Below are positions 1 to 64,000 of a DNA stretch of 64,000 bases, piece by piece (the stretch's first letter is position 1; every line of letters starts with the position of its first letter). Location of the stretch: NCBI GenBank assembly GCA_902596205.1, contig CACJSY010000002.1, forward strand, positions 1 to 64,000, given 5' to 3'. The notes below the pieces were generated by a model. It saw only the letters and a list, made by a program, of their open reading frames with translations, searched no databases and was not told the DNA's origin. This DNA comes from an uncultured Pelagibacteraceae bacterium. GTDB taxonomy: Bacteria > Pseudomonadota > Alphaproteobacteria > Pelagibacterales > Pelagibacteraceae. The position numbers and the translations under genes are program-made.

Positions 1-576
1 TCTTCTCTTGTCTATAATTGCAAGATCAGCTTTAATTCTATTAGCTAAATCTCTTGTTCTTGCTACTCCTCCTACATCTGGTGAGACACAAATTAATTTT
101 TTATTACTTAATTTTTTTTTTATGTATTTAGCAAATAATGGTGCAGTATATAAATTATCGACAGGCATATCAAAGAAACCCTGGATCTGACCAGCATGCA
201 AATCTACAGTAACAACTCTAGTTGCCCCGGCATTAGTAATTAAATTAGCAACCACTTTTGCTGAAATTGAAGTTCTAGGTGCAACTTTCCTATCTTGTCT
301 TGCATAACCAAAATAAGGAATTACTGCAGTAATTGTTTTTGCCGATGACCTTCTTAAAGCATCAATAACTAGCAACAATTCCATCAAATTGTCATTGGCT
401 GGATTAGAAGTAGATTGAATGACGAATACACTATTCCCCCTTATATTTTCATTAATTTCAATATAAATTTCTCCGTCAGCAAATCTTCTTATATTAGTAT
501 TGATTAATTTTAGTTTTAAATTTTTTGCAATGTCTTTGCTTAACTTTAAATTACTTGTTCCAGATAAAATTTTCAT
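1..576 (-). CDS. prs: Ribose-phosphate pyrophosphokinase, C-terminus truncated by window edge
   Basis: Minus-strand translation from ATG at 576: [96 protein letters not shown]; typical PRPP synthetase motifs. Open at the window edge, so absent from the ORF track. Confidence 0.95.
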
Positions 577-626
577 GAAATGTACCTACTTATACCTCAT
601 TTCTCCATCTTTTCAAATTAATTAAG

Positions 627-1379
627 TCAAACAATACAAACTGTAGATATACACCTACCGTAATCTTTTTGTTCTAGTTTCCTTGACCTTCTGTAACTAA
701 AAAAAATGCTCTTTTGTGTGAACGTATCTTTATCAATCTGGTCAACTTTGACTTTAAGTTTAAGGAGTTTATCTGTCACGTATTTTCTCAAATTGAAAAA
801 TTTTTTAATTTTACATTTATCAGAGAAATATTTTCTATTTTTTTTTGATTTTCTAACAAATTTCTCATAGAAAATTAAATCTACTTCATAGCTTTTTTTA
901 CCAATACAAGGTCCCACGCAAGCGTAAATTAAATTGTTAGAGCCAATTTTTCGAATTTTATTTATAGTATTTTTAATTATGTCGGAAAAAGCACCTTTCC
1001 ATCCGGCGTGTATACAACCAATAATATTATTTTTAATATCAAATAAAATAATTGGAACGCAATCAGCTGTAACTACTCCAAGTGCGATGCCTTTCATTTT
1101 AGTTACAATAGCATCAGCTTTAATTTTTTTTTTATAATTATTTTTATTAACTTCAATTACTCTGTTACTGTGAGTTTGATGCATTAATATAAGTTTATCA
1201 TTTTTTACACCCATCTTTTTTGCAACAAAATTTAGATTTTTACGAACTTTTTTTTTGTTGTCTTTTGATCCTTTGCCGCAATTAAGGCTTTTATAGATAC
1301 CTTTTGAGTACCCATGTTTCCTTGAAAAGAAACAGTGTTTTATCTTTTTTATTTTCTTAAGTTGTTTGGAGTAGAACAT
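627..1379 (-). CDS. pgeF: Peptidoglycan editing factor PgeF / multicopper polyphenol oxidase (laccase-domain) family
   Basis: HQTHSNRVIEV, ADAIVT, TADCVPIILFD, HAGWKG and GPCIG motifs. Confidence 0.9.
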   Translation of the reverse strand: MFYSKQLKKIKKIKHCFFSRKHGYSKGIYKSLNCGKGSKDNKKKVRKNLNFVAKKMGVKNDKLILMHQTHSNRVIEVNKNNYKKKIKADAIVTKMKGIALGVVTADCVPIILFDIKNNIIGCIHAGWKGAFSDIIKNTINKIRKIGSNNLIYACVGPCIGKKSYEVDLIFYEKFVRKSKKNRKYFSDKCKIKKFFNLRKYVTDKLLKLKVKVDQIDKDTFTQKSIFFSYRRSRKLEQKDYGRCISTVCIV

Positions 1380-2443
1380 TATGAAAAACCTAAAAATTTT
1401 GATTTATTTGATTTATAAGCTAAGATCGCTTTAAATAAATTACCCATAGAATTTGGACTTAATAATCTTTTAATTCTCAAGTAAAGATCTGATTGTTCTC
1501 TAAATTTCATTTTTTTTGCAACAATTTCTGCTCTTTCAAGAATTCCCATACTTTTTAGAAATTGTCTTTGAGTGATTACGTTTTTAATTTTCATTCTGTT
1601 TTTTTGGAAAAATTCGCTAAGTAGTTCAAAATTAACATGAGAAGTAACATCTGCCTTTCCCAAATTATAAAGTGGATTATTTTTTCTATGTTTAATTACT
1701 GACTGTAAAGTGCTTTGATTATTAGGTTTTAAATATCCATAATCTATTAACAAGATACACCCTTTTAATTTTGAAATTTTTTTTGTCATTTTTTTTAATT
1801 CTAAAAAACCTAATTTAGGTAATTCTATAAAATTTAATTTTTTTAAAGATTTGTACGATCTTATTATATTAATATCCCTTTTTTTAGCCTTTTTAAAAAT
1901 TTCAATTAAATTATTTTTTTTATCAAGGGTATAATTTTTTTCATAAAAAGAATTATTAATTTTTTTAAATTGTTTTATTGGCATCGCGTCAAAAAATTCG
2001 TTCCCAAAAAATAAAACTGGACCTGTTTTAATTTCACTAAATTTATCTATCCACTTTACATGTTTGTTATTTATATTTTTTTTTTGTATCTTTTTTAAAA
2101 AATTACTTTCTTCGTATAAAAATATTTTTTTTATTGAATTAAATTTTGGGAATCTCTCAAATGATTTTAAAAGAATTTTAGTTAAAGTACCATCACCAGG
2201 ACCCAATTCAACTATATTGAAATTATTCGGTCTTCCAAATAATTCCCAAGTTGAAATAATCCAGATAGCAATTGCTTCAGAAAACAAAAAAGAAATTTTT
2301 GGAGAGGTTACAAAATCTCCATTTTTTCCAAATGGTAATTTAGATGCATAATATCCGTGTTTATTGTCGTATAAAACACTTTTAAAAAATCTATCAACTG
2401 GAATAACTTTTGATTTCTTAAAAAACTTTAAATCAGATTTCAT
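1379..2443 (-). CDS. SAM-dependent methyltransferase, MidA/NDUFAF7 family
   Basis: DFVTSPKISFLFSEAIAIW, VELGPGDGTL and FGNEFFDAMPIKQF motifs; adjacent to pgeF and lgt. Confidence 0.88.
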   Translation of the reverse strand: MKSDLKFFKKSKVIPVDRFFKSVLYDNKHGYYASKLPFGKNGDFVTSPKISFLFSEAIAIWIISTWELFGRPNNFNIVELGPGDGTLTKILLKSFERFPKFNSIKKIFLYEESNFLKKIQKKNINNKHVKWIDKFSEIKTGPVLFFGNEFFDAMPIKQFKKINNSFYEKNYTLDKKNNLIEIFKKAKKRDINIIRSYKSLKKLNFIELPKLGFLELKKMTKKISKLKGCILLIDYGYLKPNNQSTLQSVIKHRKNNPLYNLGKADVTSHVNFELLSEFFQKNRMKIKNVITQRQFLKSMGILERAEIVAKKMKFREQSDLYLRIKRLLSPNSMGNLFKAILAYKSNKSKFLGFS

Positions 2444-3227
2444 CTTTTTTTTTTAAAATAATCAAAATTACAAATCCACTCAAAACCATAAAAAAACTTA
2501 GAATTGTCCCCATAGTTAATACGTTAAACAAGTATCCTACTTGAGTATCTGGTTCTCTAAAGAGTTCTGATATTATTCTGAAGACTCCATAAAAAATTAG
2601 AAATAAATAAGAGCATGTTCCCATTTTATATTTCATTTTTAAAATTAAAGTATTCAGAACTAAGAATAAAACTACTCCCTCTAAAGCTGCTTCATAAAGT
2701 TGAGAGGGATGTCTAGGCAACATATCTACTGCAGGAAAAATTACACTCCAAGGAACAGAAGTAACTTTACCAATTAGCTCTCCATTAATAAAATTAGCTA
2801 TTCGACCTAAAAAAATTCCTATTGGTGAAACGCAAGCGATTACATCCAATAAAAAAAAAGTAGGTACATTTTTTTTGATGGAAAATAAATATGTTCCAAC
2901 TATTATTCCAATTAACGCTCCATGAAAAGACATGCCACCTTCCCAAACTTGAAAAATTTCAAAGGGATTAGATAAGTAATATGTTGGATTATAAAAAATT
3001 ACATATCCTAGTCGACCACCTATAATTATAGAAATTATTAAATAAGTAATTAAATCGTCAAAAATACTAAGATTAAATTTAATGGCTGTTTTATTTATAA
3101 CACTTTTAACTATTTTTTTTCCGAGCCACCAACCTATTACAATTCCGAAAATGTATGCTAAAGAATACCATCTGATGATTATAAACCCAAAATTTATCAA
3201 AACAGGGTCTAAATTGTGAGTATACAT
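2433..3227 (-). CDS. lgt: Prolipoprotein diacylglyceryl transferase
   Basis: Multi-pass protein with GGRLGYVIFYNP, GGMSFHGALIG, GRIANFINGELIG and PRHPSQLYEA. Confidence 0.95.
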   Translation of the reverse strand: MYTHNLDPVLINFGFIIIRWYSLAYIFGIVIGWWLGKKIVKSVINKTAIKFNLSIFDDLITYLIISIIIGGRLGYVIFYNPTYYLSNPFEIFQVWEGGMSFHGALIGIIVGTYLFSIKKNVPTFFLLDVIACVSPIGIFLGRIANFINGELIGKVTSVPWSVIFPAVDMLPRHPSQLYEAALEGVVLFLVLNTLILKMKYKMGTCSYLFLIFYGVFRIISELFREPDTQVGYLFNVLTMGTILSFFMVLSGFVILIILKKKDEI

Positions 3228-3278
3228 GTCTACTTATATCACATTTGAAATTAAGATTGCCATCAAATAAGATAGGGT

Positions 3279-3524
3279 ATGAGCAATACTGAAAAAATTT
3301 TAAAATCTTTATCAAATTTAATTGAGAACGGTATTTTGACATCAAATGATATCAAAAAAGAAATTTCAACAGATTTAAAATTTAAAAAAGACAAATTAAT
3401 CAATAAACTTCAACTAGTATCAAGAGAGGAATTTGAGGTTTTAAAAAAAATTGTTCAAAAGCAGGACTTAATTATTAAGAAACTATCAAAAAGCAAAAAA
3501 ATTAGAAAGGCAAAGAAATCCTAA
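3279..3524 (+). CDS. UbiK/BMFP-family accessory coiled-coil protein
   Basis: Small 81-aa protein ending VSREEFEVLKKIVQKQDLIIKKLSK, typical of the BMFP/UbiK family. Confidence 0.7.
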   Translation: MSNTEKILKSLSNLIENGILTSNDIKKEISTDLKFKKDKLINKLQLVSREEFEVLKKIVQKQDLIIKKLSKSKKIRKAKKS

Positions 3525-4875
3525 CCTGCAATCCATTATAATTACTTTTGCCTAGCTGAATATTACCACCGTGAGAGTTTATTATATCTTCTACAATAGC
3601 TAAACCTAATCCAACACCTGCTTGGTTTAAACTTCTACTTTTGTCGAGTCTGAAAAAAGGCTTAAACACATTTTTATACTGATCCTCTGGTATACCAGGA
3701 CCGTCATCCTCTATTATAATTATAGCTCTGTTGTTTCCTTTTTGAATATTAATATAAACGTTGTTTCCGTAAGTTAAACCATTATGAATAACATTTTCAA
3801 AAGATCTTTGTAATGCTGTGGGCCTGGCATTTAACTCGATTAACTCTTTATTGTCTTTGAAATTTAATTTGTCGTTATTAAATTTATCTTTGATAGATTT
3901 TAAAAGTCTACCTAGGTTCACTTTAATTGTATTTTCTTGTGTTTGGGTTTTTGCGAATTGTAAATAATCATTTAACATTTTCTCCATTTCATCTATGTCT
4001 TTTGACATTTTTTTAGATATCTCTTTTTGTTGTAGCATTGCGAGCTGTAGCTTCAAGCGTGTCAGAGGAGTTCTTAAATCATGGCTTATTCCAGAAAGCA
4101 TTTCTGCTCTTTGATTTAGATGACGATTAATTCTTTTTGCCATTCGATCAAATTCAAAAGCAGCCTTTCTAATTTCTTGAGAGCCTGAAGCTCTAAAATC
4201 ATTTACATAATCACCTTTTCCGAATCTTTCCGCAGCTTTTGCCAATTTTACCAATGGTTTAGTTTGATTTTTTAAGAATATTAAAGCAATCACAATAAGT
4301 ACTAAAGAAGGAAGTGTAGTCCATAAAACAAACAACCTAACCGATGATGCTGAAACCATTTCTTTAGGAACTAAAAATTCAATAACTTCACTTCCAGATT
4401 TGATCTTAATCTCAACAGCATTTTTAAATTTTGAAGTACTAAACCAATAGTTATTGTTTCCAAAAGCAGATTTTAGCTCTCGCCTTAAGGATCTGTCCAT
4501 TGGACTGAATTTTCTTTCACCACTATTATTTGGAAAAGCCTCTTCATTGATCCCAATTTCAAAATTAAAATTATTTTTGTAACTGTCAGTAAAAAAATCT
4601 AAATTTTTTTTATCATTTTGATAAACTTCTTCTATTGCCTTTAATTGTGCGACCAATGATCTTGTGATATTTTTGTTAGATTTTATCCAAACACTGTCAT
4701 AAAAAACAATAGTTATAATTATTTGTAAAATAATTGTTGGAGCGGCGACAATAATTAAAGCTCTATAAAAGAGCCTTTTAGGCAAAATATATTTTATAAA
4801 ATTATTCAATCCAAAGAACATAGCCTGAGCCTCTAATTGTTTGAAGAAATTTCGGATTTTTTGGATCCAATTCAA
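3502..4875 (-). CDS. EnvZ-like sensor histidine kinase (true start possibly about 4821)
   Basis: HAMP-like region, H-box GISHDLRTPLTRLKLQL, N-box and DDGPGIPEDQ/GVGLGLAIVEDI. Confidence 0.93.
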   Translation of the reverse strand: MNWIQKIRNFFKQLEAQAMFFGLNNFIKYILPKRLFYRALIIVAAPTIILQIIITIVFYDSVWIKSNKNITRSLVAQLKAIEEVYQNDKKNLDFFTDSYKNNFNFEIGINEEAFPNNSGERKFSPMDRSLRRELKSAFGNNNYWFSTSKFKNAVEIKIKSGSEVIEFLVPKEMVSASSVRLFVLWTTLPSLVLIVIALIFLKNQTKPLVKLAKAAERFGKGDYVNDFRASGSQEIRKAAFEFDRMAKRINRHLNQRAEMLSGISHDLRTPLTRLKLQLAMLQQKEISKKMSKDIDEMEKMLNDYLQFAKTQTQENTIKVNLGRLLKSIKDKFNNDKLNFKDNKELIELNARPTALQRSFENVIHNGLTYGNNVYINIQKGNNRAIIIIEDDGPGIPEDQYKNVFKPFFRLDKSRSLNQAGVGLGLAIVEDIINSHGGNIQLGKSNYNGLQVRISLPF

Positions 4876-5476
4876 GTTTTTGTCTTAATCTAGTAATCAT
4901 AACATCAATTGATCTCTCTTGACTAATACCTGAAATTTTCCCTATTTCTTCTCTAGAATAGGTTGTGCCAGGATTCGCTAGCATTTCAATTAAAACTTTT
5001 TTTTCTGAGTTATTTATTTTTTTAGATGTATTTTTTAAATTTATAGTCATTTTATTTAAATTTACTTCTGCAATTCCGATCTTGTGAATACTTTTTAAAT
5101 CTAATTTATTACCTTTTTTGATAATATTTCTTATGCGTAACAATAACTCCCTAGGTTCAAAAGGTTTACCTAAGTAATCATCAGCTCCAAGTTCTAGACC
5201 TTTAATTCTATTCTCAACCTCTCCTTTTGCAGTTAATAATATTATTGGGACTTTAATTTGACGTTTAATTTCTTTTGTTAAATCATATCCATCTTGTCCT
5301 GGCATCATTACATCAAGAATTATTGTATCAAATTTTATATAATTCAACTTTTCTTTTGCTTGATCAGCATTTTCAGCTGTCGAGACAATATAATGATTTT
5401 CGGAAAGAAAATCCTTTAAAAGATTTCGAATTCTATCGTCATCATCAACTATAAGAATATGATTTTTATTTTCCAT
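4802..5476 (-). CDS. OmpR/PetR-like response regulator with winged-helix DNA-binding domain
   Basis: LIVDDDDRIRNLL, DVMMPGQDGYDL, LTAKGE, and C-terminal VMITRLRQKLELDPKNPKFLQTIRGSGYVL. Confidence 0.93.
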   Translation of the reverse strand: MENKNHILIVDDDDRIRNLLKDFLSENHYIVSTAENADQAKEKLNYIKFDTIILDVMMPGQDGYDLTKEIKRQIKVPIILLTAKGEVENRIKGLELGADDYLGKPFEPRELLLRIRNIIKKGNKLDLKSIHKIGIAEVNLNKMTINLKNTSKKINNSEKKVLIEMLANPGTTYSREEIGKISGISQERSIDVMITRLRQKLELDPKNPKFLQTIRGSGYVLWIE

Positions 5477-5906
5477 CTATTATTTTTTTTAAAACATCCT
5501 TAAATTTAATTACAGAGTCAGAGCTAGAATTTTTTAAAGCATTAAAAATTCTTTTTTTTTGTGTATTATAAACTGTTTCAAAAAAAGTTTTTCCCTCTTT
5601 ATCCAGAAATAAATTTTTTTTCCTAGTATCAGTTTCATCCTGTATCTGTTTAATCATTTTTGATTTTATTAAGTCTCTTAATACTCTATTCAAACTTTGT
5701 TTAGTCACTTTTAATTTAAAAATTAACTCACCCAAGTTTATACCTGGATTTCTTTCAATAAGATTTAATGCTCTTAAATGAGCAGGCCCAAAAAATTTTT
5801 TTGATAAGATTTCTTTAGGATCAGAAAATGTTTCTCTATAAGCGTAATAAAGCAGCTGAATAAACTCTTTAATTTGTTCATCTTTTAGATAAAGTAAATC
5901 TTTCAT
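5466..5906 (-). CDS. MarR-family transcriptional regulator (PetP-like by context)
   Basis: Winged helix PAHLRALNLIERNPGINLGELIFKLKVTKQSLNRVLRDLIKSKMI; overlaps the response-regulator start. Confidence 0.85.
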   Translation of the reverse strand: MKDLLYLKDEQIKEFIQLLYYAYRETFSDPKEILSKKFFGPAHLRALNLIERNPGINLGELIFKLKVTKQSLNRVLRDLIKSKMIKQIQDETDTRKKNLFLDKEGKTFFETVYNTQKKRIFNALKNSSSDSVIKFKDVLKKIIDGK

Positions 5907-5982
5907 AATGGTAAGTTATATTGACTTATCCTACTTATGAATATACTTTTTTAAAGAAAAAAAATCTATATATTTACAATTA

Positions 5983-6870
5983 ATGGAAAGTATACCTTAC
6001 GACAAACGATCGGGAAAAATTTGGTTTAACGGCAGAACTGTTGAATGGGCAGATGCTAATATTCATATATTAAATCATGGCTTACATTACGCTAGCTGCG
6101 TGTTTGAAGGTGAAAGAGTATATGATGGAGAAATTTTTAAACTCGAGGAACATACTGAAAGACTTTTTTATTCTGCAAAAAGAATGGGTATAAAAGTTCC
6201 TTACACTCAGTCAGAGATTAATGAAGCATGTAAAAAAATTATAAATATTCAAAAGGTTCAAAATGGATATGTAAGACCAATAATTTGGCGAGGTAGTGAA
6301 ATGATGGCTATTTCAGCTCAAAAAAATAAAATTCATGTTGCTATAGCAACTTGGGAATGGGGATCTTATTTTGATCCAAAATTAAAATTAAATGGAATTA
6401 AACTAAACATTTCAAGCTGGAGAAGACCCGCTCCAAATACAATTCCTTGGGATACTAAAGCAGCAGGTTTGTATATGATATGTACATTGTCAAAACATGA
6501 GGCAGAGGCAGAAGGTTTTACGGACTCCTTAATGCTTGATCATGAAGGGAATATTGCTGAAGCAACAGGGGCAAATATTTTTTTTAAGAATAAGTCTGGA
6601 GAATTGCACACACCAATTCCTGACTCTTTTTTAGATGGAATTACAAGAAGAGAAGTTATTAAAATTGCTGAAGCAAAAGGAATTAAAGTTGTACAGAGAA
6701 AAATCAAACCTGAGGAAATGAAGGACTTTGTGGGATGTTTTTTAACAGGAACTGCAGCTGAAGTGACACCAGTCTCACAAATTTCTAACTATAAGTTTAA
6801 GGTCTGCAATATGATTACAGATCTTAACAATTCATATCAAAATTTAGTAAGAAAAAGATCTGCTGCTTAA
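5983..6870 (+). CDS. ilvE: Branched-chain amino acid aminotransferase
   Basis: Class IV aminotransferase: HYASCVFEGERVYDG, RPIIWRG, DSLMLDHEGNIAEATGANIFF, GTAAEVTPV. Confidence 0.95.
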   Translation: MESIPYDKRSGKIWFNGRTVEWADANIHILNHGLHYASCVFEGERVYDGEIFKLEEHTERLFYSAKRMGIKVPYTQSEINEACKKIINIQKVQNGYVRPIIWRGSEMMAISAQKNKIHVAIATWEWGSYFDPKLKLNGIKLNISSWRRPAPNTIPWDTKAAGLYMICTLSKHEAEAEGFTDSLMLDHEGNIAEATGANIFFKNKSGELHTPIPDSFLDGITRREVIKIAEAKGIKVVQRKIKPEEMKDFVGCFLTGTAAEVTPVSQISNYKFKVCNMITDLNNSYQNLVRKRSAA

Positions 6871-7610
6871 TTTTTCTTTGCTGTAATTAACACCGACCAA
6901 GCAAAATACTTAAATAATTTAATTTTAAATAGTGTCTGGTCAAGTTTAACGAGCATCTGAAAAAACCTAGAATTGCTAGATCTATAGAATGGAAAAAAAA
7001 TAAGTGTTAAAAAACCATAGTACTTTAAAATTACATTTCCAAAGTTTTCTTCAATAATCTCGAAATCTTTAAAAATAAGAGGATGTTCATCTTTAGATCT
7101 AGATCCAGGTGTTAAAGCGCGATACAAATTTATTAGGGGATTGGTACCTAAGGGCTCAATAAATAAAAGTGACCCGCCAGGTTTTAAAATTCTAGCAATT
7201 TCAGTAATACATTTAGAAAATTGTAAGTGATGCAATATGCCTAAACCATAAACTATATCAAATTTATTATCTTCAAATTTTGTCTTTTCACAATTATCAA
7301 CTTTTAATTCTACTTTATAACTTTGATCATGAAATTTTTCTTTAGCTTTTAAGATTGAGACATCAGAAATGTCAATACCAGTAATTTTTTTTGGATTATA
7401 TTCTATTACTTTCTCTATAACTGGTCCTATACCACACCCGTAGTCAAGTATTTCAGAATTTTTAGCTTTTAAATTTAAATAGTTATAAAAATCTTCCCAG
7501 GCATTAGATATGGCCTTATAAAAAATATTTTCAAATCTTCCTTTGGATTGTGACTGAAGTTTATTATGAAACTCCTTCTCTCTTAAGTTTTGTTCAGTTA
7601 ATTTCATCAA
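6867..7610 (-). CDS. Class I SAM-dependent methyltransferase
   Basis: ILDYGCGIGPVIE, ITGIDISDVSI, FDIVYGLGILHHL, LKPGGSLLFIEP. Confidence 0.88.
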   Translation of the reverse strand: MMKLTEQNLREKEFHNKLQSQSKGRFENIFYKAISNAWEDFYNYLNLKAKNSEILDYGCGIGPVIEKVIEYNPKKITGIDISDVSILKAKEKFHDQSYKVELKVDNCEKTKFEDNKFDIVYGLGILHHLQFSKCITEIARILKPGGSLLFIEPLGTNPLINLYRALTPGSRSKDEHPLIFKDFEIIEENFGNVILKYYGFLTLIFFPFYRSSNSRFFQMLVKLDQTLFKIKLFKYFAWSVLITAKKN

Positions 7611-8194
7611 TTAATTTTTTCGTCTTGATTAATAGCATGATCAATGCCTCTTCTTAAATAATCATATCCAGTATAAAGTGTTAAAAACGCAGAAAGCCAT
7701 AGAAGAATTATGCCTACAGTTTGAGCGTTATAATCTTGAAAATTTATAATCTTATTTCCACTCTCGCCTGTTAACAATATAGCAATAGACAACATTTGAA
7801 TAAATGTTTTTAGCTTTGATAGGCTTGTCACCTGCATGGTAATTTTTCCTTTAGCTAAAAATTCTCTTAATCCTGATATCAATATTTCTCTTGTAAGAAT
7901 TATTATTGCTGCAATTACTTCATAGTTTTTTATTGTTCCGTTCATTACAAGAAGAATTAAAGCGGCTGCTACAAGAATTTTGTCTGCTATTGGATCTAAA
8001 AGCTCTCCTAACTTAGACTCTTCTTTAAACATCCTTGCTAGCAAACCATCTAAGTAATCGGTAAAGCTGGCAAGTGCGAATAAAAAAAATGGAATCAAAT
8101 CGCCAAAAAAACCAGGAATAAAAAAAGTCAAAACAAAAATAGGCACAATAATTATTCGTCCTATTGTAAGTATATTAGGTATTTTAAGCTTCAT
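7607..8194 (-). CDS. pgsA: CDP-diacylglycerol--glycerol-3-phosphate 3-phosphatidyltransferase
   Basis: CDP-alcohol phosphotransferase motif DYLDGLLARMFKEESKLGELLDPIADK. Confidence 0.94.
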   Translation of the reverse strand: MKLKIPNILTIGRIIIVPIFVLTFFIPGFFGDLIPFFLFALASFTDYLDGLLARMFKEESKLGELLDPIADKILVAAALILLVMNGTIKNYEVIAAIIILTREILISGLREFLAKGKITMQVTSLSKLKTFIQMLSIAILLTGESGNKIINFQDYNAQTVGIILLWLSAFLTLYTGYDYLRRGIDHAINQDEKIN

Positions 8195-8197
8195 AAT

Positions 8198-10036
8198 TTA
8201 TTCGTGAAAATAATTATATATTTTGTTTGCTATATTGTCTTCAATTCCTTCTATTGCCTTTAAATCCTCAAGACTAGCAGATTCAACAGCTCTAGCCGAA
8301 CCAAAGTGATTTAATAAAGCTCGTTTTCTTTGTTTTCCAATTCCATCAATTTGATCCAACAAAGATTTGCTCAAATTTTTCTTTCTTTTTGCTCGATGAG
8401 TACTGATTGCGAATCTATGTGCTTCATCCCTTAATCTTTGAATAAAGAATAAAAGTGGATCATTTTTATTTAAAATATATTCTTTATTTTTATGGTAAAT
8501 TTTTTCTTCACCTGCATTTCTTTTTTTTCCTTTTGCTACAGCTAAAATTGGTAGGTCATGTAAACCTAGCTCGTTCAAAACTTCTCTACTTACTGAATAT
8601 TGGCCTTTTCCACCATCTATTAAAATTAAATCTGGGAGTGATAAAGATCCTGATTTTTCTTTTATAGCTTTAGAAAATCTTCTAAATAAAACTTCTTTCA
8701 TCATTCCATAGTCATCGTTTTTTACCTTCTCATCTTTAATATTAAATTTTCTGTATCTCTTCTTAATAAAACCCTCATTACCAAAGCATATTAGAGCTCC
8801 GATGGAGTCAGTTCCTTGAATGTGACTATTATCATAAACTTCAATAAGATCTAAATTGCTATTTAGATTAAATTTGGCAGCAAGAGAATCAATCAAATTA
8901 TTATTAGTATCTGATTGGATTAGCTTTTGCTTTAAAGCTTGTTTCGCATTTTTTTCAGCAAGTTTTGAAATACTCAATTCATTTTTCGCTTTAGCTTTTT
9001 TAATAGCTATTTGCTTGTTCTCTTTTAAGGAAAATGTTTTTTCAAGAAGTTTTTTTTCATTTGTTTCTACATTTGTAATTATCAAAGAGGGTATAGTCTT
9101 ATTTTCATAAAACTGAGGTAAAAAAGATGATAGTATTTCTTCAACTTTGTCGTCAGTATCATGTTTAGGATAAAAGGCTTGATTACCCCAGTTTTGCTTA
9201 GATCTAAAAAAGAAAACTTGAATGCATGTTTTGCCAGTTTCTTTATAAATACTTATAACATCTGCTTCACTTAAATTAGTCTGATTGATTTTTTGGGAAG
9301 TCTGTATTTGAGTCAAAGCTTTAATTCTATCTCTAGCGATTGCAGCTTTTTCATAATCAAGTTCTTTACTGGCTTTCTCCATCTCTTTAGATAAGCTAAT
9401 TTGAATCCTTCTTGACTTTCCAGAAATAAAATCAATTGCGTTGTTGACAGTCGACAAATAGTCTTTTTCCCCAATATGTCCAACACAAGGACCAGAGCAT
9501 CTTTTTATTTGATAAAGAATACATGGACGGTCTCTGTTTTTAAAAACTGTATCGTCACAAACTCTTAAAAGAAAAATTTTTTGTAAAATTTTAATTGTCC
9601 AATTCGCTGACCCTATTGATGCAAACGGGCCGAAATAGTAGCCTGATTTAGATTTTTTACCTCTTAATTTTGTGAGTTGAGGCCATTTATCTTTGTTACC
9701 AATATAGATATATGGAAAAGATTTATCATCTCTCAATAAAATATTGTACCGAGGTTTATGTTTTTTAATTAAGTTTGCTTCAAGCAATAAAGCCTCACTT
9801 TCATTGCTTGTAGTAGTTGTCTCTAGGTTGTGAGTAAGAGACAACATTCTTTCTGTCCTTATTGGCAGGTTTGAGTCTGTTACGTAACTCTTAAGCCTAT
9901 TTGGGATATTTTTTGCTTTACCAATGTAAAGAATTTCACCGGTGGAGCTTAACATTTTATATACCCCAGGATTTTTAGGAATTAGTGGTATTTTATCTTT
10001 AATGACTTTTTTTCCTAGCTCTAAACTGTTAATCAT
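8198..10036 (-). CDS. uvrC: Excinuclease ABC subunit C
   Basis: GIY-YIG N-terminus [45 protein letters not shown]-terminal HhH. Confidence 0.97.
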
Positions 10037-10428
10037 ATTTTAGTCTTTGATACTGCAATACCAACTGATTTGGTTTTTTTTAGGATATCTAGTTTTTCTA
10101 ATTTTAAATCTATTTGTTTAACTAATTTGTTTTTAAATAGTATATTAAAAATATTCTCTGCCAAATCTTCTAATAATTCGTGATGTTTATAATTCACAAG
10201 TTTTTCTATTCTCGTAACAATTTCTTCATAATTTAAAATTGAATTTAAATCCTTATTATTTGGAGATACATATGGATCTGTCAAAATTTCAATATTAAAT
10301 TTTACTCTTTGTTTCTTTTTTTTCTCAAAGCTATGTATTCCAACTGAAATATTTAAAGTAAGATCTTTAATAATTACTTTCCTTTTGTATCTAAATTTGT
10401 CTCTTTTTTTAAATTTAATTATTTTCAT
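10033..10428 (-). CDS. folB: Dihydroneopterin aldolase family protein
   Basis: [72 protein letters not shown]. Confidence 0.85.
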
Positions 10429-11180
10429 TCTTTTGTATTAATTATATCAGGTGTTTGCCATGCTAGCCTTTGGCCGCCATCAATATTGATTATTTCTCCA
10501 GTTATACTTTTATTTTCAATAAGAAATTTTACCCCATTACAGATATTTTCTAAATCTACTTTTCTTCTTAATATTATAGATTTCCATTGTTTTTTAAAAT
10601 GTCTCTCAGATTGTCTTTTATTTTTTAAAGTAGGACCTGGTGAGACACCATTTACTCTAATATTTGGAGCCAGTTTCATTGCTGAAGTTTTTGTTAAAAT
10701 TGCCAAAGACGATTTACTTAATGTGTATGAGAAAAAAAAAGGAGTTAATTTTTCAACTCTTTGATCAATAATATTTACAATACATCCCTCTTTATTGTTG
10801 AGCAACTTCTTAAAGTTTTGAATTAATATGGCAGGGGCTTTTAAATTAATATTTATATGCTTTGTAAATAACTTTTCAGAGAAATTTTCAAGATTATCAT
10901 TTTCAAAAATAGAGGCATTGTTAATTAGACAATCTAAACCTTTCATCTTTTTATATGCAGTTTTAATTAAACTGTTAGTTTGCTTAAAATTATTTAAATC
11001 CGCTTTTAACAAATAAGTTTCAGCACCAAGTTCCTCAAGTTCTTTTTTTAATCTTAAAGCACTACTTTTAGATTTATTGAAATGAATAACCATTTTTGAA
11101 TCAAAACTTACCAAGCTTTTTGCAATTGCGGCACCTATCCTTGTAGCTCCACCGGTAATTATTATTTTTTTGGCTTCCAT
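10425..11180 (-). CDS. Short-chain dehydrogenase/reductase, FolM/pteridine reductase-like
   Basis: [60 protein letters not shown]; directly overlaps folB. Confidence 0.8.
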
Positions 11181-13333
11181 TTTTTAATTGCTTTTTTTGG
11201 TTTTGTACCCGGCATACCCATCGTAGATCTTCCTTTTGGGTAGACCTTACTTTTTAAATTATATTGAGAAATTTTTGGATTTAAAGTTATTTCAAGTTCA
11301 CTAGCTTCCAACTTTCTCATTTCATCTCTTAATTTTGCAGCTTCTTCAAATTCTAAGTTGGATGCAGCTTCTTTCATTTTTCTATTTAATGCTTTTAAAT
11401 GTTTTTTTAAGTTTCCACCAATATTTGAACCCTCACTAATTTTTACATAATCTTTTTCGTAAACTGATTCTAAAATATCGCTTATTTCTTTTTTTACTGA
11501 CTCTGCGGTAATTCCATTTTTTTTGTTGTATTCTAATTGTTTATTTCTCCTTCTTTCAGTTTCCTTTATAGCTTTATCAATACTTTTTGTGACTTTATCA
11601 GCATATAAAATAACTTTACCATCTATATTACGTGCAGCTCTTCCAATAGTTTGTATTAAAGAGGTTTCAGATCTTAAAAAACCTTCTTTATCTGCATCTA
11701 AAATTGCCACTAAAGCGCACTCAGGAATATCTAGCCCTTCTCTCAATAAATTAATTCCAACTAGAATGTCAAATACTCCCATTCTTAAGTCTCTTATAAT
11801 TTCAATTCTTTCAAGAGTATCAATATCGGAGTGCATGTATCTTACTTTAAGACCGTTTTCATGAAGGTATTCAGTAAGATCTTCCGCCATCTTTTTAGTA
11901 AGTGTTGTAGCAAGAACTCTGTATCCTTTTTTTACAATTTCTTTTGCTTCGTGCATAAGATCATCTACCTGAGTTTTAGCAGGCCTTATTTCTACTGGCG
12001 GATCTATTAAACCTGTTGGCCTAATGATTTGGTCAATGTATTTATTAGCAGTTTGTTTGAGTTCCCATGGACCCGGGGTAGCAGACACGAATACAGTTTG
12101 TGTTCTCATTAAATCCCATTCCTCAAACTTTAAAGGTCTATTATCCATACAAGATGGTAGTCTAAATCCATACTCAGCTAATGTACTTTTCCTAGTACGG
12201 TCTCCTTTATACATTCCATTTAATTGTGGAACAGTTACGTGACTTTCATCCACAAATATAATTGCGTTATCTGGAAAATATTCAAATAAAGTAGGTGGAG
12301 GTTCTCCAGCTTTTCTACCAGACAAAAATCTTGAATAATTTTCGATGCCGGCACAAGTTCCAGTTGCTTCAATCATTTCTAAATCAAATTTAGTTCTTTC
12401 CCTTAGTCGCTGTTCTTCTAAAAGCTTATTATCTTCTCTATGTTTTTTTAAAGTTTCAGCTAATTCAGATTTTATTTGTCTTATAGCCTGTTCGATAGTT
12501 GGTTTTGGAGTTATGTAGTGGCTATTAGCGTAAATTTTAATTATAGAGTAATCATTTGTCTTATCACCAGTAAGTGGATCAAATTCTTCAATTTTTTCCA
12601 ATTTATTCAAATTAAAACTTATTCTCCAAGCTCTATCCTCTAAGTGTGATGGAAAGATTTCTAAATTTTCTCCTCTTACCCTAAAAGTACCTCTAAAAAA
12701 ATTTTGATCATTTCTTTTGTACTGTAAATTTATAAAAGCTCTAATTAAATCATCTCGTTCATACTCGTAGTTTTTTTTCAAAGTAATAGTCATTTTTGAG
12801 TATGCCTCTACAGAACCTAGACCATAAATACATGATACGCTTGCTACAATAATTACATCATCTCTCTCCAGTAATGATCTAGTCGCTGAGTGCCTCATAC
12901 GATCTATTTGTTCATTTATTGAAGCTTCTTTTTCTATATAAGTGTCTGATCTAGGCACGTACGCTTCTGGAGTGTAATAATCATAATACGAAACAAAATA
13001 TTCAACAGCGTTGTCCGGAAAAAAACTTTTAAACTCACCGTATAATTGAGCAGCCAAAGTTTTATTTGGAGCTAGAATTAAGGCTGGCCTATTTGCTTTC
13101 TCAATAACTTTTGCCATAGTAAAAGTCTTACCTGAACCTGTGACTCCTAAAAGCACTTGTTCCTGTTTATTATCTTTTAAATTTTTTAGAATTTGTTTAA
13201 TTGCTTCTGGTTGGTCACCGCTAGGTTGAAAATCGCTTTTAATTTTAAATTTAATACCCCCCTCTAACTTCTTAATTTTTTTAGAGTTATTAACTTCTAG
13301 GTCAGCTAATTTTTCTTGATAAGTACTTTGCAT
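11162..13333 (-). CDS. uvrB: Excinuclease ABC subunit B
   Basis: [64 protein letters not shown] motif at C-terminus. Confidence 0.98.
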
Positions 13334-13365
13334 TTTATGTTAATAGTATTTATAAATTATTATAA

Positions 13366-15502
<2,137 letters not shown>

Positions 15503-15526
15503 AATGTAAAGGTTATATAATAACTA

Positions 15527-16480
15527 ATGTTAGAATTAAAAGCACTTCTTTTAACGCAAGGTATGCATGGAATGGTTAGTCAAGTTGAAGGATTAGCTAA
15601 AGCTTTAAATTTGTCTTACAAACACCAAAAAATTGAACTAAAACCAATATGGAATTTATTTCCTCCAAAAATCAGTCCGATTTCAGAAAACTTGGTTAAA
15701 AACAGATTTGTATGTGATTGTAAAGTGATAATTTCATGCGGAAGAAAAAGTGTAATACCATCGATTGCTTTAAAAAAAAGATTAGGTGATCAAATTTTCA
15801 ACATACACATTCAAGATCCAAAAGTTTCTTTTAAACATTTTGATTTAATAATAAGCCCTCAACATGATAATTTAAGAGGTGAAAATATAATTAACACTAC
15901 TGGGGCTATTCATTATTTAACTAAGAAAGAAATTAATGATTACTCGAAATATCTCGGAATAGAGAAAGATAAGAGAAAAGAATTAGTAGCATTTATTATT
16001 GGAGGACCAAACAAATATTACAAGTATTCTGAAAAACAAATCCATGATCTTTTCAATAAAGTAAAAACTTTATTTACTCCTGATAAATATAAAATTATTG
16101 TAATTCCATCTTATAGGACACCAGAAAATATTCTAAAAATAGCATTTAATACGTTTAGTTTTAATCACCATGTAGTTAAAACAATAGACAAAAAGGCTTA
16201 TCTCTCAGCCCTGTCAATTTCAAATTATTTGGTGGTGACATGCGACTCTACGTCTATGATTTCAGAAGCGGCTATGACTGGAAAACCAGTTTATATTGCA
16301 ATGATGAAGTCTTTTAAGCCTACTGGAAGGTTTAAAAAATTTTATTCACAACTTAAAGATTTAGGTATAACAAGAGAATTAGGAGATAGAATTGAAAGCT
16401 GGAGTTATAATGCTTTAAATGAGGTAGGAAGAATAGCTCCAATAGTAAAAGCAAAAATGAAAAAAAATGGAATTATTTAA
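15527..16480 (+). CDS. ELM1/DUF1022-family (mitochondrial-fission ELM1-like) protein
   Basis: TQGMHGMVSQVEGLAKAL, ISCGRKSVIPSIALKK, IQDPKVSFKHFDLIISPQHD, VTCDSTSMISEAAMTGKPVYI. Confidence 0.82.
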   Translation: MLELKALLLTQGMHGMVSQVEGLAKALNLSYKHQKIELKPIWNLFPPKISPISENLVKNRFVCDCKVIISCGRKSVIPSIALKKRLGDQIFNIHIQDPKVSFKHFDLIISPQHDNLRGENIINTTGAIHYLTKKEINDYSKYLGIEKDKRKELVAFIIGGPNKYYKYSEKQIHDLFNKVKTLFTPDKYKIIVIPSYRTPENILKIAFNTFSFNHHVVKTIDKKAYLSALSISNYLVVTCDSTSMISEAAMTGKPVYIAMMKSFKPTGRFKKFYSQLKDLGITRELGDRIESWSYNALNEVGRIAPIVKAKMKKNGII

Positions 16481-17132
16481 ATCTTTAGAGAGTAAAACAA
16501 AATTATTTAGTGACCCATTCAAACACTTTGAAATTAATCAACCCTTAACGCAAAGTGCAATTGATGAAATTTGTAATGCAGAAATAGCTGATCCTAGAAA
16601 ACAAAATTTAAATTATGATGGAACAAGAGCTCTAGATGGAGGCGAAGGTGCTTTTCGAGCAGGTATAAAAGATGGTGGTAAAGCAAAAAAACTTAGATGC
16701 TATGTTACTAAAGAAAATTCTAATCAATTTCCTAATTTAACAAAATTCATTGAGGAATTAAGATCACCTGAAGTTTATAAAAAGATAGGTTCTTTAATCG
16801 GAAAAGATTTAAGCAATTCTTATGTGAGACTTGAGGTTATTTGCGATAGAGAGGGATTTTGGTTGAAACCTCATTGTGATATTGAAGAGAAATTAATGTC
16901 TTCAATAGTTTTTGTAAATTTACATAATGAATCAGAAAATTTAGGGACAGATTTTTACGATTCAAAACTAAACAAAGTTAAAACTGTACCATACAAACAC
17001 AATTACGGATACTTCTTTACTAGTGGCCCAAATACTTGGCATGGAATGGAAAAAAAAGAAATTAAGAAAGAAAGAAGATGTATACAAATAAACTACGTGA
17101 CTTTTCAAACTGACTGGAAAGTTAAAAGTTAA
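16467..17132 (+). CDS. 2OG-Fe(II) oxygenase-like protein
   Basis: [36 protein letters not shown] ... [11 protein letters not shown]-x-D ... H pattern of the dioxygenase fold. Confidence 0.65.
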
Positions 17133-20100
17133 ATATCCTGTAAACAAGTAACGTTTATATCTCTGAGTTTTAAAGATTTAATCCCCTCCAAGCATACCTT
17201 GGCTGTTGACATATTAGTGCAATAAGGAACTTTATTTGCCAATGTGGCTCTTCTCAAAGCTACAGCATCACTTAATTGAGTCTCGCTATTTCCCCCTCCA
17301 GTATTGATGACCAAAGCAATTTTTTTAGCATTAAGAACATCAACAATATGAGGGGAACCCTGATTTACCTTATTTATTTTTTTACATTTAATTCCATGCT
17401 TATTAATATAATCAGCAGTGCCGCCAGTGCCGCAAAGTTTGAAATTTAATTTGATTAATTGTTTAGCTAATTGAACCCCTTCTGCTTTGTGACTATTTTT
17501 AAGAGAAATAAAGGCTAAACCATTTTTTGGAAGGGAATTAGAAGCTGCAATTTGACTTTTAGCAAAAGCCATTCCAAAATTTTTATCAAAACCCATAACT
17601 TCGCCTGTTGATTTCATTTCTGGTCCAAGTAAAAGATCGCTGTTTGGAAATTTGTTAAATGGAAAGACTGCCTCTTTTACTGCAAACATATTTTTTGTTT
17701 TACTTTTTAAATTGAACTTTGATAATTTTTCTCCTGCCATTACTCTTGAGGCTATCTTAGCAAGTGGTAAATTTTTTGCTTTTGAAACAAATGGAACAGT
17801 TCTACTGGCTCTTGGATTTACTTCGATCACATAAATTTTATCATTTTTAATAGCATATTGAACATTCATAAAACCTTTAACCTTAAGAGCTAGAGCCAAT
17901 TTTTTTGTTTGATTTTCAATTTCTTTAATCAAAAAAGATTTAATTGATACCGGCGGCAGACTACATGCAGAGTCACCTGAGTGAATTCCAGCTTCTTCAA
18001 TATGTTGCATAATACCAGCTACGAAAACATTTTTTCCATCTGAAATAGCATCAACATCTACCTCCATCGCGTTATCAATAAATTTATCTATTAATATTGG
18101 ATTTTTCTCGGCTACTTTGAATGCTTCTCTCACAAAATTTTTAAGCTGTGATTTTTCATAAACTATTTCCATAGCTCTTCCACCTAATACATATGACGGT
18201 CTTACCATCAGAGGTAATCCAATTTTATCTGCTATCTTTATAGCTTGAGGAAAAGTTTTTGCTATTCCACTTTCAGCCTGATTTAAATCTAATTTATTTA
18301 ATAAATTTCTAAATCTATCTCTGTCTTCTGCTAGATCAATTGACGTATACTGCGTTCCTAGAATTGGAAGTTTATTTTCATGTAAAAATTTTGCAAGTTT
18401 AATGGGAGTTTGACCTCCAAATTGAGTAATGACACCTTTTACATTGCCTTTTGATTTCTCTCTTTTAATAATATTGAAAACGTATTCATCAATTAAAGGT
18501 TCAAAATACAATCTGTCACTAGTGTCATAATCTGTTGATACAGTTTCTGGATTACAATTGACCATGATTGTTTCATATTTAGCCTCTTTAAGAGCAAAAC
18601 TAGCTTGGCAACAGCAATAATCAAACTCTATTCCCTGACCAATTCTGTTAGGACCTCCTCCAAGTATTATTATCTTATTTCTGTTTGATGGGTCAGCCTC
18701 ACACTCTGAATTAGAGGAGAAATTTCTTTGATAAGTAGAATACATATAAGGAGTGAAAGATCTAAATTCTGCTGCACAAGTATCAACTTTTTTATAAACT
18801 GGTAAAACTTTTAAAGCAGCTCTTTTCTTTCTAACCAAAGACTCTGAAAAATTTGTAAGTTCAGATAATTTTTTGTCAGAAAATCCTATTGACTTAATAT
18901 AATTAAATTCATTAAAATTTTTAGGAAGACCTTTTTTCTTTATTTTAATTTCATTTTCTATGATTTCTTTTATTTGATTTAAAAACCAAGGATCAATTTT
19001 TGAAAGTTTATTTATCTCCTTTAAATTTATATTTTTTCTAATAGCCTCACCAACAAGTAAAATCTTGTTTGGTATATTTTCTCTAAGTTTTTTTCTAATT
19101 TGTTTTGTATTCAAATTAAATATCTGGTCCAATCCTGAAAAACCTGTTTCTAAAGAAACCAAGGCCTTTTGAAGAGATTCTTTAAAATTTCTTCCAATAG
19201 CCATCGCTTCTCCTACTGATTTCATCGATGTGCCTAAAACTGCAGCTGAAGAAGAAAATTTTTCAAAAGTAAATCTTGGTATTTTAGTAACCACATAGTC
19301 TATCGTAGGCTCAAAAGATGCGGGTGTCACTTTTGTAATTTCATTTTTTAACTCGTCTAAAGTGTAACCTACAGCTAACTTGGCTGCTACTTTAGCGATT
19401 GGGAAACCTGTGGCTTTGGAAGCTAAAGCAGATGATCTTGAAACTCTAGGGTTCATCTCAATGATAACCATTCTTCCATTTTTTGGATTAATCGCAAATT
19501 GAACATTTGATCCGCCAGTTTCAACACCTATTTTTCTTAAACAAGCTATAGAGGCATTCCTCATCACTTGATACTCTTTGTCAGTTAAAGTTAGTGCTGG
19601 TGCGATAGTAACCGAGTCCCCAGTATGAATACCCATAGGATCTAAATTTTCTATTGAGCAAATGATTATACAATTGTCGTTTTTGTCTCTAACAACCTCC
19701 ATCTCGAATTCTTTCCAACCTTCTAAACACTCTTCTACTAAGACCTGATTAACTGGTGACTCGTGAAGGCCATTTTTTATTATCCTATAAAAATCTTTAT
19801 TATTTTTGGCGATACCACCTCCTAAACCACCTAGGGTAAAAGCCGGTCTTATAATGGCTGGTAATCCGATTTGTTTTAATACTTTTGAAGATTGATTAAA
19901 ATTATTTACTATTTTCGATTTGGGAAGATCTAAACCAATTTCTATCATATTTTTTCTGAACCTTTTTCTATCTTCCGCGTTGGATATCGCTTTCGAATTA
20001 GCACCTATAAGTTCAATTTTATATTTTTTAAGAATTCCTCTTCTTTCTGCCTCCATTGCTAAATTTAATGCTGTTTGACCACCCATGGTTGGCAGAATTG

Positions 20101-20353
20101 CATCAGGCTTTTCTTTGATAAGAATTTTTTCAAGAACCTCTATTGTTATCGGTTCAATATAGGTTTTATCGGCAACATTTGGATCCGTCATAATTGTTGC
20201 TGGGTTTGAATTAATGAGAATTACTTTGAACCCCTCATCTTTTAAGGCTTTGCAAGCTTGAGTGCCTGAATAATCAAATTCACAAGCCTGTCCAATAATA
20301 ATTGGCCCTGCACCTACAACTAAAATTTTTTTAATATCTTTTCTTTTTGGCAT
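17129..20353 (-). CDS. carB: Carbamoyl-phosphate synthase large subunit
   Basis: 1074 aa with two ATP-grasp halves; [24 protein letters not shown] and [24 protein letters not shown]. Confidence 0.98.
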
Positions 20354-21632
20354 TTTTTTTCATACTCTTTATAAATTTATCAAATAAATAGACACTATCT
20401 TGTGGTCCAGGGTTGGACTCTGGATGATATTGGACTGAGAAAACAGGTTTATTTTTTAATTCAATACCCTCAATACTGTTGTCAAATAAAGACTGATGGG
20501 TAACTCTTATATTTTTTGGCAAACCTTTTTTTACTACTTCAAAACCATGATTCTGACTTGTAATTTCAACTTTGCCCTCAATTAAATTTTTGACAGGATG
20601 ATTAGCTCCTCTATGACCCAATCTCATTTTTTCTGTCTTAGCACCAAGCGCTAAAGCGAGCATTTGATGACCTAAACAGATTCCAAATAACGGTAACTTT
20701 TTTTTGATTAAGTCTTGAATGATCGGTATTGCATATTTTCCAGTTGCTGCAGGATCACCAGGTCCATTAGATAAAAATATCCCATTAGGTTTAAGTTTAA
20801 GAATATTACCTGCACTTGTCTTACACGGTACTATTGTAACTTTACAATTAAAATCTGAAAAATATCTCAAGATATTTTTCTTAATTCCATAATCAATTGC
20901 AACTACATGTAATAACTTTTTTTTATTTTTTAAATATCCATTTTCTTTTTTCCAAGTTTTATAATCTTGCCACAAATAATTCCTCTTAGTAGAAACCTGT
21001 TTTGCCAAATCTAAGTTTTTAAGACCACTCCATTTATTGGTTATTTTAACGAGTTTTTTTATGTTTAATTTTTCTTTGTCATAAAACGATATAGTCCCTT
21101 TAGGGGCACCTTTATCTCTAATGAAATTTGTTAAATTTCTAGTATCAATTCCAGTTATTCCAACTATCTTATTTTTTTTCAACCATTGATCTAAATGTCT
21201 TAAGGATCTGTAATTTGATGGATTAGTTATTTCAGTGTTTATTATAACACCTTTAGTCCAAATTTTATCAGATTCATGATCCTCTTTATTTGTTCCTACA
21301 TTGCCTACGTGAGGAAAAGTAAAATTAATGATCTGATCAGCATAAGATGGGTCTGAGATTATTTCTTGATAACCAGTAATTGAGGTATTGAAACATACTT
21401 CTCCTGTTGCGGTTCCTCTGTATCCTAAGCCTATTCCTTTGAAAAATTTTCCGTTTTGTAGAACTAGAATAGCAGTGGGATCGATCTTTTTAAGATTTTT
21501 TTTTGAGTTTATATTTTGATTTATCTTCTTCAAATACAACTCATGAGTTAAAGTAAAAAACTTATAAACATGATTTTGCGCAACATATGAAATAGAATTA
21601 AAATCGTCAAGAAAGTTCTTTTTATTTTGCAT
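20331..21632 (-). CDS. carA: Carbamoyl-phosphate synthase small subunit (unusually long N-terminus)
   Basis: [35 protein letters not shown]; glutaminase [35 protein letters not shown] triad residues. Confidence 0.97.
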
Positions 21633-21662
21633 ATGAATTGTGATTAAAATAAATATTCCATT

Positions 21663-22118
21663 ATGTCTTTAAGAAAAAAAATAGATGACATGCTTAATGA
21701 AGCTTTGAAAGCCAAAGATAAAAACACTTATCCAACTTTAAGATTAATTGTTTCAGCAATAAAAGATGCTGAGATCGCGGGACGTTCGAAGGGTCAAAAA
21801 GAGATAAAAGACAGTGATATTATCTCGCTACTAAAAAAAATGATAAAGCAAAGAAACGAGTCTTGTGAAGTTTACAAAAAGGCTGGAAGGAACGAGCTAC
21901 TTGAAAGTGAAAAAAAAGAGATTGACGTAATTAGCAAATTTTTACCTAAACAATTAAGTGATGAAGAAACCAAACGAATTTGCCAAGAGGTAATAAAAAC
22001 TACGGGAGCTTCATCGATGAAAGATATGGGTAAAATTATGGGAGCTTTAAAGTCAAAGCATGCAGAAAGTTTAGACTTTTCAAAAGTAAGCGTAATTTTA
22101 AAAGAACTTTTAAGTTAA
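21663..22118 (+). CDS. GatB/YqeY domain protein
   Basis: LRLIVSAIKDAEI, KMIKQRNESCEVYKKAGRNELLESEKKEIDVISKFLPKQL, MKDMGKIMGAL. Confidence 0.92.
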   Translation: MSLRKKIDDMLNEALKAKDKNTYPTLRLIVSAIKDAEIAGRSKGQKEIKDSDIISLLKKMIKQRNESCEVYKKAGRNELLESEKKEIDVISKFLPKQLSDEETKRICQEVIKTTGASSMKDMGKIMGALKSKHAESLDFSKVSVILKELLS

Positions 22119-22122
22119 AAAG

Positions 22123-23910
22123 ATGAAATATCCTAAAGATTATCTAAATGAAATTAAGTTAAGATTGAAAGTTTCTCAAGTTGTAGGAAAAACTGTTCAA
22201 CTTAAGAAAAGAGGAAAAGAATTTGTTGGATTGTCACCTTTCAAAAATGAAAAAACTCCTTCATTTACTGTTAATGATGAAAAAGAGTTTTATCATTGTT
22301 TTAGCACTGGTGAACACGGAAACATTTTCGATTTCTTGATGAAAACTAAATCTTTAGGCTTTGGCGAAGCAGTTAGAACTCTAGCTGCGGAAGCAGGAAT
22401 GCAGCCTTATAAATTCTCCAATTTTGATAAAAAAAAAGATTTAAGGTTTCAATCTTATAAAAATATTTTTTACGATTATATGTATTATTTTAATCATCAA
22501 TTGTTTAATTCAACTGATCAAGATGCGTTAGACTACCTTTTAAAACGAGGTTTAAAAAAAGATATTATCAATGACTTTCAACTAGGTTATGTGCCATGGC
22601 AAAATAATTTTTATAATGAATTATTAAAAAAATATTCTGAAGAAGAAATAAATTTGACGGGACTTTATTATAAGAATGATAAAACAGGAAAATATATTGA
22701 TCGATTTAATTCAAGAATAATTTTTCCAATAAAAAATATTACTGGAGATACAATTGCATTTGGCGGGAGAATTATCCGTGAGGGCAAGTTAGCAAAATAT
22801 ATTAATTCCCCAGAAACTGAATTTTATAAAAAAGGAAATATGATTTTTAATTTAGATAAAGCAAAAAACTTAAGAGCAGAGACAGATGAAATTTTAATTG
22901 TAGAGGGTTATATGGATGTTTTAAATGTCTATGCATCTGGTATTAAAAATGTGATAGCCAATTCAGGTACCGCTCTCACAGAAAAACAGATAAGTTTAAT
23001 TTGGAAGTTTTTTTCTAATCCTATTATATGTTTAGATGGTGATGAAAGCGGACAGAAAGCTGCTTTAAGAATTGCCGAAAAACTATTTCCATTAATAACT
23101 GAAAAGAATAAAATTTATTTTACTATAATGCCAGATGGTTCAGATCCAGATGACTATATTAAGAAAAATGGAAAAGAAGGTTTACTTAATTTAATTAATG
23201 AAAAACAAATTATCCAGTCTTTTATTTGGAATTATTATCTTGGTAAAGTTGATTTGAACAATCCTTATGAAATTTCTAAATTTGAAAAAGAAATTAAAAA
23301 ATTGTCTTATTCTATACAAGACGAAACTTTAAAAAAATATGTTCTTGAGGAATTTTTAGAAAAATTAAATAAATTAACACCAATACAATCATCTAGAAAA
23401 AATTACAGATATACTAATTTAAAAAAGACAAAAGATCATCATATACTAAAAGAGACAAAACTTTTGCATCAAAAAAGAAAAGATCTCTCTAAGATTCAAA
23501 TAATCGAATTTTCTATTTTATTTATCATTTTAAATTTTTTTGATATTGCTTCAAAAAAAATTGAAAAGTTATCTGAAATTGAATTTCTTGCAGAGAAAAA
23601 TGAAAGTTTAAAAAATTTAATTATAACATCTTTAACTGATGGAGATAATAAAAATGTTATAAATTCAAAAATTAACACTTCCTACGAAAACATTATAAAA
23701 GAGATAAATGAAAACTCAAATATTCAAATAATTATAAAAAATAAAAATGATCAAGACGTTACAAGTTTGCTAGAAGAATTAATTGAAGATCACAAGGAAC
23801 AAAGTAACTTAAGAAAAATAGAATCTCTTGAACGAAAATTAATTAACAATCTGGATGAAAACTCATATTCAGAGCTAATTAAGCTTAAAAATCGGCTAAA
23901 TAGGGAATAA
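22123..23910 (+). CDS. dnaG: DNA primase
   Basis: [37 protein letters not shown] zinc-finger region, [32 protein letters not shown]. Confidence 0.97.
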
Positions 23911-23962
23911 AAAAAGTATAGATTTTTTAAACTTAGTCATTATATATATTCCACTACCCATT

Positions 23963-25834
23963 ATGGCTGAAAAACTCATAACAAAATCATTTGAAAGACT
24001 TTTAGACAAAGGCAAACATAGAGGTTTTATCACTTATGAGGAACTTGGAAAATCACTAGGCAAAAGAAATGGTACTAACGAAAATATTGAGCGAGCATTT
24101 TTAATATTAGTAGATGAAAAAATAACTCTTGTAGAAAAGAAATCTCAGTATCAATCAAATAAGAAAAAAGAATCAACGGCTCAAGCTGAAGAAAAAACTT
24201 CTGATAAAAGTGACGATCCAATCAGAATGTATTTAAGAGAGATGGGTGGTGTTGAACTTCTTTCAAGAGAAGGAGAAATAGCTATTGCCAAAAGAATTGA
24301 AGCTGGAAAAGACGTGATGATTAATGCTCTTACACAAAGCCCAATAGTTGGAAAAAAAATATTTGAATGGAAAGATCAGATTGAAAATCAACAAATGTTA
24401 GTTAGAGATATAATTGATATAGACTCCACTTATGAAGATTTTGAGGCACTAGATGATGACGATGATTTAAAAATAAATAAAAAAGCTAAAGCGAAAAAAG
24501 ATAAAGAAAAGGATAGGGAAGACGAGACAGAAAAAAAAGAGGAAAACACTGCTAGCGAAGATGATGAATTTAACGTTTCACTTGCGAAAATGGAGGAAGA
24601 GATAAAACCTAAAATAATTAATATTTTAGACTCATTAAATAAAAATTATTCAAAACTACAAAAATACCAAGTTGAAAAGCTCGAGTGTTTGTTAGCTTCA
24701 AAAGAACTTTCTGTATCTAAAAATAAAAATTTCAAGAAAATTCAGGAGATACTGGTTGATAACTTTAAAAATTTACAATTAGCACCTCACGTTGTTGAAG
24801 ACCTAGTTCAAGCTCATTATAAAGAAAATAAAAAAATAGTTTCTTTAGAAGGTGTTCTTCTAAGACTGGCAATGGATAATAAGATATCACGAGAAGAATT
24901 TTTAAAATATTACCTGGGTAACGAAATAAATCCAAAGTTTGAATCTTTTTTAAAAGAAAACCCATCCTGGAAGGCTTTTTTCAAAAAGTACAAAAAAGAC
25001 TTCACTGAAATTAAAGATAGATTAGTAGAATTTAGTAAAAAAATTGGTCTTTCAGTTGGAGAGTTTAAGAAACTAGTTAGCAGAATTCAAAAAGGTGAAA
25101 GAGAGTCAAGAATTGCTAAAAAAGAAATGGTTGAAGCTAATTTAAGACTAGTTATTTCAATTGCAAAAAAATATACAAATAGAGGTCTCCAATTTTTAGA
25201 TTTAATTCAAGAAGGAAATATAGGTTTAATGAAAGCAGTAGATAAATTTGAATATAGAAGAGGATATAAATTTTCGACCTATGCAACTTGGTGGATTAGA
25301 CAAGCAATAACAAGATCAATTGCAGACCAAGCTAGAACAATTAGAATTCCAGTACATATGATAGAAACAATAAATAAAATTGTAAGAACACAAAGACAAA
25401 TAATGAGTGAATTTGGTAGAGAGCCGACACCTGAAGAGCTAGCAAAAAAATTAGCTATGCCATTAGAAAAAGTGAGAAAAGTTTTAAAAATTGCAAAAGA
25501 ACCTGTTTCTTTGGAAACACCAGTGGGAGATGAAGAGGATAGTAGTTTGGGTGATTTTATCGAGGATAAAAATGCTCTTCAACCATTAGATACCGCTATA
25601 CAATCTAATTTAAGTGAGTCTACAACTAAAATTTTGGCATCACTTACTCCAAGAGAAGAGCGAGTTCTAAGGATGCGTTTTGGAATAGGAATGAATACAG
25701 ATCATACTTTAGAAGAAGTAGGTTTACAATTTTCAGTTACAAGAGAGAGAATTAGACAAATTGAGGCAAAAGCTTTAAGAAAGCTTAAGCATCCTAGTAG
25801 ATCGAAACAACTAAAAAGTTTCTTAGAAAAATAA
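23963..25834 (+). CDS. rpoD: RNA polymerase primary sigma factor
   Basis: [74 protein letters not shown]; region 4 [23 protein letters not shown]. Confidence 0.98.
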
Positions 25835-25861
25835 TTAATTGTGATATAACAATTATGTTTT

Positions 25862-25938
25862 GGGCCTGTAGCTCAGTTGGTTAGAGCAGTACACTCATAA
25901 TGTATTGGTCCCAGGTTCGAGTCCTGGCGGGCCCACCA
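25862..25938 (+). tRNA. tRNA with CAU anticodon (elongator Met or Ile2; not resolvable by eye)
   Basis: GGGCCTGTAGCTCAGTTGGTTAGAGCAGTACACTCATAATGTATTGGTCCCAGGTTCGAGTCCTGGCGGGCCCACCA: 7-bp acceptor stem GGGCCTG/CGGGCCC (with G.U/U.G), loop CTCATAA, TTCGAGT T-loop, encoded CCA. Confidence 0.93.
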
Positions 25939-25940
25939 AT

Positions 25941-26537
25941 CTATTTGTTAACGAATTCTTGCAATTTGCTGATTAAAATTTTAATGTCGTTATTATTTGA
26001 GCTTAAAATTGACGCGAACTCCTCTTTTTGAGTTCGAGCTAAACTTAAACCTTCAACGATCAAATCTCTAATAAGAGGCTTATCTGGGTTCTTGGTATAA
26101 ATTCTCCAGTCGATTTTAATCTCAGGTCCGCCATCGGTCGGTGTTACTTTAGAGTTTACAATTGTATAGTTAGAGCTCTTTTTATCTTCCCCTAAAACTT
26201 CAAATTCGCTTTCTGAATAATCAGTAAGTCTTGATGTAAGGCTTTTAAGAAAGTATTTCTCAAAAGATTTTTGATAATCAGAAATATCACTTTCGCTGGC
26301 TGATTTTCTTAGTTCTCCAAGTGTATAAAGTCCAAGAGCATTAATATCAACATTTTCTAGCGCGACTTCCTCTACAAAAGCTTCTTTTTGAAGTTTATTT
26401 AAATTTTTATCTGATAATTTAGTTATTGCTTCAATTACTAATTCATTAACAAAATCCTTAGGGTTAGAACTGTAAGAAAATAAAGGGCTTTGAAAAAAGA
26501 AAATTAGCGAAATTAGATAAACACCTATTCTTTTCAT
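25941..26537 (-). CDS. mlaC: MlaC-like phospholipid-binding ABC transporter component
   Basis: Signal peptide, FVEEVALENVDINALGLYTLGE, YQKSFEKYFLKSLTSRL, KIDWRIYTKN, IRDLIVEGLSLARTQKEEFASIL. Confidence 0.88.
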   Translation of the reverse strand: MKRIGVYLISLIFFFQSPLFSYSSNPKDFVNELVIEAITKLSDKNLNKLQKEAFVEEVALENVDINALGLYTLGELRKSASESDISDYQKSFEKYFLKSLTSRLTDYSESEFEVLGEDKKSSNYTIVNSKVTPTDGGPEIKIDWRIYTKNPDKPLIRDLIVEGLSLARTQKEEFASILSSNNNDIKILISKLQEFVNK

Positions 26538-26544
26538 CTTAATT

Positions 26545-27288
26545 TTAGTTATCTAAGTTTCCCCATTCGTCTTGATCTTCAATAGAGTTTCTAATTTTAT
26601 TCTCTCTATCTTGAAGATAAACACTTTTAAGAGATGAGTATAAGTCAATTGAGTTTTTTTCTAAACTATCAAAATTTTTACTATTATCTGCCCGAAAATC
26701 TATTGCAGTAGTACCTTTTACTGAAAAATAATCCAAGTCGTTTCCAGAAATTCCAAATAATTCATTTTCTCTAATTGTAACATGAGCAAAAGGGTCAATG
26801 AAAGTATCAGCTACCAAGCCAAAAGAGTCTCTCGCAGTTGAGGGCCCTAGTATAGGAAGGACTAAATAGCAGCCAGGTCCAACACCATATGCCCCTAGTG
26901 TTTGGCCTACATCTTCCTTGTAAGGTTTTAAACCTATCTTTTCAGCAGGATTAAATATTCCTAATATACCTACAGTAGAATTGACTATAAAGCTCCCAGT
27001 CGAGTGACCAACTTGACTTATATTTCCTTGAAGCAAAGAATTAGGAATTGACAATAATACTGCAATATTTGAGGTAAAGTTGCTTGTTCCGTTTTTAATT
27101 GGCTCTGGCAACTTATTATAACCATTTGCTATCGGCTCTAATATCAAATCGTCGAAAGCCATATTAAATTTAAAGATTGATCTACTTACTCCTTCAAAAC
27201 ATTCTTCAGTTGCTTTTGTTTCAATATGAGCCCCTGAGGTTAATATCAAAATAATTAGAGCAATTTTTAAATTTTTAAAGATATGCAT
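26545..27288 (-). CDS. mlaA: MlaA (VacJ) family lipoprotein
   Basis: FKFNMAFDDLILEPIANGYNKLPEPIKNG, EDVGQTLGAYGVGPGCYLVLPILGPSTARDSFG. Confidence 0.93.
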   Translation of the reverse strand: MHIFKNLKIALIILILTSGAHIETKATEECFEGVSRSIFKFNMAFDDLILEPIANGYNKLPEPIKNGTSNFTSNIAVLLSIPNSLLQGNISQVGHSTGSFIVNSTVGILGIFNPAEKIGLKPYKEDVGQTLGAYGVGPGCYLVLPILGPSTARDSFGLVADTFIDPFAHVTIRENELFGISGNDLDYFSVKGTTAIDFRADNSKNFDSLEKNSIDLYSSLKSVYLQDRENKIRNSIEDQDEWGNLDN

Positions 27289-27382
27289 ATAGTGGCTATA
27301 TATATAATTTTAACTTATAATCTATACAAAATTTAGCCAAAAATTTGATAAATTTTGATGCAAAAAGCTTACTAATCTATTT

Positions 27383-28090
27383 ATGAAGATAAAATTTGAC
27401 TATTCTCCCAATTTTTCCTCAAAAACGAGACATCGAAAAGATATTAAATTTGTAATCATTCACTATACTGGAATGCAATCAGAAATTGAATCAATTAATA
27501 GACTGAAAAATCCAAAATTTAAGGTCAGTTGTCATTATTTAATAAATAGACAGGGTAAAATTATTCAAATGGTTAAAGATAAGGATATTGCTTGGCATGC
27601 TGGAAAGTCTAGATGGAAAAAATATTTTAACCTTAATAAAAATTCAATAGGTATCGAATTAGTTAATAAGGGTCATAAATATGGATACCAGAGTTATCAA
27701 AAGAGGCAGATTAAAAGTTTGATAAGGTTATGTAAATTACTCCAAAAAAAATACTCTATTAAAAAAGAAAATTTTTTAGGTCATTCAGATATTTCTCCTC
27801 ACAGAAAAATTGATCCCGGAGAAAAATTTCCATGGAAGGAGCTTAGTACTCACAGTTTAGGGAAATGGTATGTAGAAGATTTTAATTATGTTAGAGATAG
27901 TTTTAAAAAAATTGACATTCTCTTTTTCAAAAATCTGAAAAAACTTGGTTATAGATACTTTAATATCGCTAAGAGAAAAACTATAGATAAAAAGGTAATT
28001 AGATCATTTCAACGTCACTACTTGCCAAACAGGGTTACAGGAAAAATTGATAAAAAAACCTTGAAAATTAGCCATTTTTTAACACATTAA
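27383..28090 (+). CDS. N-acetylmuramoyl-L-alanine amidase (AmpD/AmiD-like)
   Basis: FVIIHYTGM, VSCHYLINRQGKIIQMVKDKDIAWHAGKSRW, SIGIELVN, LGHSDISPHRKIDPGEKFPWKEL. Confidence 0.93.
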   Translation: MKIKFDYSPNFSSKTRHRKDIKFVIIHYTGMQSEIESINRLKNPKFKVSCHYLINRQGKIIQMVKDKDIAWHAGKSRWKKYFNLNKNSIGIELVNKGHKYGYQSYQKRQIKSLIRLCKLLQKKYSIKKENFLGHSDISPHRKIDPGEKFPWKELSTHSLGKWYVEDFNYVRDSFKKIDILFFKNLKKLGYRYFNIAKRKTIDKKVIRSFQRHYLPNRVTGKIDKKTLKISHFLTH

Positions 28091-28136
28091 ATTAAAATAT
28101 CTTGATAAATCTTGATTTATTAAATAAAAGACCTCT

Positions 28137-28493
28137 GCCAGATAATTGGATTGTCGCTATTAGATTTTTAATAGAGGAAAGTCCGGGCTCCGTAAAGACA
28201 CAGTGCCAGTTAATGACTGGCGAAGGTGACTTCAGGGATAGTGCCACAGAAAATAAACCGCCTAATCAAGGCAAGGGTGAAACGGCGAGGTAAGAGCTCA
28301 CCGGTTTTTTGGTAACAAAAAACGCATGGCAAACCCCACTGGGAGCAAGGTTAAATAGAGAAGACAGTGTGTTTAAAGCACTAAAAACAGTCTTTAGTTA
28401 GTCTTCTGGGTTAACCGCTTGAGCTTAAATGTGAATTTAAGCCTAGAGAAATGACATCTTTAATGACAGAACCCGGCTTATAGATTATCTGGC
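28137..28493 (+). ncRNA. rnpB: RNase P RNA (bacterial class A)
   Basis: GAGGAAAGTCCGGGCTCC, AGGGTGAAACGGCGAGGTAAGAGCTCACCG, GGCAAACCCCACTGGGAGCAAG, ATGACAGAACCCGGCTTATAGATTATCTGGC; terminal pairing CCAGATAA/TTATCTGG; boundaries approximate. Confidence 0.96.
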
Positions 28494-28561
28494 AATTTCC
28501 TAATGTTTAATGTTCTACTTTTGTACTTTAAGCTGCCATAAACTTATTGACTAATTAAAAA

Positions 28562-28591
28562 AAACCCATACTATCCCATTAAATCCCATAA
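28562..28591 (+). promoter_or_regulatory. Putative MraZ-box array upstream of mraZ
   Basis: CCCAT at 28565, 28575 and 28585 (exact 10-bp spacing), i.e. three TGGG repeats on the minus strand, just upstream of mraZ. Confidence 0.7.
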
Positions 28592-28639
28592 AGGAGGGTA
28601 TGTTGATAAATTTAATTATAAAAAGGTTTTTAAATAAAA

Positions 28640-29104
28640 ATGTTTTTGTCGAATTACGTAAACAAAATAGACAAGAAAGGACGTGTTTCTGTGCCGGCAT
28701 CCTTTAGGTCTCATTTAAATTCTATGGGATATAATGGATTTATTAGCTATCCATCATTTAATCATCCTGCTTTGGAAGCTTGTTCTCAAGATAGGATTGA
28801 AAAACTATCAAATACTATCGATACATTAAATCCTTTTGAAGAAAAAAGAGATTTTTTTGCTACATCTATTTTATCAGAAAGTGAAAACTTACAATTTGAT
28901 ACGGAAGGTAGAGTTTCAATCTCTCAAAAATTATTAAGTCATTCAAAAATCAAGGATAATATTCTATTTGTTGGTTTAGGAAAAACATTTCAAATCTGGG
29001 AACCAAAGAATTTCGAAAAATTTAAAATTTTTGCACGAAAAAAAGCTTTTCAAAATAGATCTAATTTAAAATGGGACAATAAACAGAAAGGGGAGTTGAA
29101 ATGA
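28640..29104 (+). CDS. mraZ: Transcriptional regulator MraZ
   Basis: NKIDKKGRVSVPASFRSHL and FDTEGRVSISQKLLSHSKIKDNILFVGLGKTFQIWEP. Confidence 0.94.
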   Translation: MFLSNYVNKIDKKGRVSVPASFRSHLNSMGYNGFISYPSFNHPALEACSQDRIEKLSNTIDTLNPFEEKRDFFATSILSESENLQFDTEGRVSISQKLLSHSKIKDNILFVGLGKTFQIWEPKNFEKFKIFARKKAFQNRSNLKWDNKQKGELK

Positions 29105-30600
29105 GTATTAATGTTGGTGGTGGAGAACTTAAAGAATTAAAACCTAGAATATTAGTCATTGGAGTTGGCGGAGCTGGAGGAAATGCAATAAACGCTATGA
29201 TCGAAGCTGGGATGCAAGGTGTAGAGTTTGTTGCAGTCAATACTGATGCGCAAGATCTTAAAATGAGTAAAGCAGATGCTAAAATACAAATCGGAATGAA
29301 TTTAACTAAAGGACTAGGAGCAGGTGCTAAACACGATATTGGCCAAGCTGCTGCAGATGAGTCTATTAACGAAATTATTAACTATATTCAGGGAAGCAAT
29401 ATGGTCTTTATCGCATCTGGTATGGGTGGAGGGACTGGCACAGGAGCGTCTCACGTAATCGCAAAAGCTGCTCGAGAGATGAATATTTTAACTGTAGGAG
29501 TAACAACTTTGCCTTTCACTTATGAGGGTCCAAAACGAATGAGAAGAGCTATAGCTGGATTAGACCAATTAAAAAGACATTTAGATACTACAATTGTAGT
29601 ACCAAACCAAAACCTTTTTAAGATTGCTAACGAGGCAACAGGTTTCGAAGAGTCTTTCAGTTTATCAAATGATGTTCTCAAGCAAGGCGTTCAAAGTATT
29701 ACTGACTTAATGGTTCGACCAGGTATGATAAATTTAGATTTTGCAGATGTTGAAACAGTGATGAGCACAAGTGGAAAAGCAATGATGGGAACAGGAGAAG
29801 CTGATGGAGAAAATAGAGCAATGGCTGCTACGGAGCTGGCTTTAAATAATCCACTTATTGATGAATATACCTTACAAGGTGCTAAGGGTTTGCTTGTTAA
29901 TATAACAGGAGGAAGCGATATAAAGCTTTTTGAGGTAGACGCTGCTGTTAACAAAATTAGAGCTGAAGTTGATCCAGAAGCCGAGCTAATTTTTGGTGCG
30001 ATCAAAGATGAAGATATGAATGGCAAAATCAGAGTTTCAATTGTAGCTACTAGTTTAGAGGGCTCCAGCATTAGTCCAGAGCCAAGACCTTTGTTAAATG
30101 TTGTGAATGGTTCCAATATTAAAAATAACAATTTCTCTGAAAATTTATTCTCAAAGAATAATTTAGAAAAAAATGTTATAAATTCTATTGACGGAGCTAC
30201 AGCCTTAAAACTTGATGAAAGTTATGAATTTCAGGAGGAGCAAAAAATTGACTCAATTGGAGAATTTGAAAAAAATATAGAAAATAATAGCTCAGTTGAA
30301 TTAAAAACTGCCGAAGAACAAGACTTAACCTCTATTACTTCAGGAGTTTCAATTGAAAGCGCGTCCTATATTGAAAATAATAATTTAGATGAAGCAACGG
30401 ATAATTCACCAATATCTAAAAATTATAACGATGAAGATACACCACAATTATTTTCAGAAGAAAAAGATGATAAGTCAAATGAAGAAAACTTAGAAACTTT
30501 CGATACTGAAAGGGACAACTCAATTGAGTTATTTGATCAAGATACTAATGAAGAGGAAGATTTTGAAATTCCTGCTTTTTTGAGAAAACAAAAGTTTTAA
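29101..30600 (+). CDS. ftsZ: Cell division protein FtsZ
   Basis: GVGGAGGNAINAMI, GMGGGTGTGASHVIAKAA, C-terminal peptide EDFEIPAFLRKQ. Confidence 0.98.
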   Translation: MSINVGGGELKELKPRILVIGVGGAGGNAINAMIEAGMQGVEFVAVNTDAQDLKMSKADAKIQIGMNLTKGLGAGAKHDIGQAAADESINEIINYIQGSNMVFIASGMGGGTGTGASHVIAKAAREMNILTVGVTTLPFTYEGPKRMRRAIAGLDQLKRHLDTTIVVPNQNLFKIANEATGFEESFSLSNDVLKQGVQSITDLMVRPGMINLDFADVETVMSTSGKAMMGTGEADGENRAMAATELALNNPLIDEYTLQGAKGLLVNITGGSDIKLFEVDAAVNKIRAEVDPEAELIFGAIKDEDMNGKIRVSIVATSLEGSSISPEPRPLLNVVNGSNIKNNNFSENLFSKNNLEKNVINSIDGATALKLDESYEFQEEQKIDSIGEFEKNIENNSSVELKTAEEQDLTSITSGVSIESASYIENNNLDEATDNSPISKNYNDEDTPQLFSEEKDDKSNEENLETFDTERDNSIELFDQDTNEEEDFEIPAFLRKQKF

Positions 30601-30618
30601 TGGTTCAACTTTGGATAC

Positions 30619-31629
30619 ATGAACAATCAATCTTCATCACTGGAATTCTCCCATTTTCCAGTGATGTTGAATGAAGTAATAAAATTATCTTCAATTTCTG
30701 TCGGAGGAAGATTTATAGATTGTACGTTTGGAGGAGGAGGTTATTCTAAAGAAATCCTTAAATTTCCAAATACTTATGTTCACGCAATAGATAGAGATAA
30801 GAAAGTATTATTTATTGCTAAAAAACTAGAGACAAAATTTCCCTCAAGATTTAAATTTCATCAATCAAAGTTTAGTAAACTAGATACAATTACAAATGAT
30901 TATGTTGATGCAATAATATTTGATTTAGGTTTATCATCTATCCAATTAAATGATCTAGATAGAGGTTTTTCCTTTAAATCTAATAAAAAATTAAACATGA
31001 CCATGGGACTTAACGAAATATCTGCTCTAGATGTAATAAATAATTTAAGCGAAACAGATCTAAAATCAGTAATTAAAATTTTAGGTGAAGAAAGCGAAGC
31101 CTCTAAAATAGCCAAAAACATTGTTAATTATAGAAGTAAAAAAAAAATTAGTAATACTGCTGATTTAGTTCAAATTATTGAAAAAAGTAAAAAAAAAAAT
31201 TTTTCTGGCAAAATAAATCCCTGCACAAAAACTTTTCAAGCTTTGCGAATATTTGTTAATAAGGAAATTACCGAACTAATAAATGGAGTTATTAGCGCTA
31301 CCAAAAAACTTAAACCAGGAGGTAAAATATTAATAATTAGCTTTCATTCAATTGAAGATAAAATAGTAAAATACTTTTTTAGTAATTTTTCAAATAATAA
31401 ATCTAAACCCTCCAGGTACTTTCCTGAGAGTACAGAATTTAAAAGTATTTTATTTGAAGACTATAAAAATAAGGTTTTAAAACCAACAAAAGAAGAAATA
31501 AACAAAAATAGTAGATCTAGATCTGCAAAACTAAGATTTGCAATTAGAAGTAAAAACAAATTTGAATATCCCAAAGATTTAATAAAAAAATTTAAAAGAT
31601 ATTTAGATTTGGAGGCAATTAATGTTTAA
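30619..31629 (+). CDS. rsmH: 16S rRNA (cytosine-N4) methyltransferase RsmH
   Basis: FPVMLNEVI, FIDCTFGGGGYSKEIL, DLGLSSIQLNDLDRGFSF, ALRIFVNKE, LIISFHSIEDKIVK. Confidence 0.97.
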   Translation: MNNQSSSLEFSHFPVMLNEVIKLSSISVGGRFIDCTFGGGGYSKEILKFPNTYVHAIDRDKKVLFIAKKLETKFPSRFKFHQSKFSKLDTITNDYVDAIIFDLGLSSIQLNDLDRGFSFKSNKKLNMTMGLNEISALDVINNLSETDLKSVIKILGEESEASKIAKNIVNYRSKKKISNTADLVQIIEKSKKKNFSGKINPCTKTFQALRIFVNKEITELINGVISATKKLKPGGKILIISFHSIEDKIVKYFFSNFSNNKSKPSRYFPESTEFKSILFEDYKNKVLKPTKEEINKNSRSRSAKLRFAIRSKNKFEYPKDLIKKFKRYLDLEAINV

Positions 31630-31960
31630 AACAAAATTAATAATTTCAATTTCTATTTTCGTAACTTTTCTAATTATAACTTCAGTTATTAAAAATAAGA
31701 CAAGAATTTTAGAAAAAGAAATTACTAATTTGAATTTAAAGATTTTATCAAAAAAAAATGAACTTAATGAGGCTCAACTTGATTTTCATTACTTGTCATC
31801 GCCCGCTGAAATCGAAAAAAAAATTAATTTAATAAATTTAAACAACTACCAACCAATATCCTATTCAAAAATATTTTTTACTATTTCGGATTTCACTGAG
31901 TTACAAAACAAAATATCTACTCTAAAGAATATAAATGAAAAAAAAACAGAAAAAAAATAA
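31622..31960 (+). CDS. ftsL: FtsL-like small division protein
   Basis: Single N-terminal TM, coiled coil; between rsmH and ftsI. Confidence 0.6.
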   Translation: MFKTKLIISISIFVTFLIITSVIKNKTRILEKEITNLNLKILSKKNELNEAQLDFHYLSSPAEIEKKINLINLNNYQPISYSKIFFTISDFTELQNKISTLKNINEKKTEKK

Positions 31961-33656
31961 AAATTTTAATCAAAGAAGTTTCTATTTTGAGGATTACTTA
32001 GAAACAAATAAAAAAAATAAAATGTTCAAAAAATCGAATAATTTCCAAGACAGAATTTACTTGTTATTCTTTTTCTTTTTTTCTTTAGTATTAATTTTTT
32101 CAATAAAAATTACTTTCATTTCTTTAGACAAAAAAAACATTCGAAATTTAGAGAGACAAAATACAAAATTTTCTCTTTTAAGACGAGATATAGTTGACCG
32201 AAATGGAGTGATTATATCTAGAAATATCAATACTTTTCATGCAGCTATAGATCCAAAGTTATTAAAGGATAAAAAAAAATTTTTAATTAAATTAAGACTA
32301 CACTTTCCTGATTTGCCAATTGATAAAATTCAAAAAAAATTAGAAAAAAATAAATACTTCCGCATTAAAAAAAGAATCGATGAAGTCGAAAAGGAAAAGT
32401 TTTGGTCACTCGGTGAAAAGGCTATCAAATTTGAACCTTTCCAAGCTAGAATGTATACCCATGCAAATTTGTTTAGTCATATAATTGGTCAAGTCGATTA
32501 TGATAATTATGGTGTGTCAGGCGTTGAAAAATATTTTGATAGGGATTTAAAAAATAAAGATCTAATTGATAAACCTTTAAAATTAACTTTAGATAGCAAT
32601 ATTCAGTTTATAATCAATAAAGAATTAAATAATGCTATTGAAACTTTTGATGCAACGGGCGGCGGCGCATTATTAATAGATGTAAATAACGGCGATATAC
32701 TTTCTTTAATTTCATTACCAAATTTTGATATAAATCAAAGATCAACGATCAGTGATAAAAAATATCTTAATAAGATTACTAAAGGAGTATATGAACTTGG
32801 TTCAATATTTAAAACTTTCACTGTTGCTTTAGCACTAGAGCATAAATTAGTCGAAAAAGATACGATCATTCAAAACATCCCAAGAAAAATAAGGTGCTCT
32901 ATTCATGAAATAACAGATATGAAAGAACATCCAAAAAACTTATCAGTTGAGGAAATTTTAGTAAGATCATCAAATGTAGGTTCAGCAATATTAGCTAAAA
33001 AAATTGGAGTAGAAAATTTTAAAAATTTTTTGAAGAAAACAAAAATTACAAAGAATCCTGTTATCGAATTACAAGAAGTTGGTAGCCCCCACCAGATAAA
33101 ATGGAATAAGTGTAAATTAGAAACTATATCTTTTGGTCATGGTATTACAACTACACCTCTGCAAGTCACGGCATTATATGCAGCGATGAGCAATGGGGGA
33201 AAATTAATTGCTCCTAGTTTAATTAAAGATAGAAAAATTGAAAAGCCTAAAAATATTATATCAAGCAATACAAGCTATGAGTTGAGAAATATTTTAAGAA
33301 AAGTTGTTAGTAGCAAATATGGTACAGCAAGCTTAGCTGATAAAGATGGATACTATGTTGGGGGGAAAACAGGTACTGCAGAGGGATATGGGAATAAAAA
33401 AAATAGAATTAATAATTTTATTTCAATTTTTCCTTCGAATGAACCAAACTACGCTTTGTTTGTGATGTTAGAGAATCCAAAAATTAACAAAGATTTGATC
33501 TATAATTATAGAGGCACAAAAACAAAAGCACCTTACAATACCTCTGGTTGGAACGCTGTTTATGTGGCAGGCAAAATAATAGAGAAAATTGGACCAATTT
33601 TAGCCATAAATAACAAAGAGTTTATACAGCAACATGTTGTTGAAAAATTTAATTAA
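31935..33656 (+). CDS. ftsI: FtsI/PBP3 transpeptidase
   Basis: RRDIVDRNGVIISRN, YELGSIFKTFT (SxxK), RSSNVGSAI (SxN), GGKTGTAEG (KTG). Confidence 0.96.
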   Translation: MKKKQKKNKNFNQRSFYFEDYLETNKKNKMFKKSNNFQDRIYLLFFFFFSLVLIFSIKITFISLDKKNIRNLERQNTKFSLLRRDIVDRNGVIISRNINTFHAAIDPKLLKDKKKFLIKLRLHFPDLPIDKIQKKLEKNKYFRIKKRIDEVEKEKFWSLGEKAIKFEPFQARMYTHANLFSHIIGQVDYDNYGVSGVEKYFDRDLKNKDLIDKPLKLTLDSNIQFIINKELNNAIETFDATGGGALLIDVNNGDILSLISLPNFDINQRSTISDKKYLNKITKGVYELGSIFKTFTVALALEHKLVEKDTIIQNIPRKIRCSIHEITDMKEHPKNLSVEEILVRSSNVGSAILAKKIGVENFKNFLKKTKITKNPVIELQEVGSPHQIKWNKCKLETISFGHGITTTPLQVTALYAAMSNGGKLIAPSLIKDRKIEKPKNIISSNTSYELRNILRKVVSSKYGTASLADKDGYYVGGKTGTAEGYGNKKNRINNFISIFPSNEPNYALFVMLENPKINKDLIYNYRGTKTKAPYNTSGWNAVYVAGKIIEKIGPILAINNKEFIQQHVVEKFN

Positions 33657-36393
33657 CAATATTTCAAAAAATAAAAAAAATATTTTCATTTCTGGGCTTT
33701 CAATAAACAGTAATGAAATAAAAAAAAATTATATTTTCTTTGCAATTAAAGGAAATAAATTAAATGGAGAAAAATTTATTAAAGATGCAATTAAAAAAGG
33801 CGCTGTTGTAATAGTTTGTTCTCCAGGTTACAAACAAAAAAATAAGAAAATCACTTTTATTAGAACTAGGAAAATCAGACATCTTTTAAGTGAGGTAGCC
33901 TCTAAATTTTACAAATTAAAACCTAAAAATATTTTTGCAGTTACTGGTACGAATGGAAAAACATCTGTTGCAGATTTATTTTATCAAATTTTAAGATTGA
34001 GAAATATACCAGTTGCAACTATTGGGACCTTAGGAATAAAATATAACAATAAAATAATAAAAACCAATCTTACTTCGCCTGATACTATTACCCTTCACAA
34101 AAATCTAGATTTCTTAAAAAGAAAAAAAATTGATAATGTTATTATAGAAGCCTCTAGTCATGGATTATCTCAAAAAAGATTACATCATATAAAATTAAAA
34201 GCAGGAATTTTTACAAATTTTAGCCAGGATCACTTGGATTACCACAAGACCATGAAGTCTTATTTAAATGCAAAACTTTTACTATTCAGAGAAATTTTAA
34301 AAGAGAAAACCTCAATTATTTTAGATAGAGACATTGATCAATATTCACTGATTAAGAAAATTGCGAAAAATAAAAAATTAAAAATTTTCGAAATAAGCAA
34401 AGAATTAAAAAAAATAGCAGATTTATATTTAAAAAATTTAATAGATTATAGGATTAAGAATTTAGCCATGGCAATTATAGCTTCTAAGATATGTGGTTTA
34501 AAAGATAAATATATTTATCCTGAAATTAAAAAGTTGAAAGACGTTAATGGAAGACTTGAACTGATAAAAGACTATCCCAACAAAGTTAAAGTATTTATTG
34601 ACTACGCGCATACTCCAGATGCTTTACTTAAAGCGATTACATCTCTTAAAAATAATTACGGAAATAATATCTCTTTAGTTTTTGGATGTGGAGGTGATAG
34701 AGATAAAAAAAAAAGACCTTTAATGGCAAAAATTGCAAATGAACATTGTAACAAAATTTATGTTACAGATGACAATCCAAGAAAAGAAAGTCCAACAAAA
34801 ATAAGAAAGCACCTTTTAAAATATATTTCTAAAAAGAAAGTATTTGATATTGGAAATAGGGAATTAGCTATTAAAAAATCTATTCAAAATGCAGAACCAA
34901 ATGAAACTATACTGATCGCAGGAAAAGGTCATGAGGAAAAACAAATTTATAAAAATAAAATAATAAATATTTCAGATAAAAAAATTGTGAAAAATATAAA
35001 AGTAAAAACAAAAATTTCTAAAAAAAGAGATAACTTTTTACACAATAGATTAATATTAAAGAAAATATTGGGAAAAACAAAGCTTGTAAATTTTAATGGA
35101 CTTTCAATCGACACAAGATCAATAAAAAAAGATAACTTATTTATAGCAATTAAAGGAAAGAAAAATGATGGAAATAAGTTTATAAAAATTGCATTAAAAA
35201 AAAAAGCTGGCTGTGTTATTTCATCTTTAAACCATCATCATAATAAAAAAAAAATAATTAAAGTTAAAGATACAATTGCATTTTTAAATCAGTTTGCATA
35301 CCTCAAACGTGAAAAAACGTCAGCAAAAATAATTGCTATTACTGGTAGTGCAGGAAAAACATCTTTAAAAAATATGATTAGTGATTTGTTAAAAAATTTT
35401 GACCAAACTTATTCATCACCAAAATCTTTCAATAATCATTACGGAGTACCTATTAGTTTATCAAATTTAAATACAAAAGATAAATTTGGTGTCTTTGAAG
35501 TTGGAATGAGTAGGTCGGGCGAAATAAGAAATCTAACAAAATTAATTAATCCTCATATAGGTGTAATTACAAATATTGGTGAAGCTCATTTAGAAAACTT
35601 TAAAAATATTAAAGGAATAGCAGAAGCTAAATCAGAAATAATCCAAAACATTAAACCTGGAGGAACCATTATACTTAATAGGGATGATAAATTTTTTAAT
35701 TTTTTGTTTAAAAAAGCTAAATCGCATAATTTAAAGATTTGTACTTTTGGCAGGCATTATAAATCAGATGTTAGGATTATAAAAATTATTAATAAAATAA
35801 ATTCTTCAAAGCTTTTGGTAAATTGTAATAAACAAATAATAAATTTAGAAATTAAGGATTTGAACATACATAATGTTCTGGCCTCAATTACAATTTTAAA
35901 AGAATTAAAAATTGATTTATCAAAGATAAGCCTAAAATTTAAAAATTTAAGCTCACCAGAGGGAAGAGGGAAAAAGTATTCTATCTCAAGGTATAGGAAG
36001 AAATTTAATTTAATAGATGAAAGTTATAATGCTAATCCATTATCTGTGAAAAATGCCATAAAAAAGCTTAGTTCGATAAAAAAAGTAAATTTTAAAAAAT
36101 ACTTAATACTTGGTGATATGCTTGAATTAGGTTCAAATTCAAAAATGTATCATGAAAAGTTATCTAAAGTTATTAACAATTCCGATATTGATAAAGTATT
36201 CGTTAAGGGAAAAAAAACAATTTTCACCTATAAACATATAAACAAAGAAAAAAGAGGAAATATTTTACAAAGCAACGAAGATATAGATTTAAGTTTGAGA
36301 AGGATGATATCAAATAATGATTATCTAATGATTAAAGGATCTAATGCTACAGGGCTTTATGATTTCAGTAAAAAAATGATAAAAGGAATATAA
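33634..36393 (+). CDS. murE-murF: MurE-MurF fusion: UDP-MurNAc-tripeptide synthetase plus UDP-MurNAc-tripeptide--D-Ala-D-Ala ligase
   Basis: 919 aa with two Mur ligase modules: VTGTNGKTSVADL ... DDNPRKE (MurE) and ITGSAGKTSLKNMI ... FNNHYGVPISL ... DESYNANPLSV (MurF). Confidence 0.96.
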   Translation: MLLKNLINNISKNKKNIFISGLSINSNEIKKNYIFFAIKGNKLNGEKFIKDAIKKGAVVIVCSPGYKQKNKKITFIRTRKIRHLLSEVASKFYKLKPKNIFAVTGTNGKTSVADLFYQILRLRNIPVATIGTLGIKYNNKIIKTNLTSPDTITLHKNLDFLKRKKIDNVIIEASSHGLSQKRLHHIKLKAGIFTNFSQDHLDYHKTMKSYLNAKLLLFREILKEKTSIILDRDIDQYSLIKKIAKNKKLKIFEISKELKKIADLYLKNLIDYRIKNLAMAIIASKICGLKDKYIYPEIKKLKDVNGRLELIKDYPNKVKVFIDYAHTPDALLKAITSLKNNYGNNISLVFGCGGDRDKKKRPLMAKIANEHCNKIYVTDDNPRKESPTKIRKHLLKYISKKKVFDIGNRELAIKKSIQNAEPNETILIAGKGHEEKQIYKNKIINISDKKIVKNIKVKTKISKKRDNFLHNRLILKKILGKTKLVNFNGLSIDTRSIKKDNLFIAIKGKKNDGNKFIKIALKKKAGCVISSLNHHHNKKKIIKVKDTIAFLNQFAYLKREKTSAKIIAITGSAGKTSLKNMISDLLKNFDQTYSSPKSFNNHYGVPISLSNLNTKDKFGVFEVGMSRSGEIRNLTKLINPHIGVITNIGEAHLENFKNIKGIAEAKSEIIQNIKPGGTIILNRDDKFFNFLFKKAKSHNLKICTFGRHYKSDVRIIKIINKINSSKLLVNCNKQIINLEIKDLNIHNVLASITILKELKIDLSKISLKFKNLSSPEGRGKKYSISRYRKKFNLIDESYNANPLSVKNAIKKLSSIKKVNFKKYLILGDMLELGSNSKMYHEKLSKVINNSDIDKVFVKGKKTIFTYKHINKEKRGNILQSNEDIDLSLRRMISNNDYLMIKGSNATGLYDFSKKMIKGI

Positions 36394-37479
36394 GTGTTAT
36401 TTAATTTATTAACTTCTTTAATTGATCAATATTCGTTTCTAAATGTATTTAAATATCTTACATTTAGAACAGGTCTTTCTGTTGTTACTTCTTTAATAGT
36501 AGTTTTTATTATTGGAGGACCATTAATAAAATTATTTTCAGAAAAAATGATTACTGGGCCAATAAGACAAGATGGACCAATTGATCATATAATAAAAAAA
36601 TCTGGAACACCAACTATGGGTGGAGTGATCATTATAATTGGAATTTTATCTAGTACACTATTATGGGCAGATCTGAATAATATTTACGTTTGGACATTAA
36701 TTTTTGTTTCACTGTCTTTAGGAGCATTAGGATTTTTAGATGATATGCTTAAAATCAAATTTAAAAATTCAAGAGGACTTAAATCTAGTTACAAATTTCT
36801 TGGTCAAATTCTAATCGGTGTTATTACTTTGTTGGCTTTAATTAAGTATTCTAACCATGGATATTTGTATAATTTGTATTTTCCATTTTTTAAAAATTTA
36901 ATATGGGACATGGGTTTGTTTTTCATCCCTTTTGGTTTGTTTGTAATTATCGGGGCTTCTAATGCTGTAAATTTAACAGACGGTTTAGACGGTTTAGCGA
37001 CAGTGCCTGTTATGTTGGTAGCATTATCATTTACATTAATTTCATACGTTGTTGGAAATACAATTTTTTCAGAATATCTGCAGATACAGTATATCCCAGA
37101 TGTAGGTGAATTATCTATTTTTTGTGGATCAGTAGTTGGAGCTTGTTTAGGCTTCCTTTGGTACAATGCGCCTCCAGCAAAAATTTTTATGGGAGATACA
37201 GGATCCTTATCTTTAGGAGGTTCACTCGCTGCTATAGCAATTATTGTAAAACACGAAATCGTTTTGGCTATTATAGGTGGTCTGTTCGTTTTGGAGACTG
37301 TCTCAGTCATAATACAAGTCGCTTCATTCAAATTGACTGGTAAAAGAATCTTCAAGATGGCGCCGATACACCATCATTTTGAAAAAAAGGGATGGGCTGA
37401 GTCAACAATTGTAATTCGATTTTGGATAATCGCTATTATTTTAGCATTAATTGGGCTTGCTACATTAAAGTTAAGGTAA
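36394..37479 (+). CDS. mraY: Phospho-N-acetylmuramoyl-pentapeptide-transferase
   Basis: GTPTMGGVIII, GFLDDMLKI, NAVNLTDGLDGLA, FMGDTGSLSLGG, HHHFEKKGW. Confidence 0.98.
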   Translation: MLFNLLTSLIDQYSFLNVFKYLTFRTGLSVVTSLIVVFIIGGPLIKLFSEKMITGPIRQDGPIDHIIKKSGTPTMGGVIIIIGILSSTLLWADLNNIYVWTLIFVSLSLGALGFLDDMLKIKFKNSRGLKSSYKFLGQILIGVITLLALIKYSNHGYLYNLYFPFFKNLIWDMGLFFIPFGLFVIIGASNAVNLTDGLDGLATVPVMLVALSFTLISYVVGNTIFSEYLQIQYIPDVGELSIFCGSVVGACLGFLWYNAPPAKIFMGDTGSLSLGGSLAAIAIIVKHEIVLAIIGGLFVLETVSVIIQVASFKLTGKRIFKMAPIHHHFEKKGWAESTIVIRFWIIAIILALIGLATLKLR

Positions 37480-37482
37480 AGC

Positions 37483-38760
37483 ATGCGTCAAATTTTAGAT
37501 CTCAAAGAACTATCGTTCCTTGTTTACGGTCTAGGTATTTCCGGCGTGTCTGCTGTAAAATTTTTTAAAAAAAACAAGATAAAAAATTTTAAAGTTTGGG
37601 ATGATAGTTATAAAAAATTATATCAAAAACATAGAGCAAAAAACTTAAATCAAGTAATGAAACAAGTTGATTATATTGTTTTATCTCCAGGTATAAGTTT
37701 AGTAAAAAATAAACATCTCATCAAATTTAAAAAAAAAATAATAACAGATATTGATCTATTTTTTTTAACTAAAAATAAATGTAAAAGTATTGTGGTTACC
37801 GGCACCAATGGAAAATCGACTACGTGTAAATTATTAGCGCATCTTTTAAAAAAGAATAGTTTCAAGTGCTCTGTAGGAGGCAATATTGGCAACCCAATTT
37901 TAGAAGTTACAAAGTCTAAAAATAGTTATGTGATTATAGAGGCCTCTTCTTTTCAACTCGCTCACTCAAAATTTATTTCCCCAGATTATGCATTTTTTCT
38001 GAATTTAACAAATGATCATTTAGACTGGCACGGTACTATGGTAAATTACTTGAATTCAAAATTAAAAATCTTTCAACTTCAATCAAAAAATCATTTTGCT
38101 TTAATTAATAAGAAAGTTAAAAAATCTTTTATTAGAAAAAAATTTTTGAGTAAAGTAATTACACCCAAAATCAAAAATTATAAGAAAATAAAATATAAAA
38201 TTAAAAATGATTATTTAATATCAAAAATAAATGATGAAAATATGAGTTTTGTCTATTCATTTGCTAAATTAATAAATATTGGAGACAGATCATTTGTCAA
38301 CACAATTAACTCATTTAAAGGTTTATCACATAGATTTGAGGTTTTTTTTAAAAAAAAAAATGTTACTTTTGTGAATGATTCTAAAGCTACCTCATTTAGA
38401 GCTACGGAATTAGCATTGTCTAGTCTAAAAAATATTTACTGGATTTTAGGAGGACTTCCAAAAAAAGATGACAAAATCAAATTATCAAAATTTAAGAACA
38501 ACATTGTAAAATGTTATTTGATAGGAAAGCATATAGATTTTTTTAGAAAACAAATTAAAGGTAAAATAAATTTTTCAGTTGCAAACAATTTAAAAAATTC
38601 AATCATTCAAATTTCAAAAGACATTAAGTTAAAAGATGGAACTGATAGGTCGGTCTTATTTAGTCCAGCCGCTGCATCATTTGATCAATTTAAAAATTTT
38701 GAAAAAAGAGGACAGGAATTTAAAAATTTATGTAAGAAATATGCTGGTAAATTCAACTAA
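37483..38760 (+). CDS. murD: UDP-N-acetylmuramoylalanine--D-glutamate ligase
   Basis: VTGTNGKSTTCKLLAHLL, GGNIGNPIL, NLTNDHLDWHGTM, NDSKATSFRATELAL, LFSPAAASFDQFKNFEKRGQEF. Confidence 0.96.
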   Translation: MRQILDLKELSFLVYGLGISGVSAVKFFKKNKIKNFKVWDDSYKKLYQKHRAKNLNQVMKQVDYIVLSPGISLVKNKHLIKFKKKIITDIDLFFLTKNKCKSIVVTGTNGKSTTCKLLAHLLKKNSFKCSVGGNIGNPILEVTKSKNSYVIIEASSFQLAHSKFISPDYAFFLNLTNDHLDWHGTMVNYLNSKLKIFQLQSKNHFALINKKVKKSFIRKKFLSKVITPKIKNYKKIKYKIKNDYLISKINDENMSFVYSFAKLINIGDRSFVNTINSFKGLSHRFEVFFKKKNVTFVNDSKATSFRATELALSSLKNIYWILGGLPKKDDKIKLSKFKNNIVKCYLIGKHIDFFRKQIKGKINFSVANNLKNSIIQISKDIKLKDGTDRSVLFSPAAASFDQFKNFEKRGQEFKNLCKKYAGKFN

Positions 38761-39868
38761 ATTTTTGATTACAAGTTATTGGAGAAGTATAGATAAAAAA
38801 ATTTTGCTTAGCTTTTTGGTTTTATTTTTCTTAGGATTATTTTTTTCATTTTCCTCAACATCCTCTCTTGCAGGTGAGAGACTTAATAAAGATTATTATT
38901 TCTTTTTTACCAAACATCTTGTTTTTACATTTTTGGCTTTAATAGTGATGATAACGATATCTGCGATTAAAACTCAAATTTTTATTAAACTTGTCACACC
39001 ACTTTTTTTGATATCTTTTTTATTTTTAGCGATGGTTCCTTTATTTGGGGTTGAGATAAAAGGAGCAAAACGTTGGATAGACTTATATTTTTTTAGATTA
39101 CAGCCAATCGAAATATTAAAACCTTTTTTTATTTTAATAACAGTAAAGATATTAACTATGGAAAAGTTTTATAATTCCCAAATTAAATATTTTTTAAGTT
39201 TTATAATTTTATGTTCAGTAATAATTTTATTAATTGATCAACCTGACTTAGGACAATCTATTTTACTTATATGCAGTTGGATTGCCACAGTATTTGTCTC
39301 TGGAGTGAGTTTGATGTATGTAATTGCATTTTTTTCAATATTTTTAATATCTTTTAGTTCTTTGTTATTTTTTTTACCAGAAAAATTTGGTTATATAATT
39401 AATCGACTGATTACTTTTTTTGATCCCAGTCAAGGTGATAAGTTTCAATCTTCCTCTGCACTTGAAGCAATCAAGTTAGGAGGATTAACGGGACAAGGTA
39501 TGGGTGAGGGTATATTAAAAGAGAGTGTTCCTGAAGCACACACAGATTACGTGATCGCAGTAATATCTGAAGAATATGGATCTATAGTTTCAATAATGAT
39601 ATTAATTATTTTTCTTTATATTTCATTTAGAATAATAAAAAATTGTTTTAACCAAGATAACCAATTCTTGAAATTTTCTTTAGGCGGATTAGCAACATTA
39701 TTAATATTCCAGACATTTATCCATGCTGGAGTAAATACCAATTTATTACCAACAACAGGTATGACTTTGCCTTTTTTGAGTTACGGAGGCTCATCCCTTA
39801 TCGGAAGTGCAATTTTAGCAGGATTAGTTTTAAATTATACAAAGGATAAAAGTTATCTTTATGATTAG
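38741..39868 (+). CDS. ftsW: FtsW (SEDS) lipid II polymerase
   Basis: RWIDLYFFRLQPIEILKPFFI, DQPDLGQSILL, EAHTDYVIAVISEEYG, FLSYGGSSLIGSAI. Track ORF starts at 38636; the in-frame ATG at 38741 fits better. Confidence 0.93.
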   Translation: MLVNSTKFLITSYWRSIDKKILLSFLVLFFLGLFFSFSSTSSLAGERLNKDYYFFFTKHLVFTFLALIVMITISAIKTQIFIKLVTPLFLISFLFLAMVPLFGVEIKGAKRWIDLYFFRLQPIEILKPFFILITVKILTMEKFYNSQIKYFLSFIILCSVIILLIDQPDLGQSILLICSWIATVFVSGVSLMYVIAFFSIFLISFSSLLFFLPEKFGYIINRLITFFDPSQGDKFQSSSALEAIKLGGLTGQGMGEGILKESVPEAHTDYVIAVISEEYGSIVSIMILIIFLYISFRIIKNCFNQDNQFLKFSLGGLATLLIFQTFIHAGVNTNLLPTTGMTLPFLSYGGSSLIGSAILAGLVLNYTKDKSYLYD

Positions 39869-40952
39869 AAAAAAAATATTAATCGCAACAGGAGGAACAG
39901 GAGGCCATGTTTTTCCTGCCTATGCTCTAGCTAATTATTTAAAAGGTAAAAATTATGATTTACAATTAACTACCGATAGTAGAGGGTATTTTTATCTTAA
40001 AAAGCATAAAAGTTTAAATCTAGTTAAATTACCATCATCACCTTTAGAAAAAAAAAACCTTTTCAAACTTCTTTTTTCATTTTTAGTTATAATGTTTTCT
40101 ATAATACGATCTCTTTTATTTCTTTTAAATAATAGGCCTTCAATTATTTTTGGAATGGGAGGATATTCCTCATTCCCAATTTGTATTGCTGCTTCAATTT
40201 TAAGAATTAAATTTATAATTTATGAAAACAACTTAATTATTGGCAAAGCGAATAAATATTTATTACCATTTGCAAAGAAAATTTTAGTTTCATATGAAGA
40301 ACTAGAGGGTATTCCAGAAAAATATAAGAGTAAAGTTATTCAAATAGGCAATATAGTAAGAGAGGAAATTATAAAAACAGGTCAATCTATCAGCACAAAT
40401 AAATTGGATAATTTAAAGATTTTAATTCTAGGTGGAAGCCAAGCAGCAAAAGTTTTTGCCGAGAAACTTCCCCAAATATTAAAAAAACTTAAAAATTCAA
40501 AGATTCCAATTAAAGTATACCAACAATGTCAAAAAGGTCAGAACGGTAAACTTATCGAGTTTTATCAAAATTACAAAGTAGACTGCGAAGTTTTTAATTT
40601 TACCGATAAAATAATTAAATATTATTCAAAATCAAATTTAGTTATCACACGCTCAGGAGCTTCGGTATTAGGAGAGTTAATTAATTTTAAAATTCCATTT
40701 ATCAGCATACCCCTCCCTACTTCTGCAGATAATCATCAGTATAAAAACGCAGAATTTTACTTAAAAAAAGGTTGTGGATTTATTGTAGAAGAAAAAGATA
40801 TTGACCATGAGTTATACAATCTCATTAAGAGAATCTTTTATGAAAAATCGTTAGTAAATAATATTTTATCAAATCAAAGACAATATTCGGACAAAAATAT
40901 TTTTATAAATTTGAAGACATATATAGAAAAAATTATAAATGAAAAAAATTAA
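39861..40952 (+). CDS. murG: UDP-N-acetylglucosamine--undecaprenyl-PP-MurNAc-pentapeptide GlcNAc transferase
   Basis: ATGGTGGHVFPAYALA, GMGGYSSFPICIAA, ILGGSQAAKVFAE, VITRSGASVLGELINFKIPFISIPLP. Confidence 0.97.
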   Translation: MIRKKILIATGGTGGHVFPAYALANYLKGKNYDLQLTTDSRGYFYLKKHKSLNLVKLPSSPLEKKNLFKLLFSFLVIMFSIIRSLLFLLNNRPSIIFGMGGYSSFPICIAASILRIKFIIYENNLIIGKANKYLLPFAKKILVSYEELEGIPEKYKSKVIQIGNIVREEIIKTGQSISTNKLDNLKILILGGSQAAKVFAEKLPQILKKLKNSKIPIKVYQQCQKGQNGKLIEFYQNYKVDCEVFNFTDKIIKYYSKSNLVITRSGASVLGELINFKIPFISIPLPTSADNHQYKNAEFYLKKGCGFIVEEKDIDHELYNLIKRIFYEKSLVNNILSNQRQYSDKNIFINLKTYIEKIINEKN

Positions 40953-42336
40953 TTTAGGACAAAAAGATATTATCCATTTTGTAGGTATTGGAGGCATAGG
41001 GATGAGTGGCCTCGCACAAATAATGAAAAATATGGGTTTTAAGATTCAAGGAAGTGATCAAAATAGAAATAAAAATACAATTAGCTGTTCAAGATCAGGT
41101 ATTAAAATATTTATTGGACACTTATCAAATAATATTAAAAAAGCTTCTATTGTTGTCAAATCTAGTGCAATAAAAAATAATAATATTGAGCTAAAACAAG
41201 CAAAAAAAATGAAAATACCTATTTATTCTAGAGCAGAAGTTTTAGCCGACGTGGTCTCTTTAAAAAAAAATATCATTATTACAGGTTCACACGGAAAGAC
41301 AACAACTACTTCTTTAGTGTCAAAAATTTTATCAGATCAAAAATTAGATCCGACTATTATAAATGGAGGAGTAATTAATTCATTCAATAGCAATGCAAAG
41401 CTTGGAAAAGGTGATTGGGCAATCTTAGAAGCAGACGAGTCTGACGGAAGTTTTTTAAAATTACCAATAAATTATTCAATCGTTACCAATATAGATTATG
41501 AACATCTAGATTATTATAAGAATTATAGAAATTTAGAAAAATCTTTTTTAGAGTTTATCAATAAAACTCCTCCTACTGGTAGATCAATTATTTGTGTTGA
41601 CAATGCAAACATTAGAAAAATTTTAAACAAAATTAAAAATAAAAATATACTGACTTACGGAGAAAATAAAAAAGCTAATTATATGATAAATAGAATTAAA
41701 TATAACTACGAAAGCACTAGTTTCGACCTAAGTTTTAAAGATAAAAATAAGAAAACAAAGAAAATTAAAAATATTAATGTGAAATTATTAGGAAAGCACA
41801 ATGTATTAAATGCAGCTGCAGCTTTTATAGTCTGTCTAAATCTTGGTGCTGATGTAAAAATAATAAAAAAATCATTAAGAAACTTTTCCGGTGTTCAAAG
41901 AAGAATGACAAAAGTTTTTTCAAAAAATAGTAATGATTTCTATGATGATTATGCTCATCATCCAACTGAAATAAAATCAATTTTAGAGGGTGTGCAAAAC
42001 GTCAACCCTAGTAGAAAGATTATAAGTATTTTTGAACCACACAGATATTCAAGAGTCATGTCATTAAAAAATGAATTTTCAAAATGTTTCTTTAAATCGA
42101 ATTTAGTTATTATATGCCCTTTATACGCGGCGGGTGAAAAGAGAAATTCAAAATTTGACTTGATTCAGTTTGCAAATTTAATTGCTAAAAATTCAAAAAC
42201 CCAGGTATTATGCGTAAAAAATGAATTTGATTTGTGCAATTATTTCAGAAAAAACCTTGTAAGCAATGAAATTATAATTGGTATGGGAGCAGGGGTAATT
42301 TCGAAATGGATGGCAAATATTAAATATTCATTATGA
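40939..42336 (+). CDS. murC: UDP-N-acetylmuramate--L-alanine ligase
   Basis: HFVGIGGIGMSGLAQIM, ITGSHGKTTTTSLVS, LEADESDGSF, DDYAHHPTEI, FEPHRYSR. Confidence 0.97.
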   Translation: MKKINLGQKDIIHFVGIGGIGMSGLAQIMKNMGFKIQGSDQNRNKNTISCSRSGIKIFIGHLSNNIKKASIVVKSSAIKNNNIELKQAKKMKIPIYSRAEVLADVVSLKKNIIITGSHGKTTTTSLVSKILSDQKLDPTIINGGVINSFNSNAKLGKGDWAILEADESDGSFLKLPINYSIVTNIDYEHLDYYKNYRNLEKSFLEFINKTPPTGRSIICVDNANIRKILNKIKNKNILTYGENKKANYMINRIKYNYESTSFDLSFKDKNKKTKKIKNINVKLLGKHNVLNAAAAFIVCLNLGADVKIIKKSLRNFSGVQRRMTKVFSKNSNDFYDDYAHHPTEIKSILEGVQNVNPSRKIISIFEPHRYSRVMSLKNEFSKCFFKSNLVIICPLYAAGEKRNSKFDLIQFANLIAKNSKTQVLCVKNEFDLCNYFRKNLVSNEIIIGMGAGVISKWMANIKYSL

Positions 42337-43238
42337 CTTTAAATAATAATTTTATAAAAAAATATAATAGCAATTTAAGTTCGAATGTTAAATTATCAAA
42401 TTATAGTTGGTTTAATCTTGGTGGTAATGCTAAATACTTCTATAAAGCAAAAGACAAAAATCAACTTAAAGAATTTTTATTAGACTTAAGTAAAAAAAAT
42501 ATCAAGACAACAATTTTAGGAGCTGGTTCGAATACATTATTCAGAGATAATGGTTTTAATGGGGCTGTCATAAAACTTGGTAATAATTTTTCCTATACTA
42601 AAATAGTTGAAAAAAATATAATAGTTGTTGGTGCTGCAACACCTGATCGTTTAGTTGCAAATTATGCAAAAGAGAATGGTTTGGGTAATTTAGAATTTTT
42701 ATCATGCATTCCTGGATCAGTAGGCGGAGCAGTAATAATGAATAGCGGCTGTTACGAAAATGATATATCAAAAGTTTTAGTTTCAATACAGGCTATAGAT
42801 AAAAAAAAACTATCCGAAGTTGAGATAAAAAAAGAAGATATTAAATTTTCTTATCGAGGGACCAACTTATCTGAAGATCTAATTATAATTTCAGCAAAAT
42901 TAAAAGGGTCTATTAGCAAAAAAAAAGATATAGAAAAAAAACAAATCGATCTTATTCAAAAGAAAAAATTATCTCAACCTAGCCAAATTAAAACGTGTGG
43001 GAGTACATTTAAAAATATTAGCAATGAAAAAAAGGCTTGGATGTTAATTAAACAAGCTGGTTGTGAAAACTTTAAAGAGGGAGATGCTGTAATCTCACAG
43101 AAACATTGTAATTTTTTCGTTAATAACGGTAGCGCACAATCTTCAGATATCGAAAATTTGATAAAAAAAGTTAAAAAAAGGGTATTAGAAAAAACCGGAA
43201 TAAATCTTGAATTGGAGATTAAAATCATTGGTGACTGA
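42333..43238 (+). CDS. murB: UDP-N-acetylenolpyruvoylglucosamine reductase
   Basis: NYSWFNLGGNAKYFYKA, GAGSNTLFRDNGFNGAVIKL, CIPGSVGGAVIMNSGCY, FSYRGTNL. Confidence 0.96.
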   Translation: MTLNNNFIKKYNSNLSSNVKLSNYSWFNLGGNAKYFYKAKDKNQLKEFLLDLSKKNIKTTILGAGSNTLFRDNGFNGAVIKLGNNFSYTKIVEKNIIVVGAATPDRLVANYAKENGLGNLEFLSCIPGSVGGAVIMNSGCYENDISKVLVSIQAIDKKKLSEVEIKKEDIKFSYRGTNLSEDLIIISAKLKGSISKKKDIEKKQIDLIQKKKLSQPSQIKTCGSTFKNISNEKKAWMLIKQAGCENFKEGDAVISQKHCNFFVNNGSAQSSDIENLIKKVKKRVLEKTGINLELEIKIIGD

Positions 43239-44169
43239 TGTAAAATTTAAAAATGTTCTGGTTGTTTTAGGTGGAACGTCAGGAGAAAGAACTATTAGTC
43301 TGGAAAGTGGCAAGGCATGTATTAAAGCTTTAAAAAGAAAAGGTTATAAGGTAACAACTTTTGATCCTAAGAGAAAGAATTTAAATTTAATAAGTAAAAA
43401 AAAAATTGATGTAATTTTTAATGCGCTCCATGGAAAAAATGGAGAGGACGGTGTAGCTCAAAGTTATTTTGAATATTTAAGAATTCCTTACACACATTCA
43501 GGAGTGATTAGCTCTTATAATGCTATGAATAAAGAAATTTCAAAGAAAATATTTATTCGGAATAAAATAAAAACACCAAAATTTCTTTTAATTAAAAAAT
43601 CTAATTATAAGAAAAATAAGATTACCAAAATTATGATTAAGAACAAAATTAATTTTCCAATTGTTTTAAAACCAGTCAATGAAGGATCTAGTTTAGGAGT
43701 TGTGATTTGCAAAAATAAAGCAAAACTCTTTAAATCAGCGAAAGGTTTGTTTAAAAAATACCAGGAGTTAATCGTCGAGGAGTATATCGGAGGACAAGAA
43801 GTTCAAGTAGCAGTAATAAATGGAAATCCAATAGGTGCGATAGAATTAATACCAAAAAGGTTATTTTATGATTATAAAGCTAAATATACAAAAAAGGCTA
43901 AGACAAAACATGTGATGCCTGCGAGATTAACAAGAGACAAATACCAGGAAGTTTTAAAAATTGCAAAAAAGACTCACAGAATTCTTAGTTGCAGAGGTGT
44001 TACAAGATCAGATTTTAAATTTTATAATAATAATTTTTATTTATTAGAACTAAATACACAACCAGGAATGACAAGTTTATCTTTAGTTCCTGAAATCGCC
44101 AATTACAGAGGTTTAAGTTTTGATAACCTAGTAGAAAAAATTTTATTAGACGCCAGCACTAATAGATGA
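43207..44169 (+). CDS. ddl: D-alanine--D-alanine ligase (start uncertain; GTG at 43231 is an alternative)
   Basis: VLVVLGGTSGERTISLESGKACIKAL, LHGKNGEDGVAQSYFE, LKPVNEGSSLGVVI, ELNTQPGMTSLSLVP. Confidence 0.95.
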   Translation: MNWRLKSLVTDVKFKNVLVVLGGTSGERTISLESGKACIKALKRKGYKVTTFDPKRKNLNLISKKKIDVIFNALHGKNGEDGVAQSYFEYLRIPYTHSGVISSYNAMNKEISKKIFIRNKIKTPKFLLIKKSNYKKNKITKIMIKNKINFPIVLKPVNEGSSLGVVICKNKAKLFKSAKGLFKKYQELIVEEYIGGQEVQVAVINGNPIGAIELIPKRLFYDYKAKYTKKAKTKHVMPARLTRDKYQEVLKIAKKTHRILSCRGVTRSDFKFYNNNFYLLELNTQPGMTSLSLVPEIANYRGLSFDNLVEKILLDASTNR

Positions 44170-44822
44170 AAAAAAGAACATTTATTGCTGTAGCATTATT
44201 GATACTGTTAACCACAATTACTTCACAACAAAAAATAGTAATTTCAAAGTTTAATTTAACTACAATTGAAATCAAAAATAATTCTTTATTAAAAAAAGAA
44301 GATATAAAAAAATTGCTATTACCAATTTATGATAAAAATCTTATATTTTTGAAAAGTGAGGATATCGAGAAAGCTTTAATGCAAAACAGTTTCGTTGAAA
44401 GTTTTATAATTAAAAAAATATATCCAAATACTTTAAAAATTGAAATTTTTGAGAAAAAGCCTATTGCTATTCTATTAAATAATAAGAATAAATTCTATAT
44501 AAGTGAAAAGATCGACTTAATTGAATTTACAAATTTAAAAAATTATCAAAATTTACCCTACGTTTTTGGCAATAAAGAAGAATTTAAAATTTTTTACGAT
44601 GATTTGAATATGATAAATTTTCCAACGGATAAAATAAAGAAATATACTTTATACGAGACAAATAGATGGGATATAGAAACTATTGATAAAAAAATAATAA
44701 AACTACCGAATAAAGATTACATAGAAAGCCTTCAAAGTTATTTAAATCTAAAGAATAAAAGTGAATTTAAAAAATATGATGTATTTGATTTTAGGGTAAA
44801 CAATCAACTTATTTTAAAATAA
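44166..44822 (+). CDS. ftsQ: FtsQ-like division protein
   Basis: N-terminal TM, POTRA-like NLTTIEIKNNSLLKKEDIKKLL ... SFVESFIIKKIYPNTLKIEIFEKKPIAIL; position after ddl. Confidence 0.85.
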   Translation: MKKRTFIAVALLILLTTITSQQKIVISKFNLTTIEIKNNSLLKKEDIKKLLLPIYDKNLIFLKSEDIEKALMQNSFVESFIIKKIYPNTLKIEIFEKKPIAILLNNKNKFYISEKIDLIEFTNLKNYQNLPYVFGNKEEFKIFYDDLNMINFPTDKIKKYTLYETNRWDIETIDKKIIKLPNKDYIESLQSYLNLKNKSEFKKYDVFDFRVNNQLILK

Positions 44823-44823
44823 A

Positions 44824-46017
44824 ATGAAAAAATTCCATTTTAACCTATATTTAGAAATTAATGATTCAAAATATATTTTTTTTGTCGAAAAAAGTGATGG
44901 AGAAAATTATTTTGAAATTGATTATAAATTAGAAGTTCCTTTAGAGGGTATTATTAATAATAGAGTAGCTAACTTTGAAAAATCTTTTAATATAATTAAA
45001 GAAAATATTTATCTTCTTGAAGAAAAATTTAAATGTACTTTTAAAGAATTAATATTGATATTAGAAAATTTAAGTCCTACCTTTTTAAATTTGTCTGGGT
45101 ATAAAAAACTAAATGGCTCACAAATCTCAAAAGAAAATATAATTTATATTTTAAATACGTGTAAATCCATTGTGAATGAGATCGAATCTAACAAAAAAAT
45201 TTTACACATTTTTAATTCAAATTATAATCTTGATAAGCAAAAAGTTGAAAATTTACCTATCGGATTGTTTGGAGATTTTTATGCACATGAATTATCCTTT
45301 ATCCTTATTAATAAGAATGATTATAAAAATTTAAAGAATCTTTTTGCTAATTGTAATTTAAAAATAAAAAAAATTTTGGTAAAGAATTTTGTTAAGGGTG
45401 CAAATATAAGTCAAAATTACAAAATAGAAACTTTCTTTTATTTAAGAATAAGTAAATCTAATTCAAATATTTTTTACTTTGAAAACGACTCTCTTAAGCT
45501 TGAACAAAATTTTTCCTTTGGAACAGACATTATCATTAAAGATATTTCAAAAATAACTTCACTTAAACGGGATACTGTTATAAAAATTTTAAATGAAATT
45601 GAATTTAAGCAGGATATATCAGAAGACGACCTAATTGAAGAGAAGTTTTTTAAAGAAGATAATTATATAAAAATAAAAAAAAAATTGATCTACGAAATAG
45701 CTCTAGCAAGAATTAATGAAATTTTGGAAATTATAGTTTTTAAGAATATTAACTTTAAGAACAATAAGAAATATCTTAATAACCTTTTCTTTGAAGTCAA
45801 CTTTCAATTAGATTTCAAATATTTTGAGGAAATTTTCAAAAAAGTTATTATTGACACTAAAAATTATAAATTAATTTTGTTAAATAACCTCTCTGATAAA
45901 AGCATAGTAAATTCTGCAAATAAAATTGTCCATTTTGGTTGGAAAAAAGAAGCCATACCTGTTTCTCAATTCAGAAAGTCATTAATTGCAAGGTTTTTTG
46001 ATAAAATATTTGGTTAA
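44824..46017 (+). CDS. ftsA: Highly divergent FtsA-like protein
   Basis: Position between ftsQ and lpxC; FGTDIIIKDISKITSLKRDTVIKILNEIEF resembles the FtsA 'GGdhiTkDIa...AE.lK' segment; C-terminal amphipathic SLIARFFDKIFG resembles the FtsA membrane-targeting tail. Confidence 0.65.
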   Translation: MKKFHFNLYLEINDSKYIFFVEKSDGENYFEIDYKLEVPLEGIINNRVANFEKSFNIIKENIYLLEEKFKCTFKELILILENLSPTFLNLSGYKKLNGSQISKENIIYILNTCKSIVNEIESNKKILHIFNSNYNLDKQKVENLPIGLFGDFYAHELSFILINKNDYKNLKNLFANCNLKIKKILVKNFVKGANISQNYKIETFFYLRISKSNSNIFYFENDSLKLEQNFSFGTDIIIKDISKITSLKRDTVIKILNEIEFKQDISEDDLIEEKFFKEDNYIKIKKKLIYEIALARINEILEIIVFKNINFKNNKKYLNNLFFEVNFQLDFKYFEEIFKKVIIDTKNYKLILLNNLSDKSIVNSANKIVHFGWKKEAIPVSQFRKSLIARFFDKIFG

Positions 46018-46075
46018 GACCTGTTTTTTTTAGAAACATTAGTTGTTTTAAATAATCAACCTTACTCAAGTATAA

Positions 46076-47011
46076 ATGCTCCCAATGTTAAATATATATC
46101 AAAAAACTATATCTGAAAGCACAACCTTTAAAGGCGTTGGCTTACATTCTGGAAAAAATTCAACAGTTAAAATAACTCCAGCTAAAGAAAATAACGGTAT
46201 AATTTTTAAAAGAACAGATTTAAATAAAAATAATCTTATAAGTGCAAATTTTACAAACGTATCTTCTACTAAATTATGCACAACTTTAAAAAATGAATAT
46301 GGAGTTAAAGTATCAACAGTTGAGCACTTGCTTGCCGCAATTTATATTGCTGGTATTGATAATGCTATAATTGAAATTGACAATGAAGAAGTACCGATAA
46401 TGGACGGTTCAGCTAAAGATTTTTTAAATACTTTAAAAGATGTAGAACTTATTAATCAGTTTAAAAAAAGAAAATATTTGCAAGTTCTAAAAAAAATAGA
46501 ACTTAAAGATGGGAAAAGATTAATTTCTATTGAACCAAACGAATCCTCTTTAGAAGTAAATTTTCAATTGGATTATAAAAACAAGATTATTGGAAAACAA
46601 CAGAATACCATAAATTTCCAACAAGATAATTTAGATGAGATTATTAATTCTAGAACATTTTGTTTATTCAAAGACATAGAAAAAATAAAAAAACTTGGAC
46701 TTGCAAAGGGTGGATCCTTAGATAATGCAGTTGTAGTTGATGATAATAAAATTCTAAATAAAGAAGGGTTAAGAAACGAAAAGGAATTTGTTAATCATAA
46801 AATTTTAGATCTAGCTGGTGATTTTTTACTTTCTGGACACAGAATACTTGGAAAAGTATTTTGTTATCATGGTGGTCATGAATTAACGAATCTTTTTTTA
46901 CATAAAATTTTTGATGAAAAATCATCTTTCAAAATTTTTGAGTTAGAAGATGTTATTTATTCAAAAGATATCAAATACAAACGTTCACAAAAATTAGCTG
47001 TAAACGCTTAA
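46076..47011 (+). CDS. lpxC: UDP-3-O-acyl-N-acetylglucosamine deacetylase
   Basis: GVGLHSGKNSTVKITPA, STVEHLLAAIYIAGIDNAIIEID, IMDGSAKDFL, HKILDLAGDFLLSGHRILGKVFCYHGGHELTN. Confidence 0.97.
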   Translation: MLPMLNIYQKTISESTTFKGVGLHSGKNSTVKITPAKENNGIIFKRTDLNKNNLISANFTNVSSTKLCTTLKNEYGVKVSTVEHLLAAIYIAGIDNAIIEIDNEEVPIMDGSAKDFLNTLKDVELINQFKKRKYLQVLKKIELKDGKRLISIEPNESSLEVNFQLDYKNKIIGKQQNTINFQQDNLDEIINSRTFCLFKDIEKIKKLGLAKGGSLDNAVVVDDNKILNKEGLRNEKEFVNHKILDLAGDFLLSGHRILGKVFCYHGGHELTNLFLHKIFDEKSSFKIFELEDVIYSKDIKYKRSQKLAVNA

Positions 47012-47075
47012 AATTTTATTCATATTTAAGTTATAAATTCAAATTTTAATCTGATATTATTAAACATATTATTTT

Positions 47076-51633
<4,558 letters not shown>

Positions 51634-51646
<13 letters not shown>

Positions 51647-53679
51647 TTAAGAATTTTATTTCTTTTATATCGATCCCACCCGGGACTTCTATACTCTTCA
51701 TCAAATTCAATTGAATTATCTTGGTTGAAATCAAAGTCATCATTATCATTTAAATTTATTTCATTTTTTTCAACACTTTCATCCGGTATTTCATTAATAA
51801 ATCTTGATGGTAATGCATCCATCCAGTCACCGTGGTAAGCCCTTTTCATTGCAAATGACAAATATGCTTCTTTTTTGGCCCTAGTGATACCTACGTAAGC
51901 AAGTCGTCTTTCTTCCTCTAAAGCAAAATCTCCCTTTTCCTCCAGAGATTTTTGATGAGGAAATAAGCCTTCCTCCCAACCTGGTAGAAATACAACATTA
52001 AATTCTAAGCCTTTAGCAGCGTGCATTGTCATCAAATTAATTTTAGCACCCTCCCATTCTTGATCAATTGATGTAGCTAAAGCTACATGTTCTAAAAAAC
52101 TCTGCAAGTTGTCATAATCTTGCATTGCCCTTAGTAATTCTTTTAAGTTTTCTAATCTATTTTCATTTTCTAAGTCTTTTTTATTTTTTAACATTGATGA
52201 ATAGCCTGACTCATCTAATATCAATTTTAATAAATCAAAATGTTTCATTTTTAATGAGTCATTTCGCCATTTTTGAATCATTTTAATCAATTGGTTAAGT
52301 GTTGTTTTAATCTTAGGTTTAAAATCTCCTTTTTCTATTAATTTAATTATTGAGTCTTGAAGACATAATTTATTAAGTTTTCCAAAAGTATAAATTTGGT
52401 TTAAGGTACTCTCTCCAACTCCTCTTTTAGGCACGCCTATGACTCTTTCCAAAGCTAGATCATCAAATTTTTGATTAATAATTCTTAGATAAGAAACCGC
52501 ATCCTTTATTTCAGCTCTTTCATAAAATTTTATTCCACCTAAGACACGATATCCAATTCCAACTTGAAGAAATCTCTCTTCAAATTCTCTTGTTTGATAT
52601 ATTGCTCTTACTAAAATTGAAACATCGTTTAAGGAATATTTCTTTTTAAGTTTATGCTCTATTATATCGCTGATACCCTGAGCTTCATCTTTACCAGTCC
52701 TGTAACAATTTAACTTTACTAGTTCACCTTGATTGGCTGAAGACCATAATTTTTTTCCTACTCTGTTTGAATTATTTGAAATTAAGTTCGATGCAGTGTC
52801 CAAAATATTTTTTGTAGATCGATAGTTTTGTTCCAATTTAAATACTTTACAATTTTTGTAAATTTGATCAAAGGTAAGAAAGTTTTTTATTTCAGCACCT
52901 CTCCAGCTATAAATTGATTGATCGTCATCACCGACACAGCAAATATTTTCATTTTCATTTACTAACAGATTTAACCACTTATTTTGAATAAAATTAGTAT
53001 CTTGAAACTCATCAACTAAAATGTATTTAAAATTTTTCTGATATATTTCTCTAATATCTTTGTGTTCTTCAAAAAGTTTAACACAGAACAAAATTAAATC
53101 ACCAAAATCAAACGCGTTTAAATCTTTTGTTTTGTTTTGATATATTTTGTAAACCTTTAATATTGATTTAATAATCGAACCAGATTTTTCAATTTTAACA
53201 TTATTTGGCAGCAAACCTTTATTCTTCCATTGATCAATATGATACATTATTAATTGAGGAGAAAATTTTTTTGCATCCAAATCCTCACCTTTAACGATAT
53301 TTCTAATTAGTTTTTTTTGATCCTCAGTATCAAGAATAGTAAAATTACTTTTATAACCTAAAGCTTCAGCGTGCCTCCTCAAAAATTTTACACTAATCGA
53401 GTGAAACGTTCCTAACCAAGGCACTGCATTAGAACTCCCTTTTACATATTGCATAACCCTGTTTTGCATTTCTTTTGCAGCTTTATTCGTAAAAGTGACA
53501 CACAAAATTTGGTTAGGCCAAGCTTTTTTTTCATTAATTATATGAATAAGTCTAGTAGTCAGAACTCTTGTTTTTCCAGAGCCTGCCCCTGCAACAATTA
53601 AATTAGGACCTTCAGTGCTTAGAACTGCTTCTTTTTGTTCTTTGTTAAGGTTTTCAATTAAATTATCTATGTTATTCAT
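51634..53679 (-). CDS. uvrD: UvrD/PcrA-type DNA helicase
   Basis: NLIVAGAGSGKTRVLTTRLIHII, TFTNKAAKEM, VDEFQDTN, GDDDQSIYSWRGAE, LMTMHAAKGLEFNVVFLPG. Confidence 0.97.
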
Positions 53680-53723
53680 AAGAGAGAATTTTCATTTATA
53701 TACTAGTTATAAAAATAAAAAAA

Positions 53724-55124
53724 ATGATAATTAAAATTTTTAAAATAATTCACAATCATTATTCTCCATTTTTTAGATTTATTTTTTTTCTCAGATATCT
53801 AGTCGGAATATTCTTTATTTCTTCCATATTATTTCTAGTGATACCAACTTTTTTTAATTATGAGAAAAGAGTAAAAGTTTTAAATAATTATTTATTAAAA
53901 ACTTATAATTTTAAGATATCACAGTATGAAAAAGTAGAATTTAAAGCTTTTCCATTACCAAAATTAATATTCAAAAATATCAACATAAACTTGAATTCTT
54001 CTTCAATTGAAATGAAAGTAAAAAATTTAAAAATTTATCCAAAGTTATTAAACATTTATAATTATGAAAATTATAGATCAAATAAAATAATATTGAAAGA
54101 TTCATATGGCGAATTAAAATTTAATGATTCAAAAATGTTTATTGAATATTTATTGGGTCAAAAAAATAAATTTTTCTTTGATAATTTAAATATAAATATC
54201 AACGATTTAGACAATTCAGTTATTTCTATAAAAAATATCAATTTTTCTAATTTTGGTTACAAAAAAAATTTAGTTTCAGGAAAAGTTTTTAGTAAAAATT
54301 TTAAAATTAAATTTAATGATAATATTGATAGTATTAATTTTAAATTCCTTAAAACTGGTATAGACACAGATATTTATTTAAAAGATAAAAAAAAGAATTT
54401 TATTAGTGGAGTTATTAAATCGAAGATACTTAAAACAAATGTTAAATTTAATTTTGACTATAATAAAAAATCTTTAAATATAAATAACTTATATTTAAGA
54501 AATAAAAATCTCTCTTTAAACAGTGAAGGTGTTATTTTATTAGATCCGTTTTTAGATGTTCGTTCAAAATTTCAAATTGAGGATATTAACTCAAAAGTAT
54601 TTAATAATATAAATCTTGATAAATTATTAGAAGCAAAAGATAAATTTAAACAATTTAATGGCACAAATGATATAAGTTTTAAGTCAAAAAAATTTAACCA
54701 AAGTTTTATTAATGAATTAAATTTAATAATTGACTTAGCTTATGGAAGGTTAAATTTTAACAAAAAGACTTTAATAGGTAAAAATCTTTTTCAATGCAAA
54801 GGTAGTGTAAACTTGTTAGAAGAATATCCTATATTATTTTTTAATTGCATAATAATTTCAGACGATAGAAAAGAATTTCTTGCGAAATTCAATATCAAAT
54901 CAAAAAAAAAAAATGAGAATTTTAAACTTAACTTTACTGGAAATATAAATGTGTTGAATAAAAAAATTAACTTCACAAAAATATTTATGAATCAAGATTA
55001 TGAGGCATCGGCTGAGGATTTAAAATATTTCAAAACTACTTATGAAAAAATAGTATTTGATAAAAGTTTTGTCGAGATGTTTAATATTGAAAAAATAAAG
55101 AAATTTATCTTAGAAATTTCTTAA
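53724..55124 (+). CDS. AsmA-like membrane-anchored protein (tentative)
   Basis: N-terminal TM then long beta-rich repeats (NLNSSSIEMKVKNLKIYPKLLNIYNYENYRSNKIILKDSYGELKFN); AsmA/TamB-like texture only. Confidence 0.5.
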   Translation: MIIKIFKIIHNHYSPFFRFIFFLRYLVGIFFISSILFLVIPTFFNYEKRVKVLNNYLLKTYNFKISQYEKVEFKAFPLPKLIFKNININLNSSSIEMKVKNLKIYPKLLNIYNYENYRSNKIILKDSYGELKFNDSKMFIEYLLGQKNKFFFDNLNININDLDNSVISIKNINFSNFGYKKNLVSGKVFSKNFKIKFNDNIDSINFKFLKTGIDTDIYLKDKKKNFISGVIKSKILKTNVKFNFDYNKKSLNINNLYLRNKNLSLNSEGVILLDPFLDVRSKFQIEDINSKVFNNINLDKLLEAKDKFKQFNGTNDISFKSKKFNQSFINELNLIIDLAYGRLNFNKKTLIGKNLFQCKGSVNLLEEYPILFFNCIIISDDRKEFLAKFNIKSKKKNENFKLNFTGNINVLNKKINFTKIFMNQDYEASAEDLKYFKTTYEKIVFDKSFVEMFNIEKIKKFILEIS

Positions 55125-56537
55125 CTACTTGGGTTTAGTCATTTTAAGCGGGTTCATAATTCTATTGTACTCTTTTTCATTTACTAAACCTGCTTTAATA
55201 ACTTCTTGTCTTAAAGTCGTTCCTTTTAAGTGAGCTGTTTTAGCAATATGTGCGGCTTTGTCATATCCGATTTTTGGTGCTAAAGCGGTCACTAACATCA
55301 AAGAATTATCTAATAAATGTTTGATTCTTTTTTTGTCAGCTTTAATTCCTTTTACACAATATAGTGCAAAAGTTTTTGAAGAGTCACTCATAATTTCGAT
55401 AGACTGCAAAATATTATGAATTATTAACGGTTTAAAAACATTTAATTCAAAATGACCATGTGAGCCGGCCATAGTTATTCCGTTGTGATTTCCAATAACT
55501 TTGACACATACCATAGTGACAGCTTCAGATTGAGTTGGGTTTACTTTACCTGGCATAATTGATGATCCAGGTTCGTTTGACGGAAGAATTAGCTCCCCGT
55601 ATCCAGCTCTTGGTCCTGATCCCAAAAATCTTATGTCGTTTGCAATTTTCATTAAACATACTGCTGTAGTGTTAAGGGATCCAGAAAAATTTACAATCTC
55701 ATCATGAGCTGCTAACGCAGCAAATTTATTAATAGCTGGTTTAAAATTTATCCTAGTAATCTTACTTATTTCTTTAATTATTTTTTTATCAAAACCTTTC
55801 CTAGTATTTAGCCCTGTTCCAACAGCAGTACCTCCTTGAGCTAAATAATGAATTTCTTTTAGGGCAGACTCTATTCTCAATATACATTTTTTTAGTTGAG
55901 CGTGATAACCGGAGAATTCTTGACCTAAAGTCATAGGAGTAGCGTCCTGCAAGTGAGTTCTACCTACTTTAACAATACTTTTAAATTCTCTAGATTTTTT
56001 AGCTAGTTCTTTTTCTAATAATCTTAAAGAGGGTAAAAGCTTATTTTTAGCATTTAAGGCTATAGCTATATGCATTGCAGTTGGGAAAACATCATTAGTA
56101 GATTGTGATTTATTTACATGGTCATTAGGATGAACTGGCTTTTTAGATCCCAATTTGCCACCCATCATTTGTATCGCTCTATTCGCTATTACTTCATTAA
56201 CATTCATATTAGTTTGAGTTCCTGAACCAGTTTGCCATACTTTTAAGGGAAAATGGTTATCGTGTTTTCCTTTAATAATCTCATCAGCAGCTTTAATTAT
56301 ATATTTACTAATTTTAGGATCTAAATCTTTATTTTTAGCATTAACTATTGCAGCAGCTTTTTTTATTATTGCAATTGAATGAATTACTTTTGGCCTAACT
56401 AGAAAATCTCCAATATTAAAATACTTATTAGATCTCTCAGTAGAAGCACCCCAATACTTATCACCAGGAACTTTTATTTTTCCGATACTATCAAATTCTA
56501 TTCTGTATTTCATTTTTGATTCTTTGGTATAATACAC
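55125..56537 (-). CDS. fumC: Class II fumarate hydratase
   Basis: [64 protein letters not shown]. Confidence 0.98.
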
Positions 56538-56573
56538 CCTTATTTGATAATTATAAAATATAAAGGATTAGAA

Positions 56574-56945
56574 ATGAGCAATTTTGAAAATGTTAGAAAA
56601 TTTATGAAAACTTTTGGCCAAGAAGTGAGAGAAAAACCTGGTTTTCCCAATGATAAAATTACTTCACTAAGATACGATCTTATAACGGAAGAAATTGGAG
56701 AGCTTAAAGTAGCAATGGAAAACAAGGATATTAAAGAGGTAGCTGATGCTCTTACAGATATTCTTTACGTTACATATGGAGCTGGTCATGCATTTGGAAT
56801 TAATTTAGACAAGTGTTTTCAAGAAGTGCAAGACTCAAATATGAGTAAATTAGGATCCGATGGTAAACCTATTTATAATGAAAAGGGGAAAGTGATGAAA
56901 GGTCCAAACTATTTTAAACCTGACCTAGGAAAGTATGTAGCATAA
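56574..56945 (+). CDS. MazG-like / phosphoribosyl-ATP-pyrophosphohydrolase-like nucleotide pyrophosphatase (all-alpha NTP-PPase)
   Basis: LRYDLITEEIGELKVAMENKDIKEVADALTDILYVTYGAGHAFGINLDKCFQEVQDSNMSKL; ATG at 56574 chosen over 56544. Confidence 0.8.
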   Translation: MSNFENVRKFMKTFGQEVREKPGFPNDKITSLRYDLITEEIGELKVAMENKDIKEVADALTDILYVTYGAGHAFGINLDKCFQEVQDSNMSKLGSDGKPIYNEKGKVMKGPNYFKPDLGKYVA

Positions 56946-57025
56946 TGAAAGGCAACTATTATTGGATATTACTTGGCATAGCAATCGGAATAATAATTTA
57001 TATGTTAGATAAATATGTAATTTAA
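56945..57025 (+). CDS. 26-aa hydrophobic microprotein (candidate)
   Basis: MKGNYYWILLGIAIGIIIYMLDKYVI*; ATG directly abuts the MazG-like stop; too short for the ORF track. Confidence 0.4.
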   Translation: MKGNYYWILLGIAIGIIIYMLDKYVI

Positions 57026-57028
57026 TTT

Positions 57029-57931
57029 ATGAAGATAATTGATTGTATCACTTATTTTAAAGAGCCGATGCTTTTTGAGATAAGACTTAATATATTAGAA
57101 AAGTTTGTTGATGAATTTTTAGTTTGTGAGGCAAAATATACTCACGCAGGAGAAAAAAAGGATCTTAACTTTAATATTAATAATTTCAAAAATTTTAAAA
57201 AAAAGATTAATTACATTGTAGTTGAAAATGAGCCAAGAGACTTAACAAGCATCAAAAATTTTGCTGGAACAAGTAATTCACTATTAAGAAGCAATGCTCA
57301 AAAGAGAATACTTCATCAACGTGAAGCGATTTTTCGTGAGGTAAAGAAAAAAAATAAAAATGATTGGGTTATTTATAGTGATAGTGACGAGATACCAAAT
57401 TTAGAATTATTTAATTTAAAAGATTGCAAAAAAAAAATTGTATTATTCAATCAGAAACTTTTTTATTATAAATTTAATTTGTCTCTACCTGGCTTTAGTT
57501 GGTTTGGTTCAAAGGCTTGTAGAGTAAGAGATTTGAATTCGATAACTGATCTTCGAAACATCAAGACTAAAAAATATGATTGGTGGAGAGTTGATACGTT
57601 ATTTAAAAATAACAAATTTATTAATTTGGAAATAGTTAATGATGGCGGGTGGCATTTTTCAGAGATAAAAAGCCCAGAGGAAATATTTGAAAAGCATCAA
57701 AATGACGAGCATCATGATGAATTTGAGCTTACAAATATAGGATTAGATGATGTGAGGAAAATGATTAATAATAGATACATCCATTATGATCATAAAGCTG
57801 ATAAAAAAGATTTTAGTTCTAAATGGGGAAAGGATGTAAAGGTAAAGCTTTCTAAAGTAAGCGAGGAAGAGCTGCCGAAATATTTGATACAGAATAAAAA
57901 TAAATATAATATTTGGTTTGACAATTTTTAA
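57029..57931 (+). CDS. Glycosyltransferase family 17-like protein
   Basis: MKIIDCITYFKEPMLFEIRLNILEKFVDEFLVCEAKYTHAGEKK ... DWVIYSDSDEIPNLE: GT17 (beta-1,4-GlcNAc transferase-like) signature. Confidence 0.8.
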   Translation: MKIIDCITYFKEPMLFEIRLNILEKFVDEFLVCEAKYTHAGEKKDLNFNINNFKNFKKKINYIVVENEPRDLTSIKNFAGTSNSLLRSNAQKRILHQREAIFREVKKKNKNDWVIYSDSDEIPNLELFNLKDCKKKIVLFNQKLFYYKFNLSLPGFSWFGSKACRVRDLNSITDLRNIKTKKYDWWRVDTLFKNNKFINLEIVNDGGWHFSEIKSPEEIFEKHQNDEHHDEFELTNIGLDDVRKMINNRYIHYDHKADKKDFSSKWGKDVKVKLSKVSEEELPKYLIQNKNKYNIWFDNF

Positions 57932-58863
57932 AATTTTTCTTTTTTTTTTCCTATCATTACAAAAAAACCACCCTCGTAAATCTGTCTTGAGTCGAACATT
58001 AAAAAAAATTCTTTAAGTAATATTTCATATTTACTAAGAATTGGTTTTTTTATTGTAATTTTGTCATTTAAATTGAAGTTGAAAGGTATCGAATTTATAA
58101 ATTCTATATCATTTTCTTTAAACCAATTTATAACCTCATTATAAGTATGCTTAGTTTCATAAGGATTATAATATTGATCTTTGAACCAAGCGTATTTTTT
58201 TCTCTCTGATAGATTTTCTGAAAATCTTTTATCAATAAATTTCATTTTTTCACCAAAAGTTTTTATCAAATATTGCCTTATGTTTTGAACGACTCTTCCA
58301 TATTTGTGGTATAAACCTATTACAATTATTCCATTTGGTTTTAAATGATCTACTAATTTGGCAAAAGCAGATTTAGCGTCGTGTGTGTGATGTAGAACAC
58401 CGTTTGATATAATCACGTCAAAGTAATTTCTCGGGAAACATAAATTAAAAATATTCATTCTGTAAAGTTGAACATTCTTAATATCAGTTTTATCAATAAA
58501 TTTTTTTGCTTCAATTAAACTGCCTTTAGATAAATCAATCGAGTGAATTTTTCTATTATAGCGACTTAGAGCGATTGAAAGTTGTCCAGTTCCACATCCT
58601 GCCTCTAAAATATTAGAATGAAATGGGATTTCATCATCTAGTTTCTTTACAAATATTGATTTTGAAGATTTTTCTAGAAGTGTCCCAAAATCCTCAATAT
58701 CATCGTAGTTTGGAAATTTAACATCATTATAAAATTCTGATTGAGTAGCGGTCAGTGGTTTTTCATCATCAAAATATAAGTTAGGAATGCCAAAGAAATA
58801 TTCTATATTATCTCTATCTAATTTTTGCTTATTAATAGGGTTAACTAAATCATCTAAATTCAT
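57928..58863 (-). CDS. SAM-dependent methyltransferase
   Basis: ILEAGCGTGQLSIALSRYNRKIHSIDLSKGSLIEAKKF, YFDVIISNGVLHHTHDAKSAFAKLVDHLKPNGIIVIGLYHKYGR. Confidence 0.88.
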   Translation of the reverse strand: MNLDDLVNPINKQKLDRDNIEYFFGIPNLYFDDEKPLTATQSEFYNDVKFPNYDDIEDFGTLLEKSSKSIFVKKLDDEIPFHSNILEAGCGTGQLSIALSRYNRKIHSIDLSKGSLIEAKKFIDKTDIKNVQLYRMNIFNLCFPRNYFDVIISNGVLHHTHDAKSAFAKLVDHLKPNGIIVIGLYHKYGRVVQNIRQYLIKTFGEKMKFIDKRFSENLSERKKYAWFKDQYYNPYETKHTYNEVINWFKENDIEFINSIPFNFNLNDKITIKKPILSKYEILLKEFFLMFDSRQIYEGGFFVMIGKKKEKF

Positions 58864-58881
58864 ATAAATATAATAATTTAA

Positions 58882-58906
58882 GGGGCGTTCTGTTGCTGGG
58901 TGCCTT
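58882..58906 (-). repeat. ssrA 3'-end repeat copy R6
   Basis: GGGGCGTTCTGTTGCTGGGTGCCTT (plus strand), 21/25 to the ssrA copy at 62801; similarity continues about 14 nt further (TTAACCCTTTAACTT). Confidence 0.85.
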
Positions 58907-58919
58907 TAACCCTTTAACT

Positions 58920-59096
58920 TTATTTCCAATCTGCTTTCAGTAAACCTGCACCAATTAATCCAAATATAATTGGACTAAATCTTGATAAGCCGTCTGGAAA
59001 AAAAGGAGTTAAATTAACTCCCATATAAGACAAACCAAAATCTGCTATGGCGAACATAACTAAAAGAGTTCCTATGCCTTGCATTATTTTTTTCAT
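58920..59096 (-). CDS. 58-aa small membrane protein (candidate; not in ORF track)
   Basis: MKKIMQGIGTLLVMFAIADFGLSYMGVNLTPFFPDGLSRFSPIIFGLIGAGLLKADWK*, filling the interval between repeats R6 and R5. Confidence 0.6.
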   Translation of the reverse strand: MKKIMQGIGTLLVMFAIADFGLSYMGVNLTPFFPDGLSRFSPIIFGLIGAGLLKADWK

Positions 59097-59116
59097 AATT
59101 TTATTTTATCATAAGG

Positions 59117-59141
59117 GGCGTTCTATTGCCAAGTACCCATT
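59117..59141 (-). repeat. ssrA 3'-end repeat copy R5
   Basis: GGGGCGTTCTATTGCCAAGTACCCA, 21/25 to the ssrA copy. Confidence 0.8.
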
Positions 59142-59210
59142 ATTGAATTCTAATACTAGAATACCAATCAGGTTTAGTATGTTTCTTTTCATAATTACTC
59201 ATTAATTTTA

Positions 59211-59310
59211 GAGGGTCGTTCTGTTGTTTGGTGCCCTCAATCTTGTAACATTATTCTTTATTAAACGCCATTCGCATTTGTAATAATTCTAAAAATCTTA
59301 GTGAGAAATT
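59211..59310 (-). repeat. Extended ssrA-like repeat copy R4
   Basis: GAGGGTCGTTCTGTTGTTTGGTGCCCTC plus downstream CTTGTAACATTATTC..TATTA...GCCATTCGCA...CTTAGTGA shared with R3. Confidence 0.8.
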
Positions 59311-59352
59311 TGAGTAGATTATGAATGAAATTTTATGTTAGTGTCGTGGCAC

Positions 59353-59934
59353 ATGAACAAACTTATTAAAACACTTTTTTTTACTATTTTTCTTACATCG
59401 CTAGCTCAAGCAGATGATATAACTGATTACGAAATCGAGGGAATGAGAATTGGTGAAAGTGCCTTGGAATATTTTAATAAAAACGAAATTGAAAAAAATA
59501 TTCAAAATTATTATCCCAATAAAGAAGTTCTTCCTGTCTGGCTACCTTTTGACGATAAACTTAATACTTACGACGGTGTTCAATTTCATTATAAAAAAAA
59601 TGACAAAGAATTTAAATTTTTAGCTATATCAGGGGTTATTTGGCACAAAAACGACTACAAAGGTTGTATGAAAAAACTAGAAACTGTGGATCAAAATCTT
59701 AAAGATATTTTTAAGAATGCCTCAAGACAAGTTAGAAAAAATGAACCACATAATGGAGATCCATCTGGCGAAAGCATATTTTCAGGAGTCTACTATGTTT
59801 TAAACACTAAAGATTTTGCAAGTGTTATTTGTTATGATTGGAGTGATAATTTAAAACAATTTGGAGATAATCTAAGAGTATCCTTGAGAACAAAAGAATA
59901 TCAAGATTGGATAAATAATAAAGCTTATAAATAA
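59353..59934 (+). CDS. Secreted hypothetical protein, family A paralogue 1
   Basis: Signal peptide MNKLIKTLFFTIFLTSLAQA / DDITDYEIEGMRIGESALEYF; track ORF starts at 59335 but the ATG at 59353 fits the signal peptide. Confidence 0.75.
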   Translation: MNKLIKTLFFTIFLTSLAQADDITDYEIEGMRIGESALEYFNKNEIEKNIQNYYPNKEVLPVWLPFDDKLNTYDGVQFHYKKNDKEFKFLAISGVIWHKNDYKGCMKKLETVDQNLKDIFKNASRQVRKNEPHNGDPSGESIFSGVYYVLNTKDFASVICYDWSDNLKQFGDNLRVSLRTKEYQDWINNKAYK

Positions 59935-59942
59935 TTTAAAAA

Positions 59943-60040
59943 GGGGCTTTCTGTTGCCAGGTGCCCCAGACTTTGTAACATTATTCCTTATTATAAGCCA
60001 TTCGCAATAGTTTAAAACCTAAAACTTTAGTGAAAATTCC
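59943..60040 (-). repeat. Extended ssrA-like repeat copy R3
   Basis: GGGGCTTTCTGTTGCCAGGTGCCCC, 24/25 to the ssrA copy, with about 80 bp of extended homology to R4. Confidence 0.88.
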
Positions 60041-60055
60041 GCCCCAGCTCCGCCC
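60035..60055. repeat. GC-rich direct repeat, left copy
   Basis: AATTCCGCCCCAGCTCCGCCC. Confidence 0.7.
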
Positions 60056-60079
60056 AAACTTATGATAGAAATATGAAAC

Positions 60080-60601
60080 ATGAAACATCTTCTACTGTAT
60101 TTAATTTCTCTATTAGCAATTTGCTTTAGTGTTAATGCTGAAATGGTTCATAGAGAAAGTAAAAATGAATTTAAGGGAACTACTAGTCATTACATAAAAT
60201 CAAAAATGGTAGCACCTAACAAACCTTTATCGTTTCCATATGAAAATACAAAAAGCGCTCTCCATGTTGGTTGCAAACCAAATGATTTTTACTGGGCATA
60301 TGTGGTTTTTAATAAAGTAAATTTAACAGATGGAAACATCGGGGACGGATACACCTCATATACTTTAGAGGTAAAAGCAGGTCAAAATTTCCATAAAGTA
60401 ATGGCAACACAAGATTTTGGAGAAACATTTATTAATTTTGATATGCTACCTAGTGATAGAAAAACAATTACTAAATTAATGAGAGAGAATGATGAAATTT
60501 GGATTGAATTTAATCATTACCAAGATGGCCCAAGATTTTACAAATATGACACGAGAGGTTTTTCTAAGTTATTTCAAACACATTGCAAGATTTCAAATTA
60601 A
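60080..60601 (+). CDS. Secreted hypothetical protein
   Basis: Signal peptide MKHLLLYLISLLAICFSVNA, 173 aa, cysteines in HVGCKPND and THCKISN. Confidence 0.7.
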   Translation: MKHLLLYLISLLAICFSVNAEMVHRESKNEFKGTTSHYIKSKMVAPNKPLSFPYENTKSALHVGCKPNDFYWAYVVFNKVNLTDGNIGDGYTSYTLEVKAGQNFHKVMATQDFGETFINFDMLPSDRKTITKLMRENDEIWIEFNHYQDGPRFYKYDTRGFSKLFQTHCKISN

Positions 60602-60604
60602 TTG

Positions 60605-60625
60605 AATTCCGCCCCTGTTCCGCCC
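60605..60625. repeat. GC-rich direct repeat, right copy
   Basis: AATTCCGCCCCTGTTCCGCCC, near-identical to 60035-60055. Confidence 0.7.
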
Positions 60626-60683
60626 TGTTAGGTTGCGTAATTTGAATTAATATTATTAATCTAAGAAAATTGTAAAGTTGTTA

Positions 60684-60708
60684 GGGGCGTTCTGTTACCA
60701 GGCACCGT
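60684..60708 (-). repeat. ssrA 3'-end repeat copy R2
   Basis: GGGGCGTTCTGTTACCAGGCACCGT; first 13 nt identical to the ssrA copy, right arm eroded; continues GTTAACGCCTTAAATT similar to R6. Confidence 0.78.
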
Positions 60709-61061
60709 TAACGCCTTAAATTAATTGGCGCACCGTATTTATTCTTTTTACCACCATCAGCTACCCACCAAACTATTAAAACAATAACTCCAATTATTGT
60801 TAGATAAAGAAGTTGCCACCAACCTGATCTGCCAGTGTCATGCAGTCTTCGTGATCCAACAGCCAAAGAGGGGAGTAAAACAACTATATAACCTATCCAA
60901 TAAAATAGTTCTGTATAACCTAAAAGGTAGTCTAAAATCATTCCAACTATTTGAACAATTATACAAAATAATTGAAACCACCAAAATTCAGACTTCCTAG
61001 CCCTACCTTCAAAATTTGCGAACTTATTAAAACAGACTTCAATTGATTTTGTAAAATTCAT
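60708..61061 (-). CDS. DUF805 family membrane protein
   Basis: FNKFANFEGRARKSEFWWFQLF, LLPSLAVGSRRLHDTGRSGWWQLL. Confidence 0.92.
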   Translation of the reverse strand: MNFTKSIEVCFNKFANFEGRARKSEFWWFQLFCIIVQIVGMILDYLLGYTELFYWIGYIVVLLPSLAVGSRRLHDTGRSGWWQLLYLTIIGVIVLIVWWVADGGKKNKYGAPINLRR

Positions 61062-61107
61062 TATATCTAACTACACTAATCTATTCTAAATTTAAATCTT
61101 TTTTTAG

Positions 61108-61132
61108 GGGGCGTTCTATTGCCAGGTGCCCT
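61108..61132 (-). repeat. ssrA 3'-end repeat copy R1
   Basis: GGGGCGTTCTATTGCCAGGTGCCCT, 23/25 to the ssrA copy. Confidence 0.87.
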
Positions 61133-61154
61133 TATTAAGGACACCCAACTTTGT

Positions 61155-61394
61155 TTATCTCGAAAATATACTTCCTAAAATGGCTCTAATTAAACCAAAC
61201 GCAAACAGCGCAAGAAAAATGAATAATGGTACAGCAAGCCAAATACCTAACGTACTTAATACGCAAAAATCACTAATAGTGAAATCAAAAGGTACTGGAC
61301 ACTCGTTTACATTAATAACTCTTGCATGTGCATAATTGCCCAAAGAAAAAAAATATATAAGCAAGATCCATTTATTTATTTTATTTTTCATCAT
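61155..61394 (-). CDS. Small hypothetical membrane/secreted protein
   Basis: 79 aa with two hydrophobic segments (WILLIYFFSLGNYAHA; LGIWLAVPLFIFLALFAFGLIRAIL). Confidence 0.55.
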   Translation of the reverse strand: MMKNKINKWILLIYFFSLGNYAHARVINVNECPVPFDFTISDFCVLSTLGIWLAVPLFIFLALFAFGLIRAILGSIFSR

Positions 61395-61501
61395 GTTTCT
61401 AATATAAGATCTAATAAAAAATTGTCTTGTCCAAGTTTCGATATAAATTTGGACAATAACTTATGCACATTTCAACAAAATTTATGCTAGATTCGTGGAG
61501 T

Positions 61502-62125
61502 ATGAAAAAACTTTTAGCTACCATCATTCTAAGCTTATACTTCATAACTCCATCGCATGCGGATGATATTAGAGACTTTCAGATTGAAGGAATGAGCCTA
61601 GGAGATAGTTTATTAGATAAAATTAGTGAACAAGAAATTAAAAACATTCAAAATCGTTTCCCTAAAAAAGGGTACATTTATGACTCAAATGAATACTATT
61701 CATTAACTTTTGGAAAAAATTATATTAATTTACCATCTTTAAAATTATCTCAATATGATGATTTTCAAGTTCATCTTAAACGTGATGATGAAAAATATAT
61801 TTTACCTGCTATAAGCGGAATTACTAAAATGAGTTATAAAAATTGTATGGCTGAAATGAAAATTATTGAAAAAGAATTAGATAATTTATTTAAAAACACT
61901 GAGAAAATTAAAAGAGCAACAGTAAAACATCCTTACGACAAAACCGGAGAAAGTATTGCCTCAGACGTGACTTATATCTTTACAGATGGAGCTTCAGCTG
62001 CTTTGGTATGCACTGACTGGACTGATGAAATGATTAAAAAACATAAAGGTATTTATGATCACTTACGATTAAAACTTCTTACAGGAAAATTTAATAAATG
62101 GATGCGAACAAAAGCATATAAATAA
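61502..62125 (+). CDS. Secreted hypothetical protein, family A paralogue 2
   Basis: MKKLLATIILSLYFITPSHA / DDIRDFQIEGMSLGDSLLDKI; track start 61463, ATG at 61502 fits the signal peptide better. Confidence 0.75.
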   Translation: MKKLLATIILSLYFITPSHADDIRDFQIEGMSLGDSLLDKISEQEIKNIQNRFPKKGYIYDSNEYYSLTFGKNYINLPSLKLSQYDDFQVHLKRDDEKYILPAISGITKMSYKNCMAEMKIIEKELDNLFKNTEKIKRATVKHPYDKTGESIASDVTYIFTDGASAALVCTDWTDEMIKKHKGIYDHLRLKLLTGKFNKWMRTKAYK

Positions 62126-62129
62126 ACAT

Positions 62130-62684
62130 ATGAAGCGTTTAATTCTATACCTCTTTCTTATCCTCTTCAGCTTCCAAGTTTCATCCCAGGCAAATGATAT
62201 CAAAGACTTTCAGATAGACGGGATAAGTATAGGAGATAGTTTGTTGGATCATTATAATGAAAAAGAAATTTCTAAAGCTCTAGATGTGTATAGTGACAAA
62301 AAATATACCCAAAAAACACTTTTAGCAAATCAATCTAGTTCTTATGAACAACTTCAATTTGCTTACAAAAGTTCAGACCGAAAAAAAATTATTGTAGGTT
62401 TAGGTGGTGTTATTTTTTTTTCAAATAATATATCTAAATGCAAAAAAGAAATGAAAAAAATTAGCGCGGAAGTAACTAATTTATTTCCTAATACCAATAA
62501 AAAAGAATGGGGAAAATCTAAAATGTCAGGAGGTGATTATTTTCCAATAACGTTTAAATTTGCAGATGGTTCTGCCGCAATGGTCGCTTGTTATGAATGG
62601 AATAAGGAATCGGGGGTTGAAGACAATTTAAAGGTTACTTTATATTCTGCTGAATTTAGTCAGCATTTAAATAAAAATAATTAA
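62130..62684 (+). CDS. Secreted hypothetical protein, family A paralogue 3
   Basis: MKRLILYLFLILFSFQVSSQA / NDIKDFQIDGISIGDSLLDHY. Confidence 0.75.
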   Translation: MKRLILYLFLILFSFQVSSQANDIKDFQIDGISIGDSLLDHYNEKEISKALDVYSDKKYTQKTLLANQSSSYEQLQFAYKSSDRKKIIVGLGGVIFFSNNISKCKKEMKKISAEVTNLFPNTNKKEWGKSKMSGGDYFPITFKFADGSAAMVACYEWNKESGVEDNLKVTLYSAEFSQHLNKNN

Positions 62685-62729
62685 TTTCAAATAATTCCCC
62701 CCGCAAACGCTATTTTTCTTTCTTCAGTG

Positions 62730-62758
62730 TGTCACCAGTGTGACAAGAATATTTTTTT
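62730..62758 (+). terminator. Possible intrinsic terminator for the plus-strand paralogue genes
   Basis: TGTCAC-CAGT-GTGACA hairpin followed after 6 nt by a T-run (ATTTTTTT); short stem and offset U-tract make this weak. Confidence 0.35.
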
Positions 62759-62800
62759 CGTTATATTCGTTAGCAACTACGCTCTATTCAGATTCAGGAA

Positions 62801-62825
62801 GGGGCGTTCTGTTGCCAGGTGCCCC
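62801..62825 (-). repeat. Parental copy (R0) of the repeat, at the 3' end of ssrA
   Basis: GGGGCGTTCTGTTGCCAGGTGCCCC (plus strand). Confidence 0.9.
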
Positions 62826-62966
62826 GGACCCCGTTACTTAATTAACAAAGTTAATTAAGCTGCAAGTGCAAATTTTTGATTTGCATTTATAAATTAGCCC
62901 GTTACGTCGGAACCATCTCGTACGAAAGAATAGCCTTTAGACATCCGTCGATCCTGATTCACCCCC
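62801..62966 (-). ncRNA. ssrA: tmRNA coding piece (permuted two-piece tmRNA)
   Basis: Minus strand begins GGGGGTGAATCAGGATCGACGG; tag ORF GCA AAT CAA AAA TTT GCA CTT GCA GCT TAA (ANQKFALAA*) at 62884-62855; TTAATTAAC/GTTAATTAA hairpin; terminal GGGGCACCTGGCAACAGAACGCCCC. Confidence 0.9.
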
Positions 62967-62978
62967 ATAAGTTGTAAA

Positions 62979-63065
62979 TGGTGGAGGTGGTGGGTACTGC
63001 CCCCACGTCCGTAATGTTTATTACGAAATTCGTTTATCGTCATAGTTGGAAAACCAACACTATTA
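62979..63065 (-). ncRNA. ssrA: tmRNA acceptor piece (permuted two-piece tmRNA)
   Basis: Minus strand ...GGACGTGGGGGCAGTACCCACCACCTCCACCA; T-stem GTGGG/CCCAC; CACCTCC pairs with GGGGGTG of the coding piece over 7 bp including G.U at position 3, matching the Ala identity element; 5' boundary approximate. Confidence 0.88.
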
Positions 63066-63106
63066 ATATAAAACTCTTATAGAGAGATTCAATAAATTAT
63101 TTCAAA

Positions 63107-64000
63107 ATGAAACTTACACCAGAACAAAAGCAAGAAATTGCGGATCAACAAACCCAAAAAAACACAACTAAACGTGTTACATCTCAAGAGTTAGAAAAGA
63201 TTCTTTATGAAGCTTTACCTGTCTTAGATCATGGTTTTGTGAGAGTGGTTGACTATATGGGAGATGATAGTTCAATAGTTCAGTCAGCAAGAGTATCGTA
63301 TGGAAAGGGAACAAAAAAAGTTTCAACTGATGAAGGGTTAATCAAATATTTAATGAGGCATTGGCATTCGACACCTTTTGAAATGTGTGAAATAAAATAT
63401 CATGTAAAACTTCCAATTTTTATTGCACGTCAATGGATAAGACACAGAACTGCAAACGTTAATGAATACTCAGCAAGATACTCAATATTGGATAAAGAAT
63501 TTTATATTCCAAGCAAAGATCAATTATCGGCTCAATCAACTTCAAACAGACAGGGACGAGGAGATTTGATAACTGGAGACCAAGCTGATGAAGTGTTAAA
63601 AATTTTAAAGGATGATGCTACACGAACTTACGGTAATTATGAAAAAATGCTTAATGAGAGATTTGATGGAACGACTATAGACGAAAATAAAGCTGGACTT
63701 GCAAGAGAACTTGCCAGAATGAACTTAACCTTAAACTCTTATACCCAGTGGTATTGGAAAACTGACTTATTAAATTTGCTTAACTTTTTATTTTTAAGAG
63801 CTGACAGTCATGCTCAATATGAAATTCGTGTCTATGCTGAGGTAATGTTAGAAACTGTAAAAAAATGGGTTCCCATTACACACGCTGCATTTCTAGATTA
63901 CAGAGTTGGGGCTGCCCATGTTTCAGCTAAAGGATTAAAAGTAATAAGATCTATGTTAAATGGTAATAAGATTAATTATGAGAATTCTGGTTTAGGCAAA
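63107..64000 (+). CDS. thyX: Flavin-dependent thymidylate synthase, C-terminus truncated by window edge
   Basis: [15 protein letters not shown] ... [44 protein letters not shown], ThyX motif [15 protein letters not shown]; no stop before window end, so absent from the ORF track. Confidence 0.97.

Follow-up and report, generated by a model that had tools for sequence, protein, structure and literature searches.

How do SAR11 bacteria, which are among the most abundant cell types of the ocean and have streamlined genomes, take up genes at a single place on the chromosome? Gene gain at single loci has so far been poorly explained in this group; SAR11 hypervariable regions yielded no attC sites when they were searched previously (PMC2217521). 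The question becomes concrete in the 64-kb stretch of DNA that was analysed (the window), where copies of the 3' end of ssrA alternate with small genes. This locus is very probably a site-specific integration array that uses the permuted ssrA of Pelagibacteraceae (SAR11), at its 3' end, as anchor and is composed mostly of non-autonomous cassettes. The SAR11 ssrA array is a genuine hotspot of integration whose building blocks are attachment sites of the phage type, and as such it offers a concrete and widespread locus together with a mechanism, including a predicted enzyme and a predicted crossover.

The end of ssrA and its copies in the window

The proximal end of the array is ssrA, the target site, for which ARAGORN calls the tag peptide ANQKFALAA. 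The 25-mer at its 3' end, read on the ssrA strand, is GGGGCACCTGGCAACAGAACGCCCC. The gene and the copies of this 25-mer are as follows:

62797..63096, minus strand: ssrA, permuted alphaproteobacterial tmRNA gene (Rfam alpha_tmRNA RF01849, 220.2 bits; ARAGORN permuted tmRNA, tmRNA*)
62801..62825, minus strand: R0, attachment core inside ssrA, the 3' end of the gene (hairpin GGGGC...GCCCC)
61108..61132, minus strand: R1, att-like copy, 2 mismatches
60684..60708, minus strand: R2, att-like copy, 5 mismatches
59943..59967, minus strand: R3, att-like copy, 1 mismatch
59213..59237, minus strand: R4, att-like copy, 5 mismatches
59115..59139, minus strand: R5, att-like copy, 4 mismatches
58882..58906, minus strand: R6, distal att-like copy, 4 mismatches

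A mismatch scan of the 64 kb confirmed the statement of the first-pass annotation that the six extra copies all lie downstream of ssrA in a single orientation; four of the starts it gave (61108, 60684, 59943 and 58882) were exact, and the other two, 59117 and 59211, were 2 nt off and belong at 59115 and 59213. No further match at up to 8 mismatches was present on either strand of the 64 kb, shuffled window sequences gave none, and at up to 3 mismatches the 988-kb genome contained only the three window copies within that limit (reversed control, 0). The computed folding of the 25-mer is good (-11.8 kcal/mol, z -2.5), as would suit a REP- or MITE-like hairpin, or a functional RNA element such as a terminator, that is copied around the genome. 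This explanation nevertheless deserves next to no credence, given the strict linkage to ssrA in one orientation, the absence of the hairpin alone from unlinked loci of the same genome (up to 3 mismatches), and the gain and loss of whole cassettes rather than hairpins.

Between and beyond the copies lie the following features:

61133..62800: interval 1, 1668 bp, with two secreted paralogues and a 79-aa gene
62130..62684, plus strand: secreted paralogue, 184 aa
61502..62125, plus strand: secreted paralogue, 207 aa, with homologues in many arrays
61155..61394, minus strand: 79-aa membrane or secreted protein, with a homologue in the G015 array
60709..61107: 399-bp mini-cassette with DUF805 gene, between R2 and R1
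60708..61061, minus strand: DUF805 gene (PF05656, 3.5e-23), whose stop abuts R2
59968..60683: 716-bp A-type cassette
60607..60625, minus strand: left arm-type repeats GGGCGGAA of the 716-bp cassette, two copies 11 bp apart
60080..60601, plus strand: 173-aa secreted protein encoded by the 716-bp cassette
60037..60055, minus strand: right arm-type repeats GGGCGGA(A/G), two copies 11 bp apart, matching the left arms of the 716-bp cassette
59238..59942: 705-bp cassette with an A-type right end, without matched arms
59353..59934: secreted paralogue, 193 aa, inside the 705-bp cassette
59140..59212: gene-less interval, 73 bp
58907..59114: 208-bp mini-cassette
58920..59096, minus strand: 58-aa membrane protein encoded by the 208-bp mini-cassette
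57029..58863: variable distal segment with GT17-type glycosyltransferase and methyltransferase, preceding a conserved 123-aa gene and the fumarase gene

The genes initially assigned to the intervals (three secreted paralogues, the 79-aa, DUF805, 173-aa and 58-aa proteins, and one empty interval) were correct. The three secreted paralogues are mutually 37-40% identical; the 207-aa member matched no Pfam or PHROG family, and a predicted model of the paralogue fold (pLDDT 73.5) matched no PDB entry at a cut-off of E 0.001. Interval 1 carries left arm-like repeats only and is therefore probably composite.

Exchange of cassettes among relatives

In Pelagibacteraceae relatives, 65 ssrA loci together have 130 extra copies, with no copy upstream of the gene, none in the opposite orientation and no match in the reversed control. 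All copies at loci with the conserved 123-aa gene in view (100/100) sit between ssrA and that gene, and the core motif is present in 166 of 197 family genomes and in 13 of 14 genera. Repeated insertion would have been contradicted by identical content and order in all relatives; both differ, with 0-7 extra copies per locus and different genes. The initial expectation, that copies would not be dispersed in either orientation in the manner of a REP-like element, holds for the 130 downstream copies and is qualified by a few secondary arrays that the repeat has seeded away from ssrA, some cassettes lying near tRNA-Leu or 3' of rnhA. A pre-existing target sequence at these places would be conjectural, and we count this as a weak point of the array model.

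The exchange itself is visible in 35 empty/filled pairs, in which the DNA after ssrA in one genome corresponds to the DNA after an array copy in another; the join falls at the repeat, and similarity upstream of it is absent. Whole cassettes are common to different neighbourhoods: a 384-bp cassette was found at seven loci, and copies of a 247-bp cassette reach 99.6% identity in hosts that share 66-77% identity in their core genes. Two mini-cassettes of the window recur in G036, the 399-bp DUF805 cassette adjoining ssrA there (83.7% identical) and the 208-bp cassette at the same length (93.8% identical; core genes about 81%). Each of these four cassettes keeps its length and boundaries in different contexts and distant hosts. 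As judged from these genome comparisons, cassettes have been gained, lost, reshuffled and horizontally transferred.

The copies also carry a record of their order. The further a copy ranks from ssrA, the more mismatches it has at positions 8-25, from 0.28 up to about 2.4 (p=1e-4 by permutation within arrays), and positions 1-4 show no such gradient (p=0.14); here as elsewhere, p values overstate independence, because neighbouring arrays and cassettes are related by descent. Mismatches total 165 at positions 1-4 versus 31 at positions 22-25. The left ends of the copies are cassette-specific and the right ends match ssrA, with a decay that grows with distance from the gene, which is the expectation for a crossover inside the repeat. 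For the best-mapped element, the predicted crossover falls within the 25-mer at positions 12-22 (CAACAGAACGC). The original suggestion that elements inserted again and again at the 3' end of ssrA draws support from the empty/filled pairs, the divergence gradient, the left/right asymmetry and the intact integrase elements at ssrA in two relatives.

Arm sites, integrases and a proposed route of accretion

Two relatives of different genera, G048 and G328, carry 7.5-9.4 kb elements that adjoin ssrA, each with an intact divergent tyrosine integrase (PHROG_1, 4.8e-13; weak PF00589 and SAM_5 similarity) and a small serine recombinase (resolvase) of 225-246 aa with weak CcrB similarity. A PDB sequence search with the integrase returned nothing. 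Such genes are rare (11/397 family genomes): a profile search of the window's array gave no PF00589 match and no integrase gene, no integrase was seen accompanying A or B arms, and no IntI-type recombinase was found in any array. Most genomes encode a single PF00589 protein, which scores far below XerC/XerD cut-offs and was considered as a candidate trans-acting enzyme.

The core is flanked by phased direct-repeat arms, the layout of a lambda-like heterobivalent site, with 11-12 bp repeats at about +45 to +73 and -42 to -110. The integrase elements have arms TATGTACC and CAACGAAGT inside both ends, and many integrase-less cassettes, including one in the window, share this layout; CAACGAAGT recurs at identical positions (-57/-45) in seven of them from three genera. 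B cassettes have the arm GGACTCAC, which in 61 genomes occurs almost only beside the repeat. Arms of A cassettes are cassette-specific, and left and right arms match in 20 of 26 (8.0 expected, p=2e-4). Mini-cassettes have no arms. D-type cassettes have right arms and lack left ones, and may therefore have been left by deletions instead of being mobile units.

It is conceivable that the array is reshuffled after natural DNA uptake by homologous recombination at the 25-50 bp repeats or at flanking cassette ends, with no recombinase acting now and the repeats being old scars. The common cassette ends (the A and B framework) exceed the core in homology length, integrases are rare, and some intervals are composites that mix A, B, D and E ends, all of which would fit. 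Under such a process, however, phased matched arms would have no role; joins at the repeat without upstream similarity, an asymmetry and rank gradient that fit insertion at ssrA, and intact integrase elements that sit at ssrA in two genera also speak against it, and we consider it improbable. Alternatively, every integrase-less cassette might have arisen from an autonomous integrase element by serial deletion and be unable to move itself. An integrase remnant adjoins ssrA in G313, a possible fragment lies near it in G088, G014 retains an inverted remnant of a G048-type end, and the one-armed D cassettes point the same way. Decay appears rather doubtful as a general account, however, because it would have to yield the same boundaries for the 384-, 247-, 208- and 399-bp cassettes in distant hosts, near-identity of one cassette across species, and matched arms at both ends of most A cassettes.

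Tandem accretion at ssrA is the best reading of how the array may have grown. We envision that a putative circular element bearing an ssrA 3' end of its own would recombine with ssrA by a crossover inside the 25-mer, whereby ssrA would retain its own left half and gain an equivalent right half, so that the tmRNA hairpin would survive. The displaced half would become the distal copy, and successive insertions would push older units and scars outward. Autonomous members, of the size seen in the relatives, encode the integrase; most units, including all in the window, comprise one to a few genes between att copies, without an integrase. The larger integrase-less cassettes have phased arms at the inner positions used by the integrase elements, so integrases supplied in trans most likely move them or did so in the past. 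We infer from sequence that the array may be active at present, and our guess is that the arm-less mini-cassettes (208-399 bp) were captured via recombination with a neighbouring arm-flanked copy. As the newest cassette would adjoin ssrA, the array should give a readable time order, which would let gene gain in wild populations be measured directly. Candidate integrases and a short genomic target are also potential genetic tools for the hard-to-manipulate SAR11.

A phage attP was considered and rejected. Exact 21- and 17-nt cores matched 8 and 57 IMG/VR contigs, of which those inspected almost all held phage-encoded permuted tmRNAs instead of attP sites. An isolate phage set had no core match, and IMG/VR contained neither the A and B end motifs nor relatives of the G048 integrase.

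Relation to known mobile elements

The description as integron-like, given at first pass, stands as an analogy and fails as membership. As in integrons, small cassettes that can be exchanged, each bearing a recombination site, form an array that grows at a fixed anchor; unlike an integron, the locus has no IntI-type integrase gene beside an attI, its anchor is an essential RNA gene, and its larger cassettes carry lambda-like arm sites. A true integron with IntI and attC cassettes would explain the array, the folding site and the anchor-proximal insertion end. Since ssrA itself supplies the site with its 3' end and no array yielded an IntI-type gene, the odds of this are very slim. We tentatively entertain, as a possibility, an independently evolved analogue: a SAR11 pool of integrase-free cassettes anchored on an essential permuted ssrA, with a divergent tyrosine-integrase family on rare satellite-like elements, each member of which would recognise different cassette-specific arms, and with arm-less one-gene mini-cassettes that would be captured and spread between species.

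The locus resembles tDNA/tmRNA islands in having an intact RNA gene at one end and a displaced, same-orientation fragment at the other, and in the empty sites of relatives, with the join inside the repeat. An island-encoded tyrosine integrase is found in G048 and G328 and not in the window, whose units are therefore classed as non-autonomous. Tandem units between att copies, some without an integrase, are also the hallmark of accretion. Cis-mobilizable ICEs and IMEs lack an integrase, have functional att sites, accumulate in stacks through site-specific recombination and depend on the integrase of a neighbour for mobilisation. The stacking of att-flanked, integrase-less units is shared, whereas ICE/IME units are large and have one integrase specificity, and SAR11 arms vary by cassette. 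Cis-mobilizable elements and tandem accretion of ICEs/IMEs are both named in a study of Dehalococcoides, where 15 ssrA-specific genomic islands without an integration module were proposed to be cis-mobilizable through accretion (McMurdie et al. 2011, PMC3146451). Those islands target ssrA near the T-loop, with a 20-bp repeat and a CcrB-type large serine recombinase (PMC3146451). In SAR11 it is the end of a permuted ssrA that serves as target, the smallest cassettes measure about 200 bp, and the integrase belongs to the tyrosine recombinases; of serine enzymes, only the resolvases were seen and no DsiB/CcrB-like large integrase.

The additive island fGI-2 of Ca. Methylopumilus, also a streamlined aquatic bacterium, has variable content of 330 bp-42 kb and repeatedly contains the final 20 nt of tRNA-Lys (PMC10872708). 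Its target is thus a tRNA, and the passages of that paper describing it include no integrase, arm sites or boundary and age analysis. The general kind is already known from the Dehalococcoides ssrA islands and the Methylopumilus tRNA-Lys islands; what looks new is the tiny cassettes, the cassette-specific arms, the permuted-ssrA target and the SAR11 setting. No SAR11 account of the locus was found in the openly readable literature that was searched. Tycheposons of Prochlorococcus likewise combine marine streamlined hosts, a tyrosine recombinase and cargo at an RNA gene. In the passages of PMC10872708 that concern them, they are cargo elements of 4-200 kb with a tRNA and a XerD-type recombinase; the SAR11 target is a tmRNA, and most SAR11 units are recombinase-free and far smaller.

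The ssrA repeat and its frame

On the ssrA strand, the last 25 nt of the permuted ssrA in the window are GGGGCACCTGGCAACAGAACGCCCC, and, as the first-pass annotation had reported, this 25-mer recurs downstream of the gene in one orientation only.

62797-63096, minus strand: ssrA, permuted alphaproteobacterial type
61108, 60684, 59943, 59213, 59115 and 58882, ssrA orientation, downstream of ssrA: six repeat copies with 1-5 mismatches

No further match with up to 8 mismatches was found within the 64-kb window, and no more copies with up to 3 mismatches in the window's own genome; the array itself indeed holds no integrase. The RNase P RNA and tRNA-Met genes of the window (28138-28496 and 25862-25938) are ordinary.

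For comparison, about 20 kb surrounding ssrA were fetched from many relatives, mostly single-cell genomes of uncultured Pelagibacteraceae with incomplete assemblies, one per species, and the repeat was sought allowing substitutions only. It is present in 48 of 61 genomes of the genus, and its core in 166 of 197 genomes and 13 of 14 genera of a family sample. A REP-like element would be scattered in both orientations, a rival raised at the outset; at 65 ssrA loci (1.1 Mb) we found 130 extra copies downstream of ssrA (0-7 per locus, at least one at 54 loci) and none upstream, in opposite orientation or with a reversed-sequence control. The frame is constant, comprising putative thyX, ssrA, a variable part, a conserved 123-aa gene and a putative fumarase gene (names read from sequence). 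Wherever the 123-aa gene is visible, the copies precede it (100/100), and its distance from ssrA ranges from 80 bp with zero copies (relative genome G002) up to 16 kb.

Secondary arrays away from ssrA were seen at fetched loci of one genus (L162, L182, L183), of the window's genus (L071, L072, L082-L086) and at L060; they lie just past the stop codon of a putative rnhA, near tRNA-Leu(taa) at a distance of about 145 bp, or beside a secreted-paralogue cluster in G060.

Cassette turnover and signs of insertion at the ssrA end

If repeated insertion displaced the ssrA end, the left part of each copy should be cassette-borne and the right part a former ssrA end, and an excess of mismatches in the first bases is then expected. 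Consistently, array copies differ from ssrA by 165 mismatches at positions 1-4 and by 31 at positions 22-25. Mismatches at positions 8-25 climb with rank from ssrA (means 0.28, 0.91, 0.95, 1.33 and 2.4; within-array permutation p=1e-4), whereas no such gradient is seen at positions 1-4 (p=0.14); because cassettes and arrays have common ancestry, p values here and below are not exact. This pattern argues that the newest unit is the one adjoining ssrA. In G048, the newest element has supplied the right part of ssrA, with GCTCT replacing GCCCC; the hairpin is kept through G-U pairs (-7.1 vs -11.8 kcal/mol) and the crossover maps within CAACAGAACGC. Together with integrase elements at ssrA in relatives, the mismatch asymmetry and the rank gradient support the initial proposal of repeated insertion at the 3' end of a permuted ssrA.

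The repeat is where units come and go. For 35 pairs of genomes, the sequence immediately following ssrA in one member is what follows an array copy in the other; the homology begins no more than about 12 nt from the repeat, and upstream of it the two show no similarity. G002 provides the empty site for G035 and G033, and G042 that for G014, G028 and G158. Full-length cassettes reappear in differing orders among arrays, so that content and order vary among relatives as had been anticipated: a 384-bp DUF2784 cassette occurs at seven loci, and 208-bp and 399-bp cassettes are common to the window and G036. G045 and G087 share a 247-bp cassette at 99.6% identity, with 66-77% identity in the flanking core genes; an entire unit has thus been transferred horizontally. 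Long intervals at L152 and L153 (up to 13.6 kb in G151) indicate that, besides mini-cassettes, there are large insertions or repeats that have been lost.

Integrase-bearing elements and their arm sites

The ssrA-proximal 7.5-kb unit of G048 codes for a protein of 409 aa, which shows tyrosine-recombinase motifs and has no integrase match from Pfam or NCBIfam. Its homologue in G328, a different genus, lies within a 9.4-kb unit beginning at ssrA and matches the PHROG_1 integrase (4.8e-13); its matches to PF00589 and to a SAM-like integrase domain are weak.

L041 1842-9385 (oriented) and L319 2291-11678: integrative elements of 7.5-9.4 kb with divergent tyrosine integrase and small serine resolvase

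The G048 and G328 elements are syntenic (resolvase 61% and a 127-aa protein 74% identical). The latter has genes for a T4-like sliding clamp (1.5e-41) and an Arc-like repressor as well, which makes a satellite-like life cycle possible. The integrase family is rare (11/397 genomes); G313 retains a C-terminal fragment, 68% identical to the G048 protein, beside a distal att copy just ahead of the 123-aa gene, and G014 an inverted remnant of a G048-type end. Homologues also occur in G116, G240 and G104, where the fetched contig shows no ssrA.

Within the integrase elements, each end carries direct repeats with 11-12 bp phasing.

Arm sites, with offsets counted from the repeat
G048: TATGTACC at +50, +61, +73 and -54, -42
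G328: CAACGAAGT at +48, +60, +71 and -57, -45
B-type cassettes: GGACTCAC at +46, +57 and -105, -90, -78, -67

CAACGAAGT stands at the identical -57/-45 positions in seven integrase-less cassettes from three genera, against a background of two such matches in 23 of 14,800 random windows. The GGACTCAC pair occurs 10 times in 61 whole genomes; nine of these lie about 100 bp or less from a known copy, and the tenth revealed a hidden, decayed copy. A-type cassettes have a common framework and cassette-specific arms, which match left to right within their own cassette 20 times out of 26, where 8.0 were expected (p=2e-4, the test limit); an inner-window control gave a weaker excess too (p=0.009), so there is some background similarity. 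The 716-bp cassette of the window carries GGGCGGA arms at both ends, and no arms were found in mini-cassettes (208-399 bp).

Probable mobilisation, known systems and cargo

Read from sequence, the anatomy is that of repeated site-specific integration at the ssrA end by lambda-like tyrosine integrases, the accreted units being mostly non-autonomous. Mobilisation in trans would best account for arms that are conserved and matched in units that carry no integrase gene. Decay from autonomous elements surely contributes, as in G313, G014 and the D-type ends, and homologous exchange may shuffle composite intervals. The label "integron-like" is apt only loosely, for an array of cassettes that grows at a fixed anchor; the test for an IntI-type integrase was negative. 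Stacked repeats or islands at ssrA or tRNA genes are already known: ssrA repeats are stacked in Dehalococcoides, some with integration modules and some without (PMC3146451), tRNA-Lys 20-mers recur in Methylopumilus (PMC10872708), and tmRNA-gene islands are common, with only four arrays of at least three with an integrase each in the Islander set (PMC4383910). The SAR11 array differs from these in its target, a permuted ssrA, and in unit size, arm diversity, integrase family and host.

A secreted paralogue family is abundant in the arrays, and several of its ORFs lie in the second-site region of G060; its members match neither a Pfam or PHROG family nor a PDB fold.

Window members: 59353-59934; 61502-62125; 62130-62684

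In relatives, the L065, L043 and L048 arrays carry among their cargo MrcB_N/NOV_C, a DNA methyltransferase and a trypsin-like protease, a hint that some cassettes have a role in defence.

Marine viral contigs (L074-L081, L094-L142) encode whole permuted tmRNAs that end in the same 25-mer, or in a version of it whose stem differs and whose 17-nt loop is the same. Cassettes might in principle use a phage ssrA as landing site; none of the phage contigs examined has a second copy. Most genomes of the genus encode a single PF00589 recombinase (G000:C3:33959-34501 and equivalents). The one tested scores 72 bits, far below the XerC/XerD cut-off of 329.6 bits, and to judge by this the chromosome-dimer resolution system looks unusual.
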